Part shown: in pieces, positions 1 through 64,000 of the stretch
How positions within the stretch are numbered: position 1 is the stretch's first letter
How the letters are laid out: every line of letters begins with the position of its first letter
Assembly (NCBI RefSeq): GCF_003194605.1
Contig: NZ_QHKY01000001.1
Location: 744,001 to 808,000, forward strand
Direction of reading: 5' to 3'
Length of the DNA stretch: 64,000 nucleotides
Source of the DNA: Nocardioides gilvus
Lineage (GTDB): Bacteria > Actinomycetota > Actinomycetes > Propionibacteriales > Nocardioidaceae
Notes under the pieces: model-generated
What the model saw: only the letters and a program-made list of their open reading frames with translations
Databases searched by the model: none
What the model was told of the DNA's origin: nothing
Made by a program: the position numbers and the translations under genes

Positions 1-83
1 GGCTCGATTGGGGTCAGGGCTGTTGACTTGCCGCACAGCAACCCGGTCCCTCGGACCGGTCCCCGTCTCCCGAAAGGCCCTGC

Positions 84-1061
84 ATGCGCGCGCTCGTCCA
101 CCACACGTTCGGTGACCCCGGCCAGGTTCTCGCTGTCGAGGAGGTCCCCCTGCCCGAGCCCGGGCCGGGCAAGGTGCGGGTCCGCACCCTCCTCGCCGCG
201 GTGCACAACCACGACCTGATGACGGTGGCTGGCCAGTACGGCTACCGGCCCGAGCTCCCCGCCCGCGCGGGCACCGAGGCGGTCGGCGTGATCGACGCGC
301 TCGGCGAGGGCGTCACCCATCTCCAGGTGGGCCAGCGAGTCGCGACCGGCGCAGCGTTCGGCACCTGGGCGGAGTACTTCACCGCCTCGGCGGCTGCAGT
401 GATCCCCGTGCCGGACTCGCTCACCGACGAGGCCGCCGCCCAGATCTACTCGATGCCGTTCAGCGCCCTGACCCTGCTCGACTCCCTCGGTCTGGCCGAG
501 GGCGACTGGATGGTCCAGAACACCGCCAACGGAGCGGTGGGACGCTACGTCGCCCAGCTCGCCAAGGCTCGCGGGATCAAGGTCCTCGGCCTCGTACGCC
601 GCGCTGCCGGCGTGGAGGAGCTCGCCTCCCAGGGCATCACCGACGTGGTCTCCACGGACGCTGACGACTGGCGCAAGCAGGTCAAGGCCATCACCGGCGG
701 GGCGCCGATCAAGGCAGGCGTCGACTCGGTCGGCGGACCGGCCTCGGGTCAGGTGCTCTCCCTGATCGCCGAGGACGGCCTCCTCGTCATCTTCGGAGCC
801 ATGGCCTCCAACACCGTCGAGCTCAACGTCGGCGACGTCCTCTTCAAGCAGATCACCGTGAAGGGGTTCTGGGGCAACAAGGTCGCCGGCGCGATGACCG
901 ATGAGCAGAAGGTCGCCGCCTTCACCGAGCTCATCACTCGGATCGAGGAGGGGACGCTCACGCTCACCGTCGACTCCGTGCACCCGCTCGACGAGATGGC
1001 TGCCGCAGCCGAGGCCAGCGCCCGTCCGGGCCGACTCGGCAAGGTGCTCCTGCGGCCGTGA
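84..1061 (+). CDS. Zinc-independent MDR oxidoreductase, quinone-reductase-like
   Basis: This 325-residue protein is a medium-chain dehydrogenase/reductase of the NADPH:quinone reductase / enoyl reductase type. The N-terminal GroES-like part contains the run AGTEAVGVIDALGEGV, and a Rossmann segment around residues 145-165 reads NTANGAVGRYVAQLAKARG, where the usual glycine-rich loop is altered. The zinc-ligand cysteines of alcohol dehydrogenases are not apparent, so a quinone or enone substrate is likelier than an alcohol. The start follows an AAAGG-type ribosome-binding site, and a TTGACT hexamer at 23-28 could be the -35 element. It stands alone and converges on the tRNA gene. The family is clear; the substrate is unknown. 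Confidence 0.85.
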   Translation: MRALVHHTFGDPGQVLAVEEVPLPEPGPGKVRVRTLLAAVHNHDLMTVAGQYGYRPELPARAGTEAVGVIDALGEGVTHLQVGQRVATGAAFGTWAEYFTASAAAVIPVPDSLTDEAAAQIYSMPFSALTLLDSLGLAEGDWMVQNTANGAVGRYVAQLAKARGIKVLGLVRRAAGVEELASQGITDVVSTDADDWRKQVKAITGGAPIKAGVDSVGGPASGQVLSLIAEDGLLVIFGAMASNTVELNVGDVLFKQITVKGFWGNKVAGAMTDEQKVAAFTELITRIEEGTLTLTVDSVHPLDEMAAAAEASARPGRLGKVLLRP

Positions 1062-1088
1062 CGCCTGCCGGGGGCGGCAGGCGACCAC

Positions 1089-1165
1089 TGGTGCCCCCGG
1101 TGGGACTCGAACCCACACTGAGCCGTGTTTAAGACGGTTTCCTCTGCCGATTGGGACACGGGGGC
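1089..1165 (-). tRNA. tRNA-Leu (anticodon UAA), short variable arm, CCA encoded
   Basis: The minus strand folds into a full cloverleaf. The acceptor GCCCCCG (1159-1165) pairs with CGGGGGC (1093-1099). The T arm is GTGGG-TTCGAGT-CCCAC, and the anticodon loop CTTAAAC carries UAA. The discriminator is A, as expected for leucine, and a genomic CCA follows at 1091-1089. The variable region is only five bases, whereas bacterial tRNA-Leu normally has a long class II variable arm. The outermost anticodon-stem pair (A-C) is mismatched. It is most simply read as the decoder of the rare UUA codon. Confidence 0.9.
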
Positions 1166-1184
1166 GTCTGCCTCTGAGCAGTGC

Positions 1185-1745
1185 TCAGAGGTAGGTCTGG
1201 CGAGCGTAGACCGCGTGGGCTCCGGCCACACGGTCGAGGAACAGGTAACCGTCGCAGTGGTCGATCTCGTGCTGCAGGCAACGCGCCTCGAACGCGTCGG
1301 TGCGCACCTCGATCTCCTCGCCGGTGCCGGGCAGCTGTCCGCGTACGAGGACCCGGCTGGCGCGCTTGACGTCACCGGTGAAGTCCGGCGCGCTCATGCA
1401 GCCCTCGCGAGCCTTCTCGTTGCGACTCGACTCGACGACCTCGGCGTTGCAGAGCACGAAGGTGCCGTGGTGCGTCTTCGTCTTGGCGTGCTCGGAGACG
1501 TCGACGCAGAAGACCTTCACCCCGACGCCGACCTGGGGCGCGGCGAGGCCGACGCACCCAGGCGAGACCCGCATGGTGGCAACCAGGTCGGCGGCCAACT
1601 GGACGATCTCCGGGGCGGTGGGGTCCACCCTGTCGCCATCGGTCGAGAGCACCGACGCGGGGGCGCGTACGACCTCCAGGACGCGCCCGGAGACCGCCAG
1701 CTCGCTCTCGGTCCAGGCGGCGAGCCGTTCGTTGCTGGCACTCAC
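1185..1745 (-). CDS. def: Peptide deformylase
   Basis: The 186-residue enzyme removes the N-terminal formyl group from nascent proteins. All three signature motifs are present: GCVGLAAPQ at residues 63-71, EGCMS at 114-118 and QHEIDH at 158-163. These give the metal ligands Cys116, His159 and His163 and the catalytic Glu160. Its start overlaps the stop of the ACT-domain gene by four bases, so the two are probably translated in a coupled manner. The protein ends near residue 186, a normal length for actinobacterial deformylases, and the tRNA-Leu gene lies just downstream. Confidence 0.95.
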   Translation of the reverse strand: MSASNERLAAWTESELAVSGRVLEVVRAPASVLSTDGDRVDPTAPEIVQLAADLVATMRVSPGCVGLAAPQVGVGVKVFCVDVSEHAKTKTHHGTFVLCNAEVVESSRNEKAREGCMSAPDFTGDVKRASRVLVRGQLPGTGEEIEVRTDAFEARCLQHEIDHCDGYLFLDRVAGAHAVYARQTYL

Positions 1746-2272
1746 AGCTCGTCGGCCTCCACGGCACGCAGGGTCGCCCCGACGCCGAGCTCGGTGGCGG
1801 CGGCCTTGATCGCGGCCTCCAGGGCAGCGGTGTCGACGCCGTCGGGCAGGCTCACCTCGGCGACGAGCAGGTAGAGGTCACCGGCCAGCCGGGTGGTCAG
1901 GTCGGTGATGTTGCCGTCGACCGCAGCCACCTGGCCCACCACCGTGGAGACGATGCCGGGACGGTCGCCGCCGTGCACCGTCAGCACCCACTGGCTGCCG
2001 GGCGCGGCCGGCGCCTCCTCGTGGGGCACCTCACGCACGGTGACGGTCAGGGTGCCGTCGGCCGACAGCGGGTCCAACGCCTCGGAGATCGCCTCGTCGC
2101 TGGCCGCGCCGGCGCAGATCAACGTCATCGCGAAGTGACCACGCAACAGGGTCATCGAGGAGTCCTCGATGTTGAGGCCCAGACCGGCGAGCCGATCCGT
2201 GGTCCAGGCGATGATGCCGGGGCGGTCGTGCCCCAGGACGGTGATGGCGTGGAGGGTCCCTGCGTCAGTCAT
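1742..2272 (-). CDS. Double ACT-domain protein (GcvR-like)
   Basis: This is a 176-residue protein with two ACT domains. The first, at about residues 6-80, starts ITVLGHDRPGI; the second, at about 92-165, starts LTVHGGDRPGI. Both carry the typical DRPGI turn. ACT pairs of this kind bind amino acids, and in GcvR they regulate glycine cleavage; in Actinobacteria the role is unproven. The chosen ATG gives the usual family N-terminus, while a longer in-frame start exists at 2320. The stop overlaps the deformylase start (ATGA). No DNA-binding domain is present. Confidence 0.85.
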   Translation of the reverse strand: MTDAGTLHAITVLGHDRPGIIAWTTDRLAGLGLNIEDSSMTLLRGHFAMTLICAGAASDEAISEALDPLSADGTLTVTVREVPHEEAPAAPGSQWVLTVHGGDRPGIVSTVVGQVAAVDGNITDLTTRLAGDLYLLVAEVSLPDGVDTAALEAAIKAAATELGVGATLRAVEADEL

Positions 2273-2351
2273 ACGACCATTGTCCACTCCCGCCCGGGCG
2301 CCTGCGAGCGCGACCCGCACCCCCGGGCCGCCCGCTCCCTCACTCCTGCCC

Positions 2352-3185
2352 TCACGCCAGCCCTGCCAACGCGCGCGCCCGGGTGAAGAGCTCGTCGGTC
2401 ATGGTTTCGGTGAGTCGTCCGGTGAAGGTGTTGTGTGGCGACGGGTGGAAGCAACCGATCAGGGTGACGCCGTCCAGCTCCACCTCCACCCCGTGGCCGA
2501 ACTTCGGTCGCGGTCTCGGCACCGCGACGCCGGCACCAGCCAGCGCATCCAGCGCGCCGCCCCACCCGAAGGCACCCAGCGCCACCACGACGCGCAGGGA
2601 GTCGCGGACCAGCGCGACCTCACGGTGGATCCACGGCGCGCAGGTGTCGCGCTCCGCCGGCGTCGGCTTGTTGTCGGGCGGGGCACAGCGGACCCTTGCG
2701 ACCATCCGGGCGCCCACCAACTGCTGTCCGTCCCCGGCGTGGTCGGAGCGTTCGCGGGCCGCGAACCCGACGCGGTGCAGGCTGGCGAAGAGCCAGTCAC
2801 CACTGGGGTCGCCGGTGAAGACCCGCCCGGTTCGGTTGCCCCCGTTGGCCGCGGGGGCGAGCCCGACGATCAGCACCCGAGGTTGCGGGTCGCCCCAGCC
2901 CGGGATCGGCCGTCCCCAGTAAGGCTGGTCCGCGAAGGAGGCCCGCTTCTGCCGGGCCACGCCCTGACGCCAGGTCACCAACCGAGGGCAGGCCGAGCAG
3001 ACACTCACCCGCTCCTCCACCTGCGCCAGGTCTGCTGCGACCGCCAACCGACGTACGCCGCCCGGCGACCGGGCCACGGAAGCGCCCGGCGCTGCGGGGT
3101 CCTCGGGCCACCCGGTGCCGGGCGGGACCGGGGAGGCGAAGAGCTCACCGGTCAGCGGGTGCGGCAACAACGGTTCCACCATCAC
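2352..3185 (-). CDS. Uracil-DNA glycosylase, family 5 (UdgB-like)
   Basis: The 277-residue protein resembles Fe-S uracil-DNA glycosylases that remove uracil and other deaminated bases. Cys63-x-x-Cys66 begins the iron-sulfur cluster motif, and further cysteines lie in RCAPP and DTCAPW. The active-site segment GLAPAANGGNRTG is at residues 108-120, and the DNA-binding loop HPSPHNTFTGR is near the C-terminus. The family 5 version of motif 1 (GLAPA with Asn/Gly after it) separates it from family 4. It lies 79 bases upstream of the ACT gene and probably has its own translation signal. Confidence 0.9.
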   Translation of the reverse strand: MMVEPLLPHPLTGELFASPVPPGTGWPEDPAAPGASVARSPGGVRRLAVAADLAQVEERVSVCSACPRLVTWRQGVARQKRASFADQPYWGRPIPGWGDPQPRVLIVGLAPAANGGNRTGRVFTGDPSGDWLFASLHRVGFAARERSDHAGDGQQLVGARMVARVRCAPPDNKPTPAERDTCAPWIHREVALVRDSLRVVVALGAFGWGGALDALAGAGVAVPRPRPKFGHGVEVELDGVTLIGCFHPSPHNTFTGRLTETMTDELFTRARALAGLA

Positions 3186-3266
3186 CTCACCCTCGCATCC
3201 GTGGGCCGGGGATCGCCACCGACAGGGCCGTCGGGGCCGTCGGTGGGGTCGGGCCCGTGGGTGGGG

Positions 3267-4193
3267 TCAGCGCTGGGCCACGGACCAGGCGATGCCTTCG
3301 AGGATGTCGGCCTCGGAGACCGTCCAGTGGCTCACGGTGACGCGGGCGAGGATGCGGTCCATGATCAGGGCGCCGGCGTCGATGACGTCGGCGCGACCGG
3401 GGTGCATGAAGCCGAGCTGCAGGCGCTGTTGCGTGGTCGCCCCGACCAGGTCGGCGCAGAAGTCGCGCGCGCCCTCGACCGAGAGCACCGCGTGGTCGAC
3501 GGCCTCGGGGTCGTACGCCGGCAGCGCGAGCACACCGGCGGCGATCGTCGTGCAGGTGCCGGCGATGCCGATCACCGTGACTGCCGACGCGATGTCGACG
3601 CCGACTGCCTCGGCCTCGTCGAGCGCCGCTTCGATGTCGGCGACGCAGGCTGCCACCTCTTCGGGAGCGGACGGGTCGGAGTGCAGGTGGCGTTCGCTGA
3701 GGCGTACGGAGCCGATGTCGGCCGAGTGGGCCGCGACCGGTCCGTCCAGGTCACCGAGGATGAGCTCGGTGGACCCTCCCCCGATGTCGATCACGAGGAG
3801 CGGGGCCTTCGGCGGCACGACCAGCCCTCGTACGGCCCCGGAGTAGGCGAGCTGCGCCTCCTCGGCGCCGGGGATCACTTCGGGGCGCACTCCCAGACGA
3901 GCCTCGACCCCGGCGGCGAAGACGTCGGCGTTGGAGGCGTCGCGGGTGGCCGACGTGGCGCAGAAGCGGATGCGGTCGGGGGTGACGCCGTGCTCGCGGA
4001 CCAGGACCGCGTACTCGTCGAGGGCCGCGAAGGCCCGCGCCAGGGCGTCCGGGTGCAGCTCCCCCGTGGTGTCAACCCCCTGCCCGAGACGGACCATCGT
4101 GCTGGCACGCACGTCGACCCGGGGCAGCTCGCCGATCAACAGCTTGATGGTGTTCGTGCCGCAGTCGAAGGCCGCGATCTTCTGGTTGCTCAC
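3267..4193 (-). CDS. ppx: Exopolyphosphatase / guanosine pentaphosphatase, Ppx/GppA family
   Basis: The 308-residue protein belongs to the ASKHA-fold Ppx/GppA family, which hydrolyses inorganic polyphosphate or pppGpp. The phosphate-1 motif FDCGTNTIKLLI begins at residue 9, and the phosphate-2 motif VIDIGGGSTELILG lies near residue 140. The GTG start at 4193, seven bases after the DUF501 stop, gives the canonical N-terminus; an ATG further upstream would add 29 residues lying within DUF501. At about 300 residues it is the short actinobacterial Ppx without the long C-terminal HD domain of the E. coli enzyme. It is cotranscribed with DUF501, the FtsB-like gene and probably eno. Confidence 0.92.
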   Translation of the reverse strand: MSNQKIAAFDCGTNTIKLLIGELPRVDVRASTMVRLGQGVDTTGELHPDALARAFAALDEYAVLVREHGVTPDRIRFCATSATRDASNADVFAAGVEARLGVRPEVIPGAEEAQLAYSGAVRGLVVPPKAPLLVIDIGGGSTELILGDLDGPVAAHSADIGSVRLSERHLHSDPSAPEEVAACVADIEAALDEAEAVGVDIASAVTVIGIAGTCTTIAAGVLALPAYDPEAVDHAVLSVEGARDFCADLVGATTQQRLQLGFMHPGRADVIDAGALIMDRILARVTVSHWTVSEADILEGIAWSVAQR

Positions 4194-4200
4194 CCGGGAC

Positions 4201-4743
4201 TCACCCCGCGGCAGGAGCGGCGTCGGGGTCGCTGTCCGGATCGCAGGCGGAGACGCAGGCGCCGTCGGCCCACCAGTCACCGAGCAGGTCGAGCACCTCG
4301 TCGCCTAGGGGGTTGACGCCGCGGCCCTGCGCCAGGGACTGCCCGGCGAGGACGTGCAGGCACTTGACCCGGTCGGGCATCCCGCCGGCCGAGATCCCCT
4401 CGATCTCCGGCACGTCGTGACCCGCTGCGGCGCCGATCTCGGCGCGGGCCGCGAGATAGCGCTCGTGGGCGGCGCGATAGGCCTGCGCCAGCTCGGGGTC
4501 AGTGCCGAGACGCGCCTGCATCTCCTTCATCAGCCCACTGCCCTCCAGGGTGCCGATCCGGGAGGCGGCCTTGGGGCAGGTCAGGTAGTAGGTCGTGGGG
4601 AACGGCGTACCGTTGGGGAGGCGAGGCTCGGTGGCCACCACGTCGGGGTTGCCACAGGGGCAACGGTGGCCCACTCCGGCGATGCCGCGAGGCTCACGTC
4701 CGAGCTGCTGCTCGATCGCCTTGACGTCGGCCGGCTCGATCAC
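4201..4743 (-). CDS. DUF501 family protein
   Basis: The 180-residue protein carries the DUF501 signature. Near the start is LGREPRGIAGVGHRCPCG, followed by LPNGTPFPTTYYLTCP, EGSGLMKEM and, toward the end, GMPDRVKCLHVLAGQSLAQG. The family is of unknown function but is consistently encoded between the FtsB/DivIC gene and ppx in Actinobacteria. The conserved Cys and His residues suggest a metal or cofactor site; this is inference. The GTG start overlaps the stop of the upstream gene (GTGA). No signal peptide or membrane segment is visible. Confidence 0.92.
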   Translation of the reverse strand: MIEPADVKAIEQQLGREPRGIAGVGHRCPCGNPDVVATEPRLPNGTPFPTTYYLTCPKAASRIGTLEGSGLMKEMQARLGTDPELAQAYRAAHERYLAARAEIGAAAGHDVPEIEGISAGGMPDRVKCLHVLAGQSLAQGRGVNPLGDEVLDLLGDWWADGACVSACDPDSDPDAAPAAG

Positions 4744-5408
4744 TGCTTCTCCTGCTTGTTCTTCTTCACGCCGTCGATCACGGCAGGCATCCGGGTCTGG
4801 TCCGGCGGCGGGTCTCCCGCCAGCTCCACCGAACCCCAGACAGTCTCCCACCAGGCGGTGGGCTCCTCCTTCAGCACCTCGTCAGGGTCACTGAGGTCGG
4901 CGGCACTGTCGAGCGGCTGACCGTCCTCGTCGAGCACCTGGTAACCGGTCTCCCCGGGCATCAGGTAGCCGAGGTGCGAGCGGGCTTGGGCTCGCACGTA
5001 CGCCGGGTCGTCCCAGCGCCGCTTCTCACGCTCGAGCTCGGCGATGTTGGCCTCCGAGTCGGCGATCTGCTCCTTGAGCGACTGGATGTGCGCCCGCTGG
5101 TCGAAGTAGGCGCGCATCGACGAGGCGTACGAGACCGCGAGCACCAGGACCACGAGCAGCAGGATGGCGGCCCTGCCGGTGAGTCGCGGTCGCCTGCGGG
5201 CGGGCGCCCCACGGGCGGCCACCGTGCGGCCGGCGACCGACTGCCGCGCGCGGGGCGACGAGCGGGGGCCACCCTCGGACGGCGACTCGAGGGGGCCTTC
5301 ACCACGCGCGCCCGCAGACGACGCAGCGACCCGAGCCCGCGGGGACTGGTCCCGCTGGCCGGGTCGCCGGCTTCCTCCGGGTGTGGAGGCGTTACGTCGT
5401 TGCGCCAT
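4740..5408 (-). CDS. Septum formation initiator, FtsB/DivIC family
   Basis: The protein has 222 residues: a long basic Pro/Arg-rich cytoplasmic head (1-79), one membrane segment at about 80-97 (AAILLLVVLVLAVSYASS), and an extracytoplasmic coiled coil at about 102-132. A conserved DPAYVRAQARSHLGYLMPGE region follows, typical of the DivIC family. These proteins join the FtsQ-FtsL-FtsB divisome subcomplex. The C-terminal tail is acidic and then basic. The gene is 22 bases downstream of eno and overlaps DUF501, matching the conserved actinobacterial arrangement. Confidence 0.92.
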   Translation of the reverse strand: MAQRRNASTPGGSRRPGQRDQSPRARVAASSAGARGEGPLESPSEGGPRSSPRARQSVAGRTVAARGAPARRRPRLTGRAAILLLVVLVLAVSYASSMRAYFDQRAHIQSLKEQIADSEANIAELEREKRRWDDPAYVRAQARSHLGYLMPGETGYQVLDEDGQPLDSAADLSDPDEVLKEEPTAWWETVWGSVELAGDPPPDQTRMPAVIDGVKKNKQEKQ

Positions 5409-5429
5409 CAGGCGACAAGTCTCCCTCGA

Positions 5430-6976
<1,547 letters not shown>

Positions 6977-8203
6977 ATGAAGATCGTCACCACGACCGTC
7001 GCAGCCGCGATGCTGGCGAGCCTCGGCATCGCCACCTTCGCCGCTCCGGTCAGCAGCGCGACTGCTCCCGCCCGGTCCCAGGTGAACACCTGGACCACGC
7101 CGACCCTCCAGCGCCAGTTGACGGCCCCTGTCACGGGCACCGCCCAGGTCAAGGCGCCCGCCCGGCCCGTCTCCACCGCCCAGGCGAAGAAGTCCAAGAA
7201 GAAGAACCGCGCCTACATCTCCAGGAGCAAGCTCAAGGGCACGTGGGGTGTCTACAAGGGCCCCGGCGAAGAGGCCTGGGTGGCCTACGAACGATCCAGC
7301 GGCGCGAAGAAGAAGTACCTCGGTTACATCGCGAACAAGCCCAAGCCGCGTTGGATGGGCGCCTGGATCGCCGACAACGACATCGGCCGGGTCACCAAGG
7401 CCTACATCGAGAACAGCCAGCAGGGCAACAAGAATGCCTGGGTGCAGTTGACCATCTTCCGGATGGATCCCTGGTACACCGAGAGCCAGCGCAGGGCCCC
7501 CACCGACCAGCAGGTCCGGTCCTACAAGCGGTGGATCGACAACTCCGCGAAGGCGATCGGCAACACCAAGACCATCCTGGTCCTGCAGCCCGACTCGACC
7601 TTCCTGCGCGGCGTGCCGAACTTCAAGAAGTCCTCTGGCCTCATCAAGTACGCCGCCAAGAAGTACGGCGCCCTCCCGAACACCCGCGTCTACCTCGAGA
7701 CCGGCGGCTGGGACTGGCCGGCGCCCGGCCAGGGCGGCGCCAAGGAGGCGGCGCGCCTGCTGCAGGCCAGCGGCATCAAGTACGCCGACGGCATCGCCAC
7801 CAACACGACGCACTACAACTCCACCGGCAAGGACATCCAGCGGGTCGCCGAGCTCGTGAAGATCTTCAACAAGCGCGGCATCCGAGGCCTCAAGGGCGTC
7901 ATCAACACCTCGAGCAACGGCAAGGGCTTCACCTTCGGCAACTACACCGGCCCGGACCCCGACCACGCCTTCGCCTGCAAGCCCGGCAACCTGCGCGGCA
8001 CCTGCGTGACGCTGGGCATCCCGCCGACCACCAACGTGGCTGCGGCGAAGTGGAAGCTGTCGAAGAAGTCGCGCCGCCTCGCCGCCAAGTACGTCGACGG
8101 ATACATGTGGATCGGTCGCCCCTGGCTCTACCGCCAGAACATCCCCTTCATGGAGGACCGGGCCGTCCAGCTCGTGAAGAGCTCCCCCTTCTACAAGGGC
8201 TGA
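6977..8203 (+). CDS. Secreted, divergent glycoside hydrolase family 6-like protein
   Basis: This is a 408-residue secreted protein. The signal peptide spans about residues 1-28 and is followed by a Lys-rich segment. Several blocks align by eye with GH6 cellulases: QPDST near residue 204 (GH6 EPDSL), YLETGGWDW (YLDAGHAGW), GIATNTTHYNST (GLATNVSNYN), INTSSNG near 308, and GIPPTTN near 350 (GVRPTTN). The final GH6 active-site strand WVKPGGES is replaced by MWIGRPWLYR near 375, and the LPDRDC acid region reads IFRMDPW. The fold is therefore likely, but cellulase activity is doubtful. It sits between mazG and eno and transcribes away from eno. Confidence 0.75.
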   Translation: MKIVTTTVAAAMLASLGIATFAAPVSSATAPARSQVNTWTTPTLQRQLTAPVTGTAQVKAPARPVSTAQAKKSKKKNRAYISRSKLKGTWGVYKGPGEEAWVAYERSSGAKKKYLGYIANKPKPRWMGAWIADNDIGRVTKAYIENSQQGNKNAWVQLTIFRMDPWYTESQRRAPTDQQVRSYKRWIDNSAKAIGNTKTILVLQPDSTFLRGVPNFKKSSGLIKYAAKKYGALPNTRVYLETGGWDWPAPGQGGAKEAARLLQASGIKYADGIATNTTHYNSTGKDIQRVAELVKIFNKRGIRGLKGVINTSSNGKGFTFGNYTGPDPDHAFACKPGNLRGTCVTLGIPPTTNVAAAKWKLSKKSRRLAAKYVDGYMWIGRPWLYRQNIPFMEDRAVQLVKSSPFYKG

Positions 8204-8212
8204 TCCCCGGGC

Positions 8213-8869
8213 TCAGAGACGCCGACGTACGGCGTCGCGCAGCGCCTGCTCCGGGTCCACGCCCAGGTCTCGGGACTCCGCCACCAGAGCGAGAAGACGG
8301 TCCCCGATCCCGGTGCCCACGTCGGCACCTTGATCGTTGCCCTCGCCCGCGTCACCGACCTGAGGGTCAAGGGGCTGCCCTGCCCGCTCCATCCGGTCGA
8401 TGACCTTGTCGGCCATCAGGAGCGCCGGCAGGCCCGGCGGCAGGCCCTCGAGCGGAGACTCCCGTTGCTTTTCCGCGGCCTTCGCCGTCTCCCACGCCTC
8501 GGTCACCGAGGCCGGGTCCAGCTCGATGGTCGCGCGTTGCTCGGCAGTGCCGTAGACGTGCGGGTTGCGACGCATCATCTTCGCGGTGACGTCAGTTGCC
8601 ACGTCGTCGAGGGTGAACTCGCCCTGCTCCTCCGCGATCACGGCGTGGAAGTAGACCTGCAGCAACAGGTCGCCGAGCTCCTCGCGCAGGTGCGCCCAGT
8701 CACCCGTGGCGTCGCCGACGTCGATCGCCTCGAGCGTCTCGTGGGTCTCCTCGAGCAGGTGTCGCGCCAGGCTCCGGTGGGTCTGCGCCTGCTTCCACGA
8801 GCACTCCGCCCGTAGGTGACGCATCACCTCGGCGAACTCCAGGAGCGGCGGGGTCTCACCGGGGGCCAT
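8213..8869 (-). CDS. mazG: MazG-type nucleoside triphosphate pyrophosphohydrolase
   Basis: The 218-residue protein is an all-alpha NTP pyrophosphohydrolase that hydrolyses NTPs to NMPs, often in house-cleaning of damaged nucleotides. The metal-binding pattern is visible as RHLLEETHETLEAI followed by HLREELGDLLLQVYFHA, giving the ExxE...ExxD set. KMMRRNPHVYG is also typical. The ATG at 8869 lies 14 bases inside the end of the lipoprotein gene; a much longer frame reaching 9133 is only antisense-like coding inside that gene. It converges with the GH6-like gene with nine bases between the stops. Confidence 0.92.
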   Translation of the reverse strand: MAPGETPPLLEFAEVMRHLRAECSWKQAQTHRSLARHLLEETHETLEAIDVGDATGDWAHLREELGDLLLQVYFHAVIAEEQGEFTLDDVATDVTAKMMRRNPHVYGTAEQRATIELDPASVTEAWETAKAAEKQRESPLEGLPPGLPALLMADKVIDRMERAGQPLDPQVGDAGEGNDQGADVGTGIGDRLLALVAESRDLGVDPEQALRDAVRRRL

Positions 8870-9557
8870 CGCCGCAGCGCTGACTCTCCGGCAAGGAACC
8901 GACGTAGTCCGGGTTGGGCTCCTCGGTGAGCGCCTCGATCGCGGGGCCGCTGACCGGCACCGAGGCACCCGTCTCGGCGAGGACCAGAGCACCCTCTTCC
9001 ATGACCGCGCCGTAGGAGGGATCCACCTCGGCTCCCCGCTCGACCACCTGGGTCGCGAAGAGCTGCGAGCCCCGCTGCATGATCTCCTCCTCGGAGGGCG
9101 TGGTGACGCCTTCGGCCGCCAGGGCACGCTCACCCATCTGCGCCATGAGGGAGGTCAGGTAGGCCTCGGTCGACAGTGCGGTGACGTAGTCGTCGCGCAG
9201 GTCCTCGGGGATGGTCTCGGCCTCACCCTGCACACGTACGACGTCCTGGTGGTAGGCGGCGTTCGGCTCGATGCCCTGCTCGTCGGCGACCTGCTCGGCC
9301 TGCATCCGTACGGTCAGCAGACTCAGGGCGTACTGCTTGAGCTCTGAGAGCCGGACCTGCTCACCGGCCTCCGACAGGTTGTCCTCGATGCTGCGGCAGA
9401 CGGCGTCCGCCACCCGGCTGACCTCGCTCTTGGAGACCGAGTCGTCCCCGATGCTCACGGCCGTGCCGGGGGCAGTGCCGTTCCCGCTGCATCCGGAGAG
9501 CAGTGCGACGGCCATCACGGCCGGAACGAGGGTGCGACGGATACGGGACAGGCTCAC
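8856..9557 (-). CDS. Lipoprotein with SurA-like N-terminal domain
   Basis: This is a 233-residue lipoprotein. The signal MSLSRIRRTLVPAVMAVALLSGC ends in the lipobox LLSGC, so Cys23 should be lipidated. The mature part is helical and begins VSIGDDSVSKSEVSRVADAVC, a pattern of SurA/PrsA-type chaperone N-terminal domains. No parvulin (peptidyl-prolyl isomerase) domain is evident, so a periplasmic or cell-wall chaperone-like role is inferred rather than shown. The gene follows mfd by nine bases and overlaps mazG by 14, which suggests one transcript. Confidence 0.8.
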   Translation of the reverse strand: MSLSRIRRTLVPAVMAVALLSGCSGNGTAPGTAVSIGDDSVSKSEVSRVADAVCRSIEDNLSEAGEQVRLSELKQYALSLLTVRMQAEQVADEQGIEPNAAYHQDVVRVQGEAETIPEDLRDDYVTALSTEAYLTSLMAQMGERALAAEGVTTPSEEEIMQRGSQLFATQVVERGAEVDPSYGAVMEEGALVLAETGASVPVSGPAIEALTEEPNPDYVGSLPESQRCGDGPR

Positions 9558-9566
9558 GTGTCTCTC

Positions 9567-13163
<3,597 letters not shown>

Positions 13164-13406
13164 GGACGATCCTCTCGGCACGCAGATGAGCCCCTCACCG
13201 AACTCGGGAGGGGTCGTACCCGGCGATTCTACGGGGCGTGCGGAGGGCGGGAGAACCTGCGGACCGCACTCACTCGTCCCACTGCGTGTGGCGTGGCGGC
13301 TCATCCGGTCCGCCGCGGCCTAGGGTTCTGAGCGAGGCCGCCCACGGACACCCACCAGGGTGTCGAACGGGCGGCCCATCCACTTTTCGGAAGGAACGAC
13401 AACTCA

Positions 13407-14081
13407 ATGCGTCTCACTCGACTCATCGCGGGCACCGTCACCGCGGGCCTGCTCAGCCTCGTACCCATCGCCCTGACCGCTCCGGCGGCCCAGGCCAGCG
13501 TGACCACCAACCTCCAGGTCCAGAGCTCCTACAAGATGCTCACCTACGGGATGGAGACCTCCCTGCGGGCTGCGGTCACCGCCACCGACAGCACCGGATA
13601 CACCGGGGCCGTCCGCGTCGGCTCCGTCCAGTTGCAGTCCAAGGTCACGGGCAAGGCCTGGAAGACCATCAAGACCGCGACGGCCAGCAGCTACGTCTCC
13701 TTCGGGCAGATCAAGCCGAAGGAGCACACCGAGTACCGCATCAGCTACTCCGGCGGCACTGACACCTACGGCAACGTCTTCCGGGCCGGCGTCTCGACGC
13801 CCGTCAAGGTGAAGGTCAAGCGCAAGATCACCTTTCCGCGGAAGGGTCTGACGCTGAAGGGCAAGGTCTCGCCCCAGTTCAAGAAGAAGAAGCTGGTCGT
13901 CAAGGTCAGCAAGAAGGAGACCAAGGGCTTCAAGAAGTACCGCACGATCAAGACCAACAAGAAGGGCCGCTACAGCCTCAAGCTGCCCAGGCGCCGTGGC
14001 ACCTTCTTCTACAAGGTGATCGTCCCCAAGGACAAGCGCTTCCTGAGCAGCTCCTACACCTGGCGCACCTACGGCTACTGA
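13407..14081 (+). CDS. Secreted beta-sandwich (Ig-like) protein, lysine-rich
   Basis: This is a 224-residue exported protein with a clear signal peptide ending near TAPAAQA (residue 30). The mature part has alternating beta-strand patterns resembling bacterial Ig-like repeats: TDSTGYTGAVRVGSVQLQSK, then a second unit with KVKRKITFPRKGLTLKGKVS. It is strongly basic, with KKKK and KKE runs. A GGAAGGAACG ribosome-binding site precedes the ATG. The function is unknown. Its position at the left edge of the exopolysaccharide locus and its basic charge would suit binding an anionic surface polymer, but this is inference. Confidence 0.75.
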   Translation: MRLTRLIAGTVTAGLLSLVPIALTAPAAQASVTTNLQVQSSYKMLTYGMETSLRAAVTATDSTGYTGAVRVGSVQLQSKVTGKAWKTIKTATASSYVSFGQIKPKEHTEYRISYSGGTDTYGNVFRAGVSTPVKVKVKRKITFPRKGLTLKGKVSPQFKKKKLVVKVSKKETKGFKKYRTIKTNKKGRYSLKLPRRRGTFFYKVIVPKDKRFLSSSYTWRTYGY

Positions 14082-14110
14082 CCTGCTGGTGGCACCGACC
14101 ACCCTGCGTA

Positions 14111-14140
14111 CGCCCCGCCCGGCTCCGGCCGCGCGGGGCG
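14111..14140. terminator. Hairpin between convergent genes
   Basis: CGCCCCGC (14111-14118) pairs with GCGGGGCG (14133-14140), with further GGC/GCC pairing in the loop. It lies between the convergent secreted-protein and CysQ-like genes and has no U-tract, as is common for actinobacterial terminators. It could serve both directions. Confidence 0.6.
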
Positions 14141-14162
14141 GCGTGCATTTCTGCCCGGCGAG

Positions 14163-14936
14163 TCAGTCGGTGCCGTGGCGCTTCACGAAGTCGATGATCG
14201 AGGAGGCCAGTTCAGGGCGGCAGACAATCAGGTCGGGCAGCGAGACGTCGCTCTTGTTGTAGACGAGCTCAGAGCCGTCGACCCGTGAGCAGAAGAGGCC
14301 CGCAGCTCGGGCCACCGCCACAGGGGCGGCGTTGTCCCACTCGTACTGGCCACCCGCATGCACGTAGGCGTCTGCGAGGTCCCGCACGACGCTCATCACC
14401 TTCACCCCGGCGCTGCCCATCGGGACGAGCTCGGCGTCGATCTCCGCGGCCAGGGCCGCGACGAACGCCGGCGGACGCGACCGGGAGACCGCGATCCTGG
14501 GGCGCTCGGACGTACGCGGTGCGACCACCGACGGCGAGGCCGTGCTGAAGGTCTCCCCCAGCTGGGGCTGTGCCACTGCGCCGGCCGTCAGCTCACCGTC
14601 GACCCAGAGCGCCACGTGGACGGCCCAGTCGTCGCGCGGCGGCTCGGAGTACTCCCTGGTCCCGTCGAGCGGGTCGATGATCCACACGCGGCTGGCCTGC
14701 AGCCGAGACCTGTCGTCCCTGGCCTCCTCGGAGAGCACGTGGTCGCCGGGGCGGTGGGCGGCGAGCAGACCCGCGAGCACCTCCTGGGCAGCAGCGTCGC
14801 CCGCGTCCTTCAGGGCCCTTCCCTCCAGCCCGGCACCGCGGACCGCGAGGAGTCGCGCCCCTGCCTGTTCGGCCGCCCACACGGCGAAAACATGGTCGTC
14901 GTCGAGGGCGGCAGCGGGGAACGGGGTCTCGGTCAT
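14163..14936 (-). CDS. 3'(2'),5'-bisphosphate nucleotidase / inositol monophosphatase family (CysQ-like)
   Basis: The roughly 257-residue enzyme belongs to the Li-sensitive, Mg-dependent phosphatase family. Motifs are SEEARDD, IIDPLDGTREY (the DPxDGT metal site) and the C-terminal WDNAAPVAVARAAGL (the WD...AP motif). The REY after DGT and the overall form fit CysQ, which hydrolyses PAP, the by-product of PAPS-dependent sulfotransferases. Two such sulfotransferases are encoded in the same locus, which supports that role over inositol phosphate hydrolysis. The start at MTETPF (14936) was preferred; 14957 is an alternative. Confidence 0.85.
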   Translation of the reverse strand: MTETPFPAAALDDDHVFAVWAAEQAGARLLAVRGAGLEGRALKDAGDAAAQEVLAGLLAAHRPGDHVLSEEARDDRSRLQASRVWIIDPLDGTREYSEPPRDDWAVHVALWVDGELTAGAVAQPQLGETFSTASPSVVAPRTSERPRIAVSRSRPPAFVAALAAEIDAELVPMGSAGVKVMSVVRDLADAYVHAGGQYEWDNAAPVAVARAAGLFCSRVDGSELVYNKSDVSLPDLIVCRPELASSIIDFVKRHGTD

Positions 14937-15355
14937 CACGAGGCGCAGCCTATCCACCGGAACCTCCTGCCGAGGCGTCGCCGACCGTCAACCCCGGGCA
15001 TAACCCGTTCGGGCTATGCCGAACGGCTCATAGGACCGGATATCGCGATTTGCTGGCGCACCACCCCCTCACCCCTGTGGAATACCTCTCATTGGGTACG
15101 AAGAAGTGACACGAGGAGGCCGAGGCATCTACCATATTGGGTATGCGCCGTTGACATGCGGCCGAACCGAGTCGACACCGACTCCATGACCACCCGCCGG
15201 CGGCCCCAGTCGCCCGGAGCGGTCTGGCGAGGAACCCCTCGCACTCGTGCGGAGCTCACCCTCCGCCTGCGCCTGACCTGACCAGATCGGGCGCGCAAGA
15301 GGCTGCTGCCTGCTGCTAGCAGGTGAGTTGCCACTAGGCACAGAAAGGATACGCC
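14937..15355. promoter_or_regulatory. Upstream region of the GH26-like gene with repeats
   Basis: This 419-base gap has no convincing coding sequence. It holds an imperfect inverted repeat GCATAACCCG-TT-CGGGCTATGC at 14998-15019. It also holds two direct copies of ATTGGGTAYG at 15091-15100 and 15136-15145, GTGACACGAGG at 15106-15116, and a TTGACA hexamer at 15151-15156. The second and third elements recur upstream of the sugar transferase gene near 34.35-34.40 kb. The ribosome-binding site AGAAAGGA of the next gene is at 15342-15349. Confidence 0.5.
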
Positions 15356-17359
<2,004 letters not shown>

Positions 17360-17380
17360 CCCACCCCGGCACGACGCACT

Positions 17381-17424
17381 TCGAGCCCGTCCTCCCGACC
17401 ACCAGGTCGGGAGGACGGGCTCGA
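17381..17424. terminator. Perfect 20-bp hairpin between convergent genes
   Basis: Positions 17381-17400 and 17405-17424 are exact reverse complements around the loop ACCA. The stem starts TCGAGCCCG and lies exactly between the ends of the GH26-like gene and the leftward propeller gene. It should act as a bidirectional intrinsic terminator, although no U-tract follows on either strand. Confidence 0.8.
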
Positions 17425-17425
17425 G

Positions 17426-19093
17426 TCAGTTGCGCACGCCGACGAGGCTCGCCGCGAAGCTGAGGTCGGACGAGGACGAGGCGTCCTGGTGGACCTCCAC
17501 CGCGATGACGTTGGCTCCCACCCGCAGGGCCGAGGCCGGGATCGTGAACTCGCGGGCCACGTTCTCTGCGGCGCCGCTGCGGTTGCTCGCCGCCTTGGTG
17601 GAGAAGACAACCGGCCCGGCCGGCATGTTGTCGCGGACGACCTCGACTCCGTTGACGTGCACGACGGCACCGTCGTCGGCCACCAGCTCCAGCGTCACGC
17701 GGTCAGGGACCTGGGCCACGGAGAAGGTGGTCCGGTAGTAGGACGTGCGGTGCCGCGACGTGGTGCTGGGACCCCAGCCGAGGAGTGTCGTCTCGTCGCC
17801 GTCGCCGTACCCGAAGTGGCCCGTGCCCACGGACCACGAGGCGTCGCTGAAGGCGTTGGTCTGCCACCCGGTGGCCGCAGCACCTCGGTCCCAGTAGCGC
17901 CAGGTGGCCTGACCCGAGAGGTAGGTGGTCTGTACGTTGGTCGGCGGCGGCGGAGGCGCGGTCACGCCGGTGGCGAGGAAACGGGTCCACCCCTGCGCGC
18001 CCACACCGGAGACCAGGGTGAAGTCACCCCCGGCCACGACACCTGCGTCCGAGGCGTCCACCGCGAACACTCCCCAGAAGCTGTCGACCCTGGGTTGGAA
18101 CAACGTGTCGATCACGCCGGTGCTCTCGTCGGCAGCCATCACCTTGCGCTGGGTGTCGCCTGCATACCCCTCATGGAATCCGAAGTAGACCTTGCCCTCG
18201 TAGTGCGTCACCGCCTGGACGTCGCCCATCATTTCGTGGCTCCAGACGAGGGCACCGGTGGAGGCGTTCCACGCAGTCAACAGGTTCGTCTTCGCGCCAC
18301 CGGCGCCGAAGAGTCGGGTGCCTGCATCGTTGATGTCGAGCCCGAGGGTGGGGCGTGCAGCGCCGGTGAAGATCGTGGAGCGCAGGGCGCCGTTGACCGA
18401 CGACACAGCCGCCACCCCGGTGCGCGAGGAGCCGCCGGCACCCGAGAAGTCGCCGGAGAGGTAGACGACGTCGCTGACAGGGTTCTTCACCACGCCCCAC
18501 ACGTCGTTGTTCACGGCGGGGGTGAAGGAGCGGTCGAGTTCGCCGGTGAGGGGATTCAGCCTGGCGAGCTTGGCGCGAGGGGTGCCACCGACGGTCGTGA
18601 AAGCGCCGCCGACGTAGAGGCCGCCCTCGGTGTGGTCGAGGGCGCGTACGGGGGCGTCGAGGTCGCCGCTGAAGCTCGGGTCGACCTGGCCGTCAGCCAC
18701 GCGGACCTTCCCGAGCCCCTTGACGAGGACCCCGCCGACGCGTTCGAAGGCGCCGCCGACGTAGACCCATGCCCCCGCGGGCTCGATCGCGCGCACGGTG
18801 CCGCCGGCGTCCGCGCGCCAGGTGCGGATCAGCTCACCGGTGTCGAGCCGGAAGGCGGCGAGGTTCTTGCGCGCGACCCTTTCGCCCGTGGTGCTCGTGG
18901 CGGTGGTGAACTGCCCTCCGACCACCACCGTGTTGCCGATGATCCGGGTGGCGTACACCCGGCCGTCGACCTTCCAGGCAGCCGAGGGGGTGTCCCCCAC
19001 GACGGGAGCTGCGTGCGCCGGCGCCAGCCCGACGGTCGTGAGGAGGAGAGCTCCACAGAGGGCGAGCAGGCGGGCGGTGAGCAGGCGGGCCAT
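17426..19093 (-). CDS. Secreted beta-propeller protein with C-terminal galactose-binding-like domain
   Basis: The 555-residue exported protein has a signal peptide ending at APAHA (about residue 28). Residues about 30-370 form repeated blades of the type VYVGGAFERVGG, LYVGGAFTTVGG and VYLSGDFSGAGG, as in delta-60/DUF5122 propellers. The last 160 residues (YLSGQATWRYWDRG... DDGAVVHVNGVEVVRDNMP) look like a jelly-roll carbohydrate-binding module. The same C-terminal module and blade type occur in the next gene. The gene starts 26 bases after the stop of that gene and is probably cotranscribed. It is likely a surface polysaccharide-binding or adhesin protein. Confidence 0.75.
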   Translation of the reverse strand: MARLLTARLLALCGALLLTTVGLAPAHAAPVVGDTPSAAWKVDGRVYATRIIGNTVVVGGQFTTATSTTGERVARKNLAAFRLDTGELIRTWRADAGGTVRAIEPAGAWVYVGGAFERVGGVLVKGLGKVRVADGQVDPSFSGDLDAPVRALDHTEGGLYVGGAFTTVGGTPRAKLARLNPLTGELDRSFTPAVNNDVWGVVKNPVSDVVYLSGDFSGAGGSSRTGVAAVSSVNGALRSTIFTGAARPTLGLDINDAGTRLFGAGGAKTNLLTAWNASTGALVWSHEMMGDVQAVTHYEGKVYFGFHEGYAGDTQRKVMAADESTGVIDTLFQPRVDSFWGVFAVDASDAGVVAGGDFTLVSGVGAQGWTRFLATGVTAPPPPPTNVQTTYLSGQATWRYWDRGAAATGWQTNAFSDASWSVGTGHFGYGDGDETTLLGWGPSTTSRHRTSYYRTTFSVAQVPDRVTLELVADDGAVVHVNGVEVVRDNMPAGPVVFSTKAASNRSGAAENVAREFTIPASALRVGANVIAVEVHQDASSSSDLSFAASLVGVRN

Positions 19094-19119
19094 GGAGAGC
19101 TCCTTCTCGACGAACGACG

Positions 19120-22100
19120 TCAGTCGACGATCGCGGTCGCCTTCAGGTCGAAGGTGAGATCGGCGGTCTTGCGGAAGTTGACGTGCGTCTCGGCGGCGAT
19201 GACGTTGGTGCCAGCACGCAGCAGCGAGACGGGAACGTCGACGATCAACGGGTTGGCAGCGGCGACCTCGTGACGGCGTGCCGTGGGGGCGTACGACGTG
19301 TGGGTGACCGCACCGTCGCGCATGTTCTCGCGGCCCACCTCGGTGCCGTTGACGTGGACGACCACGCCGTCGTCGCCGATGGTGTCGAGCTTCAGGCTCA
19401 CCACCTTGGAGGGGTCGCTGACCTCGAAACTGCGGCGGAAGTAGGCGGTCACCGGACGATCAGCCTGGTTGGCGAAGGTGTCGATGTTGGTGCGGACCAC
19501 ACCGGCTCCCCATCCCAGGTGGGCGGTACCGGTCTTCCAGGAGCTGTCGTCGAAGGCCGTGCCCTTCCAACTCGAGGCGGGCGCAGCGGTCTGGTAGTAC
19601 CACTTCCAGGCAGAGCCGGCCGGGACGAGCGTGGCACTCACGGTCGAGGACGGATTCACGATCTCACTCGCGGTCGAGCTCAGTCCGTCGCTGTCCTTGA
19701 CCGTCAACTTCACGGTGTACGTGCCGGTGGAGGCGTACGTGTGGGTCACCTTGGCGCCCGTCGCGGTGTTGCCGTCACCCAGGTCCCAGACGTGGCTGCG
19801 CACGCCGCCGTCGTCGGTGGAGGTCGAACCGTCCAGCGTGACCGTACGGCCACTGACGTCGGTGGTGAACGAGGCGGTGGGCGCCTGGTTGACCGGCGGG
19901 CCACCCAGGATCAGCACGGAGGTGCTCGGACCCACGTTGCCCTTGTTGTCGATGGCCCGGACGAAGTAGCGGCCAGCCGTGACCCGCGGCACCGTCGCAC
20001 TGGGCGAGGCACCCCCCGGCGCGGTCGCGATCGGACGGTCACCCAGGAGGATCTCGTAGGAGACACCACTCGCGTCGGCCACCGAGTTCCACCGCAGGGT
20101 CACGGTGCTGGCGCTCTCGGACTCGACCCGGAAGTTGGTCGGTGCGGCGGGAGCAGTGGAGTCACTGCGCTGGAACCGGGCGAACCCACCGGAGAACTTC
20201 TGGCCCTGGGTGGTGCGTACGGTCTGGATGTCGCCGCCGGTCCAGACCCGTCCCAGGCTGTCGACCTTGATCGCCCACGGACCGGATCCGAGACGCATCG
20301 AGAAGTTCGGGTTGAAGTCAGCGACGTATTCGCTGGTCTTCGCGTTCCAGATGCCCATCCACTTGATCGCGTCGGCCTGGGCCCAGTTGGAGCCGATGCT
20401 CGACCAGGTGTAGGCGCCCGAGTAGGTCCACTGGGCGCAGTGGCAGGAGGCATAGACCAGGTCGCCATCGGTGTCCATGCCCTGGAAGTCACCGCCGGTC
20501 TTGTTGATGTTGCCGCTCAGGCGGTCGAAGTTGCTGGTGGCGAAACTGAACAGCGCGTGCTCCGCGCCGCCCACGAAGACCCGGTCACCGACAGCACGGA
20601 CAGTCTGCTGGTAGCTGGCGTCACGATTGCTCCAGGTCGGGCGCCACGGCGCCGCGACCAGGGGCGCTCCGGCAGCGGTCTGGAGGGCGGCTGCGCGCAG
20701 CGTCGCCTGTCCCTTGTTGGTGCTGAAGTAGCCGGCGGCGTAGACCCGCCCACCGGTGTCGGCGGCGTCCATCGAGACGACGGTGCCGTTGAACTCCGTG
20801 GTCCAGTCCGGGCTCGGGGTGGCGTCGAGGGCGACGCGGGCTGCGTTCTTGGAGTAGACGACCCGCCCGGGCGCACTGCCGCCGGAGAGGTGGGTGAAGG
20901 AGCCACCGAGGTAGAGGAAACCGTCCTGCACGTCGAGCGTGCGGACCCGCAGCACACCTCCGGAGACGCGGTTCTCGACGTTCAGGTTCCAGGAGGCACG
21001 GGTGGCGCCGGTCGTGGGGTCGAGCCCGACGACGGCGGTGGCGGGACGTCCGTTCGCGCGGCTGAACGTGCCGCCGGCCACGATCGTGCCGTCGGGCAGG
21101 GCAGCCAAGGAGGCGACCTGCTCGTTGAGCTCGGGTCGGAAGGTCGGGTCCCACTCGCCGGTGGCGACGTCGAAGGCAGCCAGGAAGGACTGCTCGACGC
21201 GACCGAGTCCGGCAGCGTCCTTCTGCACGTAGCGGAAGTTGCCGCCCACGTACATCTTGCCGCGCGACTCCGCGAAGGCCTGGACCTCCACGCTGCCCTC
21301 GACCGAGGTGCTGCCCGCGAGTCCGTTGACTCCCCAGGGGGTGACCAGGGCGTTGTCGTTGAGCGTCGCCGGGGTCGGTCGGGCCGGGGTGCCGTTGTTG
21401 CCGATCGCGGTGAAGCCGCTGTCGGTCGAGGTGATCCGCGGGCGCAGGTAGACCTGGGCGTACGGCAGCGCACCGCCGGCACCGTTGGTCGGCGCCCACA
21501 GGTGGCTCGCGGCGTCCGTGTATCCGGCGACGCTCGTGCCGTAGCCGAATCCGACCTTGTACTTGCGCTTGGAGTCGGTCGAGTTGGTCATCCGGTTGGT
21601 GCTCTGGCCGGTGCCGAAGGTCTCGGAGGTGCCGCCCCAGCCGGAGAGGGTGTCCATCTTCCATGAGGAGACCGGGTGCTCGGCGCCGAAGGTCCAGGTC
21701 CAGCGGGACTTGTTGGAGAATCGCAGCCGCACCTCCTGCCAGGACGAACCGGTGCGGTTCTTGGCACGACGGATGCGGACCCCCTCGGAGAGGGCGTCGA
21801 CGCGACCGTCGTTGAGGAGGGCGTCGATCGTGGTCGAGGCGTGCTGGTGGGTGACCGCGGACATCGGGACCGTGTCGGGGCTGGTCAACGCGGCAGCGCT
21901 GCCCTTGCCCGCGTAGTCGGTGACCCATCCCTCACGGCCCTTGCCGACCAGCACCCAACCGCCACCGTCGGTGGTCTGGTCGCAGTAGAACTGGGCCGGC
22001 GCAGACATCGCCGGGGTCAGCAACCAGTACGAACCGCTGGGGGCCGACGAACGACGCTGCTTGATCTCCCAGCACGAGCCCGCAGCCGTCGCCGGACCGG

Positions 22101-22221
22101 TGCCGAGCACTGCCGAGTCGATCGGCGCGGCAGTGGCCGGACCGCTCGTGAGCAGTGGGGTCAGCGCCAGGGGCAGCAGGAGGGCTGCTCCGGTGGCGAG
22201 CAGACGTCGAGCTGAGAACAT
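19120..22221 (-). CDS. Secreted fibrinogen-like / beta-propeller / FN3 / PKD / galactose-binding-like protein
   Basis: This is a 1033-residue exported mosaic protein. After a signal peptide (ending SGPATA, about residue 31), residues about 48-260 resemble a fibrinogen C-terminal-type domain, with FYCDQTTDGGGWVLVGKG and HLWAPTN. A propeller with MYVGGNFRYV, TIVAGGTFSRANG and LYLGGSFTHLSGG follows. Then come an FN3-like domain (PAAPTNFRVESESASTVTLRW), a PKD domain (APTASFTTDVSGRTVTLDGS, YASTGTYTVKLTV) and a C-terminal jelly roll (DDGVVVHVNGTEVGRENM) shared with the neighbour. It is probably a large adhesin-like surface protein; its ligand is unknown. Confidence 0.8.
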   Translation of the reverse strand: MFSARRLLATGAALLLPLALTPLLTSGPATAAPIDSAVLGTGPATAAGSCWEIKQRRSSAPSGSYWLLTPAMSAPAQFYCDQTTDGGGWVLVGKGREGWVTDYAGKGSAAALTSPDTVPMSAVTHQHASTTIDALLNDGRVDALSEGVRIRRAKNRTGSSWQEVRLRFSNKSRWTWTFGAEHPVSSWKMDTLSGWGGTSETFGTGQSTNRMTNSTDSKRKYKVGFGYGTSVAGYTDAASHLWAPTNGAGGALPYAQVYLRPRITSTDSGFTAIGNNGTPARPTPATLNDNALVTPWGVNGLAGSTSVEGSVEVQAFAESRGKMYVGGNFRYVQKDAAGLGRVEQSFLAAFDVATGEWDPTFRPELNEQVASLAALPDGTIVAGGTFSRANGRPATAVVGLDPTTGATRASWNLNVENRVSGGVLRVRTLDVQDGFLYLGGSFTHLSGGSAPGRVVYSKNAARVALDATPSPDWTTEFNGTVVSMDAADTGGRVYAAGYFSTNKGQATLRAAALQTAAGAPLVAAPWRPTWSNRDASYQQTVRAVGDRVFVGGAEHALFSFATSNFDRLSGNINKTGGDFQGMDTDGDLVYASCHCAQWTYSGAYTWSSIGSNWAQADAIKWMGIWNAKTSEYVADFNPNFSMRLGSGPWAIKVDSLGRVWTGGDIQTVRTTQGQKFSGGFARFQRSDSTAPAAPTNFRVESESASTVTLRWNSVADASGVSYEILLGDRPIATAPGGASPSATVPRVTAGRYFVRAIDNKGNVGPSTSVLILGGPPVNQAPTASFTTDVSGRTVTLDGSTSTDDGGVRSHVWDLGDGNTATGAKVTHTYASTGTYTVKLTVKDSDGLSSTASEIVNPSSTVSATLVPAGSAWKWYYQTAAPASSWKGTAFDDSSWKTGTAHLGWGAGVVRTNIDTFANQADRPVTAYFRRSFEVSDPSKVVSLKLDTIGDDGVVVHVNGTEVGRENMRDGAVTHTSYAPTARRHEVAAANPLIVDVPVSLLRAGTNVIAAETHVNFRKTADLTFDLKATAIVD

Positions 22222-22395
22222 GGATGACCCCCGGTTGCAGAACGCGAGCGGACTGCTGAAGGCCCGCAGTCCCCCACCCCTGGGGAACGCCCCTGATGCT
22301 AGGTGGGTTTACCGAGCACCCCGCTTGCTGGCAGCAGATTTCCCCGGTATGCGGTACGACTTGCACCACACCCCTGGGCGACCCCCGACAGTGAC

Positions 22396-22401
22396 TACTC
22401 T
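22396..22401 (+). promoter_or_regulatory. Possible -10 element for a leaderless start
   Basis: TACTCT ends six bases before the GTG at 22408 and no ribosome-binding site is visible there. This spacing suits a leaderless transcript starting at or near the GTG, a common arrangement in Actinobacteria. No clear -35 element accompanies it. Confidence 0.3.
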
Positions 22402-22407
22402 GTGCGC

Positions 22408-23625
22408 GTGCCCGCCCTCGACATCCTCGCCCAGCAGCTCTGGTCTCCCGGCCTCGGTGAGGGGACCCGGATCGCGGTCGACCCCGCCCCCGAGAGCGGT
22501 TGGCAGGACGCGGAGCGGTACTGGCTGCTGCCCGGCGCCGAGCACCCCAAACTCCTGGTCCCACTCGCCTCCCCCCGCGTGCAGCAGGCCGCGCTGACCC
22601 ACTACCGAGGGCTGCGTCGCGCTCCCGCCAATCTCGCTCGCGTCGCCCTGGGAGCCGGCGCCCGGATGGGCGCCCCGCTGTCCCGCCGGCAGTTGGCGGT
22701 CCAGGTGCGCTCCGACGCCGACGCGGCCGAGTTGCCGCTCGCCAAGATCGCCTCCGAACTGGGTCACGAGCACCTCTTCGCCACGTTCGGCGTACGCACC
22801 GGCGCCAACCGCAAGACCACCATGCAGCTTCTCGACGACCGGGCACGCGCCATCGGCTACGCCAAGCTCGGGTGGAACTCCACCGCCGACGAATACGTCA
22901 CCACCGAGTCCCACGCGCTGCGGCAGGTGGGAGGGCGAGTGGGACTGATGCGGGCACCGCGGCTGCTGGCGTCCTTCCGTCAGGGTGGGCGACCGGTGCT
23001 GGTCGTGGAGCCGCTGCCCGCCGGCGTACGGGGCGTGCGGGGTGAGCAGGCCGCACCTTCCTCGGCGGAGCTCTTCGCCCTGGGACCCGTCGAGCGGATG
23101 ACTCGACCCGGATCCACCATCGGTCTGCGCGCGATCGCGCGGCGCCTCGACGTGCTGCGCGCCGATCCCACCACTCGTACGGTGGCCGAGCGCGCAACGG
23201 CACTGTTGCGACGCCTCGAGGCCCACTCCGAACCGGTGCCCGTCCAGGCCCGGTGGCACGGTGACCTGACCCCGTGGAACTGCGCCCGTGAAGCCGACGG
23301 CCAGCTGTGGGCCTGGGACTGGGAGTCCAGCGAGCCCGACGTGGTGGCGGGGCTGGACGCCGTGCACTGGGAGTTCAGCGTGCAGCGCGAGGCGATCCCG
23401 GTCGACCGGATCTCACTCACCGCGTGCGTGGGGCGCGCGCGGCACCACCTGGCTGCCGCCGGCCACGATCGGGTCGGTCACGGGATCGTCGGAGCCGTGC
23501 ACGCCCTCACCGTCGTGGAGCGCGCCGCGACGCTCGCGGCCCGCGAGGGCGGCTGGCAGCGGGTGTGGATCACACCGGTCCAGCTCGCCCGGCTGGTCGA
23601 CGAAGCGATGACCCTGGTGGGCTGA
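22408..23625 (+). CDS. Aminoglycoside-phosphotransferase-fold protein (APH-like kinase)
   Basis: This is a roughly 405-residue cytosolic protein. The C-terminal lobe has the APH/choline-kinase catalytic loop HGDLTPWNCARE and the metal motif WAWDWESSEPD, giving the catalytic Asp and the DFG-equivalent Asp. The N-terminal half is less familiar and contains IASELGHEHLFATFGVRTGANRKTTMQLLD. The substrate is unknown; neighbours suggest a sugar, choline or similar decoration of the exopolysaccharide rather than antibiotic resistance. The start was set at the GTG giving VPALDILAQQLW; the GTG six bases earlier is possible. It diverges from the large mosaic surface protein. Confidence 0.7.
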   Translation: MPALDILAQQLWSPGLGEGTRIAVDPAPESGWQDAERYWLLPGAEHPKLLVPLASPRVQQAALTHYRGLRRAPANLARVALGAGARMGAPLSRRQLAVQVRSDADAAELPLAKIASELGHEHLFATFGVRTGANRKTTMQLLDDRARAIGYAKLGWNSTADEYVTTESHALRQVGGRVGLMRAPRLLASFRQGGRPVLVVEPLPAGVRGVRGEQAAPSSAELFALGPVERMTRPGSTIGLRAIARRLDVLRADPTTRTVAERATALLRRLEAHSEPVPVQARWHGDLTPWNCAREADGQLWAWDWESSEPDVVAGLDAVHWEFSVQREAIPVDRISLTACVGRARHHLAAAGHDRVGHGIVGAVHALTVVERAATLAAREGGWQRVWITPVQLARLVDEAMTLVG

Positions 23626-23636
23626 GAGCCCCGGTC

Positions 23637-24539
23637 TCAGGACCAGTGCAGCGGATACCCCAGGAACTTCTCCAGCGAGGCGTTGTACGGAGCGAAGAAC
23701 TGGGCGAGGTCGGTGCGGATCGGCTCGGGCACGGTCGACTTGCGGTGCGAGGTGTTGAAGGGCTTGGTGTCCGGCAACGTGAAGTCCCCGATCCCGAGAA
23801 AGTCCGTCACCCGGTCGAAGACGGCCTGGACGTCGCCGTACATGTCTTCGCTGCGCAGGATCAGCACCTGCTCACGGTCGAAGGAGCGCAGCCAGTTCTG
23901 GATCTGCGGCAGGTAGATGCCCCGAGCGCGGTAGGTGTACCAGTCGTGCGAGGTGCTGTGGTAGGTCAGATCCGTCGCCATCCGCTCGACCTCTCCGTCC
24001 AGGCGGCGGCTCTCGGCCGCGAGCGCATCCTCGAAGGAGAGCGGCTCGACGCCGTTCTGGGTGCGTTCCTGGTAGTGGGACCAGGCCCGTTCGACCGGGT
24101 CGCGCAGCAACAGGATCGACTTCACCTCCGGCGCCACGGCCCGGACCTTCTCTGCCACTCGTGGGTCCCAGACGTAGTACGGGGACGCCTCACCGCTGAC
24201 CGGTGGATGACCGAGCTCAGCGGCGATCCGGTCCTTGTGGCGCTGGGTGTGGAAGTGCGAGCGGTACCAGACCTCGGAGTGCGAGGAGTCGGCAAAGAAC
24301 CAGTCTGTGCTCTTCTTGCCACGGCTCTGCGGGAAGAGCCCCAGGACGCCCGGGTGCATCAACAGGTAGTTGAACAGCGATGTCGTGCCACCGCGCTTGG
24401 TGCCCGTGATCAGGAAGTCCGGCATCTGACGCTGGTGCACCGTCGCGAAGGCAGCCGCCCGGGTCGTCACGTTGGCGACGTCCTTCGCCCACCGCGGCGA
24501 GCGGTCCTTGAACTGCGTCAGATTCGGCATGCTCCGCAC
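23637..24539 (-). CDS. PAPS-dependent sulfotransferase
   Basis: The 300-residue protein is a sulfotransferase of the carbohydrate/heparan type. The 5'-phosphosulfate-binding loop is LITGTKRGGTTSLFNYLLMHP (near residue 42) and the 3'-phosphate-binding region is LLLRDPVERAWSHYQ. The tail NTSHRKSTVPEPIRTDL also fits. There is no signal peptide, so sulfation would occur on cytosolic lipid-linked or nucleotide-linked intermediates. The GTG start at 24539 has a GAGG site; an ATG nine bases inside is possible. It lies downstream of the flippase gene in the same direction. Confidence 0.88.
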   Translation of the reverse strand: MRSMPNLTQFKDRSPRWAKDVANVTTRAAAFATVHQRQMPDFLITGTKRGGTTSLFNYLLMHPGVLGLFPQSRGKKSTDWFFADSSHSEVWYRSHFHTQRHKDRIAAELGHPPVSGEASPYYVWDPRVAEKVRAVAPEVKSILLLRDPVERAWSHYQERTQNGVEPLSFEDALAAESRRLDGEVERMATDLTYHSTSHDWYTYRARGIYLPQIQNWLRSFDREQVLILRSEDMYGDVQAVFDRVTDFLGIGDFTLPDTKPFNTSHRKSTVPEPIRTDLAQFFAPYNASLEKFLGYPLHWS

Positions 24540-24608
24540 ACTAGGCGTCCTCTACCTTCGGTTGAGTGGTACTGGACGCACTTCCTCCAGATGCGGTACG
24601 CCCGCGCC

Positions 24609-26150
24609 TCACCGCTTGGTCAGCGTCGCCAGCTGGTCGAGGTGCAGCAGGCGACGGTCCACCACCGCATAACCGAGCAGGAGAACTCCCCCGAGGGCGA
24701 TGCCGGTGAGCAACGGGACGGTCCCCTGACCCCATTGGTGGGCGATGACGAGCCCGGGCCCGGCGACGCAGACCGCGACGGCGAGACCGACCCGGATGAC
24801 TGATCCCCACGCCAACACGATCCCGGTGGCCCGGCCGACCTGGACCGAGGCGAGCACCGTGTCGAGCAACATGCTCGCGGCCCACACCGCCGCGGCTGCC
24901 TCGATCCCCCAGATCGGCACGAGGAGCAGGTTGCCGACCACGTTGACGACCAGGACGATCGCCTTGTTGATCGCACCCAGGCCGCTGCGCCCGCTCATCA
25001 GCAACAACGCCTGGACGTTGCCGGCAGCCAGCACCACCACGGAGCCGAGGCAGAGGATCACCATCGCGGTGGCACCGGACGCGAAGTCGTCGCCCAGCCA
25101 GGAGAGGACCGTGGGGGCGAAGACGGCCAGCGTCAGGTAGACGGGGGCGCCGAAGAGCAGGATCCAGCGGGCCGTGACGGCGTACAGGGAAGCGACCTCG
25201 TCGGTGCGCCCCTCGCCGAGCAGCGCGCTGAACCGAGGCGCGACCACGATCCGTACGGCGGTCGCGACGATGACCCCGGCCGCCACGAAGCGGGCTGCGG
25301 ACCCGTAGACCCCGGCGGCAGCGCTGCCGGCGATGACCCCGACCAGCACCACGTCGATCCAGATGATCGACTGCTCCATGGCCGAGGCGAACGTGCGCGG
25401 CAACGAGTACCTGGCGATCTGCGTACGCAGGTCCCGTGCCGGCCACCGCAGGGGCACCACCCCCGGGGCCAGACCCCGACGCAGGCGAGTCGTCGAGCGG
25501 TGGAGAACCAGGGTCACGGCTCCGGTCGCGAGCACCGTCGGCACCGCCCAACCCAGAGCAGCTCCCGCCACCCCGACTCCCAACAAGTGCCCGGCCACCA
25601 GCAGGACGGGGCGCAGGATCGGCGTCGTCAGGTTGTCGATCACGTTGAAGGCGACGATCCCGCCGAACGCGCGAGTGCAGGCCAGACCCACGGCGGTGAG
25701 GGCGGCGAGCGGAAGAGTCCAGGAGATCGCGTCGACCACGGCGACGACAGGAGCCCCGTCCGGCCACAGACCCCGCACCCCCCACCAGCTGGCGGCGAGC
25801 AGGGCGCCGGCTGCGGCCGCACAGGTCAGCAGGAACCCGATCGCGCCGGGCACCTGTTCCGGCGCTCGGCTGCGCAGCCGGGGCAACAGCCACACTGCGG
25901 TGGTGTCCATGCCCAGACGCGCGAGACTGAGTGCGATCGTGAAGAGCGCGATGGCCTGGAGCACGACGCCGGCGTCGCTCGCCCCCCACAGCCGCGCCAG
26001 GAGAAGACTGAACGCGAACCCGAAGGCAGCGCTGGAGGCGGTGCCCACCAACGTCAGGGCGCCGCCGCGTGCGGCGCGACCGACCTCGGAGCTCGCCGCC
26101 GCGGACGTCCTGCGGACCGAGTCCGGTCGCTGGCTGCTCACGCCCGCCAC
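24609..26150 (-). CDS. Polysaccharide flippase, MOP/Wzx-type
   Basis: This is a 513-residue integral membrane protein with about 12-14 hydrophobic helices in the arrangement of polysaccharide flippases. It starts with GGALTLVGTASSAAFGFAFSLLLARLWG and contains LPRTFASAMEQSIIWIDVVLVG, typical of Wzx-like proteins with a charged residue amid helices. It should move lipid-linked repeat units across the membrane for Wzy-type polymerisation. The start is the first GTG in the frame after AGAGG; a second GTG nine bases inside is possible. It diverges from the lipoprotein gene over a perfect palindrome. Confidence 0.88.
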   Translation of the reverse strand: MAGVSSQRPDSVRRTSAAASSEVGRAARGGALTLVGTASSAAFGFAFSLLLARLWGASDAGVVLQAIALFTIALSLARLGMDTTAVWLLPRLRSRAPEQVPGAIGFLLTCAAAAGALLAASWWGVRGLWPDGAPVVAVVDAISWTLPLAALTAVGLACTRAFGGIVAFNVIDNLTTPILRPVLLVAGHLLGVGVAGAALGWAVPTVLATGAVTLVLHRSTTRLRRGLAPGVVPLRWPARDLRTQIARYSLPRTFASAMEQSIIWIDVVLVGVIAGSAAAGVYGSAARFVAAGVIVATAVRIVVAPRFSALLGEGRTDEVASLYAVTARWILLFGAPVYLTLAVFAPTVLSWLGDDFASGATAMVILCLGSVVVLAAGNVQALLLMSGRSGLGAINKAIVLVVNVVGNLLLVPIWGIEAAAAVWAASMLLDTVLASVQVGRATGIVLAWGSVIRVGLAVAVCVAGPGLVIAHQWGQGTVPLLTGIALGGVLLLGYAVVDRRLLHLDQLATLTKR

Positions 26151-26169
26151 CTGCCTCTACGATGGGTGA

Positions 26170-26191
26170 CCACCCGGCGTTCGCCGGGTGG
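26170..26191. promoter_or_regulatory. Perfect 22-bp palindrome in divergent promoter region
   Basis: CCACCCGGCG (26170-26179), TT, CGCCGGGTGG (26182-26191) lies between the divergent flippase and lipoprotein genes. A terminator has no obvious purpose here, so an operator or 5' leader hairpin is likelier. TAGGTAAC follows at about 26203. Confidence 0.5.
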
Positions 26192-26222
26192 CGCCGTGAT
26201 TCTAGGTAACCGGGGGGTTCTG

Positions 26223-26888
26223 GTGGCTGCACTGACCATGCCAGCGCGTCGACACAGGTGGGCGGCCGTGGCTGCGGCAGGCACGCTCCTCATGGCGGGA
26301 TGCTCGTGGTCCGACGAGAGCCCGAGGACGGAGGACCCGTCCTCGACCGACCTGTCGCCCAGTGAATCGCCCAGCGAGTCTCCCGACCAGTCACCCAGCG
26401 AGTCGCCCGATTCGGTGACCGACTCGGACGGGCCGAGCGGTGGTGGGGCGACCCTCGACCCCGGTGACGTGCCGAAGGACGTGGCGGAACAGACCGACCA
26501 GGCCACCGAGGAGTTCCTCGACAGGGTGGGCGAGGAGCTCGAGGAGCCCGACGCGAAGCAGGACCTGAAGACGCTGCCCGGCGTGACCGGAGCCGCGCTC
26601 GAGGAGTTGCGCAACCGGATCACCGAGTACGACGCCTCCGGATGGCAGGTGCTGGGCGAACCGGTGATCGTGCGCCAGCGCGTCGTGCGGCTGCTGCAGG
26701 ATCCCGAGCGAGCCATCGTGCACGCATGCATCGACAACTCCGCGGTGCGGGTGGTCGACGCTGACGGCAAGCGGGTGCCCAACAGCAGGCCGGCCGAGCC
26801 GCGTACGCGCAACATCATCACCCTGGTGAAGAAGAAGGACGCGTGGATCGTCACCGACCAACGCCCTGCCACGAAGCCGGACTGCTGA
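26223..26888 (+). CDS. Lipoprotein with Ser-Pro-rich linker
   Basis: This is a 221-residue lipoprotein whose lipobox is LLMAGC. After the cysteine comes a Ser/Pro/Glu linker with repeated SESP units, then an acidic helix (DQATEEFLDRVGEELEEPD). A globular domain of about 100 residues follows, with EYDASGWQVLGEPVIVRQRVV. The last part (IHACIDNSAVRVVDADGKRV... AWIVTDQ) resembles the NTF2-like or Mce-associated fold found in actinobacterial lipoproteins. The GTG start has a GGGGGG site nine bases upstream; an ATG 15 bases inside is possible. It probably acts in the cell wall alongside the polysaccharide export proteins. Confidence 0.75.
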   Translation: MAALTMPARRHRWAAVAAAGTLLMAGCSWSDESPRTEDPSSTDLSPSESPSESPDQSPSESPDSVTDSDGPSGGGATLDPGDVPKDVAEQTDQATEEFLDRVGEELEEPDAKQDLKTLPGVTGAALEELRNRITEYDASGWQVLGEPVIVRQRVVRLLQDPERAIVHACIDNSAVRVVDADGKRVPNSRPAEPRTRNIITLVKKKDAWIVTDQRPATKPDC

Positions 26889-26907
26889 GGGTCCACCTGC
26901 TCGCCGT

Positions 26908-29286
26908 TCAGCGGGTGAAGGCCCAACTGTTCTCGTTGGCGGGGATGACCGGGCGGTCACCGGCTCCGGTCCCCGTCGGCCCTGCCGAGGGTTCCTCCTG
27001 CATTGGCTGACCCTGGTCCGACTGGGCAGAGGCAGGATCGGCCGGCGGCCTGCCCGGCTCCGTCTGGGAGGCGGGGCCCGCCCCTGGCCCTCGACGTGAC
27101 TGCACGGGACCGCGGCCGCGGCCGCGCTTCTTCTTCGTCTGACCGGGGGCCGCACCCGTCTGGTTGGCCCCGGGCTGGATCGCCCCGGGCTCGATGGACC
27201 GGGAGGCCGATGTCGCATCGGTCTCCGGGACTGGCACGGTCTCGGGAGCGGGCGCGTCGTCCTCCGCTTCCGCATCCGGCGCGGGGTCGAACTGAGCCTC
27301 CGCTTCCGCATCCGGCGCGGGCTCGGCTTCGGGCTCGGGTTCGGGTTCGGGCTCAGACTCGAACTCGGCCTCAGCCTCGGCCTCGGGCTGGGGCTCGGTC
27401 CCGGCCTCAGTCCCGGGCTCAGCCTCGGCCTCGGCCTCGGTCCCGGGCTCGAACTCGGCCTCGGACTCGGACTCGGACTCAGGCTCGGTGCCGTCGTCGG
27501 GATCGCGTTCGTCCTGGGTCGGGGACACGTCGCCCTGCGCGAGGTCGCCCCCGGCGATGGCGGGTTCGTCCTCACGGTCGTTCCGGTCGAAGAAGTGGGA
27601 GCGCGGTTCGTCGGCCTGAACCACTTCGGCCTCTGTCGTCTCGGCGGGCGTCACCTCCTCCGCAGGCGCGTCGTCCGCCCGAGTGACCAGGTCCTCCATG
27701 ACCTCCATCAGGGCGCTGGAGCGAGCTCCGCTCACCGCACCTCCTGTGAAGGCACTGCTGGTCGCGCCGCTGGGGGCGGAACGCAACAGGGCAGCGCCCG
27801 CACCCACCGAGGGATGCGCCGTGAGGTGTCGGCCCTCCGGGAGGAGGACGGTGCCGTGTGTCCTGGCCTCGACGGCCATGAGCTCGCTCGCCACGGCTGC
27901 GAGCTCGTCGATGTGGGTGCCCAGCTCGTGCACCGCGAAGAGCACCTGGTCAGCGAAGCGTCCCGCTGCCAGTCGGGCCGCTGAGCCGGCCGACGGGGAG
28001 AGCGCCACCACCGTCACGGCCGTGGAACGCTCGGGCGTGGAGACCAGGTCCACGACCACGTCGATCGTCGCGAGGCGAGTGCCAGAGGTGTCCGGGACCG
28101 AGATCTGCAGCGTCGGCACCGTGCGACTCCGGAAACGCCGGACGTGGGCGCGGGCCCCGACCTCGCGCGCCGAGAGGTCGTGCAGCACGTTGACCAGCAC
28201 GTCGACCGGGTGGTCGACGATGATCAGGTCGGTCTCCAGACCCGAGTCGGCCAATGACGCCGCCAGGTTGATGGCCACGTCGGTCGGGACCGCGTCGTCC
28301 GGGCCGACGTCGATCACGGCGAGGACGGGGCGCTCCGCCGAGGTCGCGGCCATGACCCGTTCCCGTACGGCTCGGATCTGCTCGGCCTCGACCCCCACGG
28401 CCGGAACGCTGGTCTCCTCACCGGCCAGACGGGCCACGGTCACGCCACCCCCGGCACCTGCGACGTCGTAGGGGTCACGCACCCGGCGGTCCAGCACGTT
28501 GACCACGAAGGCCAGGACCAGGCCGGACAGGAGCCCACCCAGGATCCCGCTGAACAACATGAGCGGACGGTTGGGGCTGGACTGAGTCTGCCGGGCGTCG
28601 GCCTCGGTGAGCACCGAGCCGCCCCCGGTGTTGACCACCCGCAGCTCGTTGAGCTGGGTGGTGACCGTGGCCAGCTCCTCGGCGACCGTCTGGCGAGCCA
28701 GCTCGGCGGTCAGGCGGCCCTGGCTGCCTGCGGCGGACTCGGACAGCTCATCGTTGGCCGCGGTCAGCTGCTTGCGCAGACTGTCGCGGCGCACCACGAG
28801 CCGCTCGGCGGCGCTGTCGACGCGACCCTGGGCCTCTTCGGAGCGGTAGGCGAGATACTTCTCGGCGACCAGGGTCGCGCCGTCGGCGGCCTCGTCGGGT
28901 GAGCCGCCGGTGAACTGGATGCGCAGCACCGTGCCGTTGGGCAGCAGGGTCGCCTCGGTCGCCGCACGGACCGACGACTTGGTCCAGCCGTCGCCGAGCC
29001 CGGCCGCGACCTCGTTCATCACGGTGGTCGAGCGAGCCATCGCCTGCTCGGTCTCCATGTCGAGCAGGTCGGAGGGCGGGCGTGACGCGCTGAAGGCGTT
29101 GGAGGAGATGAGGTTGATGTTGACGAGGGTGGTCGAGGTCGACTTGGACGGGACCGTGACCATCAGGGCAGTCGCCACCAGGACGCCCAAGCACAACGCG
29201 CCCGCCACGTAGACCCAGCGGCGCCGCAGGATCGTCGCGTAGTGCGACAACTCCATGGACGACGTGTTCGACACGTGCTTCGCCAT
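26908..29286 (-). CDS. Wzz-type chain-length protein with degenerate kinase-like domain and acidic tail
   Basis: This is a 792-residue membrane protein. It has a Wzz domain bounded by two membrane segments, at about residues 24-43 (YVAGALCLGVLVATALMV) and 238-258 (LMLFSGILGGLLSGLVLAF), with coiled coil between. The cytosolic part at about 290-470 follows the BY-kinase fold pattern: VLAVIDVGPDDAVPTDVAINLAASLADSG then LIIVD. The Walker A lysine and threonine/serine (GKST) are absent, so ATP binding is unlikely. The last 250 residues are a Glu/Ala/Pro-rich acidic tail. It should set polymer length or organise export; it may scaffold rather than phosphorylate. Confidence 0.85.
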   Translation of the reverse strand: MAKHVSNTSSMELSHYATILRRRWVYVAGALCLGVLVATALMVTVPSKSTSTTLVNINLISSNAFSASRPPSDLLDMETEQAMARSTTVMNEVAAGLGDGWTKSSVRAATEATLLPNGTVLRIQFTGGSPDEAADGATLVAEKYLAYRSEEAQGRVDSAAERLVVRRDSLRKQLTAANDELSESAAGSQGRLTAELARQTVAEELATVTTQLNELRVVNTGGGSVLTEADARQTQSSPNRPLMLFSGILGGLLSGLVLAFVVNVLDRRVRDPYDVAGAGGGVTVARLAGEETSVPAVGVEAEQIRAVRERVMAATSAERPVLAVIDVGPDDAVPTDVAINLAASLADSGLETDLIIVDHPVDVLVNVLHDLSAREVGARAHVRRFRSRTVPTLQISVPDTSGTRLATIDVVVDLVSTPERSTAVTVVALSPSAGSAARLAAGRFADQVLFAVHELGTHIDELAAVASELMAVEARTHGTVLLPEGRHLTAHPSVGAGAALLRSAPSGATSSAFTGGAVSGARSSALMEVMEDLVTRADDAPAEEVTPAETTEAEVVQADEPRSHFFDRNDREDEPAIAGGDLAQGDVSPTQDERDPDDGTEPESESESEAEFEPGTEAEAEAEPGTEAGTEPQPEAEAEAEFESEPEPEPEPEAEPAPDAEAEAQFDPAPDAEAEDDAPAPETVPVPETDATSASRSIEPGAIQPGANQTGAAPGQTKKKRGRGRGPVQSRRGPGAGPASQTEPGRPPADPASAQSDQGQPMQEEPSAGPTGTGAGDRPVIPANENSWAFTR
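27240..27487 (-). repeat. Acidic low-complexity repeat (Glu-Pro / Glu-Ala / Glu-Ser)
   Basis: The tract is a run of GAG/GCC/CCG/TCC-type codons encoding EPESES, EAEAEAEPGT and EPEPEPEAEPAPD units near the C-terminus of the Wzz-like protein. It is in frame, highly repetitive and likely to be disordered. Confidence 0.9.
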
Positions 29287-29325
29287 CGAAGGCCCCCATC
29301 CATCCCCGTCGAGCGGTCGTACGCC

Positions 29326-29353
29326 TGTGCGCAGACTGCAACGGACCTACAAT
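29326..29353 (+). promoter_or_regulatory. Putative promoter of the Wzy-like gene
   Basis: TACAAT at 29348-29353 is a good -10 element, 39 bases before the GTG start at 29393. TGTGCG at 29326-29331 is a weak -35 with a 16-base spacer. The region is shared with the divergent Wzz-like gene. Confidence 0.45.
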
Positions 29354-29392
29354 AGCGAGCCGCAGCCACCCCCCGCGCCATTGGAGAGAAAC

Positions 29393-30709
29393 GTGACTCA
29401 CCCACTGTCCGTGCGGGGTGGCGTCCCCACCCTCGACGGCAGTCAGAGGGTCGCGTCCAGCGAGCTGCCGGCGTGGCCCGCGGTGACGCTCTTCGCGCTC
29501 TTCCCGATCTGGTGGCTGCTGGGGCTGGCAGACCTGATCTGGATCCTGATGGCTCCCCCGATGGTGCTGCTCATGGTGCGTGCCCGGGCGATCCAGGTCC
29601 CGAGGGGGTTCGGCCTCTACCTGCTCTTCCTGCTCTGGGCCCTCTTCTCCGGCGTCCAGCTCGAGCGCGCAGGTCAGGCCATCGGCTTCTCCTACCGCCT
29701 GCTGCTCTACGCGGCGGCCGCCGTCCTCTTCGTGTACGTCTTCAACGCGCGGCGGCGGATCAACGAGCAGATGGCCACCGGCGCGCTGACCGGGTACTGG
29801 CTCGCCTGCGTCTTCGGCGGTTACCTGGCCCTGGCCTTCCCCGGGGCAGTCATCAAGACCCCCCTCAGTTACCTGTTGCCGACCTCGCTGACCAGCAACG
29901 AACTGGTCAACCAGATGGTCGTGCGGCGGATGACCCAGTGGAACCCCGAGGCGTGGGTGGTGCTCGACCCGCGACCCACGGCCCCGTTCCTCTACACGAA
30001 CAACTGGGGCAACGTGTACTCGTTGCTCCTGCCGTTCGTGGTCGCCTACCTCTTCAAGGTGCGGGGCACGCCGCGCTTCTGGGTGCTCGTGGCGATCATT
30101 CCGCTCTCCCTCGTCCCGGCCTTCCTCACGCTCAACCGGGGCATGTTCCTGGGTCTGGGCATCGCCGCCGCGTACGTGGCCCTGAGGCTGGTGCTGATGG
30201 GCAACGTGAGAGGCCTCGTCGCCATTGCGCTGATGGGCATCCTGGGTGCCGGCGCCTTCTTCCTGCTGCCCGCCCAGGACCGGCTCGAGAACAGGCTGAG
30301 CGAGAGCAGCAGTACCGAGGACCGCACGTCGCTCTACACCCAGGCAATCGACACGATCCCGGAGTCGCCGGTCCTGGGACATGCCGTGCCCCAGGAACCG
30401 GACAACCCGAACCTGGACCCGGTCGGCACCCAGGGACAGTTCTGGATGGTGCTGGTCTCCCACGGCGTGGGCGCGCTGGCCTGCTTCGTGGGGTGGTTCC
30501 TGCTGGCGTTCCTGATGTCACTGCGGCGCGGCGACGTGACCGGGGTCGTCGCCAACACGGTCCTGCTGGTGGGGACCATCGAACTCGTCTACTACGGCTC
30601 GCTGCCGTACGGGCTGCCGATTCTGATGGTCGCGGCGGCTCTGGCCCTGAGAGGACCCGACGCCGTCCCGACCGGAGGCGCGCGCCGGCGGGTCGCCCCC
30701 GGTGGCTAG
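29393..30709 (+). CDS. O-antigen ligase / Wzy-type polymerase family protein
   Basis: The 438-residue membrane protein has about 10-12 hydrophobic helices and a large extracytoplasmic loop after VVRRMTQWNPEAWVVL. This layout is shared by Wzy polymerases and WaaL ligases. DRLENRLSESSSTEDRTSLY and SPVLGHAVPQ match the conserved RxxxW/H region of the family only loosely. A GGAGAG site lies a few bases before the GTG. Given the flippase and Wzz-like genes, polymerisation of exopolysaccharide repeat units is the likely job. The sequence divergence typical of this family prevents choosing between polymerase and ligase. Confidence 0.8.
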   Translation: MTHPLSVRGGVPTLDGSQRVASSELPAWPAVTLFALFPIWWLLGLADLIWILMAPPMVLLMVRARAIQVPRGFGLYLLFLLWALFSGVQLERAGQAIGFSYRLLLYAAAAVLFVYVFNARRRINEQMATGALTGYWLACVFGGYLALAFPGAVIKTPLSYLLPTSLTSNELVNQMVVRRMTQWNPEAWVVLDPRPTAPFLYTNNWGNVYSLLLPFVVAYLFKVRGTPRFWVLVAIIPLSLVPAFLTLNRGMFLGLGIAAAYVALRLVLMGNVRGLVAIALMGILGAGAFFLLPAQDRLENRLSESSSTEDRTSLYTQAIDTIPESPVLGHAVPQEPDNPNLDPVGTQGQFWMVLVSHGVGALACFVGWFLLAFLMSLRRGDVTGVVANTVLLVGTIELVYYGSLPYGLPILMVAAALALRGPDAVPTGGARRRVAPGG

Positions 30710-30821
30710 GTCGACCGCGCTGCAGACAGCGGATCCGGACCTGACTATGTTGGTGCCGCTCCTCCGTCCGGGTCGGGGCTGGGAACGGCGTCGTCCGCAG
30801 GTATCAGGAAGAGGGTGAACG

Positions 30822-31784
30822 GTGCCTTCCAGTGCCGCGTCCGCGGGCAGCAACAGCCCGACCGTGCTCTACATCGGGGGCTGGGGTCGGAGCGGCTCGA
30901 CCCTGCTCGAACGAGTGCTCGCCCAAGCCACCGGCACCCTTGCGCTGGGCGAGGTGGTCCACCTCTGGGAGCGCGGCGTACGCCTGAACCAGCTCTGTGC
31001 CTGCGGCACTGCCTTCCACGACTGCCCGTTCTGGTCGCAGGTCGGCGCCGACGCGTTCGGCGGCTGGGACCGGGTCGACCTCGACCGGGTCGCTCACCTC
31101 GCCGAGGCGGTCGACCGCCAACGACGCATCCCGCAGTCGGCCCGTCGTACGCCCCGCCCGGCCTTCGCGGAACAGGTCGTCGAGTACGCCTCCGGGTTCC
31201 AGAAGATCTACACCGCCGCCGCCGCGATCACGGGGGCAAAGGTGGTCATCGACTCGAGCAAGGAGATCCCGACCGCCCTGGCGTTGAGCCACGTCGAAGG
31301 ACTCGACCTGCGGGTCCTGCACATCGTCCGGGACAGCCGTGGGGTCGCCTACAGCTGGTCGAAGGTGGTCGAACGACCCGAGACCAGCGACGGCGAGCCG
31401 ATGCCTCGGTTCTCGCCGGTCCGGAGCACGGCGTTCTGGCTCTCGGGCAACCTGACCGTCCGCGGTCTCGCCCACCGCGGGGTGCCGTTGACCCGGCTGC
31501 GCTACGAGGACCTGGTGGCTGACCCCCAGGGCTCCATCGAGGCTGCGTGGCAGGCATTGGGACTGCCAGGCTGCCCGGACATCCCGATGGTCGACGCGCA
31601 CACGATCGACCTCGGGCCCAGTCACTCGGTGGCCGGCAACCCGATGCGCTTCCGGACCGGCGTGACCAGACTCAGCGCCGACGACGCCTGGCGCACGCAG
31701 ATGTCGCCTCGGGACCGTCGGATCGTGACCGCGATGTCCTACCCGGTGCTCAAGTCGTTCGGCTACCTGGGCGAGCCGTCATGA
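30822..31784 (+). CDS. PAPS-dependent sulfotransferase (second copy, different subfamily)
   Basis: The 320-residue protein has the P-loop-like motif LYIGGWGRSGSTLLERVL for the 5'-phosphosulfate and the 3'-phosphate site IVRDSRGVAYSWSK. A Cys pair in LCACGTAFHDCPFW is common in this actinobacterial subfamily. It is only distantly similar to the sulfotransferase at 23.6 kb, so two different positions or residues may be sulfated. The GTG start has an AGGAAGAGG site. The stop overlaps the ATG of the GT2 gene (ATGA), implying coupled expression. Confidence 0.85.
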   Translation: MPSSAASAGSNSPTVLYIGGWGRSGSTLLERVLAQATGTLALGEVVHLWERGVRLNQLCACGTAFHDCPFWSQVGADAFGGWDRVDLDRVAHLAEAVDRQRRIPQSARRTPRPAFAEQVVEYASGFQKIYTAAAAITGAKVVIDSSKEIPTALALSHVEGLDLRVLHIVRDSRGVAYSWSKVVERPETSDGEPMPRFSPVRSTAFWLSGNLTVRGLAHRGVPLTRLRYEDLVADPQGSIEAAWQALGLPGCPDIPMVDAHTIDLGPSHSVAGNPMRFRTGVTRLSADDAWRTQMSPRDRRIVTAMSYPVLKSFGYLGEPS

Positions 31785-32728
31785 CGCCCGAGGAGAACTT
31801 CTCGCCCGCGCTGGTGAGTGTCGTGGTCCCGACCCACGCGCGACCCGAGCTCGTGCGTCGCGCGATCGACTCGATCCTGGCCCAGGACCACCCGGGCGAG
31901 ATCGAGGTGATCGTGGTCTTCGACCGGGCGGAGCCTGACGAGAGCCTGCGGCGCACCGCCCCGGGACGCACCGTCGAGGTCATCACCAACACCCGCACCC
32001 CGGGGCTCGCCGGCGCGCGCAACAGCGGCATCCTGGCCTCCCGTGGCTCCCTGGTCGCCTTCCTCGACGACGACGACTGGTGGCGTCCCACGAAGTTGCG
32101 GCGCCAGGTGGAGGAGTACGACGCCGAGCTGAACCGCACGGGGGTCGCGCCCCATCTGGTCACCTGCTCGATCGCCGTCGACTTCGAGGGGCGGATCACC
32201 CCGCGGACCGCAGGAACCACGCGGGTCACGCTCGGCGACCTGACCCGTTCACGGATGTCGATGCTGCACTCCTCGGGCCTGCTCTTCGACCGCGCGGCCC
32301 TGCTGGACCACATCGGTCTGGTCGACGAGGAGGTGCCCGGCAGCCAGAACGAGGACTGGGACCTGCTGCTGCGCTCAGTCAAGGTCGGGGACATCGTGCA
32401 CGTCGACGAAGCGTTGGTGGTGGTGACGTGGGGCGCTGCCTCGTTCTTCACCCGCACCTGGGACACCAAGATCTCCTCGCTCCACTGGATGATGGAGCGT
32501 CACCCGGAGATCGAGCAGGACCGCAAGGGGGCGGGGCGGGTCTACGGCCAGATCTCGTTCGGCGAGGCGAGCCGCCCCGACCGCCGGGCTGCCGTGCGTT
32601 GGGCCGGCAAGGCGCTCGTCAAGGATCCGTTGCAGTGGCGGGCGTACGTGGGACTCGCGGTCGCCGCCCGGCTCCTGACCCCGGCCCAGGTGCTCAACCT
32701 GCTCCACAAGGCTGGCCGCGGCGTCTGA
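31781..32728 (+). CDS. Glycosyltransferase family 2
   Basis: This is a 315-residue GT-A fold enzyme. It opens with VSVVVPTHARPELVRRAIDSI, has GLAGARNSGI, and carries the DxD-type metal site in VAFLDDDDWW. A later acidic residue in SQNEDWDLLLR probably serves as the catalytic base. No membrane segment is evident, so it likely transfers a sugar from a nucleotide donor to the lipid-linked intermediate on the cytosolic face. It is translationally coupled to the sulfotransferase upstream and ends before a double hairpin. Confidence 0.88.
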   Translation: MTPEENFSPALVSVVVPTHARPELVRRAIDSILAQDHPGEIEVIVVFDRAEPDESLRRTAPGRTVEVITNTRTPGLAGARNSGILASRGSLVAFLDDDDWWRPTKLRRQVEEYDAELNRTGVAPHLVTCSIAVDFEGRITPRTAGTTRVTLGDLTRSRMSMLHSSGLLFDRAALLDHIGLVDEEVPGSQNEDWDLLLRSVKVGDIVHVDEALVVVTWGAASFFTRTWDTKISSLHWMMERHPEIEQDRKGAGRVYGQISFGEASRPDRRAAVRWAGKALVKDPLQWRAYVGLAVAARLLTPAQVLNLLHKAGRGV

Positions 32729-32744
32729 GCACGCCCGGAGAAGG

Positions 32745-32789
32745 TGCAGCGAAAACGCTGCAGCCGGCGTTCCCGAAGGAACGCCGGCT
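32745..32789. terminator. Double hairpin terminator between convergent genes
   Basis: Hairpin 1 is TGCAGCG-AAAA-CGCTGCA (32745-32762). Hairpin 2 is a perfect 12-bp stem with a CGAA loop (32762-32789). They lie between the GT2 and sugar transferase genes and could stop transcription from both sides. Confidence 0.75.
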
Positions 32790-32827
32790 GTTCAGGCGCG
32801 ATCTGTGCCGGACCAGGGCAGATCGAG

Positions 32828-34282
32828 TCAGTAGGCTCCGCGCGAGCCGATCACCGCATTGACGGTGCGGGCAAGGATGACGACGTCGTCAGTGATGCGC
32901 CAGTTCTCGGTGTAGTGGTTGTCGAGGCGGACAGCGTCGTCCCAGCTGAGATCCGACCGTCCGCTGACCTGCCACAGACCGGTGAGCCCGGGCTTGGCGG
33001 CCAGTCGTCGTCGCTCCAGGCTGTTGTACTGCGCGACCTCTTCAGGGAGGGCCGGACGTGGCCCCACCAGGGACATGTCGCCCTTGATCACGTTGAACAG
33101 TTGCGGAAGCTCGTCGAGGGAGTACTTGCGCAGCACGCCGCCGAAGCGGGTGATCCTCGGGTCCGCCTTCTTCTTGAAGAGGGGACCGCTGACCTCGTTC
33201 GACTCCAGGAGAGCGGCCTTGTCGTCCTCCGCGGAGGTCACCATCGTGCGCAACTTGTACATCGTGAAGAGCGATCCGTCCTGACCCACACGGACCTGGC
33301 GGAAGATCGCCGGACCCGTGGAGGTGAGGCGCACGGCCATGACGAGCACGCCGAGCAACGGCGCGAGCAAGAGGAGCAGCAGCCCCCCGATGGCCCGATC
33401 GCCGAGGCCCTTGAGCAGGACGCGGGTGAGGGCAGGTCGGCTCGAGGACAGCTGCACCAGGCTGGCCCCGGCGAAACTGGTGTGCTCGATGCGGTGGGAG
33501 GCGATCCCGTCGAGGCTCGACTGCACGGCCAGCGCGGTCCGCGTGCCCTCGAGGGCCCAACCGATGCGGCGAATGCACTCGGCGTCGATCTCGGGGCCCG
33601 GCACCACGACCACCATGTCGGGGTCGCAGCGCACCAGGTCCTCGCGGTCGATGACCTTGTACGCATCTGAGACGTTCGGCAGGAGACCGGTGCGCGGGTG
33701 CGGGACGCGCGGGTGTTCGGCGTCGATGACCTTGGTGCCCACGATCCGCACCAGCGAACTGTCGGCCCATCGGGTGGTGGCTTCCGCAACGCTCACCGGC
33801 GAACCGACGACCAGGACTCGCTGGACCGTCGGGCGGTAGGTGCGGACAAGTCCTCCGGCCAGGGCGACGGAGAGTCCCGCGGCGGCGACCGCCAGGGCGG
33901 AGACCATCTCGGGTCGGGTCCACCAGCCGGCCGCCCCTGCCAGGGCTGCGACGCAGAGTGGAGAGGCACAGTCGCGGAAGATCCGGTCGAAGCGAACCGA
34001 TCCTGCACGGTCCCGAGGACCACCGGGCCAGTAGCGGGCCGCGATCGAGGTGGCGCCCACCAGCACCACGACAGCGAGTGAGGCCTGGGTGAGGAATCCG
34101 ACGACCGCCACTGCGACGATCGCGAGAGCGACCTCGATGTGCAGCTCGACGTACCACTGGGGGCGGTGTCGACGAACAGACTCCTCCAGGACGAGGGCCG
34201 CGGTCGCGGCCTCCTCCGGCCCCGTCCAACCCTGCGCCGGGGTCGCTGTCCTCGAGGACGTCGCGACATTCCGAGCACTCAC
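32828..34282 (-). CDS. Initiating exopolysaccharide sugar-1-phosphate transferase (polyisoprenyl-phosphate, CpsE/WbaP-type)
   Basis: The 484-residue membrane protein has several N-terminal helices and a CoA-binding-like central domain (RVLVVGSPVSVAEA). It ends in the bacterial sugar transferase domain: RVGQDGSLFTMYKLRTM, DPRITRFGGVLRKYSLDELPQ and GDMSLVGPRPALPEEV. It should load the first sugar phosphate onto undecaprenyl phosphate. The GTG start at 34282 has an AGGGGAC site; an in-frame GTG at 34354 would add 24 basic residues. The upstream region shares motifs with the GH26-like gene promoter. Confidence 0.93.
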   Translation of the reverse strand: MSARNVATSSRTATPAQGWTGPEEAATAALVLEESVRRHRPQWYVELHIEVALAIVAVAVVGFLTQASLAVVVLVGATSIAARYWPGGPRDRAGSVRFDRIFRDCASPLCVAALAGAAGWWTRPEMVSALAVAAAGLSVALAGGLVRTYRPTVQRVLVVGSPVSVAEATTRWADSSLVRIVGTKVIDAEHPRVPHPRTGLLPNVSDAYKVIDREDLVRCDPDMVVVVPGPEIDAECIRRIGWALEGTRTALAVQSSLDGIASHRIEHTSFAGASLVQLSSSRPALTRVLLKGLGDRAIGGLLLLLLAPLLGVLVMAVRLTSTGPAIFRQVRVGQDGSLFTMYKLRTMVTSAEDDKAALLESNEVSGPLFKKKADPRITRFGGVLRKYSLDELPQLFNVIKGDMSLVGPRPALPEEVAQYNSLERRRLAAKPGLTGLWQVSGRSDLSWDDAVRLDNHYTENWRITDDVVILARTVNAVIGSRGAY

Positions 34283-34347
34283 TGTTTGTCCCCTATGCCC
34301 CTGTGTGCCATCACGCCGCCAAACGTTCAGACACGCTTTTTTGTACC

Positions 34348-34398
34348 GTGACACGAGGTTAAGGAGCGGGGGAATTTACCTCATGCCCGATATTGGGT
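34348..34398. promoter_or_regulatory. Motif cluster upstream of the initiating sugar transferase
   Basis: GTGACACGAGG (34348-34358), GGAATTTACCTCAT and ATTGGGT (34392-34398) recur in similar form in the 14.94-15.36 kb intergenic region. The region between the sugar transferase and pth (34283-34436) is otherwise AT-rich and non-coding. Confidence 0.4.
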
Positions 34399-34436
34399 GA
34401 CTGATTCCGTGAGGTTCACCGAAATGGGGTACTTGG

Positions 34437-35027
34437 TCACGAATTGAACTTTTGCTGGGCCTTTTCGAGGCCGTCAGTGATGAGAACCTCGATCGCATCG
34501 GCCGCGTCGACGAGCTGGATCGGGAGCTCCTTGCGCTCGTTCGTGGAGTAGTTCGACAGCACGAAGTCGGCCACGTCCTGGCGTCCGGACGGACGACCGA
34601 TGCCGACGCGTACGCGGTAGAAGTCACCGGTGCCCAACGACGAACGCATGGACCGCAGACCGTTGTGGCCGTTGTCGCCGCCGCCCTTCTTGAGCCGCAG
34701 TGTCGAGAAGTCGATGTCGAGCTCGTCGTGGACCGCGATGACGTGGTCGGCATCGACCCCGTAGAAGTTGGCCACAGCGGAGACCGGCCCCCCGCTGGTG
34801 TTCATGTAGCTCTTCGGACGGACCAGGACCACGCGGGGTCCGGGGTCCCCCGGAGAGCCCAGACGTCCTTCGACGACGTCCGCCCGACCGGTCTTGTGCG
34901 ACTTGAAGCGCGACCCCATGCGCTCAGCAAGCACGTCGATGACCATGTGACCCACGTTGTGCCGGTGCCCGGCGTACTCAGGGCCCGGGTTGCCCAGACC
35001 GACGACCAGCCACACATCAGCGCTCAT
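34437..35027 (-). CDS. pth: Peptidyl-tRNA hydrolase
   Basis: The 196-residue enzyme releases tRNA from stalled peptidyl-tRNA. It opens with [23 protein letters not shown], containing the catalytic His and the Asn10-equivalent. [11 protein letters not shown] and VHDELDIDF (catalytic Asp region) follow, then [12 protein letters not shown]. The ATG at 35027 gives the normal start; eleven further residues upstream are possible but atypical. It lies downstream of the L25 gene in the usual actinobacterial order, with hairpins between. Confidence 0.96.
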
Positions 35028-35064
35028 GGGGCAATTATCGACCACTCCCCACCCGGACATGACA

Positions 35065-35126
35065 ACGGCGCCGCAGGAGCTCCCTGCGACGCCGTCGTGC
35101 GGTGGACGGGCCGGATCAACCGGCCC
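35065..35126. terminator. Two hairpins between L25 and pth
   Basis: An interrupted palindrome at 35065-35095 (ACGGCG...CGCCGT with inner CGCAGG/CCTGCG) and GGGCCGG-ATCAA-CCGGCCC at 35108-35126 follow the L25 stop on the minus strand. They may attenuate or stop read-through into pth. Confidence 0.55.
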
Positions 35127-35165
35127 AGTCCTGGAGGATCAGTCCTGGAGGATCAGTCCTCGAGG
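35127..35165 (-). repeat. 14-bp direct repeat at the 3' end of the L25 gene
   Basis: AGTCCTGGAGGATC occurs at 35127-35140 and 35141-35154, with a degenerate third copy AGTCCTCGAGG inside the final L25 codons. It looks like a local duplication of the gene's stop-codon end. Confidence 0.8.
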
Positions 35166-35779
35166 GTCTCCTCAGCGGCAGCAGCCTCGCTCGCGCCGGC
35201 GGGCGACTCAGCCAGCTCGGCCTCCAGGGCCTCAGCGGTCACCTGGGCGACGATGTTGACGATCAGGGACTCGGCGTCGACGTCCAGGGTCACACCCTTC
35301 GGCAGGACAAGGTCGCCCGCCAGGATCTGGGTGCCGGCGACAGCGGCGGTGACGTCGACCTCGATGGCGTCGGGCACGTGGGTGGCCTCGGCCTCGAGCT
35401 GAACGGTGGGGTTCTCGGTCACCACGAGGGTGTCGGGGCCCGCCTGGCCGACAACGTGGATCGGCACGTCGACGAAGACCTTCTCACCCTTGATGACGGC
35501 GATCAGGTCGACGTGCACGATGACGCGACGGATCGGGTCGACCTGGACCTCCTTGACCAGGGCGAGCTGCTCGGCGCCCTCGATGTCGAGGGTGAGCAGC
35601 GCGTTGGAGCCACCGTGACGCAGGGCCATCATCGTGGTGTGACCGGGCAGGGCCAGGTGCATCGGGTCCTTGCCGTGGCCGTAGACGACGGCAGGGATCT
35701 TGCCGGTGGCGCGCAGGCGACGCGAAGCGCCCTTGCCGAACTCGGTGCGCGTCTCGGTGGCCATCTTTTCAGCGGACAT
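35153..35779 (-). CDS. rplY: 50S ribosomal protein L25 (general stress protein Ctc type)
   Basis: The 208-residue protein is the long Ctc form of L25, with an N-terminal 5S rRNA-binding domain ([26 protein letters not shown]) and a C-terminal beta domain. The C-terminus is acidic ([17 protein letters not shown]), as in other Actinobacteria. It binds 5S rRNA in the large subunit and in some bacteria is stress induced. The gene lies upstream of pth. Its 5' leader is long and structured. Confidence 0.95.
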
Positions 35780-35808
35780 GTTCAGTCTCCAGGTGGGTTC
35801 GCAGCGGG

Positions 35809-35884
35809 GGCCGCGAAGCCCGCGGCCGTTCTGGTCGGCACCCCAGAGACGAAAGACGCCGCGCTGACATGGTCAGGCGCGGCG
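35809..35884 (-). promoter_or_regulatory. Structured 5' leader of the L25 gene
   Basis: On the transcribed (minus) strand two strong hairpins precede the L25 start. One at 35857-35884 has an 8-bp stem plus a 4-bp inner helix and one bulge. One at 35809-35827 is GGCCGCG-N5-CGCGGCC. A third short stem (GGAG-TTCGA-CTCC) lies further upstream near 35910. The first is followed by a U-rich run (TCTTTCGTCTC), which suggests an attenuator; autoregulation by L25 is a hypothesis. Confidence 0.45.
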
Positions 35885-36133
35885 AAAGCGAACCTGCCAC
35901 GTCGATCACGGAGTCGAACTCCCTCGCCGGGGCAACTTCCTCAGTCTAGGGGCGGAGGGGCGGCGGGGAAAATCGAGGGCTCGCAGGGGCCGAGGCGGGG
36001 ACTCATTCGGTCCACGGGTTCTGTCCATTATTTCTGTCCAAGATACAGGTCATTCGTCCCAGACTCTTGTCACAATGTGATTTAGACCTCAATGTGTAGG
36101 GGTGCAGCCCCCATCTACCTCCAGGAGCACCCA

Positions 36134-38203
36134 GTGAACGTGGCTCGCGTACGATTCGGCGCCCTCGTCGCAGGGCTCGGCCTCCTGGCTGTCGCCGGCG
36201 TGGTGCCCCTGGGGAGCGCCGCCTCCGGAGCGCCCGACCCCGCCGCGACCAGCGCCGTCTCCGCCGCCAAGCCGTACCTGGTCGGTCGGGGCATCGCCGA
36301 CGTCACCGGAGAGGTGGCAGAGGTCGGGATGATGGGTTACGCCGACCTCGGTCAGACCGGCGAAGGGCTGCACATGCGCCAGCGGGCACGCGCCTTCGTG
36401 ATCGCTGACCGGGCCAGCGGGGACAGGGTGGTGCACGTGACCGCCGACATCGGGATGATCTTCCAGAGCGTGCGCGACGAGGTGCTCGCCCAGCTGGACG
36501 CCCGTTTCGGCAAGCAGTACGGGGAGGCGAACGTCATGCTGACCGCCACCCACACCCATGCCGGCCCCGGTGGCTTCAGTCACCACAACCTCTACAACCT
36601 CACGACGCTCGGTCACCACGAAAAGACCTACCGCGCGACGGTGGACGGGATCGTCGAGGCCGTGGTGCGCGCCGAGCGTGACCTGGCGCCAGCCAGCCTC
36701 AGCCTGGCGCGTACGGAGCTCACCGATGCGAGCGCGAACCGGTCGCGGCTCGCCTTCGACCGCAACCCCGCGACAGACCGCGCGCACTTCCCGCAGGGCA
36801 CCGACACCAGCTCGACCACCCTCAAGGTGACCCGCGACGACGGCGAGGTCGGTGCGATCAACTGGTTCGCGGTGCACGCCACCTCGATGAGCACCGACAA
36901 CAAGCTGGTGAGCCCCGACAACAAGGGGTACGCCGGTTTCCACTGGGAGCACGACGACGAGGGCGTCGATCACCTGGAGGACTCCGACGACCCCGACTTC
37001 GTCGCCTCCTTCGCGCAGACCAACGCCGGCGACATGTCCCCCAACCTCGACCTCCTGCCGGGGACCGGACCCACCTCTGACCAGTTCGAGAACACCCGCA
37101 TCCTCGGCACCCGGATGGTCGACGCAGCACAACGGGCGACCCCCGAGCAGACCGTGCGCGGCGGGGTCGACTCGAAGATCGTCTACGTCGACCTGGCCGA
37201 CACCCTCGTCGATGGCCAGTTCACCCCTGACGGGCGCGACCAGCGGACCTGTTCGGCGGCCTTCGGCGCGGCCTTCGCGGCTGGCAGCACCGAGGACGGC
37301 GGCGGCGGACTGCCCATCTTCAAGGAGGGCAAGGACGGTGGCAACCCGGTCGTCGGAGTGATCGCCAAGGCCCTCTACACCGCCTCCCCCGCCCTGAAGG
37401 CCTGCCAGTCACCCAAGGAGATCCTGCTGCCGGTCGGCGCGCTCGACCTGGTCCAGCAGAAGGTCCCGGTGCAGCTGGTCCGGATCGGCGACCTCTACCT
37501 GATCGGCATGCCGGCCGAGGTCACGGTCGTCTCCGGCCTCCGCCTGCGCCGCGCGGTCGCCGACGTCGTCGGGGTCGACCTCGACCAGGTGCTGGTCCAG
37601 GGTTACGCAAACGCGTACGCGCACTACGTCACGACGCCGGAGGAGTACGACGCCGGGGAGTACGAAGGCGCGAGCACCCTCTTCGGCCGCAACGAGTTGC
37701 CCGCCTTCCAGCAGACCGTCCACGGTCTGGCCGCCCACATGGTCGCTGGCACCACACCCCCGCTGGGCGCGAAGGAGAGGGACCGGTCGGGCTCGCAGAT
37801 CCAGAGCCTGCAGGGCAAGGTCATCCTCGACAGCCCGCAGCTGTTCAAGTCGTACGGCGACGTGCTGACGTCACCGAAGGCGGCCTACGCGACGGGCGAT
37901 CAGGTCAAGGTCGACTTCTCCGGTGCCCATCCCAACAACGACCTGCGCACCGGCGGCACCTTCCTCGCCGTCGAGCGCAAGGTCGGATCGACGTGGCAGC
38001 GAATCGCCGACGACGGAGACTGGGAGACCAAGTTTCGGTGGAAGCGCGAGGGGATCAGTGCCTCGCGGGTCTCCGTGACCTGGGACGTGCCCTCCGGGAC
38101 CCCGACCGGCACCTACCGGATCCGCTACTTCGGCAACGCTCGCAACCTGTTGGGCTCGATCAGGTCGATCAACGGGACCAGCCCGTCGTTCGAGGTGCGG
38201 TGA
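36134..38203 (+). CDS. Secreted neutral/alkaline ceramidase
   Basis: The roughly 689-residue exported enzyme cleaves ceramides to sphingosine and fatty acid. A signal peptide covers about residues 1-35. The mature start GRGIADVTGEVAEVGMMGYA is typical. ATHTHAGPGG gives zinc ligands His140 and His142, and NAGDMSPN near residue 302 holds the catalytic Ser302. The C-terminal domain is an Ig-like fold (TYRIRYFGNARNLL). The GTG start follows AGGAG. The upstream region has TTCTGTCC twice (36019, 36032) and TCACA-A-TGTGA (36070-36080). A TetR gene follows three bases after the stop. Confidence 0.9.
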   Translation: MNVARVRFGALVAGLGLLAVAGVVPLGSAASGAPDPAATSAVSAAKPYLVGRGIADVTGEVAEVGMMGYADLGQTGEGLHMRQRARAFVIADRASGDRVVHVTADIGMIFQSVRDEVLAQLDARFGKQYGEANVMLTATHTHAGPGGFSHHNLYNLTTLGHHEKTYRATVDGIVEAVVRAERDLAPASLSLARTELTDASANRSRLAFDRNPATDRAHFPQGTDTSSTTLKVTRDDGEVGAINWFAVHATSMSTDNKLVSPDNKGYAGFHWEHDDEGVDHLEDSDDPDFVASFAQTNAGDMSPNLDLLPGTGPTSDQFENTRILGTRMVDAAQRATPEQTVRGGVDSKIVYVDLADTLVDGQFTPDGRDQRTCSAAFGAAFAAGSTEDGGGGLPIFKEGKDGGNPVVGVIAKALYTASPALKACQSPKEILLPVGALDLVQQKVPVQLVRIGDLYLIGMPAEVTVVSGLRLRRAVADVVGVDLDQVLVQGYANAYAHYVTTPEEYDAGEYEGASTLFGRNELPAFQQTVHGLAAHMVAGTTPPLGAKERDRSGSQIQSLQGKVILDSPQLFKSYGDVLTSPKAAYATGDQVKVDFSGAHPNNDLRTGGTFLAVERKVGSTWQRIADDGDWETKFRWKREGISASRVSVTWDVPSGTPTGTYRIRYFGNARNLLGSIRSINGTSPSFEVR

Positions 38204-38206
38204 CCC

Positions 38207-38803
38207 ATGGCTCGAATGTCACAGGTCGACCGCCGTCTCCAGCTGGTCGAGGCCGCCATCGTGGTGATGACCCGCGACGGCGTACGCAGCGCCACGACGC
38301 GTGCGATCGCTGGTGAGGCGGGCGCCTCGCTGAGCGTCTTCCACTACTGCTTCGACTCCAAGTCAGCTCTCCTGGGCGAAGTGGTCACCACGCTGGTCGA
38401 GCGCACGGCTGCCGGGTCGCGCGACGCGTTGGCGGCAGTGGAGCCCGACGGGGACCCGGTGCGCGCGAGCCTGATGGCCTTCTGGGGCCACGTGACCTCT
38501 CACCCGGACGAGCACCAGTTGACGTACGAGATCACCCAGCACTGCCTCCGTGACCCCGAGCTCGCGGAGGTGACTCGGGAGCAGTACGAACGCTACGTCG
38601 AGGTGATCGCCGAGCACCTGGCGCTGGGACTCCCCACCGCGGCGTCGACGGAACAGGTCCGCCTGCTCGCTCGCTACCTGGCGGTGATGATCGACGGGCT
38701 CACCCTCGACTGGCTCGTACGTCGCGACGACGCCGGCGCGCTGGCCGTGCTGGAGACCGTGATCACCCATGTCAACCACCTGCTGAGCGAGACCGTGGTC
38801 TGA
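38207..38803 (+). CDS. TetR family transcriptional regulator
   Basis: This is a 198-residue regulator with an N-terminal TetR helix-turn-helix (LVEAAIVVMTRDGVRSATTRAIAGEAGASLSVFHYCFDSK). The C-terminal ligand domain runs through LLARYLAVMIDGLTLDWLV, resembling the BetI-like subgroup. Start and stop are three bases apart from the ceramidase gene, so the two are likely cotranscribed. It may respond to ceramide-derived fatty acids or sphingoid bases; this is inferred only from position. Confidence 0.85.
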   Translation: MARMSQVDRRLQLVEAAIVVMTRDGVRSATTRAIAGEAGASLSVFHYCFDSKSALLGEVVTTLVERTAAGSRDALAAVEPDGDPVRASLMAFWGHVTSHPDEHQLTYEITQHCLRDPELAEVTREQYERYVEVIAEHLALGLPTAASTEQVRLLARYLAVMIDGLTLDWLVRRDDAGALAVLETVITHVNHLLSETVV

Positions 38804-38836
38804 GTCCCCCAATCCCCCACCACCCCCGGGAAAAGT

Positions 38837-38872
38837 GACGAACCCCCCGGCTCTCGGGCCGGGGGGTTCGTC
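38837..38872. terminator. 15-bp hairpin between TetR and prs genes
   Basis: GACGAACCCCCCGGC (38837-38851) and GCCGGGGGGTTCGTC (38858-38872) are exact complements around TCTCGG. The position between convergent genes makes this a bidirectional terminator. Confidence 0.85.
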
Positions 38873-38890
38873 GCGCTTCGGGGCTGTCGC

Positions 38891-39871
38891 TCAGGCCTGG
38901 CCGTCGAACATCGAGGTGACCGAGCCGTCCTCGAAGACCTCACGGATGGCGCGGGAGACGAGCGGCGCGATCGAGAGGACCGTGAGCTTGTCGAACTGCT
39001 TCTCCTCGGGGATCGGCAGCGTGTTGGTGACCACGACCTCGGTCGCGCAGCACTCCTTGAGTCGCTGGACAGCCGGGTCGGAGAGGATCGCGTGGGTGGC
39101 GGCGATGACGACGCCGGCAGCACCCTCGGCCATGCAGGCCTCGGCCGCCTTCACGATCGTGCCGCCGGTGTCGATCATGTCGTCGGTCAGCACGCAGATG
39201 CGACCCGCGACGTCACCGACGACGCGGTTGGCGACGGTCTCGTTGGGGCGGTCGGTGCGACGGGTCTTGTGGATGAAGGCCAGCGGCACGCCGCCGAGGC
39301 GGGCCGACCAACGCTCGGCAACCTTGATCCGGCCGGCGTCCGGGGAGACGACGGCGAGCTGCTTGGAGCCGTACTTGCCCTTGACGTAGTCGGCCAGGAT
39401 CGGCAGCGCCATCAGGTGGTCGACGGGACCGTCGAAGAACCCTTGGATCTGGTCGGCGTGCAGATCGACCGTGATGAGACGGTCGGCGCCGGCGGTCTTG
39501 AAGAGGTCTGCGACCAGACGGGCCGAGATCGGCTCGCGGCCACGGTGCTTCTTGTCCTGACGGGCGTAGCCGTAGAACGGCATGACCACGGTGATCCGCT
39601 TGGCCGAAGCCCGCTTGAGGGCGTCGACCATGATCAGGTGCTCCATGAGCCACTCGTTGATCGGGGCCGTGTGGCTCTGCAGCACGAACGCGTCACACCC
39701 GCGTACGGACTCCTCGAACCGGACGTACAGCTCGCCGTTGGCAAACGCGTAGGCCGACTGTGGAACCAGTCCGCTCCCCAGGAGGTCGGAGACCTCATCG
39801 GCGAGTTCGGGGTGGGCCCGTCCGCTGAAGACCATCAGGTTCTTCATGGGGGTCCGCTTCATTCCGCTCAC
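38891..39871 (-). CDS. prs: Ribose-phosphate pyrophosphokinase
   Basis: The 326-residue enzyme makes PRPP from ribose 5-phosphate and ATP. It carries MVFSGRAHPELADEVSDLLG at the N-terminus, ARQDKKHRGREPISARLVADL, the PRPP/metal loop DLHADQIQGFF and the PP-binding loop VLTDDMIDTGGTIVKAAE. The GTG start at 39871 has a GAGGAG site eight bases upstream and gives the length usual for actinobacterial homologues; ATG codons at 39862 and 39847 are possible. It follows glmU by 139 bases and is probably cotranscribed with it. Confidence 0.96.
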   Translation of the reverse strand: MSGMKRTPMKNLMVFSGRAHPELADEVSDLLGSGLVPQSAYAFANGELYVRFEESVRGCDAFVLQSHTAPINEWLMEHLIMVDALKRASAKRITVVMPFYGYARQDKKHRGREPISARLVADLFKTAGADRLITVDLHADQIQGFFDGPVDHLMALPILADYVKGKYGSKQLAVVSPDAGRIKVAERWSARLGGVPLAFIHKTRRTDRPNETVANRVVGDVAGRICVLTDDMIDTGGTIVKAAEACMAEGAAGVVIAATHAILSDPAVQRLKECCATEVVVTNTLPIPEEKQFDKLTVLSIAPLVSRAIREVFEDGSVTSMFDGQA

Positions 39872-40010
39872 GGGTGAGGCTCCTCGGCTGGGGACGCGGG
39901 GAGGGCCAGACGGCCCTGCGCACGATTGTGAACCACGGACCACGATCGGCCCAACATCGGGGGTTGCAGCGTGGACACCGAGAGTCGCCTGCGCCACACG
40001 ACCCGGCGGA

Positions 40011-41471
40011 TCAGGAGTCCTGGTCGTCGTCGACGAGGGACCCGGCGACCTGGCCGGCGGCCCGGGCAGCCTCGGCCTGGGTGGTCCCTGCGCGACGGTT
40101 GACGACCCAGTCCTCGATGACCCGCTGGGTGGCACCGGGCACGACGAGGGCACCCGGGGGGACGTCCTCACGCACCACCGCACCCCCGCCGGTCGCGGCT
40201 CCGTCACCGATGGTGAGGGGAGCCACGAACGTGTTGTTGGAGCCGGTGCGAGCGTGCTTGCCGACCACGGTGTGGTGCTTGGCGACGCCGTCGTAGTTGG
40301 CGAAGATCGTGCCCGCGCCGATGTTGGTGCCCTCACCGATGGTGGCGTCGCCCACGTAGGACAGGTGCGGCACCTTGGCGCCGTCGCCGATCACGGCGTT
40401 CTTCGTCTCCACGAAGCCACCGATCTTGCCTCCGATGCCCAGGCGGGTGCCCGGACGCAGGTAGGAGTACGGGCCGACGTTGGCGTGGTCGCCGACGACC
40501 GCCAACTCGGCGTGCGTACGGATGACGCGCGCACCCACACCCACCTCGCAGTCCTTCAGCGTGGTGTCAGGCCCGACCACGGCGTCCTCGCGAATCACCG
40601 TCGCGCCGATCAGTTGGGTGTTGGGGAGGATGGTGACGTCGCGTTCGATGACCACGTCGTCCTCGATCCAGGTGGTGGCGGGGTCCATCACGGTGACCCC
40701 CTCCTTCATCCACGCCGTCACGATGCGAGCGTTCATCTGGCGACCGAGCTCGGCGAGCTGCGCCCGGTCGTTGGCGCCCTCGGTCTGGGAGACGTCCTCG
40801 ACCACATGGGCCCCGACCGCGAGTCCATCGGCCAGGGCGATCTTCACCGTGTCGGTGAGGTAGTACTCGCCGTTGGCGTTGTCGTTGCTCAGTCGCGGCA
40901 GCGCGCTGGCCAGGAAGGCGGCGTCGAAGGCCAGGATCCCGGAGTTGATCTCGTCGATCTTCCGCTGCTCCGGGGTCGCGTCCTTCTCCTCCACGATCGC
41001 CTCGACGGCGCCGTCGGGACCACGCACGATGCGGCCGTATCCGTGTGGCTTGGCGACCCGTCCGGTCAGGATGGAGACGGCCCGACCGCTCTGGGCGTGG
41101 TCGCGGGCGAACTCACGCAGGCTCTCGCCCCGCAGCAACGGGGTGTCGCCCGCAGAGACGATCACGGTGCCGCCGATCGGTCCGGTCTGGCCCGCCGCCT
41201 CCAGGGCGATGCGCACGGCGTGGCCGGTGCCGTCCTGGGTCTCCTGGACCGCGAGCACGGCGTCCGGGACCAACGAGGTGATGTGGGGACCGACCTGGTC
41301 GCGCTGGTGACCGATCACGGCGACGATGCGCTCCGGCTCGACGGCCTGCACCGCGCGGAGCACGTGCCCGATCATGCTGCGGCCGGCCACCGGGTGAAGG
41401 ACCTTCATGGTCTTCGACTTCATCCGGGTGCCGCCGCCGGCGGCGAGAACGATGACAGTGAGGTTCTCCAT
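40011..41471 (-). CDS. glmU: Bifunctional UDP-GlcNAc pyrophosphorylase / glucosamine-1-phosphate acetyltransferase
   Basis: The 486-residue enzyme makes UDP-GlcNAc, precursor of peptidoglycan and other polymers. The N-terminal uridyltransferase half opens with LTVIVLAAGGGTRMKSKTMK, with VSAGDTPLLRG and YGRIVRG. The C-terminal half is a left-handed beta-helix of hexapeptide repeats (VVIERDVTILPNTQLIG, SYVGDATIGEGTNIGAGTI), ending in FVAPLTIGDGAATGGGAVV. The ATG at 41471 was chosen because a -10-like element ends seven bases before it. Confidence 0.97.
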   Translation of the reverse strand: MENLTVIVLAAGGGTRMKSKTMKVLHPVAGRSMIGHVLRAVQAVEPERIVAVIGHQRDQVGPHITSLVPDAVLAVQETQDGTGHAVRIALEAAGQTGPIGGTVIVSAGDTPLLRGESLREFARDHAQSGRAVSILTGRVAKPHGYGRIVRGPDGAVEAIVEEKDATPEQRKIDEINSGILAFDAAFLASALPRLSNDNANGEYYLTDTVKIALADGLAVGAHVVEDVSQTEGANDRAQLAELGRQMNARIVTAWMKEGVTVMDPATTWIEDDVVIERDVTILPNTQLIGATVIREDAVVGPDTTLKDCEVGVGARVIRTHAELAVVGDHANVGPYSYLRPGTRLGIGGKIGGFVETKNAVIGDGAKVPHLSYVGDATIGEGTNIGAGTIFANYDGVAKHHTVVGKHARTGSNNTFVAPLTIGDGAATGGGAVVREDVPPGALVVPGATQRVIEDWVVNRRAGTTQAEAARAAGQVAGSLVDDDQDS

Positions 41472-41478
41472 GCGATCT

Positions 41479-41484
41479 AGACTA
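41479..41484 (-). promoter_or_regulatory. Possible -10 element for leaderless glmU
   Basis: On the minus strand TAGTCT ends seven bases before the glmU ATG, matching TANNNT, and no ribosome-binding site is obvious. This suits a leaderless mRNA. The -35 region is not clear. Confidence 0.35.
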
Positions 41485-41526
41485 ATGGGAGTCGCCGACA
41501 CCCCGGATCACGCGCTGCTGGGCTGG

Positions 41527-42573
41527 TCAGGCGCTTTGGCGACGCACCAACGTCGGGGTGAAGATGAGCCGCATCGGGGTCGGCGACGACGACGACTCCA
41601 GCGCCTCCACCAGCAGTCTGGTCGCCCGGGTTGCCATCTCGCTGATCGGGTTCGACACGGTCGTGAGGGGCGGCGAGGTGCGCTCGGCGACGCCCAGGTC
41701 GTCGTACCCCACCAGGGCCACGTCCTCGGGCACCCGGCGGCCCAGGTCGGCGAGCACCCGCAGCACCCCGACCGCCATCAGGTCGGAGGCGACGAAGAGC
41801 CCGTCCAGGTCGGGGTGTCGCTCCAGCAGGACCCGGGCGGCTCGCTCACCACCGTCCTCGGTGAAGTCGCCCTGCTCCACGGCGTCGGCGGGCAGGCCCG
41901 CCTTCTCCATGGCTGTCTTCCATCCCGTGAGCCGGTCGAGGGTGGCGGTCATGTCGGGCGGGCCGGTGATGGTGCCGATCCGGACGCACCCCCGCTCGAC
42001 GAGGGCCTCGCCCGCCACCCGACCGCCCTCCACGTTGTCGGTGTCCACGAACGACAACCGGTCCGCGCAGGTCCACGGTCGCCCCACGAAGGTCGCAGGG
42101 ATGTTGAGCTCGGCGAGGTGGTCGGAGAGCCCGTCGGCGCGGTGGTGGGAGACCACGATCACGCCGTCGATGTGGCGGTTGCGCAGGTAGCGCAGCAGCC
42201 GCTCCTCCTCCTTGCCGGGGCGCGCCATGATCAGCACCAACTGCAGGCCCTTCTCGGAGAGGACCCGGTTGACGGCGCTCAGCGTGCGCGCGAAGAAGGG
42301 GTCCGCGAAGACCCGCTCGTCGGGCTCGGGCACGACCACCGCGACCGACTCCGTACGCCGCGTGACGAGGCTGCGCGCGGCCTGGTTCGGGGTGTAGCCC
42401 AGGGACTTCACGGCCGCCTCCACGGCGGCGCGCGCCGTGGCGCTCACTCGGTTGCCACCGTTGATCGCCCTGGAGGCCGTGGCGCGCGAGACTCCCGCCG
42501 CGCGGGCGACCTGGTCCAGCGTCGGCGAACCGTTCCCAGACTGGCTCACTGACTGGCTCACGGTCTCGCTCAC
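41527..42573 (-). CDS. LacI family repressor, CelR-like
   Basis: This is a regulator of about 348 residues. The helix-turn-helix and hinge (PTLDQVARAAGVSRATASRAINGGNRVSATARAAVEAAVKSLGYTPN) are typical of LacI/GalR proteins. The effector domain follows, with PDERVFADPFFARTL, GVIVVSHHRADG, RLSFVDTDNVEGG and AERTSPPLTTV. It lies beside a GH1 beta-glucosidase and a CUT1 transporter, and CelR-type operators flank the operon promoters, so cellobiose or another beta-glucoside is the likely inducer. Several in-frame GTG codons compete for the start; 42573 has GAGGAG ten bases upstream. Confidence 0.9.
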   Translation of the reverse strand: MSETVSQSVSQSGNGSPTLDQVARAAGVSRATASRAINGGNRVSATARAAVEAAVKSLGYTPNQAARSLVTRRTESVAVVVPEPDERVFADPFFARTLSAVNRVLSEKGLQLVLIMARPGKEEERLLRYLRNRHIDGVIVVSHHRADGLSDHLAELNIPATFVGRPWTCADRLSFVDTDNVEGGRVAGEALVERGCVRIGTITGPPDMTATLDRLTGWKTAMEKAGLPADAVEQGDFTEDGGERAARVLLERHPDLDGLFVASDLMAVGVLRVLADLGRRVPEDVALVGYDDLGVAERTSPPLTTVSNPISEMATRATRLLVEALESSSSPTPMRLIFTPTLVRRQSA

Positions 42574-42613
42574 GCTGGTCACGCTCCTCACGCTACGACA
42601 ACTCCGGCCCGGC

Positions 42614-44092
42614 TCAGGAGAGGCGTCCGGTGCGGGCGATCTCGGCGTAACGCAGGGCGCTGGCCTTGGGCGTACGCACCTGCGTCTCGTAGTCGACGTG
42701 GACGATCCCGAACCGGCGACCGTAGCCGTGCGCCCACTCGAAGTTGTCGAGCAGCGACCACTGGAAGAAGCCGCGTACATCGACCCCGGCGGCGATGGCG
42801 TCGTGCACGGCGCGCAGGTGGGCCTCCACGAAACGGCGGCGGTCCTCGTCGTGGACCTGCCCGTCGACGACCTCGTCGTCGTAGGCCGCGCCGTTCTCGG
42901 TGACGTACAGCGGCGGGGCCGGGTAGTCCGTGGCGATCCGGCGCAGCAGCCGGGTCAGACCCTCGGGTTGGACGTCCCACCCCATGTCGGTCTTCGGCAG
43001 CCCACGGTCAGGGAAGGAGAGGTTCTCGCACCCGACGAACGGGCTGCGCACGGGCCGCCCTCCGGGGCCTGGCCACGGCAGACCGGCGTCCGGTCCGGGC
43101 ACGGCCGAGACGGCGTCGCCCTGGTAGTAGTTCACGCCCAGCACGTCGATCGGCTGGTGGATCTGGGCCAGGTCGTGCTCAAGGACGACGTCGTGCCACG
43201 GACGACCGGCCCAGGTGAGGTCGGCCGTGTCGGCGAGCAGGTCGGCCGGGTACTCGCCGCGCAGCACCGGGTCGAGGAAGAGTCGGTTGTGCAGTGCGTC
43301 GATGCGCCGGGCCGCGTCGCGGTCGGCGGCGGACGAGGGGTCGGCCGCATCGGCGACGGTGCAGTTGAGGGTCACCCCCAGGGTCGCGGCGGGGGCGACC
43401 TCACGCAGCGCCTGGGTCGCCAGTCCGTGGGCCAGCAGCAGGTGGTGCGTGGCGACCAGACCGGCCGCGCCCTCCTGACGCCCGGGGGCGTGCTCGCCGC
43501 TGGTGTAACCGAGGAACGCCGAGCACCACGGCTCGTTCAGGGTGGTCCAGGTCCCGACCCGGTCCCCCAGCACCTCGTACGTCGACAGTGCGTGGTCGAC
43601 GAAGCGGTACGCGGTGTCGCGGTTGGTCCAGCCCCCTGCGTCCTCGAGGGCCTGGGGCAGGTCCCAGTGGTAGAGCGTCACCCACGGCGCGATGCCGTGC
43701 GCGAGCAGCTCGTCGACCAGACGGTCGTAGAAGTCCAGGCCGGCAGGGTTGACAGGGCCACCGTCGGGGCGGACCCGGGGCCAGGCGATCGAGAAGCGGT
43801 AGGAGTCGAGGTTCAGCTCCTTCATCAGAGCCACGTCGGCCGGCATCCGGTGGTAGTGGTCGCAGGCCACATCACCGTTGTGGCCGTGGGCCACCGCGCC
43901 TGGGACGCGACAGAAGGTGTCCCAGATCGAGGGCGTACGTCCGTCGGCCGCGACCGCTCCCTCGATCTGGTACGACGCGGTCGCGGCACCCCAGACGAAC
44001 CCTTCAGGGAACTGGCGTGGGGACGGCTGGTCGCCCGACGGATGGGGGGCGGGGATGGGCTGGATGGTCCGGGAGGGCTGGGTGGGGTTCAT
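42614..44092 (-). CDS. Beta-glucosidase, glycoside hydrolase family 1
   Basis: The 492-residue enzyme has all GH1 marks: [15 protein letters not shown] at the N-terminus, TLNEP with acid/base Glu187, VTENGA with nucleophile Glu399, and [19 protein letters not shown] near the end. There is no signal peptide, so it hydrolyses imported cello-oligosaccharides or other beta-glucosides inside the cell. The ATG overlaps the stop of the upstream permease (ATGA), making transport and hydrolysis one translational unit. It is followed by the LacI gene. Confidence 0.95.
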
Positions 44093-44907
44093 CCCTTGAC
44101 GGCTCCTTGCATGATGCCGGACACGAACTGGCGTCCGGTGAAGGCGAACAGGACCAGGAGCGGGATGGTGGCCAGGGTGGTGCCGGCCAGGACCAGGCTG
44201 TAGTCCTTGAAATATCCGCTCTGCAGTTGGTTCAGCACGATCTGGAGGGTGGGGTTGTCGGAGTTGAGCGCGATCAACGGCCAGAAGAAGTCGGTCCACA
44301 CCTGCATGAAGGTGAAGAGCCAGAGGATCGCGGCCGCCGGTCGCGCGGCGGGGAGCCCGACGTTCCAGAAGGTACGGAAGGTGGAGCAGCCGTCCATCCG
44401 GGCCGCCTCGACGAGCTCGTCGGGCACGGCGTCGACCAGGTACTGGCGCATGAAGAAGACGCCGAACGCGGTGACCAGCCAGGGCACCATCACCGACCAC
44501 ATGGTGCCGGTCCAGCCGAGTTTGGACATCACGATGAAGAGCGGGACGACGCCCAGCTGGGTCGGCACGGCCATGGTCGCGATCACGAAGACCAGCAGCG
44601 TTGTGCGGCCGCGGAAACTGAACTTCGCGAACGCGAAACCGGCCAGGGTGCAGAAGAAGACGACCGACGTCGCGGTCACCCCGGAGACCAGGAGGCTGTT
44701 GCCCATCGCCTTCCAGAACGGGACCGTGTCGAGCACCCGGGAGGCGTTGTCGAAGAAGTGGCCTCCCGGCAGCAGCGGCGGATTCGACGAGGACATCTCC
44801 TCCTGGGTCCGCGACCCGGACAGGAACGACCAGTAGAGCGGGAAGAGCGAGCCCAGCAGGAACGCCGTGAGCAGGCCGTAGGCGAGAAATCCGGGGCGGT
44901 CCTTCAT
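44089..44907 (-). CDS. Carbohydrate ABC transporter permease, MalG-type (CUT1)
   Basis: The 272-residue membrane protein has six helices and the EAA loop ([28 protein letters not shown]) that docks the ATPase. It is the second permease of a CUT1 transporter and starts [28 protein letters not shown]. Its ATG overlaps the stop of the MalF-type gene, and its own stop overlaps the beta-glucosidase ATG. Confidence 0.93.
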
Positions 44908-45908
44908 CGCTTCTCCCCCTGTCCGGTGAGTCTGCGGGTGAGGGCGTAGTTGAGCAGCGCGATCGCCACGACGATCAGGAAGAGCAACCAGGCAGTGGCC
45001 GAGGCCTTGCCGAGGTCGCGCAGACGCCACCCGAAGTCGTAGACCAGCATCGTGACCGTGCTGAACTGACGGTCACTGCCGCCGTTGCGGGCCATCGTCT
45101 CGTCGAAGAGCCGGGGCTCGGCGAAGATCTGGAGCCCGCCGATCGTGGAGGTGACGATCACGAAGAGCAGGGTGGGCCGGATCATCGGGACCGTCACCGA
45201 GAAGAACTGTCGGATCCGCCCGGCGCCGTCGAGGGCCGCCGACTCGTACAACTCCCGGGGCACGGCCTGCATCGCGGCGAGCAGGATGAGGGCGTTGTAG
45301 CCGGTCCAGCGCCAGTTGACCATCGTCGCGATCGCGACGTGGCTGGCGAGCCGGTCGACGTGCCACTGGATCGGTCCGACGCCGATCCAACCGAGCATCT
45401 CGTTGAAGACCCCGTACCGGTCTCCGAAGAGGTTGCCGAAGATGATCGCGACCGCGACGGGCGCGACCACGAAGGGCACCAGCACACCCATCCGCCAGAA
45501 CGAGCGCCCGCGCAACGGGGCGTTGAGCAGGCCCGCCAACGCCAGCGCGATCACGATCTGCGGGATCGAGGAGAGCACGAAGATGCTGAAGGTGTTGACG
45601 ACCGACTTGAGGAAGTACGGGTTCTCGAGGACCCGTCGGTAGTTCTCCAGGCCGATGTAGTCGCCCTGGCCACCGATCAGGTTCCACTCGTAGAGCGAGA
45701 CGTAGGCGGTGTACGCCAGGGGGAAGAGACCGACGAGGAGGAAGACCACGAAGAACGGCGACACGTAGAGGTACGGGGAGAACTTGGCGTCCCACCGGCT
45801 CAGTCGCTGTCTGAGGGTCAGGCGAACCCGTCCGTCGGGCGCACCCGGGCCGGGCAGAGGGTCTGACCCCTGCCCGGCCCGGACTGCGGTGCTCGCACGC
45901 TGGCTCAT
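44904..45908 (-). CDS. Carbohydrate ABC transporter permease, MalF-type (CUT1)
   Basis: The 334-residue membrane protein starts with a short cytosolic basic segment followed by [30 protein letters not shown], and has six helices. The EAA loop reads [28 protein letters not shown]. It pairs with the MalG-type protein downstream and uses the binding protein upstream. The ATG at 45908 was chosen; an in-frame TTG at 45914 is an alternative. A 16-base gap separates it from the binding-protein gene. Confidence 0.93.
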
Positions 45909-45924
45909 GGACAAGAAGTCCGGG

Positions 45925-47235
45925 TCAGCCGAGCTGTTCGACGTCGGAGAGGAAGGTCCTCCACGACTCGTCGGGTTCGTTCGACCCGTCGTCGACCCGG
46001 GTCACGGCAGCCTGGAAGGCCTGCAGGATGTCGGAGTACTTCGGACCCTTGTACGGCTGCACGGTGATCGCCTCGGCCCGGCTGGCGAGGATCTCCCCGA
46101 CGGGGGCGTCGTTGAAGAACGCGTTGGAGGCCTCCAGGACCTCCGGTGCGTCGAGGGCGTCGACCTGGCTGGGGAAGGCACCGATCGCCTCGAACGCCCG
46201 CACCTGTTGCTCAGGCGCGGTGATCCAGGCAGCGAACTCCTTGGCCTCCTCCGGGTGCTCGCTCTGGCTCGGCACGGTCAGGAAGGATCCGCCCCAGTTG
46301 CCGCCGCCGCCCGGGAAGACGTCAGCGAAGTCCCATCCCTCGACTCCCTTGGCATTGCCCTCGACCACACCGAGCATCCAGCCGGGGCAGGCCATGGTGG
46401 CGAAGCCGTCGTTCTGGAAGGAGGCGATCCAGTCGTCACCCCACTGCGAGAGGCGCGTGGAGAGGTTGACGTTGCCGGTGACAGCCTCCCAGACCTCCTT
46501 CAACTCAGGGTTCTCGACGTCGATGGTGTTGTCGTCGGACTCGAAGGGGTTGGCGACCTGGTTGAGCATCGCCTGCGAGGTGCCCTGACTGGAGTCGTAC
46601 CACGCAGTCCCGGGCACCGCGGCGACGAACTTCTCGCCCTCGGCGAAGTAGTCGTCCCACGTCGTCCAGAGCTTTGCGACCTCGTCGCGCTCCGTGGGCA
46701 TGCCGGCCTTCTTGAGCAGGTCGGAGCGGTAGCAGATGCCCTCGGGTCCGGCGTCGGTCGCATAACCGATCATCTGGCCGTCACCGTTGGTGGCGGCTTC
46801 GGCCTTCCAGTCGAGCCACCGGCCGTCGAGTTCGGAGTCGGTGAGGTCGACGAAGGCGTCGCTCTCGGCCATGATCGCCGGCATGGCATCGCCCTCGATG
46901 GCCTCGATGTCACTGAGCCCCGACCCGCTGGCCAACTTCGTGTAGAGGTTCTCCTTGGCGTCGTCCCAGGTGCCGACCTTCTTCTGCGTGACCTGGATGT
47001 CGGGATTGTCGGCGTTCCACTCCTCGATCAGGTCCTCGTAGCCGAACTCGTTGAAGGTCGCGATCGTGAGTTCGACGGTGCCGTCGTCGGAACCGCCGTC
47101 GTCGGACGCACACGCCGCGAGGGACGCGGTGAGCAACGCCACCGCGCCCAGGGCGAGGCCCGTACGGCGTAGCGCACCGCTGCCTCGGAGGACTGCCGGA
47201 CGACGACCTCGGGTTGAACTGGTTGATGTGGACAC
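45925..47235 (-). CDS. Sugar ABC transporter substrate-binding lipoprotein (CUT1)
   Basis: This is a 436-residue lipoprotein. The signal region ends in the lipobox SLAAC, followed by an acidic spacer (ASDDGGSDDG). The mature protein matches solute-binding protein family 1, with VELTIATFNEFGYEDLIEEWN, GTWDDAKENLYTKLASG and ATDAGPEGICYRSDLLKKAG. It should capture a beta-glucoside at the cell surface. The GTG start has a GGGGAGAG site. Two operator-like sites and a CRP-like site lie just upstream, shared with the divergent ATPase gene. Confidence 0.93.
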   Translation of the reverse strand: MSTSTSSTRGRRPAVLRGSGALRRTGLALGAVALLTASLAACASDDGGSDDGTVELTIATFNEFGYEDLIEEWNADNPDIQVTQKKVGTWDDAKENLYTKLASGSGLSDIEAIEGDAMPAIMAESDAFVDLTDSELDGRWLDWKAEAATNGDGQMIGYATDAGPEGICYRSDLLKKAGMPTERDEVAKLWTTWDDYFAEGEKFVAAVPGTAWYDSSQGTSQAMLNQVANPFESDDNTIDVENPELKEVWEAVTGNVNLSTRLSQWGDDWIASFQNDGFATMACPGWMLGVVEGNAKGVEGWDFADVFPGGGGNWGGSFLTVPSQSEHPEEAKEFAAWITAPEQQVRAFEAIGAFPSQVDALDAPEVLEASNAFFNDAPVGEILASRAEAITVQPYKGPKYSDILQAFQAAVTRVDDGSNEPDESWRTFLSDVEQLG

Positions 47236-47280
47236 GTTTTCTCTCCCCTGCAATCTCGGACGCTCCTCGGATCACGATCA

Positions 47281-47294
47281 TGGGAGCGCTTCCA
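47281..47294. promoter_or_regulatory. CelR/LacI-type operator, binding-protein side
   Basis: TGGGAGCGCTTCCA matches the CelR-type palindrome TGGGAGCGCTCCCA at 13 of 14 positions. It lies 46 bases upstream of the binding-protein start. Confidence 0.8.
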
Positions 47295-47312
47295 CACTGC
47301 TGTTTTCATAAC

Positions 47313-47328
47313 CGTGACAGCCGTCACA
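47313..47328. promoter_or_regulatory. CRP/GlxR-like site
   Basis: CGTGACAGCCGTCACA carries the TGTGA-N6-TCACA pattern with one mismatch, and GTGAC-N4-GTCAC is a perfect inverted repeat. It lies between the two operator sites, suggesting carbon-catabolite control. Confidence 0.55.
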
Positions 47329-47413
47329 CTTTGTGTCAAGAGATGCTTGCGCAAAGGTTCCTTCGCCTGCGAGTATGCGGCGATACGCACCTTGCATGCG
47401 GCCCAATATGGAG

Positions 47414-47427
47414 TGGAAGCGCTACCA
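47414..47427. promoter_or_regulatory. CelR/LacI-type operator, ATPase side
   Basis: TGGAAGCGCTACCA shares the AGCGCT core and 12 of 14 positions with the CelR consensus. It lies about 76 bases before the ATPase start. Confidence 0.7.
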
Positions 47428-47502
47428 CCATCAGGTGGTGGACGGGTCGTCGAGGCGGACCACAATCCCGGCGCCCACGCGCCGGCGAAGGGGATGCAAG
47501 CC

Positions 47503-48597
<1,095 letters not shown>

Positions 48598-48746
48598 GCA
48601 CTCCGAGCCGGCAGGGATTGTCGACTGACCCAGGTCATTCGAGTCAGCAACATGGAGCGCCATTGAGCCAGCCCGTCGCCTGCGGTCACCGCGATCTGGA
48701 TATCCCGGGCAATGCACGGTCTGATTCGCGCCAGAGCGTCCAGCTC

Positions 48747-50060
48747 TTACCGTCGTCGGTGGAATCTAAGGTCTCCGTTGGTGAGCCTGGTCATGTCGTA
48801 GCCGGGGTCGTGGGCCCGATGGTGGTGCTTGGAGCACAGCAACGCTGCGTTCTGAAGATCTGTCGCGCCGCCGTGGGACCAGGCGATGAGGTGGTGGGCC
48901 TCGGACCAGGTCCCGGGGATGTCACAGCCCTCGGCTCTGCAGGTCTTGTCGCGCAGCAATAGCGCGCGGCGTTGGGCCTTGGTGAAGAGCCGCTGCCCCC
49001 GACCCAGGTCCAGGATCTCGGAGTCGCCGCCGAGGACGGCGGGGATGATCCGGGCCGTGCACGCCAAGCGTCGGGCTTGGGCGGCGGTAAGGGTGTCGAA
49101 CCCGTCGCCGGGTGTCCCGTTGTCGATGGTCGCGACCCCGAGATCCTTGATCAGGTCGGCCAGCGAAATCGTCACCGTCACGTTGGTGGCGTCCCCGCCG
49201 TGGATCGGGAGCCTCGACGGATCGAATGCCTCAAGGAGTTGTGTGAAGGCTTCAGCGAGCTGCTTCGGCCGGCCCAGCATCGCGAGTGGCCCGCCGAACG
49301 CGGGCTTCTCAGCAGCACTCTGACCGGACTCGTCAACCGCGGACCGCACCGCCCCGTCTGACAGCCGCGGGTTCGTGAACGCGTGCAAGTAGGACGCGAG
49401 CCGAGCGGCGGTGGCGTCGGGGACGATCCCGGTGATCCGGGTCGTCCCGTCACCCAGGGCACGCATCTTCAACCGCTGCTTCTCTGCTGCATGCTTCTCC
49501 GCGTCAGCCAGTTTGCGGGCCTCCTCGTCCTCGAACCGCTCCGGGTCGATGACCTCGAGGATCCGCCTTCCCAGCCGCGCCAACTCCGTCGGGTCGTGCT
49601 CGGCGGCCAACTCGACCAGATGGGCCTCGGCCTGCGCGAGCACCTCGACACCGACACGGGTCGGGAGTTCCTCGAGTGCCGTGACGATGACACGGGCCTG
49701 TGCCACATTGACCCGCCCTTCACGCACACCTGCGGCGAGCACCGGGCGGTCGCGATCCAGGGCTGTCGCCAACGACAAGTCCGAAGCAGCGTCGTTGCGT
49801 CGCAGCCGAGTGTGGTGCGACAACCACGCACCCACTGAGCGGAACCCCTCCGCGTCCGCGACGTCCTCGGAAGCCGCCAGGACCCGCAGCCGCAGCTCCG
49901 CCATCCGCGACTCAAGGCCCACGAAGTCGACCAGAGCAGTGGCCTTGTCCTGGGTGGTCATGAACGTCGGGTTCACATCCGCCACCGACTTCAACGCCTC
50001 ATCGATCGAGGCGGCAGCCACCAGCACAGGATGCGTCAACCCAGCAATCTGAGGTCTCAC
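48747..50060 (-). CDS. DUF222 / HNH endonuclease (13E12 repeat family-like)
   Basis: The 437-residue protein has an N-terminal DUF222 region (DFVGLESRMAELRLRVLAASEDVADAEGFRS...). Its C-terminal HNH nuclease domain contains CRAEGCDIP, EAHHLIAWSHGG and NAALLCSKHHHRAH, with metal-binding Cys and His residues in place. This is the actinobacterial 13E12-type family, often multi-copy. The GTG start at 50060 has a GGGAGGAG site. A perfect SOS box lies 186 bases upstream. Its role (DNA repair, recombination or mobile element function) is unknown. Confidence 0.88.
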   Translation of the reverse strand: MRPQIAGLTHPVLVAAASIDEALKSVADVNPTFMTTQDKATALVDFVGLESRMAELRLRVLAASEDVADAEGFRSVGAWLSHHTRLRRNDAASDLSLATALDRDRPVLAAGVREGRVNVAQARVIVTALEELPTRVGVEVLAQAEAHLVELAAEHDPTELARLGRRILEVIDPERFEDEEARKLADAEKHAAEKQRLKMRALGDGTTRITGIVPDATAARLASYLHAFTNPRLSDGAVRSAVDESGQSAAEKPAFGGPLAMLGRPKQLAEAFTQLLEAFDPSRLPIHGGDATNVTVTISLADLIKDLGVATIDNGTPGDGFDTLTAAQARRLACTARIIPAVLGGDSEILDLGRGQRLFTKAQRRALLLRDKTCRAEGCDIPGTWSEAHHLIAWSHGGATDLQNAALLCSKHHHRAHDPGYDMTRLTNGDLRFHRRR

Positions 50061-50340
50061 GAGCGGCTCCTCCCACGACAACGACGACACACCGCGTACA
50101 CACGCGGCATTAGAAGTCGTCGCTCCTGGAGGCCCGGCAGAGCCGGACAATCACATCACCCTCGCAACTGGCCCCACCGTCTCCGAATCCAACCCCCGAA
50201 GGTGCTGGTCGGTGTCCTGAGTAGAAGACCTGAAAGCAACCCTACTCGAACACGCGTTCGATGCGCAAGAGGCAAGAGCCTGCCTGTGCAGTGATGCATC
50301 AGGACATCGGTGACGGTCCTGCTTCACGTAGGTTCAGGCG
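50061..50340. promoter_or_regulatory. Divergent intergenic region with SOS box
   Basis: This 280-base non-coding gap sits between the HNH gene (leftward) and a membrane protein gene (rightward). Its only obvious element is the LexA-type palindrome at 50246-50261. No tRNA, insertion sequence or small gene was recognised. Confidence 0.6.
50246..50261. promoter_or_regulatory. SOS box (LexA site)
   Basis: TCGAACACGCGTTCGA is a perfect palindrome matching the actinobacterial LexA consensus TCGAAC-N4-GTTCGA. It is 186 bases upstream of the HNH gene and 80 bases before the rightward gene at 50341, so either or both may be DNA-damage inducible. Confidence 0.85.
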
Positions 50341-50895
50341 GTGAACTCACGCAACGATCGATCCCTACCGCCGGCCGTGACTTGGGCGCTGACGCACCAG
50401 AACGCCGCCGCCGCCGTCCTGATGGGGCTGATGGCCGTGCTCGCCGGAGTCTCCGTGGGGATCGGCGCCTGGCTCACCCGCGACGGCGAGATCCTGGGGG
50501 AGACGACCTCCGCGGCCCTCTTCACCACGCCCGTCGTGCTGCCGATCGCGATCGCGGCGGTCATCGGCAGTCTCGCCGTCCACCGACACGCCTGGATCCC
50601 GGCGTTGGGACTCAGCGCGGGGCTGTGGCTCGGTCCGGTCGGACAACTCACCGAGCAGGAGGCGTTCTTCGTGGCGGGCGCGACCCTCTTCGCCGCCGGC
50701 ATCATCGGCTTCTGGGTCGCCGGCTGGATCGCCCGCTTCCCGATGTGGATCGGGTGGGGAAGCTCGAAGTGGGTCGAGGTCCAGCGCTCCGATGACGAAG
50801 TACCGCTGGAGCGCGGGACAAAGTTGACGAGGACCTGGGTGGACACGCCACCGACCGGAACGGTCGACAAGGGTCAGGCGGACGAAGAGGCCTGA
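50341..50895 (+). CDS. Hypothetical four-helix membrane protein
   Basis: The 184-residue protein has about four hydrophobic helices (AAAVLMGLMAVLAGVSVGIGAWL, LFTTPVVLPIAIAAVIGSL, WIPALGLSAGLWLGPVG, FFVAGATLFAAGIIGFWVAG) and a charged cytosolic tail. No family is recognised. The start is a GTG. The 3' end overlaps the convergent gene by 22 bases. The upstream SOS box at 50246 could influence it. Confidence 0.6.
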   Translation: MNSRNDRSLPPAVTWALTHQNAAAAVLMGLMAVLAGVSVGIGAWLTRDGEILGETTSAALFTTPVVLPIAIAAVIGSLAVHRHAWIPALGLSAGLWLGPVGQLTEQEAFFVAGATLFAAGIIGFWVAGWIARFPMWIGWGSSKWVEVQRSDDEVPLERGTKLTRTWVDTPPTGTVDKGQADEEA

Positions 50896-51314
50896 GAGTC
50901 ACGACGAATGTTGTGCTGGATCAGCGCAGTCACACCGAGCAGCGTCACCAGAGCGATCCCTCCGCCCACGACCAACAGGAAGAGGCCGACGATGAAGAGG
51001 CCACTGTCGTCGGAGGCGGCTGCGTCGGCCGTCCAAGGAACCGCGAACCCCAGGATCCCTGCCGGCGCCAAGGCCAGGACGCCCCACGGGCTGCGGACCC
51101 AGAGTTGCGCCAGCACGGCACCGACGGCGATCGAGAGACCGCATCCGAGGACCTGCCAGGCCCGGTAGGGACCCTGCGCCACCCCGTCGACCTCGTAGTA
51201 CTCGTGGTCCCACCCCAACCAGGCGAACCACATCGCGGCGGCGAAGAGGGTCAGGCCGAGTGCTGCGACACCGAGTCGAGCGGCGTGGGGAACGGAACTG
51301 CCGGTGGTTGTCAT
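50874..51314 (-). CDS. Hypothetical membrane protein
   Basis: The 146-residue protein has about four hydrophobic helices (RLGVAALGLTLFAAAMWFAWLG, VLGCGLSIAVGAVLAQLW, WGVLALAPAGILGFAVPW, LFIVGLFLLVVGGGIALVTLLGV). The ATG giving MTTTGSSVPHAARLG was chosen; the longest frame begins at 51350. The 3' end overlaps the rightward membrane gene by 22 bases. No family is recognised. Confidence 0.6.
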   Translation of the reverse strand: MTTTGSSVPHAARLGVAALGLTLFAAAMWFAWLGWDHEYYEVDGVAQGPYRAWQVLGCGLSIAVGAVLAQLWVRSPWGVLALAPAGILGFAVPWTADAAASDDSGLFIVGLFLLVVGGGIALVTLLGVTALIQHNIRRDSQASSSA

Positions 51315-51378
51315 GGCTTGAGTGTGCGCTCCGCGCAGCGTCAGCGACACCCGCAGTTGTACTCAGACGCAGACGTGC

Positions 51379-51591
51379 CTACCGGTCGTCGTCCACCCGA
51401 ACAATGATGTCGCCAGGTTGGCAGTCCAACTCGCGGCACACTGCGTCCAGGGTCGCCAGGCGTACGGCCTTGGCCTTGCCGGTCTTGAGGATCGAGAGGT
51501 TGGGCACCGTGATGCCCACGCGGTCGGCGAGCTCGGTCAAGGTCATCTTGCGCTCGAGCAGCATGTGGTCGAGGCGGATCTCGATGGCCAT
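51379..51591 (-). CDS. Small XRE-type helix-turn-helix regulator (YozG-like)
   Basis: This is a 70-residue Cro/C1-type DNA-binding protein. The helix-turn-helix is LTELADRVGITVPNLSILKTGKAKAVRLATLDAVCREL and the C-terminus is CQPGDIIVRVDDD. Such short XRE proteins commonly follow DUF2975 membrane-protein genes. Its ATG shares one base with the stop of that gene (TGATG), so translation is coupled. Confidence 0.88.
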   Translation of the reverse strand: MAIEIRLDHMLLERKMTLTELADRVGITVPNLSILKTGKAKAVRLATLDAVCRELDCQPGDIIVRVDDDR

Positions 51592-52346
51592 CAGACCGTC
51601 AGCTCCTGCTCCTCGGCGAGGGCGGCGCCGTGCCGGAAGAGCTCGGCGAGAAGGACCAGCAGCAACCCGAAGGCGATCATCGTCAAGCTCGGCCCGCCGG
51701 GCTCCATGGAGCCGAAGGAGAGGTGCAGAGATGGACCGAATGTCGTCGCTCCAGAGTAGTCATTTGCCTTGGGGCTGAAGAAGAGCCACAGGAACGGTTC
51801 GGCGAACTCCCACGCGACCAGCGTCCAACCGATGAACCGCAGCCGACGGACCATGTGGTCAGTGAACTCGTGGCCCCTTGAGGCCGCGCGCAACATCAAC
51901 CACAGCTGGATCAGCAGGAAGGTCACCACCAGCATCGACAGCACCTGCATCCCGTACAACGACGCCATCAGGGAGTTCCAGCCGGGCTCGGCATCCAGGA
52001 GGACCCGTCCGGAAAGTTGTGCTTCGACGGGTCGTACGTCGCCCTGCACATACGTCCCGTCAGTGCGCTGGTGCCCGTCGAGCACGAAGTTGTAGCACTC
52101 CGTCTCGGGGTTCATCACGTCGAGCTGGGTGCACACCTCGGCGCTCTGGTGCACGGCCCAGGAGGGCTGGAACTGCGAGTGCACCGACAAGCCCGGCAGA
52201 GGCGCCTCGACCCGGTACGTGTAGTCGCCCCAGCCGGCCAGGCCGATGACCCCGAAGGTCGCGACCAGCAGCGCGGACAGAGCCGCCCCCACCCACGCGA
52301 CCAGAGCGAATCCGCTGGCGATCTTGAAGGCCTTCTGTCGCCGCAT
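51591..52346 (-). CDS. DUF2975-like membrane protein
   Basis: The protein has about 251 residues and four helices. There is a helix near the start (FALVAWVGAALSALLVATFGVIGLAG), an extracytoplasmic region with a pair of cysteines (EVCTQLDVMNPETECYNFVLDG), and a membrane block with VVTFLLIQLWLMLRAASRGHEFTDHMVRRLR. The last is the usual DUF2975 signature before the membrane hairpin. It probably forms a regulator pair with the XRE protein. The ATG at 52346 was chosen; a GTG at 52358 is an alternative. The upstream region near 52380-52400 is AT-rich with an ATATCG...CGATAT arrangement. Confidence 0.75.
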   Translation of the reverse strand: MRRQKAFKIASGFALVAWVGAALSALLVATFGVIGLAGWGDYTYRVEAPLPGLSVHSQFQPSWAVHQSAEVCTQLDVMNPETECYNFVLDGHQRTDGTYVQGDVRPVEAQLSGRVLLDAEPGWNSLMASLYGMQVLSMLVVTFLLIQLWLMLRAASRGHEFTDHMVRRLRFIGWTLVAWEFAEPFLWLFFSPKANDYSGATTFGPSLHLSFGSMEPGGPSLTMIAFGLLLVLLAELFRHGAALAEEQELTV

Positions 52347-52520
52347 CGCGCCGCCCACGTTCTCAAGAGTCGATAACTACATATCGTTTTACAGCATGTC
52401 GATATTGATTCACGATGTCAACGCTCTGCGGATGTTCGCGCCGCACGGCCCAAGGAAGCACAAGACCGGACCCACGACTTCACGGATCCGGCCATTCCGA
52501 TGTCCCGCGACATCACATTG

Positions 52521-52599
52521 CTCCCCGGGTAGGAGTCGAACCTACGTCGCTAGTCCTGATTCAAAGTCAGGCGGGCCCTACCGGCAGACCAACCGGGGA
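52521..52599 (-). tRNA. tRNA-Gln (anticodon UUG)
   Basis: The minus strand folds into a cloverleaf. The acceptor TCCCCGG pairs with CCGGGGA, the anticodon stem CCTGA pairs with TCAGG around CTTTGAA (anticodon UUG), and the T arm is GTAGG-TTCGACT-CCTAC. The discriminator is G, as in tRNA-Gln. CCA is not encoded. The D arm is somewhat long and the variable region has about nine bases, so the form is atypical. Confidence 0.85.
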
Positions 52600-52627
52600 A
52601 CGGCGAGCGGACTCGCCGACCAGCACT

Positions 52628-53296
52628 CTAGTGGAGGCCCGGCCGCAACCCTGACAGCACGTCGACCCGATCGCGCAACTCGTCAAATCCGATCCCGAAA
52701 GTCTCACGCACGCGGAGCCCATCCGAGCCGACATCGAAGACGGCGACATCGGTGTAGACCCGACTGACACAGCCGACACCGGTGAGCGGCATGGTGCATG
52801 CCTCGACGAGTTTGGCGGTGCCGTCCTTGGCGAACAGATTCATCATCACGAAGACCTCCTTGGCCCCGATGGCGAGATCCATCGCGCCCCCCACGGCGGG
52901 AATGTCCTCGCGCCGACCGGTGTGCCAGTTGGCCAGGTCACCGGTGACGGAGACCTGGAAGGCGCCGAGCACACACACATCGAGGTGTCCGCCGCGCATC
53001 ATCGCGAAAGAGTCAGCGTGGTGGAAGTACGCCGCCCCGGGCAGCTCGGTCACCGGCACCTTGCCGGCGTTGATCAGGTCCGCGTCGACTTCATCGCCCT
53101 CTGCCCGGCGCCCCATCCCGAGCATGCCGTTCTCGGTGTGCAGAACGACCTCCTGCTCAGGAGTCAGGTAGTCAGCGATCTTGGTCGGCTGGCCGATTCC
53201 CAGGTTGACGTAGGCACCCACTGGGATCTCTCCGGCGATGACCCGTGCCAACTCGTCCATCGTCAGCGGACCGCGATCCAGATTCTCCACCACCAT
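52628..53296 (-). CDS. pcaJ: 3-oxoacid CoA-transferase subunit B
   Basis: The 222-residue protein is the beta subunit of a family I CoA-transferase. It has GAYVNLGIGQPTKIADY, the active-site glutamate region HTENGMLGMG, and GGAMDLAIGAKEVFVMM. With subunit A it transfers CoA from succinyl-CoA to a 3-oxoacid such as 3-oxoadipate. The ATG is one base after the subunit A stop, with an AGGAG site inside it. pcaJ is used because a thiolase is adjacent; scoB would fit equally well. Confidence 0.85.
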   Translation of the reverse strand: MVVENLDRGPLTMDELARVIAGEIPVGAYVNLGIGQPTKIADYLTPEQEVVLHTENGMLGMGRRAEGDEVDADLINAGKVPVTELPGAAYFHHADSFAMMRGGHLDVCVLGAFQVSVTGDLANWHTGRREDIPAVGGAMDLAIGAKEVFVMMNLFAKDGTAKLVEACTMPLTGVGCVSRVYTDVAVFDVGSDGLRVRETFGIGFDELRDRVDVLSGLRPGLH

Positions 53297-53297
53297 G

Positions 53298-53993
53298 TCA
53301 GCGCGCTCCTTGCACCGTGTAGCTGCGGGAGTCAACCCGCACGACACGGTCGACGTAGATCGACGGTGTCACAATGACTTCTGGGTCGAGCAATCCAGTC
53401 TTCACGACTTCGTTCACCTGGGCGATGGTCGTGGTCGCGGCCGTGGCCATGACCGGGCCGAAGTTGCGGGCGGTCTTCCGGTAGACGAGGTTTCCCAGCT
53501 CGTCAGATCGGTGCGCCGCAATGAGGGCATAGTCGCCCTTGATGGGGTGCTCCAGCACGTACTCGCGCCCCTCGATGCTGCGGTGCTCCTTGCCCTGGGC
53601 CAACGGTGTGCCCACGGCGGTCGGCGAGAAGAACGCGCCGATCCCTGCGCCTGCGGCGCGCATCCGCTCGGCAAGGTTGCCCTGGGGTATCACCTCGAGC
53701 TCGATCTGGCCGGAGCGGTACAGGTCGTCGAAGATGTAGGAGTCGGCCTGCCGCGGGAAGGAACACATCACCTTGCGGACCCTCTTGGCCTTGAGCAGCG
53801 CTGCCAGGCCGAACTCGCCATTGCCGGCGTTGTTGGCCACAATCGTCAGGTCGGTCGCACCCTGTCGGATCAGGGCGTCGACCAAGTCGACCGGCATCCC
53901 GGCGAGACCAAATCCGCTCACCAACACGGTGCTGCCATCCTCAATGTCCGCAACCGAGTCATCCGCGGACTGCATGATCTGACTGCGACTCAC
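53298..53993 (-). CDS. pcaI: 3-oxoacid CoA-transferase subunit A
   Basis: The 231-residue alpha subunit has DGSTVLVSGFGLAGMPVDLVDAL, TIVANNAGNGEFGLAALL and LEVIPQGNLAERMRAAGAGIGAFFSPTAVGT. It pairs with the subunit encoded immediately downstream. The GTG start at 53993 overlaps the thiolase stop by four bases. A second, clearly different A/B pair occurs at 60.5-61.9 kb, so the two probably act on different acids. Confidence 0.85.
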   Translation of the reverse strand: MSRSQIMQSADDSVADIEDGSTVLVSGFGLAGMPVDLVDALIRQGATDLTIVANNAGNGEFGLAALLKAKRVRKVMCSFPRQADSYIFDDLYRSGQIELEVIPQGNLAERMRAAGAGIGAFFSPTAVGTPLAQGKEHRSIEGREYVLEHPIKGDYALIAAHRSDELGNLVYRKTARNFGPVMATAATTTIAQVNEVVKTGLLDPEVIVTPSIYVDRVVRVDSRSYTVQGAR

Positions 53994-55183
53994 GCCGACG
54001 CCTCCGGATTCTCGAGTACGACGGCCAACCCCTGCCCGACGCCGATGCAGATCGCGGCCACGCCCCAACGAGCGCCCCGCTCACGCAGGACCTTCGCGAG
54101 CGTGCCGAGGATGCGACCCCCGCTGGCCCCCAGCGGGTGCCCGAGCGCGATCGCTCCACCCTTCTGGTTGACCAGTTCGGGGTCCTGCAGACCCTGCTCC
54201 AGCCAGGCGTCGACGCAGACCAGGGACTGCACGGCGAACGCCTCGTTGAGCTCGACCCCTCCGATCTGGCTCCAGTCGATCCCCGCCCGGGCCAGTGCCC
54301 GGTTTGCGGCGTCGACCGGCGCGTACCCGAAGTCCTGCGGATCCAACGCGAACGCGCCGCAGCCAGCGATCCTGGCGATCGGCGCCCGCCCAATTCGTTC
54401 TGCGGCCTGCTCGGACCCGAGCAGCACAGCGGATGCACCGTCGCTCAGCGGCGAGGCATTACCAGCGGTGATGGTCCCGTCGGGCCGGAAGACCGGCTTG
54501 AGACCGGCAAGTTTCTCCACCGACGAGTCGGACCGCACCCCTTCGTCGCGAGTCATACCTGCGAACGGAACCACGAGATCGTCGTAGAAGCCCTCATCCC
54601 ATGCCTTCGCGGCCAGCAGATGGGAACGTACGGCGAACTCGTCCTGCCGTTCGCGGGTGATGCGGAACCGTTCCTGCAACTGCTCGTTGGCCTCTCCCAG
54701 GCTGACAGTCCACTCCTCCGGCATGCGCGGGTTGATCTGCCGCCAACCAATCGTTGTCGAAAGGGCCGTGATGTCGGATGCCGGGAACCCATTCGCTGGC
54801 TTCGGCAGCACCCACGGGGCGCGAGTCATCGACTCGACGCCGCCGACCAGCACGATGTCTGCGTCACCCGACTTGATCTGTCGCGAGCCGATGATCGCTG
54901 CGTCCAGACTCGAGCCACACAACCGGTTCACCGTGTTGGCAGGCACGCTGGTCGGAAGGCCAGCCAGGAGCGCAGCCATCCGACCGATGTTGCGGTTGTC
55001 CTCCCCTGTGCCGTTGGAGTTGCCCCAGACAACCTCCTCGATCGCAGCAGGCTCCAGGCCGGGAGTTCCAACCAGCAACGCCTCGATCACACCCGCAGCG
55101 AGGTCGTCCGTCCGGACACCGGCAAGGGCGCCCTTGAACTTTCCGAACGGAGTACGGGTCGTGGCGTAGATGAAGGCGCTCAT
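53990..55183 (-). CDS. pcaF: Acetyl-CoA acetyltransferase / beta-ketoadipyl-CoA thiolase
   Basis: The 397-residue thiolase has nucleophile Cys89 in NRLCGSSLDAA, ELNEAFAVQS, the GGAIALGHPLGASGGR loop with its catalytic His, and CIGVGQGLAVVLEN with the second catalytic Cys. It starts MSAFIYATTRTPFGKF behind a CAAAGGAA site. With the CoA-transferase downstream it would complete a beta-ketoadipate-like pathway to succinyl- and acetyl-CoA. A short-chain acetoacetyl-CoA thiolase is the alternative. Confidence 0.9.
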   Translation of the reverse strand: MSAFIYATTRTPFGKFKGALAGVRTDDLAAGVIEALLVGTPGLEPAAIEEVVWGNSNGTGEDNRNIGRMAALLAGLPTSVPANTVNRLCGSSLDAAIIGSRQIKSGDADIVLVGGVESMTRAPWVLPKPANGFPASDITALSTTIGWRQINPRMPEEWTVSLGEANEQLQERFRITRERQDEFAVRSHLLAAKAWDEGFYDDLVVPFAGMTRDEGVRSDSSVEKLAGLKPVFRPDGTITAGNASPLSDGASAVLLGSEQAAERIGRAPIARIAGCGAFALDPQDFGYAPVDAANRALARAGIDWSQIGGVELNEAFAVQSLVCVDAWLEQGLQDPELVNQKGGAIALGHPLGASGGRILGTLAKVLRERGARWGVAAICIGVGQGLAVVLENPEASA

Positions 55184-55731
55184 GGGTTCCTTTGGGTCAG
55201 GCCGCTTTACGAGGACGGTCCTCGCCAAGCTGCTGGTCGGTGATCAAGGTTGAAGACGATGCGGATATTCGACACTCGGCCACCGCATGACGCCTGCTTC
55301 ATACCGTCAGTTTTCGACTGCTCCGGTCGCCCCGGCAGGCGCTCGAGGATGGTCCCCCCGGCGGATGACGACCGTTTGACGCCCATCGGCGCACAGGCCG
55401 AGGGCCACGCCCGGAGAGACGGACCGACGCACCGGTCCGGTCGCCGATCGGAAGAGCGCACTGCAACCGACGTCGCCCGTGCTGCCGATGACGAGCATGA
55501 CGGACAACGCCCACAGTCCTCGCCTCGCCAGATCTTCTGCTCCGTGGCGATCAGGGTGGGCACCAACCTGGACACGCGAGAGCGCCGCAGTTGCATCCTC
55601 CACGAGGAGCGTGCAGCCGTCGACGCCGACGTCGAGCCGACGCACGATCGAGTAGTGGTTCACGGCGATCCCCGCGGACGGTTGAGTTTCATCCCGAGCT
55701 CTGATGACAGGCTCCTCTCGAAGGCAGGCAA
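55184..55731. other. Gap between thiolase and monooxygenase genes
   Basis: The 548-base stretch has no gene recognised with confidence. A 118-residue minus-strand frame (55307-55663) has GC-rich third positions and may be real; plus-strand frames look like shadows. No terminator or operator stands out. Confidence 0.5.
55307..55663 (-). CDS. Hypothetical protein, possible small gene or remnant
   Basis: This is a 118-residue frame starting MNHYSIVRRLDVGVDGC and running through LLVEDATAALSRVQVGAHPDR. It has high third-position GC like its neighbours but no recognised domain. Cys occurs at positions 17, 67 and 91. It lies in the same direction as the catabolic genes. It may be a short protein, a remnant of a longer gene, or non-coding. 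Confidence 0.4.
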   Translation of the reverse strand: MNHYSIVRRLDVGVDGCTLLVEDATAALSRVQVGAHPDRHGAEDLARRGLWALSVMLVIGSTGDVGCSALFRSATGPVRRSVSPGVALGLCADGRQTVVIRRGDHPRAPAGATGAVEN

Positions 55732-56955
55732 CTAGTTCGCGAAGTACGCCTCGGCGAACGCCTGCGCCTCCATGTCGAGTTTCGGCGCCATGTTCGTGCG
55801 GGCCATGGAGAAGTCGCGGTAGTAGCGCTGCATCCGGGCACCGTTCCTGGCACCCTCGCTGCTGCCGGACATCCGGAACATGAGATCGACCGCCTGCCAG
55901 GCCAGGTCCACCGCCTGGTTCGCTGCCATGGAGGTGCGACCCGCGTCGGCACGGGAGAACCCGGATGCCGTGTTCACGGCATCTCTGCAGTAGTCCATGA
56001 ACCTCTGACCAGCGGCCTCGAGAACGTCCTCGGCCGCGTCGGTGAGCGCAGTCGCCGAGGCGAACGCCCGCTGGTGCTCACCAGCCGTGAACCGCGGCTG
56101 GGGACTCGGCCCCATCGTCTTCTTCGTCCGCAGGAGACGCTCGTACTCGTCCGCGGTCGCGCGTGCGGTCCCGACCAGGATCGCTGCAATCTCGAGCTGG
56201 GCGTAGCCAGCCGTCTGCCCGCAGAACAACGGGTTGCCGTGCAACTTGTACCCGACCGAGTCCGCGCCGGCGGGCATCGTCATCACCGAACCCTGCACCA
56301 GGTGGTCCGCAGGAACGACGGCGTTCTCGACCCGGATGGTGTTGGAACCACTGCCTGCCATGCCCAGGACACTGCCTCGCCAGTTGTCGAGCATCGTCCA
56401 CTGGTTGCGCGGGAGGACGACGAGGCCGAACGGCTGCGTGGCCGGACCGCCGTGCAGACGGGCCATGACCAGTGCATGTGTGGAGTAGGGCGCACCCGAG
56501 CAGTAGTCCCACTCGCCGGTGACCCTCCAGCTCCCGTCCTCCCAGTGCGCCTCGCCCATGGGAACGGGACGGCAGGGAGCCAGGAAGTCGCTCACGCTGC
56601 CATAGATCTCGTCCTGGACGGCTTCCGAAAAGAGGGCAGCCATCTGGATGTGGTGCCCCGCTGAGAGGGAGAAGCACCAAGCGGTCCCTGGGCATCCACG
56701 GGCGATCTCGCGCACGACAGCCAGGAAGGCAGGTACGTCGAACTCGTGCCCTCCGTACCGGCGGGGCTGCTGGATCCTGTACAACCCCTCGGCCTGGAAG
56801 ATCTCATGCATCTCAGGAGAAAAGGCGCCCCGCTGTTCGGTGGCCGCCTGTTCCTCCAGGAGTCGCGGCCGGAGTTCCCTGACCTTCGACACCATCGCAC
56901 TGCGCAGTTCGGCGCCAGAGGCTGCGCTCAGGGTTTCGTCAATAGCAGCAGACAC
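55732..56955 (-). CDS. Two-component flavin-dependent monooxygenase, oxygenase subunit (HpaB/HsaA/DszC-like)
   Basis: The 407-residue protein has the acyl-CoA-dehydrogenase-like fold of group D flavin monooxygenases. It contains YRIQQPRRYGGHE, the flavin region WRVTGEWDYCSGAPY, MAGSGSNTIRVENAVVP, and a C-terminal helical part with RADAGRTSMAANQAVDLAWQAVDLMFRMSGSS. It uses reduced flavin from a partner reductase, probably the protein at 58.8 kb. Phenols, steroids or sulfur heterocycles are known substrates in the family; the one here is unknown. Confidence 0.85.
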   Translation of the reverse strand: MSAAIDETLSAASGAELRSAMVSKVRELRPRLLEEQAATEQRGAFSPEMHEIFQAEGLYRIQQPRRYGGHEFDVPAFLAVVREIARGCPGTAWCFSLSAGHHIQMAALFSEAVQDEIYGSVSDFLAPCRPVPMGEAHWEDGSWRVTGEWDYCSGAPYSTHALVMARLHGGPATQPFGLVVLPRNQWTMLDNWRGSVLGMAGSGSNTIRVENAVVPADHLVQGSVMTMPAGADSVGYKLHGNPLFCGQTAGYAQLEIAAILVGTARATADEYERLLRTKKTMGPSPQPRFTAGEHQRAFASATALTDAAEDVLEAAGQRFMDYCRDAVNTASGFSRADAGRTSMAANQAVDLAWQAVDLMFRMSGSSEGARNGARMQRYYRDFSMARTNMAPKLDMEAQAFAEAYFAN

Positions 56956-57068
56956 GATGGCCCACCCTTTCTGTATGGACGCAGGCTCCGTGGGAGCTCC
57001 GCGCGAAAGAGAAGCAGAAGTAGTTGTCGGGACCGCTCTCCGCGCACTCTGGTGGCGGGAGCAAGCAA

Positions 57069-57845
57069 TCAGGCTTCGGGAGTGGAACGCAGGTGCTCCG
57101 GGGCGACAGTGACAAACAGCATCCAGCGATCCCCCTGACCGCGCGTCACGTGCCCGGCACCGGTGACGTCGTCGATGTACGCCATGTCACCGGCAACCGG
57201 ACGGGTGACGGTGCCGTCCCCCGTCTCGTTCTCAGCACACCCGTTCAGGGTGAAGCCCAACTGAGGGCGCGGCCCGTTGTGCCAGACCCCCGGCGCGTAC
57301 CCGTCGTCACCGTAGTCACGACGAGTCACGAAGGCACCATGCGACTGGGGCCACTCATCGGTGGGGGGCACTGGCACCATCGGTCCAGGCCAGGTGAACG
57401 GTTCTGACCTTGACGTGCCGTTGTCGTCGTAGATCCACGTCAACAGCGGCCGCCCTGGCCGCCGTGCCTCGTCTCCCCTCGCCTGGTTGTCACCAGGCGA
57501 GGGGAGCCAACGCGGCGTCAACGCGTAGAAGAGCCACGCGTCTCCTGCCCACTCGAGGTCCAGCGCCCCGTCAGGAGCGACATCAGCGCCCAGCACGTCC
57601 CCTGGACCGAGGTCTCCGAGGTCGTTCCCATCGGCTCTGACGCGCACGGTGCCGGAGAGCACAACCATCAGATGGGGACCCAACGAGCCGGGCTCTGGCT
57701 CCTGTCCCTTCACTGCGCGCATCATCCAGAAGGCGGTCGCTGGGATGACATCGCTGGGGCCCTTGACCCGAGAATCTCGATGAGGCAGGAACCCGCTGCT
57801 CGCCTCGATCCCGGCGCCGGTCTGTTCGAGCCTTAGGACGCGCAC
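57069..57845 (-). CDS. Bicupin-like protein
   Basis: The 258-residue protein has two cupin-like beta domains. The first (residues about 55-110) includes HLMVVLSGTVRVRADGNDLGDLGPGDV. The second (about 165-250) includes VWHNGPRPQLGFTLNG and GDMAYIDDVTGAGHVTRG. Cupins include ring-cleavage dioxygenases, isomerases and sensors; the expected His/Glu metal set is only partly visible. It lies six bases before the FAH-family gene end, in the same operon. It is a candidate for the missing ring-cleavage or isomerisation step, but this is unproven. Confidence 0.65.
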   Translation of the reverse strand: MRVLRLEQTGAGIEASSGFLPHRDSRVKGPSDVIPATAFWMMRAVKGQEPEPGSLGPHLMVVLSGTVRVRADGNDLGDLGPGDVLGADVAPDGALDLEWAGDAWLFYALTPRWLPSPGDNQARGDEARRPGRPLLTWIYDDNGTSRSEPFTWPGPMVPVPPTDEWPQSHGAFVTRRDYGDDGYAPGVWHNGPRPQLGFTLNGCAENETGDGTVTRPVAGDMAYIDDVTGAGHVTRGQGDRWMLFVTVAPEHLRSTPEA

Positions 57846-57850
57846 GTTCC

Positions 57851-58786
57851 TCAGGCCTCGGCGGCGGAGTACTTGCCGGTGAGCTGCGGCGACGTTCCCT
57901 CAGCCCCAGCTTCCGCGCGCGCGTGGCGTGTCTCACGATTCCAAGTGCGCTTGAGGTCGTCGCGGATGTCGATCGCCAACCGGCCGAGCCCACCGACCTC
58001 GAGCTCGACACGGTCGCCGTCCATGAACGGGTGCAGGCCGCGGTGGTTGGTCCCCGTGGCGATGATGTCGCCGGGCTGCAGCGTGTGGATGGACGAGACG
58101 AACTCGACGCAGCGCGCGATGTCGTAGGCCATGTCGTTGGTGTTGAATTCCTGCATCAGCTCGCCGTTGGTCCACAGCCGGACGGGGAGGTTCATCGGGT
58201 CCTCGATCTCGTCCGCAGTGACGATGAAGGGACCGATCGGGCAGAAGGTCTCCCTGGACTTCATCTGGTAGAACGCGTTCTGACGAGGCGGGATGCCTCG
58301 CGCCGAGCCATCGATGAGATTGGTGTAACCGAAGATGTAGTCGAAGGCCTCGGCAGCGGACACGTTCTGGGCCGTCTTCCCGATCACGATCGCCAACTCC
58401 GCCTCACCCTCGAACACGGTCGCCGCGATGTCGGGGAGGACCATCGCATCGCCGTGGCCGATGATCGAGTTCGGCGTCTTGGCAAATCCGTTGATGGGCG
58501 GCCGCTCCGAGATCGTGCCGTCCTCCATGTAGTTCCTGGCCATGCAGTCGATGTTGAGCGGCCGCGGCAGCGGCGGGCGGATGCGCACCGAGTCGAGGGG
58601 AACCCCGACGCCGGCTTGAGCTGCTTGCTCGAGCGGTTCGCGGTAGGTCTCCCACTCCTCGATCACGGTGATCATCAGGTGCTGCGGCGTCCGGTCAAGG
58701 AGTTCCTTGACCGCCGAAGAGACGTCGACGACCTCATCTCCATTTGCAACGCCCAGCTTGAAGTCGTCAAAGAACAGCAGCTTCAC
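57851..58786 (-). CDS. Fumarylacetoacetate hydrolase family protein
   Basis: The 311-residue FAH-fold enzyme has CMARNYMEDG, GFAKTPNSIIGHGDAMVLP, VFEGEAELAIVIGKTA, the metal region EGEAELA, YTNLIDGSARG and PGDIIATGTNHR. Related enzymes hydrolyse C-C bonds (fumarylacetoacetate, acylpyruvates) or act as decarboxylase/isomerase on meta-cleavage products. It lies between the flavin reductase and bicupin genes. Its substrate should be a ring-opened intermediate. Confidence 0.85.
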   Translation of the reverse strand: MKLLFFDDFKLGVANGDEVVDVSSAVKELLDRTPQHLMITVIEEWETYREPLEQAAQAGVGVPLDSVRIRPPLPRPLNIDCMARNYMEDGTISERPPINGFAKTPNSIIGHGDAMVLPDIAATVFEGEAELAIVIGKTAQNVSAAEAFDYIFGYTNLIDGSARGIPPRQNAFYQMKSRETFCPIGPFIVTADEIEDPMNLPVRLWTNGELMQEFNTNDMAYDIARCVEFVSSIHTLQPGDIIATGTNHRGLHPFMDGDRVELEVGGLGRLAIDIRDDLKRTWNRETRHARAEAGAEGTSPQLTGKYSAAEA

Positions 58787-58800
58787 TTCGGTGGTCCTCT

Positions 58801-59337
58801 CTAGTCTTGCGGGTTGGGAACGAACTGGCCGTAACGACCACCGAAGAAGACCAGCGAGCGCCCGTCCTCCACAGCGTCGAGATCGGTCACGGATGCGACA
58901 GCGATCGTGTGATCGCCGGCCTCGTATTCGGCGTACAGCTCACAATCGAGCCATGCGACGGCGTCGTCGAGCGCAGGGCCGCCGGCCCGGTCGTGCCAGG
59001 TGAGACCGGCGAACCGGTCCCCGGGCGCGGAGAACCGTCGGCTCGCGCTTTCGTGGTGCGCGGCGAGAATGCTGATGCAGAAGCGCCCTGCCCGGCGGAG
59101 CTGAGGCCACGTCGACGATGTGCGCGCGGCACAGATCGAAACCAGACGGGGCTCCAGGGACACCGAGGTGATCGAGTTGACGGCCATGCCCACCGGGCCA
59201 TCCGCAGTGCGGGCCGCCAGGAGGACCACGCCCGTAGGCAGTTGACCCAGTACCCGCCGGAAGTCCTGCGCGGGACGGAGGTCGCGACCGGGCGAGGTCC
59301 AGGTCGGGGGTTGTGCAATCGCAGTCATCATCATCAT
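58801..59337 (-). CDS. Flavin reductase, HpaC/HsaB-like
   Basis: The 178-residue protein has the flavin reductase fold: AQDFRRVLGQLPTGVVLLAA, GMAVNSITSVSLEPRLVSICAA, FCISILAAHHESASRRFSAPGDRFAGL and AWLDCELYAEYEAGDHTIAVASV. It supplies FADH2 or FMNH2 to the monooxygenase. It is the first gene after the promoter at 59364-59392. The ORF starts with four Met codons in a row, so the exact start is uncertain. Confidence 0.88.
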   Translation of the reverse strand: MMMMTAIAQPPTWTSPGRDLRPAQDFRRVLGQLPTGVVLLAARTADGPVGMAVNSITSVSLEPRLVSICAARTSSTWPQLRRAGRFCISILAAHHESASRRFSAPGDRFAGLTWHDRAGGPALDDAVAWLDCELYAEYEAGDHTIAVASVTDLDAVEDGRSLVFFGGRYGQFVPNPQD

Positions 59338-59352
59338 TCCATCTGTCGGAAT
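59336..59352. promoter_or_regulatory. Inverted repeat at the flavin reductase start
   Basis: ATTCC (59336-59340), seven bases, GGAAT (59348-59352) overlaps the first codons of the flavin reductase gene. It resembles an IclR-type half-site arrangement but is short. Confidence 0.35.
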
Positions 59353-59363
59353 CGGATTTCATA

Positions 59364-59392
59364 ACCGTAGGGTGATGAGCATCACGCGTCAA
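59364..59392 (-). promoter_or_regulatory. Promoter of the flavin reductase operon with palindromic spacer
   Basis: On the minus strand TTGACG (59392-59387) and TACGGT (59369-59364) are 17 bases apart. The spacer contains GTGATG-AG-CATCAC (59372-59385), a perfect palindrome centred between the hexamers. A regulator bound there would occlude RNA polymerase. Confidence 0.6.
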
Positions 59393-59611
59393 GCGATTCG
59401 GAGCACCTGATAACCGCCATGCCTCAGCAGCCAGGGCCGCGGTCCACGCCCTCGGCGCAGGCAGGCGTTCGCTGCGTGGGGTCGCCGATCAAGCGACGCG
59501 GTGTTCGGGATGCCGCGACCGGAGGAGCGGTCGGCGAAGGGGGCGTTGACCACGCGGGGCTTGCCTCAGAGGCTGCGACCGCAGCGGCAGACGCGCCTCA
59601 GGCGGCGTGCG

Positions 59612-60493
59612 TCAGACGGATCGCTCGCCCGAGGTCGAGATGGCCCCGGGCAGGGACACACCGTCGCCTGCGGCCGCAGGAGGCAGATCACCTGAGGCAC
59701 TCAGGCGCTCGGACATCTCCCGCGCCAGCGTGAACATCTGTTGCACGATGTCGCTGTCCTGCGAGGGGTCGATCCGCCCCAGGGACAACATGGCCGCGAT
59801 CGGGCGGCCATCCACGTCGAGGACGGGCACCGCGAGCCCACGCCCGTGGTCGAACCGTTCAGAGTTGTCGACCGCGTAGCCCTGCTCACGGATCCGGGCG
59901 AGCTCCTGCTCCATCCGCGCTGGATCAGTGATGGTGTTCGGGGTGTATTGGCGCATGCCTGCAACCTCGTAGAAGTAGCGAGCCTCCGTTTCAGGCAGGT
60001 ACGCCAACAGCAACTTTCCGTCAGCCATGGCATGCGCAGGCTGCGGATGTCCCGCTTCGAACTCGATCATCTCGGTGTGCGGGCCGGCCACTCTGGTCAG
60101 CTGGACGGTCTTGACTCCGATGAGCGTGCTCAGCACAGCGTCGTGGCCAGACCACTCCGCCAAGCGGGCAAGGTACATGCGGCCGTCGTGAAGCACCGGG
60201 TTGGTCACCAGACCCACAGAGCCGACACCGATGGCACGCATCCCCAGCCGGTACTTTGCCGTCCGGGAATTCTGCTCGACCCACCCGACGCTCACGAGGG
60301 TGGACAGGATGCGGTGGACGCTGGCCGGCGAAAGCTGTACGAAGGTGGCAAGTTCAACGATGCCGAGCGGGTACGGGTGCTCAGCGAGCGCGGTGATGAT
60401 CCTCGTGCTGCGCGTCACTGCACGTACGCCTCCGGCGTCACGACCATTCTTCTCGACAGCCAACCTCGCCGACGCCTCGCTCTCAGCGCTCAC
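59612..60493 (-). CDS. IclR family transcriptional regulator
   Basis: The 293-residue regulator has an N-terminal winged helix (GIVELATFVQLSPASVHRILSTLVSVGWVEQNSRTAKYRLG). The C-terminal GAF-like effector domain contains HAMADGKLLLAYLP and GYAVDNSERFDHGRGLAVPVLD. IclR proteins control aromatic catabolism (PcaR, PobR, CatR types). The GTG start overlaps the end of the second CoA-transferase B gene by 11 bases. It is the likely regulator of the palindromic promoter at 59.37 kb. Confidence 0.9.
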   Translation of the reverse strand: MSAESEASARLAVEKNGRDAGGVRAVTRSTRIITALAEHPYPLGIVELATFVQLSPASVHRILSTLVSVGWVEQNSRTAKYRLGMRAIGVGSVGLVTNPVLHDGRMYLARLAEWSGHDAVLSTLIGVKTVQLTRVAGPHTEMIEFEAGHPQPAHAMADGKLLLAYLPETEARYFYEVAGMRQYTPNTITDPARMEQELARIREQGYAVDNSERFDHGRGLAVPVLDVDGRPIAAMLSLGRIDPSQDSDIVQQMFTLAREMSERLSASGDLPPAAAGDGVSLPGAISTSGERSV

Positions 60494-61178
60494 AGGACTC
60501 CGATACCGCCACCCTACAACCCCGGACCGGGGTCTCTGGGAACCGTACCGTCACGGCCGCTCCCGTGGACACCTGAACATCCTCAACGGTGATTCCAGGA
60601 GCCAGTTCGGTCAGAACGAAGCCCTCCTGTGCGATGTCGAAGACCCCGAGGTTCGTGATGACCTGGTCCACCACCCCGCGCCCGGTCAGCGGCAAGGTGC
60701 AGCTCTCGACAAGCTTGACTGATCCGTCGCGGGCCAGGTGGTCCATCACCACGATCACCCGGCGCGCTCCGACGGCCAGGTCCATCGCGCCGCCGATGCC
60801 TTTGACCGCGACGCCGGGAACCGCCCAGTTCGCCAGATCGCCGGACGACGAAACCTGCATCGCACCCAAGATGGAGAGATCGATGTGTCCGCCTCTGATC
60901 ATGGCAAAGGAGTCGGAGGAGGAGACGAACGAAGCGCCGGGCAGTGCCGTGACCAGCTCCGTCCCGGCGTTGATCAGGTCAGGGTCCTCGAGCTGTCGGC
61001 TTGGTGTCGGACCGATGCCGAGGACCCCGTTCTCGCTGTGGACCACGACGTCGATCCCTGCAGGCACATGGTCCGCGACCCGCGTCGGCTGCCCGATCCC
61101 GAGGTTCACGTAGTACCCGTCCCGCAGCTCGCGTGCCGCGCGGACCGCGACCTCCTCGCGCGACCAACCGCGGTTCAC
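60483..61178 (-). CDS. 3-oxoacid CoA-transferase subunit B (second pair)
   Basis: The 231-residue beta subunit has YYVNLGIGQPTRVADHVP, the active-site region HSENGVLGIG, and GGAMDLAVGARRVIVVM. It is related to but clearly different from the protein at 52.6 kb. The GTG start overlaps the subunit A stop (GTGA). The C-terminus runs into the start of the IclR gene. Confidence 0.87.
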   Translation of the reverse strand: MNRGWSREEVAVRAARELRDGYYVNLGIGQPTRVADHVPAGIDVVVHSENGVLGIGPTPSRQLEDPDLINAGTELVTALPGASFVSSSDSFAMIRGGHIDLSILGAMQVSSSGDLANWAVPGVAVKGIGGAMDLAVGARRVIVVMDHLARDGSVKLVESCTLPLTGRGVVDQVITNLGVFDIAQEGFVLTELAPGITVEDVQVSTGAAVTVRFPETPVRGCRVAVSESCER

Positions 61179-61906
61179 TGGACAACCTCTCTCGCCTCGA
61201 CAACGCGCTGCACGAAGATGCCCGGCAGATGCACCGAGTCCGGGTCGAGCACTCCCACGTCCACGACCTGTTCCGCCTCGACCACCGTGATGCGCCCTGC
61301 CATGGCCACGTCCGGGTTGAAGTTGCGCGCCGACGCGTGGAACACCGCGTTTCCGTGACGGTCGGCAATGCTGGCTCGCACGAAGGAGTAGTCGGTGGTG
61401 ATCGCCTCCTCGAGCACGAACTCCTGTTGCCGCCCGTGACGCTCAAAGCGCCGCACTTCCTTGGCTGGACTCACCTCGAGGGTCTCTCCTCCAGGCCCGA
61501 AACGGAGCGGTACGCCCCCGTCAGCCACCATCGTTCCCACCCCGGTTGCGGTGTAGAAGGCGGCGATTCCGGCACCACCAGCACGCAGGCGTTCAGCCAA
61601 CGTTCCCTGTGGTGTCAGCTCGACCTCGATCTCCCCCGCGAGGTACTGCCGGGCGAACTCCTTGTTGGAGCCGATGTAGGAGGCGATCACCCGATCGATA
61701 CGCCCGGACTGGAGCAAGAGGGCGAGGCCGGCGCCATTGACACCGCAATTGTTGGTGACCATGGTGAGCCCGGTGGCCCCGCCCTCCCGCACAGCCCTCA
61801 CGAGCGCCCACGGCACACCCGCGGTCCCGAACCCGCCGACCGCGATGCTGGCCCCGTCGGGAAGGTCCGCGACCGCTGCGCTGGCGTCGTCGAACGTCTT
61901 GTCCAT
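61175..61906 (-). CDS. 3-oxoacid CoA-transferase subunit A (second pair)
   Basis: The 243-residue alpha subunit has DGASIAVGGFGTAGVPWALVRAV, MVTNNCGVNGAGLALLL, VELTPQGTLAERLRAGGAGIAAFYTATGVG and VRASIADRHGNAVFHASARNF. A glutaconate/3-oxoadipate-type substrate is suggested by the family. It lies 11 bases after the SDR gene stop, in the same operon. Confidence 0.87.
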   Translation of the reverse strand: MDKTFDDASAAVADLPDGASIAVGGFGTAGVPWALVRAVREGGATGLTMVTNNCGVNGAGLALLLQSGRIDRVIASYIGSNKEFARQYLAGEIEVELTPQGTLAERLRAGGAGIAAFYTATGVGTMVADGGVPLRFGPGGETLEVSPAKEVRRFERHGRQQEFVLEEAITTDYSFVRASIADRHGNAVFHASARNFNPDVAMAGRITVVEAEQVVDVGVLDPDSVHLPGIFVQRVVEAREVVQ

Positions 61907-61917
61907 CCGCTAGCTCC

Positions 61918-62637
61918 TCACCGGAGCACCAGGCCGCCGTCCGGGCACAAGGTCTGCCCAGTCATCATCTCGGCCTCGGGTCGCACGAGGAAGGCGACAA
62001 CCTGGGAGACATCTGAGGGCACCAGGCTGCGCCGGATGGCCTGACTCTGACGCACGTCCTCGACCAGCGCGTTCTCCACATCGGCGAGATCCGCTCCCAT
62101 GCCACCGCCCGGAGGCGGCGTCATGCCGGGCGCCACACAGTTGACGGTGATGCCTTGCGGGCCCAGCGACCTGGCCAGCGACCGTGCGGCGCCGATGAGC
62201 GCCCCCTTGCTGGTGATGTACGGGAGCATGTCCGGGACCGGCGGGGGGTTGAAGAAGGTGTCCGACACGATGAACACCACGCGGCCATATCCGCGCTCCG
62301 ACATCCCGGGGCTCAACTCCTGCAGAAGCCAGATAGGCGACTCGACATTGACTGCCATGACCCGGCGCAGCAGGTCGGCACGAAGGTCAGGGAGAGGGGC
62401 GAGTTCGAAGGAGGCGGCCGCGTGGACGATGACGTCACACCGACCGTGGTCGGCCAGCACCTGGCGTGCTGCGGAGCGGACCGACTCCTCGTCCGACAGA
62501 TCGACCGGGTACTCAGACTCCCGGTCGAGCACCGCGACGCGATGCCCCTCGGCTTGGAGACGTTCGACGATCGCCGATCCGATGAATCCCGCACCGCCGG
62601 TCACCAAGGCGACCGGCGTGTCGGGAATCTCAGGCAT
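61918..62637 (-). CDS. Short-chain dehydrogenase/reductase
   Basis: The 239-residue SDR starts PVALVTGGAGFIGSAIVERLQ (the glycine-rich NAD(P) loop) and contains the active-site region FIVSDTFFNPPPVPDMLPYITSKGALIG with Ser, Tyr and Lys. The last third, ITVNCVAPGMTPPPGGGM, is also typical. The ATG lies eight bases inside the end of the SRPBCC gene. It may oxidise a hydroxy intermediate of the catabolic route. Confidence 0.88.
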   Translation of the reverse strand: MPEIPDTPVALVTGGAGFIGSAIVERLQAEGHRVAVLDRESEYPVDLSDEESVRSAARQVLADHGRCDVIVHAAASFELAPLPDLRADLLRRVMAVNVESPIWLLQELSPGMSERGYGRVVFIVSDTFFNPPPVPDMLPYITSKGALIGAARSLARSLGPQGITVNCVAPGMTPPPGGGMGADLADVENALVEDVRQSQAIRRSLVPSDVSQVVAFLVRPEAEMMTGQTLCPDGGLVLR

Positions 62638-63046
62638 TGAACTTGCTGTCGAGCCCTGCGAGTGCACCGTCGACGTCAGCGCCGATGCCGCCGCGTGCCA
62701 TGTCCTGCATCTCGTCAGGGACATCGACCTCGATGGTGTACTCCACCTCGGAACCCGCTCCGTCCTCCTTCACTGCGAAGGTGGCATCCAGGCTCTTCAT
62801 CGGGACCTCCTGTCCGGGCACCAACCCGTAGGTCAGCGTCTTTGCGCCCTCGTCCTGAGCGGTCACCCGGTCCATGACGGAGTCGCCGCGGGTGAAGTTG
62901 ACCTTGCGGTCCCCGGTGGGCTGCATTTCGACCGACTCGATGTGGGGCTGCCAGGAGGCGTAGCCCGCGAAGTCACTGACGAACGCCCAGGCTTCATCGG
63001 CGGAGACGGACAGGTGGGTGCTCTTGCTGACACGAACGATTGCCAT
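62630..63046 (-). CDS. SRPBCC / polyketide cyclase-like protein
   Basis: The 138-residue protein has an SRPBCC helix-grip fold: STHLSVSADEAWAFVSDFAGYASWQPHIESVEMQP, then DAVRDR-like strands and a C-terminal helix. Such proteins bind hydrophobic ligands and may act as cyclases, hydrolases or carriers. The ATG giving MAIVRVSKS has a GAGAAA site; the longest frame starts at 63082. A carrier or dehydratase role in the neighbouring pathway is possible. Confidence 0.8.
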   Translation of the reverse strand: MAIVRVSKSTHLSVSADEAWAFVSDFAGYASWQPHIESVEMQPTGDRKVNFTRGDSVMDRVTAQDEGAKTLTYGLVPGQEVPMKSLDATFAVKEDGAGSEVEYTIEVDVPDEMQDMARGGIGADVDGALAGLDSKFNA

Positions 63047-63111
63047 TGGTTTCTCAATTCTCTTGTCTGTGTTCACGTGCACGCTGCACGCGAACCGGAG
63101 TGGGGTGGTGT

Positions 63112-63762
63112 TCAGGCTTGGGCTTGCGCGAGCTGTTCCTTGGCTTCCGACGCGGTGAGCATCTCCAGCCGGGCAGTCAGTGGACCGCTCATGCCCTGCA
63201 GGTGACCTCCGGTGCGGAGGTCGCCGGTGTCGACGGCGACACAGCCGATGCTGGCTACGAGGTCGCTCACCCGAGACTTTGCACCGGCGTCGTCGCCGGC
63301 GATGTAGACGGCCTTGGCCTCGCCGTCGTTCTCGCTCTCCGACCCCAGGGCAGCGACCAGGAACGGAATGGGTGTCACGTTGAAGGCCTTGACCACGTCG
63401 GCGCCGGGCACGTAACCAGCGACGATCTCGCTCGACACCTGGTCGCCGATGTCGATGAGACCCTGCGGTCCCGGGGCGCTGCGGTTGTTGGTGGCGTCGA
63501 CGACCACACGGCCCTGCCAGTCAGCCACGGCTGCCACCGCGTCGGCAGTGCGCCCCCAGGGCGTCGCCAGGAGAACGAGGTCCGCGCCTTCGACCGCGTC
63601 CGCCACCGTCCGGGCCTCCACGCTGGGGCCGAGATCGGCGACCAGGTCGGCAAGCGACTCCGGCCCGCGTGAGTTGCTGAGGCGTACCTCGTGTCCAGCC
63701 TGCACGAACACCGGGGTCAGCGCCTGCGCCATCCGTCCGGCACCGATCATCGCGATCATCAT
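63112..63762 (-). CDS. F420/NADP-dependent oxidoreductase-like protein
   Basis: The 216-residue protein starts [36 protein letters not shown], a Rossmann fold of the NADPH:F420 oxidoreductase / pyrroline-carboxylate-reductase type. It continues with [31 protein letters not shown] and [22 protein letters not shown]. It lacks other domains. It could generate reduced F420 or act on a small substrate. Its ATG overlaps the end of the LivF-like gene by four bases. Confidence 0.85.
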
Positions 63763-64000
63763 TGTGTTTCCCTCTCATAGATCTTCTGGTTGTGGTCGGT
63801 GGCGAGAGACTCCAAGTCCAAGTCATCGCCACCGAGGTAGCTCGCCTCGATCAGGCGCGTGTCATTGAGCAACTCGCTTGCGTCGTAACTGGTGGAGCCC
63901 TCCCCGTGGCCCATGAGGTAGGCCCGGTCTGCGATGCCGAGCGCCAGCTGGACATGCTGCTCGACCAACAGGACTCCGCACCCTGTCTCGTCCGCGAACT
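63759..64000 (-). CDS. Branched-chain amino acid-type ABC transporter ATPase (LivF-like), 3' end
   Basis: This is the C-terminal 80 residues of an ATPase that continues past the window edge. It includes [27 protein letters not shown], the region after the H-loop in LivF proteins, followed by [26 protein letters not shown]. Liv-type importers often bring in aromatic or carboxylic substrates, which fits the adjacent catabolic genes. The N-terminus and the partner genes are outside the window. Confidence 0.85.

Follow-up and report, generated by a model that had tools for sequence, protein, structure and literature searches.

The L25 gene and its upstream region

The window analysed here, a stretch of 64,000 nucleotides from Nocardioides gilvus, carries on its minus strand (35153–35779) an open reading frame for a two-domain ribosomal protein L25 (bL25/Ctc) of 208 amino acids, of which residues 2–203 are spanned by the NCBIfam model NF004131 for L25/Ctc in a profile search (255 bits). 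The L25 motif has a single match in this genome. The pth gene lies behind the L25 gene, at 34437–35060, and the region between the L25 gene and prs (36092–38803, plus strand) holds, by its translations, a large exported-protein gene resembling neutral ceramidase and a TetR-like gene. A Shine-Dalgarno (SD) sequence, GGAG, is found 7 nt 5′ of the ATG (35787–35790, minus strand); in the leaders of relatives that we read, this motif is mostly AGGAG.

Our comparison set consisted of 101 leaders, taken from upstream of L25 in members of this genus and its family. These relatives allowed us to recognize a –10 element, TAGACT (35943–35948, minus strand), by the spacing of a TANNNT motif to the word TTGCC, which is exactly 7 nt in 94 of 95 Nocardioidaceae leaders; in the wider set, the distance from the –10 element to position C10 is 12–14 nt (158/162 leaders). 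Given this fixed spacing, the RNA most likely begins with the conserved leader element described below, with a transcript start predicted from sequence near 35936–35937. A –35-like element, GATTTTCCCCG, lies at 35964–35974 (minus strand), and its GATT begins 26 nt before the –10 element. GATT-like words stand 26 or 27 nt before the L25 –10 element in 84 cases among the relatives, a rigid spacing that exceeds the usual –35 distance. A simple scan of the window leader for promoters and terminators found neither.

The initial annotation had described two strong hairpins and a third, small one 5′ of L25, with a U-rich stretch after the distal one, and all of these are present on the minus strand. 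The distal hairpin, P4 (CGCCGCGC..GCGCGGCG, 35857–35884), emerged from both folding and leader comparison, and is followed by the U-rich stretch UCUUUCGUCUCU (35845–35856). The second strong hairpin (GGCCGCGG..CGCGGCC, 35809–35827) and the small one (35825–35839) are proximal to the gene. Overall, the leader is unusually stable: a 131-nt stretch folds at –60.2 kcal/mol (z = –3.04), with 2 of 200 dinucleotide shuffles equally stable, and for a 181-nt stretch (z = –2.66) just one shuffle in 200 was. In the predicted fold the proximal hairpins are included in a large hairpin (35785–35850, minus strand) that closes the ribosome-binding site (RBS), the SD being unpaired at 0.01, and one of 30 shuffles was equally closed.

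This RBS-closing hairpin was not seen in two close leaders, where the SD was unpaired at 0.26 (L002) and 0.46 (L024); shuffling the downstream sequence left these values unchanged. For these two close relatives we therefore rejected RBS pairing of the window's kind as a conserved feature, and the output side at the RBS is the weakest link for this genome. Judging from these comparisons, the distal hairpin P4 looks conserved among relatives and the proximal hairpins look specific to this genome. That the hairpins represent ordinary G+C-rich folding without function is consistent with the lack, in the two close relatives, of the RBS-closing fold that holds the 35809–35839 hairpins. Against it, P4 is common to relatives and an element upstream of it covaries over the class; hence such an explanation is refuted for the leader as a whole, where it is very improbable, and stands for the proximal hairpins.

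A conserved element at the predicted 5′ end of the transcript

The most conserved part of the leader (35893–35936) is missed by the interval 35809–35884 on which the initial annotation was centered. It consists of a 44-nt core, GUUGCCCCGGCGAGG-stem-CCGUGAUCGACGUGGCAGG, on the minus strand, matched by covariance model R2 at G000:C1:779893-779936 (53 bits, E = 2.3e-8), and begins 158 nt before the L25 start codon, at the predicted mRNA 5′ end. The element consensus reads GUUGCCYCGGCGAGG, a variable stem, then CCGUNAUCGAC. In the Nocardioidaceae leaders the family form, located directly 5′ of the first-noted interval, is GUUGCCYCGGCGAGGG, a variable stem-loop and CCGUGAUCGAC. One copy was found by pattern in the organism's own genome, and the second R2 match in that genome falls inside an open frame without the L25 motif.

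Within Nocardioidaceae, the element occurs in 94 of the 101 leaders: 92 conform to the strict pattern and two more (L045 and L049) carry small changes. Contig ends truncate three of those remaining (L070, L080 and L108), and the last four (L071, L075, L077 and L079) are without the element or have a broken form of it. In L075 the leader is gone and a GTG stands almost directly after a –10-like TTACGAT, so that a leaderless mRNA is likely; in L079, the leader is also gone and the 5′ UTR is about 30 nt. In both, what seems to be the end of prs immediately precedes L25. These natural leader deletions could serve as controls.

To describe the element across the class we used two covariance models, R1, built from 61 Nocardioidaceae sequences, and R2, built from 80 sequences of many families. 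R1 matched 117 of the 296 class genomes. R2 (E ≤ 0.01) matched 182 of the 296, or 176 of the 267 good genomes, in 67 of 114 genera. Among the matches listed, the place of L25 was listed in the same genome for 106 of 150, the other 44 remaining outside the position count, and 105 of these 106 elements lie 64–180 nt upstream of L25 on the same strand. The single exception, with a contig end only 48 nt away, has a leader sequence of the same type. When 296 genomes were drawn from the whole phylum, R2 matched 31, of which 24 belong to the same class (own genome included); the seven matches outside the class were weak (E from 3e-4 to 0.01) and fell in open frames without the L25 motif. When R2 was run on 22 named L25 loci from many phyla plus the E. 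coli locus, only the three Nocardioides loci were matched.

R2 did not find the element in 114 of the 296 class genomes, though L25 itself is present in 290 of them, implying that the element is dispensable. We read the upstream regions of about a dozen L25 genomes lacking the element and saw no core in most, which suggests that the loss in those families is probably real; G162, G354 and others do show a divergent core, one that was missed by one model or fell outside the matches listed. Leader L091 likewise carries a variant missed by the pattern. The leader set leaves out L200, L203 and L207, whose R1 matches are not before L25; leaders without the element by pattern (L070, L071, L075, L077, L079, L080, L091, L217–L219, L223, L224, L229 and others); and L210, for which no start was found. 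L231 was left out of the fixed-register pair counts. Two families have a different arrangement before L25. In f18 (L223 and L224) there is no core element and a chain of hairpins with CCCCGC..GCGGGG units precedes the gene, apparently a different structured leader; in f19 (L217–L219, L248, L250 and L251), another conserved promoter/start region is found, TCCGGTACTGT..AG plus GGA..GAGCG..GCCATG, without the element.

RNAalifold applied to the first alignment returned one irregular hairpin. Its upper part is a stem, P3 (35919–35922 with 35910–35913, minus strand), closed by the loop UUCGA and identified by covariation. Below P3 is an internal loop, whose 5′ side, GCGAG (35923–35927), is near-invariant in the 80 diverse sequences and whose 3′ side, GUGAU (35905–35909; GUNAU in the class), is invariant there except at N. 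In fixed register, the third P3 pair is standard in 155 of 162 leaders (A-U in 124, U-A in 23, others in the rest) and the fourth in 136 of 162. When the register was slid as a control, the count dropped strongly for the third pair and less so for the fourth. Two P3 pairs showed 25 and 26 double changes in the 80 sequences. On the same sequences the covariation score of the whole structure was 0.298, vs 0.135 when shuffled and at most 0.109 when slid, and after background correction over 168 distinct rows the P3 pairs ranked 1, 2, 7 and 8 of 1081 column pairs.

The region below the internal loop is less clear. A helix P1′ showed no covariation there (ranks 27, 164 and 1039 of 1081); its own pairs averaged –4.71 kcal/mol vs –4.55 for swapped ones, the own pairing being better in 90 of 162 leaders, and the pairs below C10-G52 and G11-C51 differ in form between clades. 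P1′ is thus retained as a possible helix. An alternative three-way junction (GUUG/CGAC plus CCUC/GAGG) was rejected: in the 80 sequences its helices were 71.6% and 91.7% paired with zero double changes, and many clades break them. As for the internal loop, GCGAG equals the corresponding strand of E. coli 5S rRNA. We do not claim exact imitation of 5S loop E, since the organism's own 5S has GGUACU and GGGAGAG at that place and not GCGAG. A literature search for loop E found nothing, and we treat the likeness of the internal loop to loop E as a lead only.

In summary, a conserved, covarying element lies at the 5′ end of the predicted transcript, before L25 and nowhere else as far as checked. The initial annotation had proposed a separate, undescribed L25 leader, to be checked by covariation and by conservation in relatives; both were found, so the negative case, in which neither would be present, does not hold. 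Class-wide conservation, the L25-only position, covariation and the lack of an Rfam family all uphold that proposal. What did not survive is the role of the hairpins as the main conserved RNA, which belongs instead to the element directly upstream. The autoregulation that was also suggested is a proposal drawn from the position of the element and its exclusivity.

Candidate ligand and mode of action

Could the element be a constitutive 5′ structure, free of any ligand, that stabilizes the mRNA or helps initiation? Its extreme 5′ position and fixed spacing to the –10 element would agree with such a role. A mere stabilizer, in turn, would hardly need loop letters that are near-invariant class-wide beside a freely varying stem, and confinement to one gene would hardly be expected of it, so we regard this as improbable.

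Another reading is a cis-regulatory RNA responding to a ligand other than L25, which might be a metabolite, some other protein or 5S rRNA. Near-invariant unpaired stretches fit any ligand pocket, and the family name of L25/Ctc includes the designation general stress protein. Metabolite riboswitches usually serve several genes, unlike the present element, which among the matches listed stands before L25 only (105/106). Furthermore, in E. coli it is L25 that controls its own gene, as described in the L25 section of a 2024 review (PMC10931766), and on balance another ligand seems rather unlikely.

L25 as the ligand, and hence autoregulation, is suggested by the position of the element, by its exclusivity to L25 and by the E. 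coli precedent, in which L25 represses translation of its own mRNA via the leader (PMC10931766, section 3.8). We consider the element likely to be a leader RNA that regulates the L25 gene in cis, representing a new r-leader class typical of Actinomycetes, in which L25 most likely represses its own mRNA. In the mechanism that we propose, excess L25 lacking free 5S rRNA would bind the purine-rich internal loop (GCGAG/GUNAU) and keep the 5′ strand of the element within the local hairpin. In the absence of L25, that strand could instead base-pair with a more distant downstream segment. Switching between these folds would alter access to the RBS, such that bound L25 would lower translation. In the window, a segment predicted to be common to both alternative pairings is CUGGGGUG (35839–35846, minus strand), which could pair either with the 5′ strand UGCCCCGG (35927–35934) or, within 35839–35850, with the RBS. 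Other clades seem to employ other downstream parts, the action presumably being exerted mainly on translation.

The downstream pairing was clearest in what we call the Streptomyces-like clade (f20); this name, like Mycobacterium-like (f5 g31), is an inferred assignment. In the 27 Streptomyces-like leaders a second hairpin is followed by CCGRGURRC, to which the 5′ strand GUUGCUCGG is complementary, with all nine pairs standard in 27/27; the partner varies only opposite U, once jointly with the 5′ strand (L266). RNAalifold gave this long-range helix a probability of only about 0.2. A conserved CGCUCUUCGU just 3′ of the element is fully complementary over 10 bp to the RBS ACGAGGAGUG, and RBS pairing with a leader's own sequence beat swapped ones in 27/27 (mean z = –2.36). 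In the Mycobacterium-like leaders CACGGC pairs with GCCGUG, in 10 or 11 of 11 leaders per pair and with an RNAalifold probability of at least 0.97, and the upstream pairing of the RBS beat swapped sequences in 11/11 (mean z = –1.07). RBS pairing in Nocardioidaceae and in f21 hardly exceeded the chance level (mean z = –0.26 and +0.25, respectively). In the window, the energy of pairing between the segment and the SD was no better than expected at random (z = –0.07 and –0.25).

A universal downstream partner of the 5′ strand was rejected, because over 162 leaders z was below –1.64 in 34 and below –1 in 51, with a mean of –0.46, and the pairing was clear in some clades only. One individual case is L107, in which an altered 5′ strand has an altered, matching partner (z = –3.35).

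We also enforced each fold in nine hand-picked leaders and compared how far the RBS was unpaired with the local hairpin vs the long-range helix. The values were 0.00 vs 0.44 for the window, 0.00 vs 0.45 for L220, 0.00 vs 0.44 for L266, 0.02 vs 0.37 for L213 and 0.26 vs 0.58 for L281; in L154, L033, L037 and L107 the enforced long-range helix left the RBS unopened. With the local hairpin forced, the RBS of Streptomyces-like leaders was unpaired at 0.02, vs 0.36 with shuffled downstream sequence. Over 201 leaders, RBS opening (long-range minus local state) was +0.37 in the Streptomyces-like clade vs +0.10 when shuffled, +0.11 vs +0.06 in Nocardioidaceae, +0.14 vs +0.10 in the Mycobacterium-like clade and 0.00 in f21. 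Shuffling the downstream sequence made the alternative helix less stable in Nocardioidaceae (–0.7 kcal/mol natural vs 3.2 shuffled), a mixed set (–0.1 vs 2.9) and the Mycobacterium-like clade (0.8 vs 4.3); the Streptomyces-like clade and f21 showed no such advantage of the natural sequence.

According to these models, the predicted coupling to the RBS has good support in the Streptomyces-like clade alone, moderate support in the Mycobacterium-like clade and weak support elsewhere. A single class-wide switch would require the first 10–15 nt to choose between a local protein-binding hairpin, its loop partly imitating the 5S site, and a long-range helix, with L25 binding closing the RBS in Streptomyces-, Mycobacterium- and Nocardioides-like bacteria alike. 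We put this generalization forward as a tentative model that may well prove too broad.

The chief rival mode of action in Nocardioidaceae, which may also add to translational control, is transcription attenuation through P4. Here P4 and its U-rich tail would act as an intrinsic terminator whose formation is decided by the element, a scheme compatible with L25 as the ligand. Of 93 Nocardioidaceae leaders, 63 have a hairpin with a stem of at least 7 bp 3′ of the element; in most of them the stem is of the CGCCGCGC type found in P4, and its sequence varies with its pairing kept; in these 63 leaders, the 10 nt after the hairpin contain 3.16 T vs 1.55 expected from composition. L103 and L028 resemble ordinary terminators, and by eye one can see a possible switch, in which the element's CGGCGA would pair with UCGCCG of the P4 left arm. 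On the other side, the scan found no terminator in the window, meaning that its U-rich stretch falls short of the scan's terminator criterion, and the alignments of the Streptomyces-like, Mycobacterium-like and f21 leaders showed no P4 with such a tail. We judge attenuation to be doubtful.

Relation to known leaders and significance

At the gathering score, Rfam 15 gave no leader match in the window (only two tRNAs elsewhere), in L001 or in 20 diverse leader loci. The closest known relative in kind is RF03131, the L25 leader of Gammaproteobacteria (E. coli rplY), which shares with the present element an irregular hairpin in an L25 leader. RF03131 matched the E. coli locus (L232 1471-1496), which R2 did not, and it gave no match in 35700–36150 of the window even at E ≤ 10. 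The RF03131 element is 26 nt long and, as described in the L25 part of PMC10931766, adjoins a weak GAGA SD and precedes a short, one-domain L25, whereas that of the window lies at the predicted mRNA 5′ end, 158 nt from the start codon, and is accompanied by a normal SD and an L25 of two domains. According to the same part of that review, only the short, E. coli-type L25 goes with the control features known for this protein.

Leaders of the same kind and from the same phylum have been described for other genes. Eckert and Weinberg reported in 2020 actinobacterial r-leaders for L17 and L31, and in the portion of their article that deals with such leaders the table has none for L25, and an L25 leader is mentioned for Enterobacteria only (PMC7247131). 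The mycobacterial rpsO/S15 leader, in the same class, is similar in that it exerts autogenous translational control of a ribosomal protein (PMC8470358, leader description); it differs in gene, protein and fold (a pseudoknot) and was tested in vivo, whereas the L25 leader is a sequence-based prediction. The same 2021 paper describes the control of ribosomal proteins in Actinobacteria as almost unknown (PMC8470358). A look-up by term in RNA-seq papers on S. coelicolor and P. acnes (PMC4681348 and PMC3848588) returned no L25 leader, and a search of a collection of mostly open-access papers found no report of an actinobacterial one, an absence that is no proof. That we are dealing with an undescribed r-leader for two-domain L25, separate from the described families, is well supported.

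The leader probably lets the cell adjust the amount of L25. In a class that presumably includes Streptomyces and Mycobacterium, it is a strong candidate for such control where L25 is of the long, two-domain form (Ctc), and it provides a candidate RNA family for class-wide annotation, described by a covariance model and accompanied by a predicted start of transcription and by predictions at single-nucleotide level.
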